From Candidatus Absconditabacterales bacterium (lineage in GTDB: Bacteria > Patescibacteriota > Gracilibacteria > Absconditabacterales > Absconditicoccaceae): DNA of 11,533 nucleotides. The notes under the pieces are model-generated. The model did no database searches, had not been told where the DNA came from, and saw only the letters and a list, made by a program, of their open reading frames with translations. The stretch lies in NCBI GenBank assembly GCA_023228925.1, contig JALOAF010000029.1, positions 1-11,533 of the forward strand, read 5' to 3'. This document shows, one piece after another, positions 1 through 11,533 of the stretch; within the stretch, counting starts at the first letter, position 1, and each line of letters opens with the position of its first letter. The position numbers were made by a program, and so were the translations under genes.

Positions 1-1832
1 TACATAGCAATTCTATAACGATATGTCAAAAAACCTCTTTCAAGTTGTGACTCTAATATTCTAATAAACTTATTAGCTTTTTCAGTTTTTTTAAGTATAA
101 GATAAAAATCAATAATAAAATTCAATCTTAAAATCTTAAGATTCCCGGAAGATAATTTTTTTTCAATATTTACATATTTTCTATAATATTTCAAAGATAA
201 TCCTAATTTATCAAGCCTTGAATAACAAAGAGCAATTAATGAATAAGTTGCAGAAAGACCAAACAAATCTTGAAGCAGAAGAAGTTTTTCTTCAGCTTTA
301 ACAAAATAATCAATCGCTTCATATAATCTATACTTAGTAAGACTTATAAAACCTTTTGAACGATAAACAGAACCTTTAATCGAATTAATTATAAAAAAGC
401 TTTTTTTATCGTTTTTATCAGCTTTTTTTGCTGCATTTTCAGTAATTTCAATAGTTTTTGTAAAATTAACATAAGCTTTATTAAAATCATGAAGAGCAAT
501 ATAACAATTACTCATTCTATAATTAATCAGAATCTGTCTTAAAATATCTTTATCTTTTTCAAGTGCTTTACCAAAACTGTTAAGAGCTTTTGCAAAATCG
601 TTTATACCCATATAATAATTAGCTTTAATCGAATAATACTCAACATCATCCTTCAACTCTTCAATATCTTTTTCAAGTTCAATATCTTTATTATAAAACA
701 TAAGGCTTTTAAGAATTATTCTTACTTTTTCAACTTCAAATTTCCGGTAATCAGTCTTTTTTATGATATTACAGACAATATCAGATAGTAAATTCAATTT
801 ATTACGATAAACATCAACAGGAATTATATTATTGAGAGTATAATCAACAAATTCTTCCATTTTATCGCATGCTTCAGACATTAATAACATTTTTTCAAGG
901 CATTTAATATCAAACAGGTTATTTTCAAAAGCTTTATTTAAAATAAAACCATATATTTCAAATATATTTTTTTTTGAGGCTGAATTCTGATAATATATCG
1001 CAAAAACCTTTCTCAAGCAATTGTTTTCAAAATTTTCATCTAACATGAGATTAAATCGCAAAAAATCAATAAATTTATCATTATCAAAAAAATAATCAAA
1101 AGATACTTTAAAACAGTTAAAAGAAAGTAGCTGAAGTTCTTTTGAAAATATAGAAAATTTTTCTTTAAATTCCTTCATATAATCAGCAACTATATTTTTA
1201 AAATGATTAGAATTTGCAAGTTCTTCCGGTTTTATCTCATAATTTAATATAAGACTCAATGTTTTATTAAGAAGTTTTGGAATACCACAGCTGATATTTC
1301 TAATAATATAGTAAAAATCACCATATTTTTCATAAAAATCCATTCCCAAAACTGTATTTATATAACTTTTAATTTCTTTTTCATTAAATTCATTTATTCT
1401 GTAAATATAAATCTTTCCTATATCCTGACTAAATAAAATATGTTTTGTTGAAGTTTCAAAAAAAACATGACTTTTAACTAAAATATCTTTTTTGACATAA
1501 TCAAGCAATCCAGAACAATTATCTGAGTTTAAAAACACAACTGAATTTTGTTGTTCTTTAAGAAGACAGAGGATATTTTTATCAAACTCATCTTTCACAT
1601 TTTCAAAATTTTTATTATTTCTAACCGATATATAAAAAATCTTTTTATTTCTTTCGTTTTTTAAAATATAGTTGAATTTGTTTATAACACTTGTTTTACC
1701 AATACCTCTTATACCTTCAACTATATTTATATTGAAATTATCTATGTTTTTGCGAAATTGAAAAACTTCATTTTTTCGAGATACAAGAAAACTGTCATTG
1801 TGATCATTTTCATTTATTACAAAATAATTCAT
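1..1832 (-). CDS. STAND-like P-loop NTPase with TPR-like C-terminal helices (partial)
   Basis: I translated this open frame by hand from the ATG at 1832 to the window edge: 610 codons without a stop, with the C terminus missing. Residues 40-47 form a Walker A loop (GIRGIGKT). SVVFLNSD at 97-104 sits where a Walker B strand belongs, but with Asn-Ser in place of the usual acidic pair. HVFFETS at 122-128 resembles the sensor-1 strand of STAND ATPases, and CGIP at 182-185 resembles their GxP motif. From about residue 420 onward the helices have TPR-like spacing, with repeated A-x-x-x-F/Y and K-A pairs. STAND proteins are ATP-driven switches that use a repeat domain as sensor, often in signalling or defence. 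The degenerate Walker B suggests weak or absent hydrolysis. The start is preceded by an AAGAGAG-like ribosome site. The gene faces away from the STAS gene's end, across a 142-bp gap. Confidence 0.8.
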   Translation of the reverse strand, partial: MNYFVINENDHNDSFLVSRKNEVFQFRKNIDNFNINIVEGIRGIGKTSVINKFNYILKNERNKKIFYISVRNNKNFENVKDEFDKNILCLLKEQQNSVVFLNSDNCSGLLDYVKKDILVKSHVFFETSTKHILFSQDIGKIYIYRINEFNEKEIKSYINTVLGMDFYEKYGDFYYIIRNISCGIPKLLNKTLSLILNYEIKPEELANSNHFKNIVADYMKEFKEKFSIFSKELQLLSFNCFKVSFDYFFDNDKFIDFLRFNLMLDENFENNCLRKVFAIYYQNSASKKNIFEIYGFILNKAFENNLFDIKCLEKMLLMSEACDKMEEFVDYTLNNIIPVDVYRNKLNLLSDIVCNIIKKTDYRKFEVEKVRIILKSLMFYNKDIELEKDIEELKDDVEYYSIKANYYMGINDFAKALNSFGKALEKDKDILRQILINYRMSNCYIALHDFNKAYVNFTKTIEITENAAKKADKNDKKSFFIINSIKGSVYRSKGFISLTKYRLYEAIDYFVKAEEKLLLLQDLFGLSATYSLIALCYSRLDKLGLSLKYYRKYVNIEKKLSSGNLKILRLNFIIDFYLILKKTEKANKFIRILESQLERGFLTYRYRIAM

Positions 1833-1877
1833 AAATCACTCTCTTAATTTATAACTTTATTATTGGAATCAGTTTAT

Positions 1878-1883
1878 ATTATA
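1878..1883 (-). promoter_or_regulatory. Candidate -10 box for the STAND-like gene
   Basis: The minus strand reads TATAAT here, about 45 bases upstream of the ATG at 1832, giving a leader of roughly 39 nt. A -35 box is weak (TTTCTT at 17-bp spacing). In such AT-rich DNA a lone -10 match carries limited weight. Position between a putative terminator and a start codon supports it. Confidence 0.35.
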
Positions 1884-1920
1884 TTACAAAATCCGATTAA
1901 AAGAAATTAATAATAATTAA

Positions 1921-1975
1921 AAAAGAAAAACCTGCGAATAGCGAACGAGTCATAGGAATATAAATATTCGCTATT
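1921..1975 (-). terminator. Putative intrinsic terminator after the STAS gene
   Basis: AATAGCGAA (1937-1945) and TTCGCTATT (1967-1975) are perfect 9-bp complements. They begin at the stop codon of the STAS gene and are followed on the minus strand by TTTTTCTTTTTT. A shifted pairing of GCGAATA with TATTCGC is also possible and places the stem closer to the T-tract. The 21-nt loop is long for a terminator, so this is moderate evidence. It would separate the STAS transcript from the STAND-like gene. Confidence 0.45.
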
Positions 1976-2277
1976 TATTGATTTGAGGATTTGATTTTAA
2001 CAATTCTATCTAAACAGGTAATATTGAAAATATTCATAAGATTACTGTTTACCTCACAAACCTCGATTTTTATTTTTTTTGACAACATTAATATTAAAAA
2101 TTTTGAAAAATCACTCAATGATTCTGAATTTATATATGAAATATCTTTAAAACTAATAATTATTTTTGATAATTCTGATGATTCAGAAACTTCAGCTTCA
2201 ATAATCTTAAAAAACTCAACTGAAATACAATCACTTGGATAAAAATAAATCTTCTCATTTTCATTTAAAATTTTCAT
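1975..2277 (-). CDS. STAS-domain protein (anti-sigma-factor-antagonist-like)
   Basis: A 100-aa single-domain protein. The stretch at residues 38-62, a hydrophobic strand then I-S-Y-I-N-S-E-S-L, matches the STAS core strand and the loop that is D-S-S-G-L in SpoIIAA/RsbV. The later N-x-x-L-x-x-I-F-x-x-x-x-L-D-R-I-V segment (77-93) matches the conserved final helix and strand (usually L-x-x-x-G-L-x-x-x-F/I). The Ser that would align with the SpoIIAA phosphorylation site is kept (S51), but the preceding Asp is Asn and the following Gly is Ser. STAS proteins bind a partner-switching kinase or sensor; none is encoded in the window. The start codon lacks a clear ribosome site but lies 2 bases from the predicted transcription start, suggesting a leaderless message. 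It has its own promoter and terminator, so it is probably a separate unit. Confidence 0.7.
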   Translation of the reverse strand: MKILNENEKIYFYPSDCISVEFFKIIEAEVSESSELSKIIISFKDISYINSESLSDFSKFLILMLSKKIKIEVCEVNSNLMNIFNITCLDRIVKIKSSNQ

Positions 2278-2284
2278 CTTAACA

Positions 2285-2313
2285 ATATTAAGCTTTTAAA
2301 TTTATTTCGTCAA
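2285..2313 (-). promoter_or_regulatory. Promoter of the STAS gene
   Basis: On the minus strand, TTGACG (2308-2313) is separated by exactly 17 bp from TAATAT (2285-2290). The -35 matches the sigma-70 consensus at 5 of 6 positions and the -10 at 4 of 6. Transcription would start at about 2278, immediately before the ATG at 2277, leaving essentially no leader. Confidence 0.5.
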
Positions 2314-2369
2314 CCAATATACAAGGTTTTTTATAACATATATTTGGAATTATCTTGTTTTTACTCGTT

Positions 2370-2951
2370 TTATTCGCTATAGTTAAACAATTTAATGTTT
2401 TCGGGATTTTCCATACCATTAATAATAACATTGCCATTTTTTTTTATTCTGATTTCAACAGAATTATCTATATTTTTAAAATCATTCCATGAATATTTAT
2501 TACTCAAAAACCAGAATCTCTGATTTTCTGAGCCAACAAATGGTCGGGTTTTTTCAGGCAATTTCTGAACATATCTACCTGTTATAAGAACATCTATTTT
2601 ATCAAGACACTTTAAAATAAACTCATTATCGCTAACAAGAAGTTCTTCCATTGTAAATCCAGTAAAAAGAATAATACTATTTGCTTTCAGATTATACAAA
2701 ATATAAAAAAGACTATTTGCCTGCATAAATGGTTCACCACCAGATATTGTAACTCCATCTTCTGAATCTGAAAGTTCTGAAACTATCTCTTTTACAGTAA
2801 TTTTTTGTCCGCTTTCTATATCCCAGGTATGCTTGGCAAAACAACCTTTACATTTATTTTCACAACCTTGTAACCACAGACCATGTCTTATACCCGGACC
2901 TTCAACTTTGGTATTTTTTATTATATTATTGATAAAAATTAATTCTTTCAA
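2370..2951 (-). CDS. NrdG-like radical SAM activating enzyme
   Basis: A 193-aa single-domain radical SAM protein of the anaerobic ribonucleotide reductase activase type. C30, C34 and C37 form the C-x3-C-x2-C motif that binds the 4Fe-4S cluster. EGPGIR (17-22) precedes it, and SGGEP (70-74) is the SAM-binding GGE motif. D-x-L-I-T-G-R-Y at 120-127 and F-V-G-S-x-N-Q at 138-144 also fit NrdG. These enzymes cleave S-adenosylmethionine and abstract a hydrogen from a protein partner, typically a glycine in a C-terminal loop. No glycyl-radical enzyme is encoded here, so the substrate is probably another member of this cluster. The start is TTG; the only upstream in-frame codon after a stop is AAT, so TTG is nearly forced. 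It overlaps the DUF2997 stop codon by 4 bases (TTGA), indicating translational coupling. It is the last gene of the array. Confidence 0.9.
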   Translation of the reverse strand: MKELIFINNIIKNTKVEGPGIRHGLWLQGCENKCKGCFAKHTWDIESGQKITVKEIVSELSDSEDGVTISGGEPFMQANSLFYILYNLKANSIILFTGFTMEELLVSDNEFILKCLDKIDVLITGRYVQKLPEKTRPFVGSENQRFWFLSNKYSWNDFKNIDNSVEIRIKKNGNVIINGMENPENIKLFNYSE

Positions 2952-3175
2952 ATTTTAGTTTTAATTTCCTGATTAATTTTATTGTCAATATTTACTTCAT
3001 TATTAATAATATTTTTTTCGTAATATTCCTCAGTAAATTCAGACTTATAAGTTTCAGCATCTAAAAGTTCTTCAAGAATCTTTATATAAGAAAGACATTC
3101 TTTACCTTTTATACCTGAAGTATTTGCTTCTATTCTACCATCAGGTAATATCTTAATAATAAGTTTTTTTGACAT
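2948..3175 (-). CDS. DUF2997-family small protein
   Basis: A 75-aa protein whose first 30 residues read as strand (K-K-L-I-I-K-I), P-D-G-R (11-14), a second strand, G-I-K-G-K-E-C (21-27), then a helix. This matches what I know of DUF2997, a family of unknown function found next to DUF1257/Ycf35 and Ycf46-type ATPase genes. The Lys/Asn-rich tail (56-75) looks disordered. The start has a strong GGAGG ribosome site 5 nt upstream (3181-3186), after a 33-nt gap from the previous gene. Its stop overlaps the radical SAM start, so the two are likely made in fixed proportion. It could be a small partner or substrate of the radical SAM enzyme; Cys27 and the glycines are the conserved-looking positions. 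Family assignment rests on pattern recall, not on a search. Confidence 0.7.
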   Translation of the reverse strand: MSKKLIIKILPDGRIEANTSGIKGKECLSYIKILEELLDAETYKSEFTEEYYEKNIINNEVNIDNKINQEIKTKI

Positions 3176-3208
3176 TGAAACCTCCAGTTAAATAAGCAGA
3201 TTAAATCA

Positions 3209-4018
3209 CTAATAATCAACTACTCTTCTTCCAAATTTAAACGTTTTTTTTATTTTCTCATCATTATCATTGCTATTACAATTTGATTTATATATACCAA
3301 TAAAACAATTTTTACCCATAAGAACTATTTCATGAGGAGAAAGCCCTAAAAATTCTCCCACTTCTTCAATCGATTCAAAACCATTACGGTTTTTTCTTTC
3401 ATTAATAAAATTATCAGTATTATCCAAATCAAAAAATTCAAGTATAAAGAGAATATCTTTTCCTGCATTATTCAAATCTGTTTTTTTAATATCAATTTGT
3501 TTATTATCAGCAAGAAGTTCTTCAGTTTTTTCCTCAAACGGATTATTTTTTTCAAAAGAAAGGTCTAATCCTTTAAAAAATTGACTAGTTTTTTTTAAAA
3601 ACTTTATAACATTTTTAATATCTTCTAAATCAAGCATATTCATATAAATCTTTTGATTTTCAATTAAAAAAAACCTGCTACTACCATCGTGTTCAATATT
3701 CAAATCAAAAAGAATTTCAAATTTACGAAATTCAGGGTCAGCAAATATTGCTTTCCAATATATTCCTCTTGTGGTAATTGCCAAACCCTCTTTTCCACTT
3801 CCAAATAAAGTATCATCATAAAAGCCAAGTAAATGCTCTTCTTTTTGCAAAAACACAAATCTTTCTCTAGCAATTGCGAATTTTTTCCATGGAATATTTG
3901 GATATATATAAAATCTATTAACAGGAAATACATTTTTATAAAAGAAATTTATAATATTTTCAATTTTTTCATCAACTTGTTTATTAATGTATTTATTGAA
4001 TTTCTTTGCTTTATCCAT
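3209..4018 (-). CDS. PH-like plus helix-hairpin-helix protein with GRRVVDY tail
   Basis: A 269-aa protein counted from the ATG at 4018, which lies 1 nt after the stop of the preceding DUF1257-like gene; a GTG at 4030 would add 4 residues. Residues ~51-141 form a beta-rich domain carrying D-D-T-x-F-G-S-x-K-E-G and T-T-R-G-I-Y-W-K (82-89). These resemble bacterial PH-like domains in which a 'T-x-x-G-I-Y' strand is typical. A charged linker follows. Residues ~186-241 resemble the T2SS-K/ComEA type helix-hairpin-helix, with F-E-S-I-E-E-V-G-E-F-L-G-L. The protein ends in F-G-R-R-V-V-D-Y. The same domain order and tail occur in the gene at 4737-5618. No enzyme motif is visible, so it is probably an adaptor or scaffold of the cluster. 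There is no signal peptide or membrane segment. Confidence 0.75.
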   Translation of the reverse strand: MDKAKKFNKYINKQVDEKIENIINFFYKNVFPVNRFYIYPNIPWKKFAIARERFVFLQKEEHLLGFYDDTLFGSGKEGLAITTRGIYWKAIFADPEFRKFEILFDLNIEHDGSSRFFLIENQKIYMNMLDLEDIKNVIKFLKKTSQFFKGLDLSFEKNNPFEEKTEELLADNKQIDIKKTDLNNAGKDILFILEFFDLDNTDNFINERKNRNGFESIEEVGEFLGLSPHEIVLMGKNCFIGIYKSNCNSNDNDEKIKKTFKFGRRVVDY

Positions 4019-4019
4019 G

Positions 4020-4727
4020 CTAATCAACACTTACCGTAAGAATTATTGTATTATCTTCCAATCTTTCCTCGTTTTCAATTTTATAATTTTGTTTATCCAG
4101 TTTTTCAATAACATTATTATAAGTATGTTGTTGAACTTTTTCTTTATAAATTCTCATTATATCAGTAAGACTTTTATAGATTTCAGGAAGTTTTGTTTCA
4201 TCTTTTACAGTTACTGAATAAAACCCTGTCGAATTTTTAATAAATTCAAGTTGTGTTTCAACAGTATTAACTAAAATACCATTATCTTCAACCATATATT
4301 CAAGACCGATTTTTTTTAAAGTATTCAAGAGCATTTTTTCATCAGTAAAAATTGTCGGAAATGTCCTGATATTTTTTTGAATATTTATATCAGCTGAGAT
4401 TTTTCTGCCAAAACCTTGTGAAATATCGTTTAAAATCCTATCAATATCTTGTTTAGGAATTGAACGATCCAAACAAATATTCCATACACCATCGATTAAA
4501 TCCCAGAAAAAATAATTATTTTTTCCATTATAATGAGATTTATAACTCTGACCAAATCTTTTAATATCAAATCCAGATTTTTTAACAAGTTTGATAAGTT
4601 CAGAAGAGTTTTTAACTCCAACCGGAATTTTAATCTGAGAACTTTCAACAAACTGATTAAAACTTTCTTCACCCATCATTATTCTAAGAGCGATTGCAAC
4701 CGGAATCATAGCAAGTGATACAGACAT
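4020..4727 (-). CDS. DUF1257 (Ycf35)-like protein, copy A
   Basis: A 235-aa protein. Residues ~125-235 have the layout I associate with DUF1257/Ycf35: L-L-x-T-L-K-K-I-G-L, a central strand, then V-Q-Q-H-T-Y-x-x-V-x-x-x-L near residue 198 and a final strand N-E-E-x-L-E-D-N-T-I-I-L-T-V. The N-terminal half has a similar helix/strand pattern (K-K-S-G-F-D-I at 49-55) and may be a divergent second copy of the fold. Residues 3-18 are hydrophobic (V-S-L-A-M-I-P-V-A-I-A-L-R), perhaps a buried or membrane-contacting helix. Ycf35 occurs in plastids and cyanobacteria; its function is not established. The start has a strong AGGAGG site with 5-nt spacing, and that site overlaps the stop codon of the previous gene. 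Clearly paralogous to the gene at 5631-6353. Confidence 0.7.
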   Translation of the reverse strand: MSVSLAMIPVAIALRIMMGEESFNQFVESSQIKIPVGVKNSSELIKLVKKSGFDIKRFGQSYKSHYNGKNNYFFWDLIDGVWNICLDRSIPKQDIDRILNDISQGFGRKISADINIQKNIRTFPTIFTDEKMLLNTLKKIGLEYMVEDNGILVNTVETQLEFIKNSTGFYSVTVKDETKLPEIYKSLTDIMRIYKEKVQQHTYNNVIEKLDKQNYKIENEERLEDNTIILTVSVD

Positions 4728-4736
4728 AATATCCTC

Positions 4737-5618
4737 CTAATAATCAACAATCCTTCTACCATTAAAAGAAATTGAATCAGATTTATTTTTTATATCCCCA
4801 TTTGAAATAATATTGTTTTCTATATAAAATTTTTCAGAAAGCTTCCGGATATTATGAGGTTTTAAATCAATGAATTCTCCAACCTGTTCAATACTTGTAA
4901 AAATCCTTCCTTCCTCTCTAGCCTGCATTATTTTTTCAACTTTATCAATATTCATACCATCAGAAAAAAGAATAATATCAGGATCACATTTTAAAATATT
5001 CATTTTTTTTATCTTAATCTTTTTAAAAGAATCATCTTCAAAAAACTCAGGCATTTCATAAAAATCATACCATTTTTGTTCTTCATCTTCTGGATTCAAT
5101 CTAATTAAATCTTTCTGTATTTTGCCTCTTACAATAAGATCTTTAATATACTTAAAGTCCCATGGACCATGTATTTTACCTTTTATTGAAACAAGATATT
5201 TTCTATTGAAATTTTTATTTCTATATTCTTCAGTGTAAATATTAATTAACCTACAAAGATTTTCAGCATTTGATCTTTTAATATTAGAAATATGAATTCC
5301 ACCATCTGATAAATTCAGTTTTAACAAGGATTTATCAAAATCAAACCATACTTTTTCTTTTAATTTTTTGAAAGGTTCAAAATGATATTTAGTCTTATAT
5401 TTCCAATAAATTCCTCTTGTAGAAAGAACAAAATATTCAAATTCACCATATTTGTTTTTAAAAATATATATAATTAATGAAGTTTCATAGAAAGTTTCAG
5501 GTTGATAAAAATCATCAATTTCAAAATTTAAACTTTTGTCAATATAAGGATAAACATGGAAATACTGCTCTTTTTCCAGCAATTGTTTTAAATTCCATAC
5601 CATTGTCTCTTTTTTCAT
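4737..5618 (-). CDS. PH-like, GYF and helix-hairpin-helix protein with GRRIVDY tail
   Basis: A 293-aa protein. Residues ~15-130 form a beta-rich PH-like domain with S-T-R-G-I-Y-W-K at 66-73, the same strand as in the 3209-4018 protein. Residues ~140-193 look like a GYF_2 (DUF4339) domain: Y-L-V-S-x-x-G-K-x-x-G-P-W, a helix, L-I-V-R-G-K-I, then W-Y at the end. GYF_2 domains usually bind short peptides. Residues ~210-266 are a helix-hairpin-helix of the T2SS-K type, with A-R-E-E-G-R-I-F-T-S-I-E-Q-V-G-E-F. The C terminus is N-G-R-R-I-V-D-Y. The paralogue lacks the GYF domain, so this domain was gained or lost after duplication. ATG at 5618 has AAAGGA 7 nt upstream. It follows the first DUF1257-like gene by 12 nt and precedes the second by 9 nt. 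Confidence 0.75.
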   Translation of the reverse strand: MKKETMVWNLKQLLEKEQYFHVYPYIDKSLNFEIDDFYQPETFYETSLIIYIFKNKYGEFEYFVLSTRGIYWKYKTKYHFEPFKKLKEKVWFDFDKSLLKLNLSDGGIHISNIKRSNAENLCRLINIYTEEYRNKNFNRKYLVSIKGKIHGPWDFKYIKDLIVRGKIQKDLIRLNPEDEEQKWYDFYEMPEFFEDDSFKKIKIKKMNILKCDPDIILFSDGMNIDKVEKIMQAREEGRIFTSIEQVGEFIDLKPHNIRKLSEKFYIENNIISNGDIKNKSDSISFNGRRIVDY

Positions 5619-5630
5619 TTAAAAATCCTT

Positions 5631-6353
5631 TTATCCAACATTAATAGTAATAATTATAGTATTATCAATATTTTTTTCTTCATTTTCAATTTTATATCCA
5701 CTCTCAACCAATTTAGATTTAACATTTTTATATGAAATATTCTGCACATTTTTTCTATAATCATCATCAATCATTTTAAAAACAGTATACACTTCCTTAA
5801 TATCTTCATCTTTTTCAAAAACCAAAAAATAAGGACCATTTTCAGCTTTTTCAAAACCAAGAACAATATTACCAGTCCTACATTTAAAAGAATAATCATT
5901 AAAATCATAAGGATTTAACCTGAATTTTTTTAATGAATCAACAAGAATATCTTTATCTCTAAATTCAGTTATATATCTTGATTTTCTTGAAAGAAATTCA
6001 CCAACATTTGTATTAGTGTCAAAAAGCTTTCTACCACAAGATTTTTCAATTTTCAACAAAACATCTTTTATAAGATTTTCATCATCATAAACTGAAAAAC
6101 TTGCATAATATTTACCAAGAATTTTATCCCAGAAAAAAAAAGTTTTTAATGAAGGAATTTCCGTTTTATAACTCCTGCCAACCTTCTCAATATTAAAACC
6201 AGATTTTTTAACAAAACTAATTAAATCAGATTCAAATCTAATATTTGATTCAATTCTATTTTGATTATTATTTATAAACTCATCAAGACCTTTTTTACCC
6301 AGAGTAACTCTAACAGCCAGAAAAACAGGAACCATCCATAAACTAACCGACAT
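5631..6353 (-). CDS. DUF1257 (Ycf35)-like protein, copy B
   Basis: A 240-aa paralogue of the 4020-4727 protein. Shared features: the start M-S-V-S-L-x-M-x-P-V; K-K-S-G-F-x-I at 49-55; F-F-W-D at 73-76; C-G-R-K-L near 106; and the end Y-K-I-E-N-E-E followed by D-N-T-I-I. The C-terminal half carries the DUF1257-like pattern. It is the first gene of the tight array and is preceded by AAGGAG, 8 nt from the ATG. No convincing promoter was found in the repeat-filled spacer upstream, so transcription may continue from the AAA+ gene or start within the spacer. No catalytic motif is visible, and I cannot give a reaction. Confidence 0.7.
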   Translation of the reverse strand: MSVSLWMVPVFLAVRVTLGKKGLDEFINNNQNRIESNIRFESDLISFVKKSGFNIEKVGRSYKTEIPSLKTFFFWDKILGKYYASFSVYDDENLIKDVLLKIEKSCGRKLFDTNTNVGEFLSRKSRYITEFRDKDILVDSLKKFRLNPYDFNDYSFKCRTGNIVLGFEKAENGPYFLVFEKDEDIKEVYTVFKMIDDDYRKNVQNISYKNVKSKLVESGYKIENEEKNIDNTIIITINVG

Positions 6354-6420
6354 AAAAAAAACTCCTTGTTAAACTTAAAACTTTTGTACTTTTTTTCCCG
6401 CTTCATCTTTTCACTACTTT

Positions 6421-6485
6421 AAAGCAGATCCCGGCTAAGAATCATACCGGGATGACAGAGTATAGAATCATACCGGGATGACAGC
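6421..6485. repeat. Dispersed CCGGGATGACA repeat with hairpin (spacer copy)
   Basis: AAAGCAGATCCCGGCT opens the element. ATCCCGG (6428-6434) pairs with CCGGGAT (6447-6453). A 21-bp unit beginning AGAATCATACC and ending GGGATGACAG occurs at 6438-6458 and again, identical, at 6464-6484. The same opening and unit recur at 8409-8441 on the other side of the AAA+ gene. Such GC-rich palindromic strings in otherwise AT-rich spacers look like a genome-dispersed intergenic repeat family. Confidence 0.7.
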
Positions 6486-6495
6486 CTAAGAAAAT

Positions 6496-6616
6496 GTGAC
6501 TGCAATTTATTCTTTGAAAAATTGCTTGTGACAAGAGTCTTCGACTCTCCGGTGACATAATAACTTTGTTTTTTGTCACGGCTTCACCTGTCACGCTTTA
6601 TCTGTCACGGCTTCAC
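6496..6616. repeat. GTGAC/GTCAC mosaic with three hairpins
   Basis: Three GTGAC words (6496, 6528, 6552) are followed by three GTCAC words (6575, 6590, 6604), the latter inside near-repeats TGTCACG-GCTT or TGTCACG-CTTT. Hairpins: GCAATTT/AAATTGC (6502-6525), AGAGTC-TTC-GACTCT (6534-6548), and GTGACA/TGTCAC (6552-6579). Together with the element at 6421 this fills most of the 302-bp spacer 6354-6655. I see no gene or convincing promoter in that spacer. The hairpins could stabilise or attenuate the transcript between the AAA+ gene and the array. Confidence 0.6.
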
Positions 6617-6655
6617 TCTTTCCCCGATTTTATCCCGGTTTCACCCCGGCTTTTA

Positions 6656-8317
6656 TTATATATCCACCGTTCTTCCACCTCTTTCTTTGTAAATACCTTT
6701 ATTTTCATCTTCAACAATTTCTTTTGAAATAGTATTATCGTCCAATGAATATTCTCTTCTATCCTCTTTAGCTGTTGCAGAAACAGCTCTAACATTAGCC
6801 CATTCTCTCAATCTCATAATATCTTCAGCCATAGTAATAGATAAAGGAACAATATTTTTAACAGCTTTCACAAAATCCTCTGCTTTTATGCTTCTTGATT
6901 CAGAAAAAGCCTCAAAAAGAGCATTTATAACAATCTGTTCAATCTCAGCACCAACAAAACCTTCAGTATGTTTTGCAAGAATATTTAAAAAATCTTTTGA
7001 AAGTTTAAAATTGCCAACAACATCTTTATTTTTCAATCTTTTAACAGCATGAAGTAAAAAAATATTCTCTCTTTCCTTTTCGGTCGGAATATCAACAAAA
7101 AAAATCTCATCAAATCTACCTTTTCTTAAAAACTCAGGAGGAAGAGAACTAATATTATTAGCAGTTGCAATTACAAAAACAGGTTTTTCTTTTTCCTGCA
7201 TCCATGTCAAAAAAGTACCAAATATCCTAGCAGTAACACCAGAATCACCACTTCCACCAGTACCGGAAAAACCTTTTTCAATCTCATCAATCCATAAAAT
7301 TGATGGCGAAACAGCTTCTGCTGTACTTAGAGCTTTTCTCATATTTTCTTCACTAGAACCAACAATTCCCTGAAAAATTTTACCCATATCAAGCCTTAAT
7401 AAAGGAAGCTGCCACATTGAACTAACAGCTTTTGCAATAAGACTTTTACCACAACCTGGAACACCTGTTATAAGCATACCTTTTGGATTAGGAAGACAAT
7501 ATTTAGCAGCATCATCCAACCATGAACGATTTCTCTTCTTTAACCATTTTTTTATATTTTCAAGACCACCAACATCTTCTATCCGAACATCCGAATTAAT
7601 AAATTCTAATATCCCAGTCTTTTTTATTATCTGTCTTTTTTCTTCAAAAATAATATCAACATCATTAATATCAAGTTTACCATCTTCAACCATAGCACGG
7701 GCAAATGAGTTTTCAGCTTCCTGAAGAGTAAGACCTTGTGCAGCTTTTACAAGCTTTTCTTTTACAAAAGAATCAACATTAATTGCAATTCTTCCAGACT
7801 CACGATTAGCTTCAATTATCTCGTCTAAAACTTTATAAATGTGTTTAAAATCAGGAAGAGGATAATCAAGAATACTTATTTCCTTTTGAAGTTCAACCGG
7901 AATAACTGTAATTGGACAAGTAATTATAATTGTTTTAGGAGAAATTCCCTGTCTTATAATCGGAGCAATATCTCTAAGCTTTCTAATAACATTAGCATCA
8001 CCCGGACGATTTGCCGAACCAAATAAAACATGAAGATCTCTCATTATAAATACAGAAGGTTCTTTATATTTTTCAATAAAACAAAGAGCTTTTACCGGAT
8101 CTTTAGTATCAGATGGAGCTTTTTTACTCTCATCATTATTAACAGAAATAAAACCATCAGTCCAGGTCCATACAAAAACATCTCTAACGGTTTTTATTTT
8201 AACAGAATCTTTCACAAGTGTACTAATACTTTGAAGAACTCTGTTTTCTTCATAAGTTGGTATATAAATAATTGAAAATCTAGCTTTAAGAAGATCGCAT
8301 AATTTTTTATCAAACAT
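6656..8317 (-). CDS. Ycf46-like AAA+ ATPase with GGRTVDI tail
   Basis: A 553-aa protein from the ATG at 8317; an upstream in-frame ATG at 8329 (557 aa) lacks a ribosome site, whereas GGTGGA precedes 8317 by 4 nt. Numbering here follows the longer form. Residues ~1-240 match the Ycf46 N-terminal region: I-Y-I-P-T-Y-E-E, V-W-T-W-T-D-G, and a Walker-B-like P-S-V-F-I-M-R-D-L but no P-loop, so a degenerate AAA domain. The active module has Walker A GVPGCGKS (289-296), Walker B I-L-W-I-D-E-I (344-350), sensor-1 A-T-A-N-N (388-392), arginine fingers in L-R-K-G-R-F-D-E (401-408), and the G-A-E-I sensor-2 region (460-463). It should hydrolyse ATP as a hexamer and remodel a partner protein. The tail G-G-R-T-V-D-I matches the tails of two cluster proteins. 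It heads the cluster and has its own extended -10 promoter. Confidence 0.9.
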   Translation of the reverse strand: MFDKKLCDLLKARFSIIYIPTYEENRVLQSISTLVKDSVKIKTVRDVFVWTWTDGFISVNNDESKKAPSDTKDPVKALCFIEKYKEPSVFIMRDLHVLFGSANRPGDANVIRKLRDIAPIIRQGISPKTIIITCPITVIPVELQKEISILDYPLPDFKHIYKVLDEIIEANRESGRIAINVDSFVKEKLVKAAQGLTLQEAENSFARAMVEDGKLDINDVDIIFEEKRQIIKKTGILEFINSDVRIEDVGGLENIKKWLKKRNRSWLDDAAKYCLPNPKGMLITGVPGCGKSLIAKAVSSMWQLPLLRLDMGKIFQGIVGSSEENMRKALSTAEAVSPSILWIDEIEKGFSGTGGSGDSGVTARIFGTFLTWMQEKEKPVFVIATANNISSLPPEFLRKGRFDEIFFVDIPTEKERENIFLLHAVKRLKNKDVVGNFKLSKDFLNILAKHTEGFVGAEIEQIVINALFEAFSESRSIKAEDFVKAVKNIVPLSITMAEDIMRLREWANVRAVSATAKEDRREYSLDDNTISKEIVEDENKGIYKERGGRTVDI

Positions 8318-8345
8318 AAATTCCACCATTAATAATTTTAATTAA

Positions 8346-8374
8346 ATTATATCATAAAATTAACAATTAATGAA
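8346..8374 (-). promoter_or_regulatory. Promoter of the AAA+ gene and probably the cluster
   Basis: The minus strand carries TATAAT (8346-8351) with an upstream TG, giving TGATATAAT, a full extended -10. A weak -35 (TTCATT, 8369-8374) lies 17 bp upstream. Transcription would start near 8339, giving a 22-nt leader to the ATG at 8317 and only about 10 nt to the ATG at 8329. That favours the downstream start. Confidence 0.6.
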
Positions 8375-8377
8375 GTT

Positions 8378-8398
8378 GGGGGGTTTAGGGGGTTTAGG
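8378..8398 (+). repeat. G-rich telomere-like string
   Basis: Six G, TTTA, five G, TTTA, GG. It stands out in AT-rich DNA and lies just upstream of the AAA+ promoter (roughly -39 to -60). The G-runs (6, 5, 2) could at best make a two-layer G-quadruplex. Confidence 0.6.
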
Positions 8399-8399
8399 T

Positions 8400-8464
8400 A
8401 AAAAAAAAGCAGATCCCGGCTCAGAATCATACCGGGATGACAATTTTTTATATAATCTGCTTTT
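8400..8464 (-). terminator. Nested palindrome, probable terminator of the nucleotidase gene
   Basis: The outer arms AAAAGCAGAT (8405-8414) and ATCTGCTTTT (8455-8464) are perfect 10-bp complements. Inside, ATCCCGG (8413-8419) pairs with CCGGGAT (8432-8438). On the minus strand the structure ends in nine T (8400-8408), as in an intrinsic terminator. On the plus strand the inner hairpin is followed by AATTTTTT, so it could also work in that direction. It is a copy of the dispersed repeat at 6421-6485. Confidence 0.6.
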
Positions 8465-8465
8465 A

Positions 8466-8580
8466 TATTGTTTTTGCCCTGTTATTATAAAGCTTTAATA
8501 TTGTTTTTGCCCTGTTATTATAAAGCTTTAATATTGTTTTTGCCCTGTTATTATAAAGCTTTCATACTGCTTTAGCACTG
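8466..8580. repeat. 33-bp tandem repeat, three copies plus a decayed fourth
   Basis: The unit starts TATTGTTTTTGCCCTG and includes the palindrome AAAGCTTT. Copies begin at 8466, 8499 and 8532, identical in those stretches. A fourth, TACTGCTTTAGCACTG at 8565, has 4 mismatches in 16. Each of the three units contains TATAAT on the minus strand. The array lies between the nucleotidase stop codon and the terminator. There are no unique spacers, so it is not a CRISPR. Confidence 0.85.
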
Positions 8581-8583
8581 CTT

Positions 8584-10071
8584 CTATTTAATCACTATCC
8601 TGCCATCTTTTTTGGGACTAATCTTTTGCATTTTTCTGATATATTCAGTAAGAATATCTTTCAATGGTTTTCCAGTAACATAGTTTTCAATCTCTTCACA
8701 TTCTTTAAAAAGATAACCATCTCCACCATTTTTCATATAATCATTTAGAGCAAATGTATATTCTTTATTTTCTTCTATAGCTTTGCCATTACTGGTAAAT
8801 AATTTAACTTTTTCATTTTCCAAATCATACTCAACTTTAATTCCAGCAACTTGTAAAAAAGCTCCTGATAATTTAGGAATTTTTAAAGCCTGTAAGGAAT
8901 TACCAAAATTCTCAATAAGTTTTTTGCCAGTTACTTTTATAACCATAGCATTGTTTTTAAACGGAAGTACTTTTTCAACATCCGCAGCACTTATAGCACC
9001 TTTATTTAACGAAGACCGAATTCCTCCTCCATTCATAACAGCAAAATCAGCTTTCGAAAGATATAATAAAGATTCACTTATAACATTCCCAATTGCAGTT
9101 TCACCCATTCTCACATCTTTTTTACCAGCAGGAAAAACATCTAAAGCTTCTCCAACAATCTGAGATGAAATAGCAATAACTTTTTGTTCTGCCACATCAA
9201 CTATATTTTTAATAACCTGATTTTCACCCCAGGATTTAAGAGGAATAGCAAGATCAGAATTATAATATTTCATAACAGTTTTATCATTAACTTTTTCATA
9301 ATAAGCTCTTAAAAAACCTAATCTTTCACCATAAGCACCAGCCTGATTCACAATTGTATTATTAAATACAGGAGGTACTTTAAGTAAAGTGTGAGTATGA
9401 CCACCAATAATAATATCAAGATTGGAAAATTCCTGCGCAATTTTAACATCTTCCTCAAATCCAATATGCGAAAGAAGAATGCTTACATCGTATTTATCAC
9501 GATTTTGAGAAAGAATCTTTCTAACTTCATTCTGAGGAAGTGATACAAAAACACCCGCTTCATCAAGACCTAAAGCAAATCTTTTAATCTCAGGAGTAGT
9601 AACTCCCATAATAAGGACTCTAAGATTATTAACTTCTTTAATAATGAAAGGCTGATAAACTCTCTTTCCTCTACTATAAACATTAGCACAAACAATTTTA
9701 TCTTCAAAAGGAGCAAGTATTTTTTTCATATTTTCATAACCATAATCAAATTCATGATTACCAGGGACAATTGCAGTAAATGGAATTTGTTTATATATTT
9801 CTACAACAGTTTCACCGGTATCAAAATTAGCATAAAGAAAACCAGATATAAAATCTCCGGCATCAAGAACAAGAGTATCAGGATACAAAGATGTAATATG
9901 TTCTATTTTTTTGGCAATTCTAGCGATTCCACCAATCTCAACTCCATCTTTATCTATTTTAGGAAGAATATGCCCATGAAAATCATTTGTATGCAATATT
10001 CTAACAAAATCACCAGAAAAACAAACAATACAAAAAACATAAACAATAATTAAAAAACTAAATTTTTTCAT
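8584..10071 (-). CDS. Secreted 5'-nucleotidase / 2',3'-cyclic phosphodiesterase family (UshA-like)
   Basis: A 495-aa protein; the ATG at 10071 follows GTGAGG by 6 nt, and a GTG at 10083 is in frame but less likely. Residues 1-19 are a signal peptide: K-K, a hydrophobic core, then C-F-S before G-D. The metallophosphoesterase domain follows: T-N-D-F-H-G-H (28-34), D-A-G-D (70-73), G-N-H-E (104-107), S-H-I-G (201-204) and G-G-H-T-H (223-227), which bind two metal ions. The C-terminal nucleotide-binding domain has N-G-G-G-I-R (347-352) and N-D-Y-M-x-x-G-G-D-G-Y (443-453), the adenine-stacking region. Length and order match UshA/CpdB family members, which remove phosphate from nucleotides outside the cytoplasm for salvage; exact substrate is not readable. 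It ends just before the 33-bp repeat and has its own extended -10 promoter. The recombinase transcript can also read into it. Confidence 0.93.
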   Translation of the reverse strand: MKKFSFLIIVYVFCIVCFSGDFVRILHTNDFHGHILPKIDKDGVEIGGIARIAKKIEHITSLYPDTLVLDAGDFISGFLYANFDTGETVVEIYKQIPFTAIVPGNHEFDYGYENMKKILAPFEDKIVCANVYSRGKRVYQPFIIKEVNNLRVLIMGVTTPEIKRFALGLDEAGVFVSLPQNEVRKILSQNRDKYDVSILLSHIGFEEDVKIAQEFSNLDIIIGGHTHTLLKVPPVFNNTIVNQAGAYGERLGFLRAYYEKVNDKTVMKYYNSDLAIPLKSWGENQVIKNIVDVAEQKVIAISSQIVGEALDVFPAGKKDVRMGETAIGNVISESLLYLSKADFAVMNGGGIRSSLNKGAISAADVEKVLPFKNNAMVIKVTGKKLIENFGNSLQALKIPKLSGAFLQVAGIKVEYDLENEKVKLFTSNGKAIEENKEYTFALNDYMKNGGDGYLFKECEEIENYVTGKPLKDILTEYIRKMQKISPKKDGRIVIK

Positions 10072-10110
10072 AAAAAACCTCACTTTTTTTTATACAAGCA
10101 TTTTTCAAAT

Positions 10111-10119
10111 ATAATACCA
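10111..10119 (-). promoter_or_regulatory. Extended -10 promoter for the nucleotidase gene
   Basis: The minus strand reads TGGTATTAT, a TG-n-TATTAT extended -10. No clear -35 is present. The predicted start near 10104 gives a leader of about 33 nt to the ATG at 10071. Confidence 0.4.
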
Positions 10120-10177
10120 TAAAATCCCAAAAAAGCATATATAAAGTTATAGTCAGCTGGATTTAAGCTTTTTTTAT

Positions 10178-10205
10178 TTTACTTTTACCTTTTTTATGCT
10201 ATAAT
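10178..10205 (+). promoter_or_regulatory. Plus-strand promoter pointing into the invertible segment
   Basis: TTTACT (10178-10183), 16 bp, then TATAAT (10200-10205) preceded by TGC, a perfect extended -10. Transcription would begin near 10212 and run through the left inverted repeat at 10249. In the present orientation this gives RNA antisense to the recombinase gene. No plus-strand gene follows for 1.1 kb, which makes the promoter puzzling unless the segment inverts. Confidence 0.5.
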
Positions 10206-10248
10206 ATATATAAGATAAACTGAAAACAACCATTAACAATAGCTTTTT

Positions 10249-10278
10249 TATGTCCGCAATGTATAAATTGTAGTCATA
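10249..10278. repeat. Left 30-bp inverted repeat (recombination site)
   Basis: Matches the reverse complement of 11351-11380 at 29 of 30 positions; the difference is the fifth base (T here, A in the other site's complement). It is itself nearly palindromic around the 6-bp centre GTATAA. It lies 7 nt beyond the recombinase stop codon with no terminator between. Confidence 0.85.
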
Positions 10279-10285
10279 AGTATAA

Positions 10286-11191
10286 TTAAATTAATTTATC
10301 TATATATTTTTCCGGAGCACATTTCATTCTATTAATATTGTGTGCATATATCAATGTAGTATTTATATTATTATGTCTTGCAAGAATTTGTGCTTCCTGA
10401 ATTGTAGCACCACCAAGAAGACATAAAGTAATTGCTGTATGCCTTAAACTATGAGCTGAATAATCTTTGCTTATAAGTCCTATTTGAGAAAGAGAATTTT
10501 TCACAATTCTTGATAAAGACCTTGTCGTCAACGGTTTTAAGTAATTTTTTCTCGAAAACGAAAAGAAAATCGCTCCATTATCATCAATTGGTATTTGTAA
10601 ACTATTGAGTTTCTTTTTGTATTCAACTATCATACTATAAGTTTTTTTAGTTAAAAAGACAAATTCATCCTTGCCTGATCTTCCTTTGCCATGAATATAA
10701 AGTATATGATAATCACCTGTTTTTTTTATATCTGAAAAATTTAATCTTTTTACTTCAATAGTTCTCAATCCAGTTCTTATCATAAGATTTATTATGGTAT
10801 AATCTCTCATTCCAATACTTGTATCTTTACATAATACAGAATTAAGTTTTTTTATCTGTTCAACTGACAATGTTTTTTTTCTGAATCCTTTTGCCTGTGA
10901 TTTAATTTTTATTTTTGAAGTAATATCATCACTATAACCTTCGTGATAACACCATGAAAAAAATTTTTTTAATATAACAATGTAATTTGTTATTGTATAA
11001 TCGGACAATTCTTTAATTTTTAAAAAATCAATATATTCAATTCCTAAACTTGGTTCAGGAATTTTAATATCATTCTTTTTAAAAAATTCCATGAATTGCT
11101 TTAAACTTCCCATATAAGTTTTTTTTGAATTATTTTTAACCGAGATATTATTGAGAAACTCCTCACAAAGATATTCAATATCTTTTTTCAT
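10286..11191 (-). CDS. Tyrosine recombinase (XerC/D-like), putative DNA invertase
   Basis: A 301-aa protein of normal length for a XerC/D-type recombinase. The N-terminal SAM-like core-binding domain is at ~1-95, with T-I-T-N-Y-I-V-I-L-K-K-F-F at 66-78. The catalytic domain holds the complete set: R143 (T-G-L-R), K169 (H-G-K-G), H247 and R250 (H-S-L-R), H273 (A-R-H) and Y282 (I-Y-A-H). So it should be active in cutting and rejoining DNA through a 3'-phosphotyrosine. It starts with ATG after an AAGGAGAG site. Enclosure by inverted 30-bp sites with a 6-bp centre suggests it inverts its own segment. The stop is 7 nt from the left site, so its transcript runs out of the segment toward the nucleotidase now, and would run toward cheW after inversion. 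It could instead be a relict integrase of a lost element. Confidence 0.92.
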   Translation of the reverse strand: MKKDIEYLCEEFLNNISVKNNSKKTYMGSLKQFMEFFKKNDIKIPEPSLGIEYIDFLKIKELSDYTITNYIVILKKFFSWCYHEGYSDDITSKIKIKSQAKGFRKKTLSVEQIKKLNSVLCKDTSIGMRDYTIINLMIRTGLRTIEVKRLNFSDIKKTGDYHILYIHGKGRSGKDEFVFLTKKTYSMIVEYKKKLNSLQIPIDDNGAIFFSFSRKNYLKPLTTRSLSRIVKNSLSQIGLISKDYSAHSLRHTAITLCLLGGATIQEAQILARHNNINTTLIYAHNINRMKCAPEKYIDKLI

Positions 11192-11249
11192 ATACTCTCC
11201 TTATTCCTACAACTAACCAAACATTTTCAGTAAACTTCAATTTGTAATT

Positions 11250-11318
11250 AAACCTAAAATACGATTAATCTAAATTAATATTTGGTTCATATTACAATCT
11301 TTTAGGTTTTATTTCCAA
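11250..11318 (-). promoter_or_regulatory. Candidate recombinase promoter with 10-bp inverted repeat
   Basis: AAACCTAAAA (11250-11259) and TTTTAGGTTT (11300-11309) are perfect complements 40 bp apart. On the minus strand a weak promoter, TTGGAA (11313-11318), 18 bp, TAATAT (11289-11294), places the second arm inside the -35/-10 spacer, as an operator would. Both promoter boxes match consensus at 4 of 6. The paired arms may bind a repressor, possibly the recombinase itself. Confidence 0.35.
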
Positions 11319-11338
11319 TTTCATCTCAAACAAGTCCT

Positions 11339-11344
11339 TATAAA
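11339..11344 (+). promoter_or_regulatory. Weak candidate -10 facing cheW
   Basis: TATAAA, 5 of 6 to consensus, just inside the right inverted repeat, with no recognisable -35. If used, transcription would begin near the first base of the right repeat, so the near-palindrome would lie in the cheW leader. I regard cheW expression in this orientation as doubtful. Confidence 0.2.
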
Positions 11345-11350
11345 CCTTTT

Positions 11351-11380
11351 TATGACTACAATTTATACATTGCGGTCATA
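11351..11380. repeat. Right 30-bp inverted repeat (recombination site)
   Basis: Partner of 10249-10278. Within the site, TATGAC pairs with GTCATA at the ends and CAAT with ATTG inside, flanking the 6-bp centre TTATAC: 12 of 15 positions are symmetric. Two 12-bp arms round a 6-bp centre is the plan of Xer/dif-type sites. The right end lies 13 nt from the ribosome site of cheW. Confidence 0.85.
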
Positions 11381-11404
11381 CAATAAAAATAAAAAGGAGG
11401 CAAA

Positions 11405-11533
11405 ATGGGTCTCAATAAGTTCCTAACATTTTCACTTGATGGGGAAATTTACGGACTGCCAATTCTCAGAGTACAAGAAATAATCGGGATGATGACAGTT
11501 ACAAAATTTCCAAATTCTTCAGATTACATTAGA
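11405..11533 (+). CDS. cheW: CheW chemotaxis adaptor (partial, N terminus)
   Basis: The first 43 codons are in the window; the rest lies beyond the edge. F-L-T-F-S-L-D-G-E-I-Y-G-L-P-I, then V-Q-E-I-I-G, then T-K-F-P is the canonical CheW start: strand, Y-G-[IL]-x-I-x-x-V-x-E-I and the P before the next strand. CheW joins chemoreceptors to the CheA kinase under the inner membrane. The ATG has a strong AAGGAGG site (11394-11400). Codon use here is less extremely A/T-ending than in its neighbours. It is the only plus-strand gene and starts 24 nt after the right inverted repeat, so its promoter must lie in or beyond the repeat, probably on the invertible segment or left of it. A CheW domain at the start of a longer protein is possible. 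Confidence 0.85.
   Translation, partial: MGLNKFLTFSLDGEIYGLPILRVQEIIGMMTVTKFPNSSDYIR

Follow-up and report, generated by a model that had tools for sequence, protein, structure and literature searches.

Most known DNA inversion switches act on surface structures. The Hin enzyme is a serine recombinase, and the segment that it inverts carries the promoter of a flagellin operon. According to a 2018 paper (PMC5903667), recombinases occasionally lie inside the invertible segment, with Hin named (966 bp in Salmonella), and in Providencia stuartii an 844-bp putative invertible segment encloses a recombinase ORF beside a fimbrial locus. It also reports that Clostridium thermocellum and Anaerotignum propionicum carry invertible sites close to chemotaxis genes. 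In the C. difficile cwpV switch, the promoter is located outside the inverted DNA, and the orientation decides whether transcription reaches the gene (PMC2784873). Further background on invertons is given in PMC11892184 and PMC11868660. No report of an invertible cheW was found, judged by titles and the starts of abstracts.

Here we describe a locus in a stretch of DNA of 11,533 nt, analysed as a whole and hereafter called the window, in which a XerD-like recombinase gene lies between two inverted sites and next to cheW. Its features are as follows.

8584 to 10083, minus strand: 5'-nucleotidase / metallophosphatase, the left neighbour, transcribed away from the cassette
10178 to 10205, plus strand: promoter-like sequence outside the segment and directed toward cheW (TTTACT, spacing of 16, TGC-TATAAT, an extended -10; a consensus match only)
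10250 to 10277, no strand assigned: left recombination site, 28 bp, a dif-like imperfect palindrome with an 11-6-11 or 10-8-10 layout
10286 to 11191, minus strand: intact XerD-like tyrosine recombinase of 301 amino acids (full ORF, profile matches, conserved residues)
11192 to 11351, no strand assigned: recombinase leader inside the segment, 160 bp, including a 21-nt inverted repeat (11239-11259 / 11300-11320)
11352 to 11379, no strand assigned: right recombination site, 28 bp, with the same core as the left site, inverted
11405 to 11533, plus strand: cheW, first 43 codons, running off the window (Pfam CheW, 6e-8 over the 43 codons)

The sites, the intact enzyme and their geometry are observed. 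Aligned as inverted repeats, the two 28-bp sites are identical at 27 of 28 positions, and they are enclosed in 34-nt inverted arms (10246-10279 / 11350-11383) that are complementary at 32 of 34 positions (94%). Each site is an imperfect palindrome; in the right one, the arms flank 6 bp and are complementary at 9 of 11 positions. The 28-bp 11-6-11 layout is that of dif. When the intergenic flanks were compared, the highest-scoring inverted repeat without gaps reached 29.0, whereas 2000 first-order Markov resamples of the same flanks reached a maximum of 19.5 (mean, 9.9). In addition, a degenerate pattern of the site matched only two places in the 11,533-nt window, the sites themselves, with 0 expected. 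A chance origin of the inverted repeat is thus ruled out. No third copy of the site was found in the window, even with up to 9 of 28 mismatches allowed, and no Rfam family matched at the gathering threshold. Two hallmarks by which invertons are recognized are present: near-identical inverted sites flank a segment of about 1.1 kb, and an intact site-specific recombinase is encoded inside it.

The preliminary description had reported a complete tyrosine recombinase between 30-bp inverted repeats (29/30), flanking genes that point outward, and cheW 24 nt from the right repeat. The 301-residue ORF between the 28-bp sites (27/28) confirms the first, the outward-pointing nucleotidase on the left and cheW on the right bear out the second, and the cheW start at 11405, 25 nt past the right 28-bp site, agrees with the third. 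Its further statement, that inverted sites around a tyrosine recombinase imply inversion, is supported by the established mechanism of these enzymes, from which it is deduced for this locus. The two copies of the 8-bp core have no mismatch when aligned as inverted repeats and two mismatches when aligned as direct repeats, so strand exchange should productively give inversion. Integration via direct att repeats was rejected, since the sites are inverted, with seven differences as direct repeats versus one as inverted repeats. Self-inversion would be the natural outcome of this cassette anatomy and its simplest reading. We therefore favour, with a probability of roughly 0.55, a self-inverting cassette, in which the recombinase would flip the 1.1-kb segment bearing its own gene, and cheW expression would be lower in the present orientation and higher in the flipped one.

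The genes on both sides of the cassette have some features of their own. The Shine-Dalgarno sequence of cheW (AAGGAGG) was found by eye at 11394-11400. In its 495-residue database form (P0121), the nucleotidase would start at about 10071. Between this gene and that of an AAA ATPase is a tandem array (8459-8580) of a 33-bp unit, with 3.7 copies and 93% matches. The AAA ATPase lies beside two tandem two-gene modules (3209-6353); its top NCBIfam hit, CDC48, is far under the cut-off. The genes at 5631-6353 and 4020-4727 are paralogues with 34% identity, and those at 4737-5618 and 3209-4030 have a common C-terminal part (33% over 98 residues). None of the three module proteins scanned had a Pfam match (4020-4727 was left out).

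The recombinase gene has a Shine-Dalgarno-like AAGGAG at 11202-11197 (by eye), and its stop codon is 8 nt from the left site. The protein matches Pfam Phage_integrase (E 8.1e-21), and its closest solved relatives by profile are XerD (5.1e-24), a XerC-like protein (4a8e) and XerA. Residues R143, K169, H247, R250, H273 and Y282 are invariant or at least 90% conserved among 33 aligned sequences, including that of the window; we take these to be the catalytic residues, with their places following the XerD alignment. The NCBIfam equivalog cut-offs for the canonical XerA (120 vs 220), XerC (99 vs 335), XerD (113 vs 330) and XerS (49 vs 267) were all missed, as were those for Fim-type tyrosine DNA invertases (23 bits vs 221, and 21 vs 222).

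Two other explanations are the main rivals of the self-inverting cassette: a resolution module, and a remnant that is no longer active. The best matches to XerA and XerD models and to solved XerD, as well as the 28-bp 11-6-11 layout of dif, would be expected if the gene derives from, or acts as, a Xer-type module for plasmid or chromosome dimer resolution. On this view, the inverted second copy of the site arose by duplication, and inversion, if it occurs, would be incidental and have no regulatory role. We regard this explanation as unlikely. A single site is enough for dimer resolution, whereas the recombinase gene here is enclosed by an inverted pair. The recombinase scores well under the curated cut-offs for all four Xer classes, and the GC skew is negative throughout the window without any sign of a terminus, only 154 bases being included to the right of the cassette.

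The relatives of the recombinase bear on the same question. The protein search yielded 4817 proteins at E ≤1e-3, including the window's own, and the best 120 of the 4817 were examined. Among the matches listed, Candidatus Muirbacterium halophilum provides the best named relative (a partial protein, 83%), followed by a Candidatus Muiribacteriota bacterium (53%), and an origin of the window in this phylum is therefore most likely. The recombinase P0002, with 83% identity, is on a contig of 2758 bases; clustering at 90% may conceal contigs on which it lies near cheW or the nucleotidase gene. In a 48-row tree drawn from the best 120 matches, which carried warnings about long branches and unusual composition, P0001-P0004 were separated from the other 44 rows with a branch support of 100/100. 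Identities were 35-41% for relatives on plasmids (20 listed of 736 records) and 27-46% for those listed from the virus collection, and a match at 1e-50 or better was present in 1 of 297 genomes of one phylum. The short contigs of several relatives hint at a multi-copy mobile element, but such contigs are common in metagenomes. Genes for a DnaB-like helicase or a ParA-like protein are near the recombinase in six of the eight relatives whose neighbours were read (L007, L008 and L009 by annotation, and L011, L044 and L097 by eye; not L006 or L010), as a resolution module would predict. In the window, however, no replication or partition genes are found beside the recombinase; its neighbours, the nucleotidase and cheW, are not plasmid genes and set the locus apart from plasmid XerD-like modules.

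We examined flanking repeats at 92 of 97 related loci, leaving out L001, L004, L005, L032 and L081 (partial match or contig edge). The virus collection supplied 85 of the 92 and plasmids 4; five had a short flank, and the identities, where given, are 27-46%. No flanking inverted repeat reached the window's score of 29 at any of the 92 loci. Inverted repeats scoring at least 14 were found at six of them (L097, 20.5; L044 and L065, 18; L007 and L017, 15; L009, 14), and direct repeats scoring at least 14 at 16 of the 92 (best, 21.5). Inverted sites on both sides of the gene are thus no common feature of the wider family, which counts against the self-inverting cassette. The site pattern of the window was absent from all 97 loci, the nearest match having 7 of 28 mismatches, and had no exact match in the viral contigs.

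Some of these loci have arrangements of their own. Three from the virus collection carry the recombinase between inverted repeats: L097 (1424-1446 / 2868-2890, 22/23), L044 (3717-3734 / 5273-5290, 18/18) and L065 (3373-3390 / 5261-5278, 18/18), with a ParA-like gene adjoining in L097 and L044 (by eye). In L029, a 48.9-kb viral contig, a row of four 11-6-11 palindromes (3657-3939) is located upstream of a recombinase with 41% identity, and may represent several recombination sites in an array. In L018 (1634 / 2661) and L026 (3871 / 4875), the recombinase is flanked by direct repeats that are imperfect and 35 and 39 bp long, respectively; if these are recombination sites, they would favour excision over inversion.

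The association of the recombinase with cheW may extend beyond the window. A search with the 43 cheW residues of the window, extended by padding to the full length, yielded six proteins. One of them, P0179, and the recombinase P0004 (53%) both come from Candidatus Muiribacteriota. Each of the two has a single contig, with a length of 26,325 bases in both cases, which is strong but indirect evidence that they share a contig. Such a match in length can also arise by chance: 19,757 is given both for the cheW protein P0182 (15 contigs) and for an unrelated plasmid of Flavobacterium. From the two 26,325-base entries, the recombinase-cheW linkage is therefore probably old and kept in a second Muiribacteriota. 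Among the 56 nucleotidase clusters listed, for each of which the longest contig is shown, a length of 26,325 does not occur. The divergences of the three genes are of a similar order (recombinase, 53%; cheW, 63% between P0179 and P0178, which is close to the cheW of the window; nucleotidase, 52-55%), as expected under vertical inheritance. This apparent vertical inheritance of the Muiribacteriota copies, like that of a housekeeping gene, is also a point in favour of a resolution module.

Among the cheW matches listed, P0177 (104 residues) is the only protein identical to the window's 43 residues. In the C-terminal half of CheW, it lacks about 43 residues, which the five other aligned proteins retain. 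P0177 is on two contigs, the longest of 14,308 bases, and the recombinase is on one contig of 11,600 bases. P0177 may reflect a deletion in cheW, or an effect of assembly close to the cassette.

The other main rival, which we consider improbable, is that the locus is an inactive remnant of an integrated plasmid, phage or cassette, and that cheW is transcribed through it from an outer promoter. The predominance of the virus collection (85/92), with 4 from plasmids, among the relatives tested would fit such an origin, and cheW could be transcribed by read-through from the outer promoter-like sequence. However, the ORF is intact, with a ribosome-binding sequence and with the active-site residues that are expected, and the sites, still identical at 27 of 28 positions, are inverted, whereas integration leaves direct repeats. 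Moreover, the linkage with cheW seems to persist in the relative with 53% identity, with nucleotidases comparably diverged at 52-55%, and persistence at this distance suggests selection rather than decay. Finally, in a further model, the recombinase does not recombine the sites but binds both as operators, and so represses transcription running across its gene and cheW. This model accords with each site being palindromic and beside the start or end of a gene, but is very improbable, as an identical asymmetric core in inverted orientation is needless for an operator pair and the recombinase keeps its active-site residues.

We also evaluated how inversion of the self-inverting cassette might change cheW expression. 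The sequence at 10178-10205 is the best promoter-like sequence of the intergenic flanks, and 3 of 1000 resamples of that region scored as high, an uncorrected figure for one of four stretches tested. The minus strand of the outer intergenic region was at background (435 of 1000 resamples as good), and no promoter above background was found on either strand of the 160-bp leader next to cheW (816 and 824 of 1000 as good). These results weaken the preliminary claim that no promoter of cheW can lie outside the segment. That the outer promoter-like sequence might drive cheW is a lead. In a simple scan, three sites inside the recombinase gene equal it at 10/12, two of them pointing at cheW on the plus strand (10686-10713 and 10974-11001), and a further extended -10 match is found inside the gene at 10795-10803. 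Over the whole region, promoter-like sites are not enriched (11 found vs 12.2 expected from shuffles). Use of such an internal site as a promoter would make the present orientation the on state of cheW, and would thus reverse the on/off assignment.

No intrinsic terminator that would turn cheW off in the present orientation was found in the present sequence, and inspection by eye revealed no hairpin with a U-run at the junctions of either orientation. The hairpin of the cheW leader folds moderately (z -1.9; 8 of 200 shuffles as good), and its site stays in both orientations. When the segment was inverted in silico, the recombinase gene came to lie on the plus strand. Its start codon was then 161 nt away from the left site's end, and its stop 61 nt before the cheW start, in the same direction. 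This geometry supports the plus-strand operon of recombinase and cheW that had been proposed for the flipped state, and the minus-strand gene, which reads leftward, accords with the proposal that its transcription at present exits toward the nucleotidase.

The self-inverting cassette would then work as follows. The recombinase would bind the two inverted 28-bp dif-like sites, synapse them and exchange strands in the shared core, and this exchange would flip the 1.1-kb segment together with the recombinase's own gene. In the present orientation, with the recombinase gene reading toward the nucleotidase, transcription from 10178-10205 would cross this gene in antisense before reaching cheW, and thus place a long antisense leader before it; the untranslated antisense RNA might speculatively be ended early, for example by Rho. 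In the flipped orientation, cheW would be co-transcribed behind a translated gene, because the outer promoter, the recombinase leader, the recombinase and cheW would share one direction and form a recombinase-cheW operon. The likely effect is that cheW is lower at present, and that cheW is higher and the recombinase more abundant after the flip. We infer from the anatomy that inversion occurs, that the outer promoter is used, and that cheW output changes in this direction.

A more far-reaching version, which is possible and on balance doubtful, is a long-lived, phylum-wide chemotaxis switch of the Muiribacteriota, in which a fixed outer promoter would produce either recombinase and cheW or antisense recombinase RNA, and a core taxis adaptor would be phase-variable. 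The on state would be self-limiting, because cheW-on cells would also make more recombinase. As an adaptor, CheW links receptors with the chemotaxis kinase; if the switch is true, an entire sensory pathway would be turned on or off in a fraction of the population, and the recombinase's own expression would be tied to the state created by flipping. We know of no culture from the candidate phylum Muiribacteriota.

The preliminary description had called a phase-variable chemotaxis adaptor unusual; it is less so than claimed, given the enclosed recombinases and the invertible sites beside chemotaxis genes in PMC5903667. The P. stuartii segment resembles the present cassette in that inverted repeats enclose a recombinase beside a regulated locus. 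It differs in its 14-bp imperfect repeats, in its fimbrial locus and in having been found by inversion read signatures. The sites in C. thermocellum and A. propionicum are likewise examples of DNA inversion beside chemotaxis components, but concern a methyl-accepting chemotaxis protein and components, not cheW, and no enclosed recombinase is mentioned in the passages on them. The cwpV switch shares a promoter outside the segment, for which the cassette has a candidate; however, its segment is without a gene and has a proposed orientation-specific intrinsic terminator, of which none was found in the cheW cassette. Hin shares the position of the recombinase gene within the segment that it inverts and a motility-related output, and differs in being a serine recombinase with the promoter within the segment. 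The XerD and XerA recombinases with dif, and the plasmid XerD-like enzymes, are alike in fold family by sequence and in the 28-bp site layout, whereas the recombinase here is under the XerA/C/D/S cut-offs and has two inverted sites around its gene. Taken together, the architecture and the chemotaxis association each have precedent, and the combination of a Xer-like enzyme, a dif-like inverted pair and the core adaptor cheW in the Muiribacteriota seems to be new.
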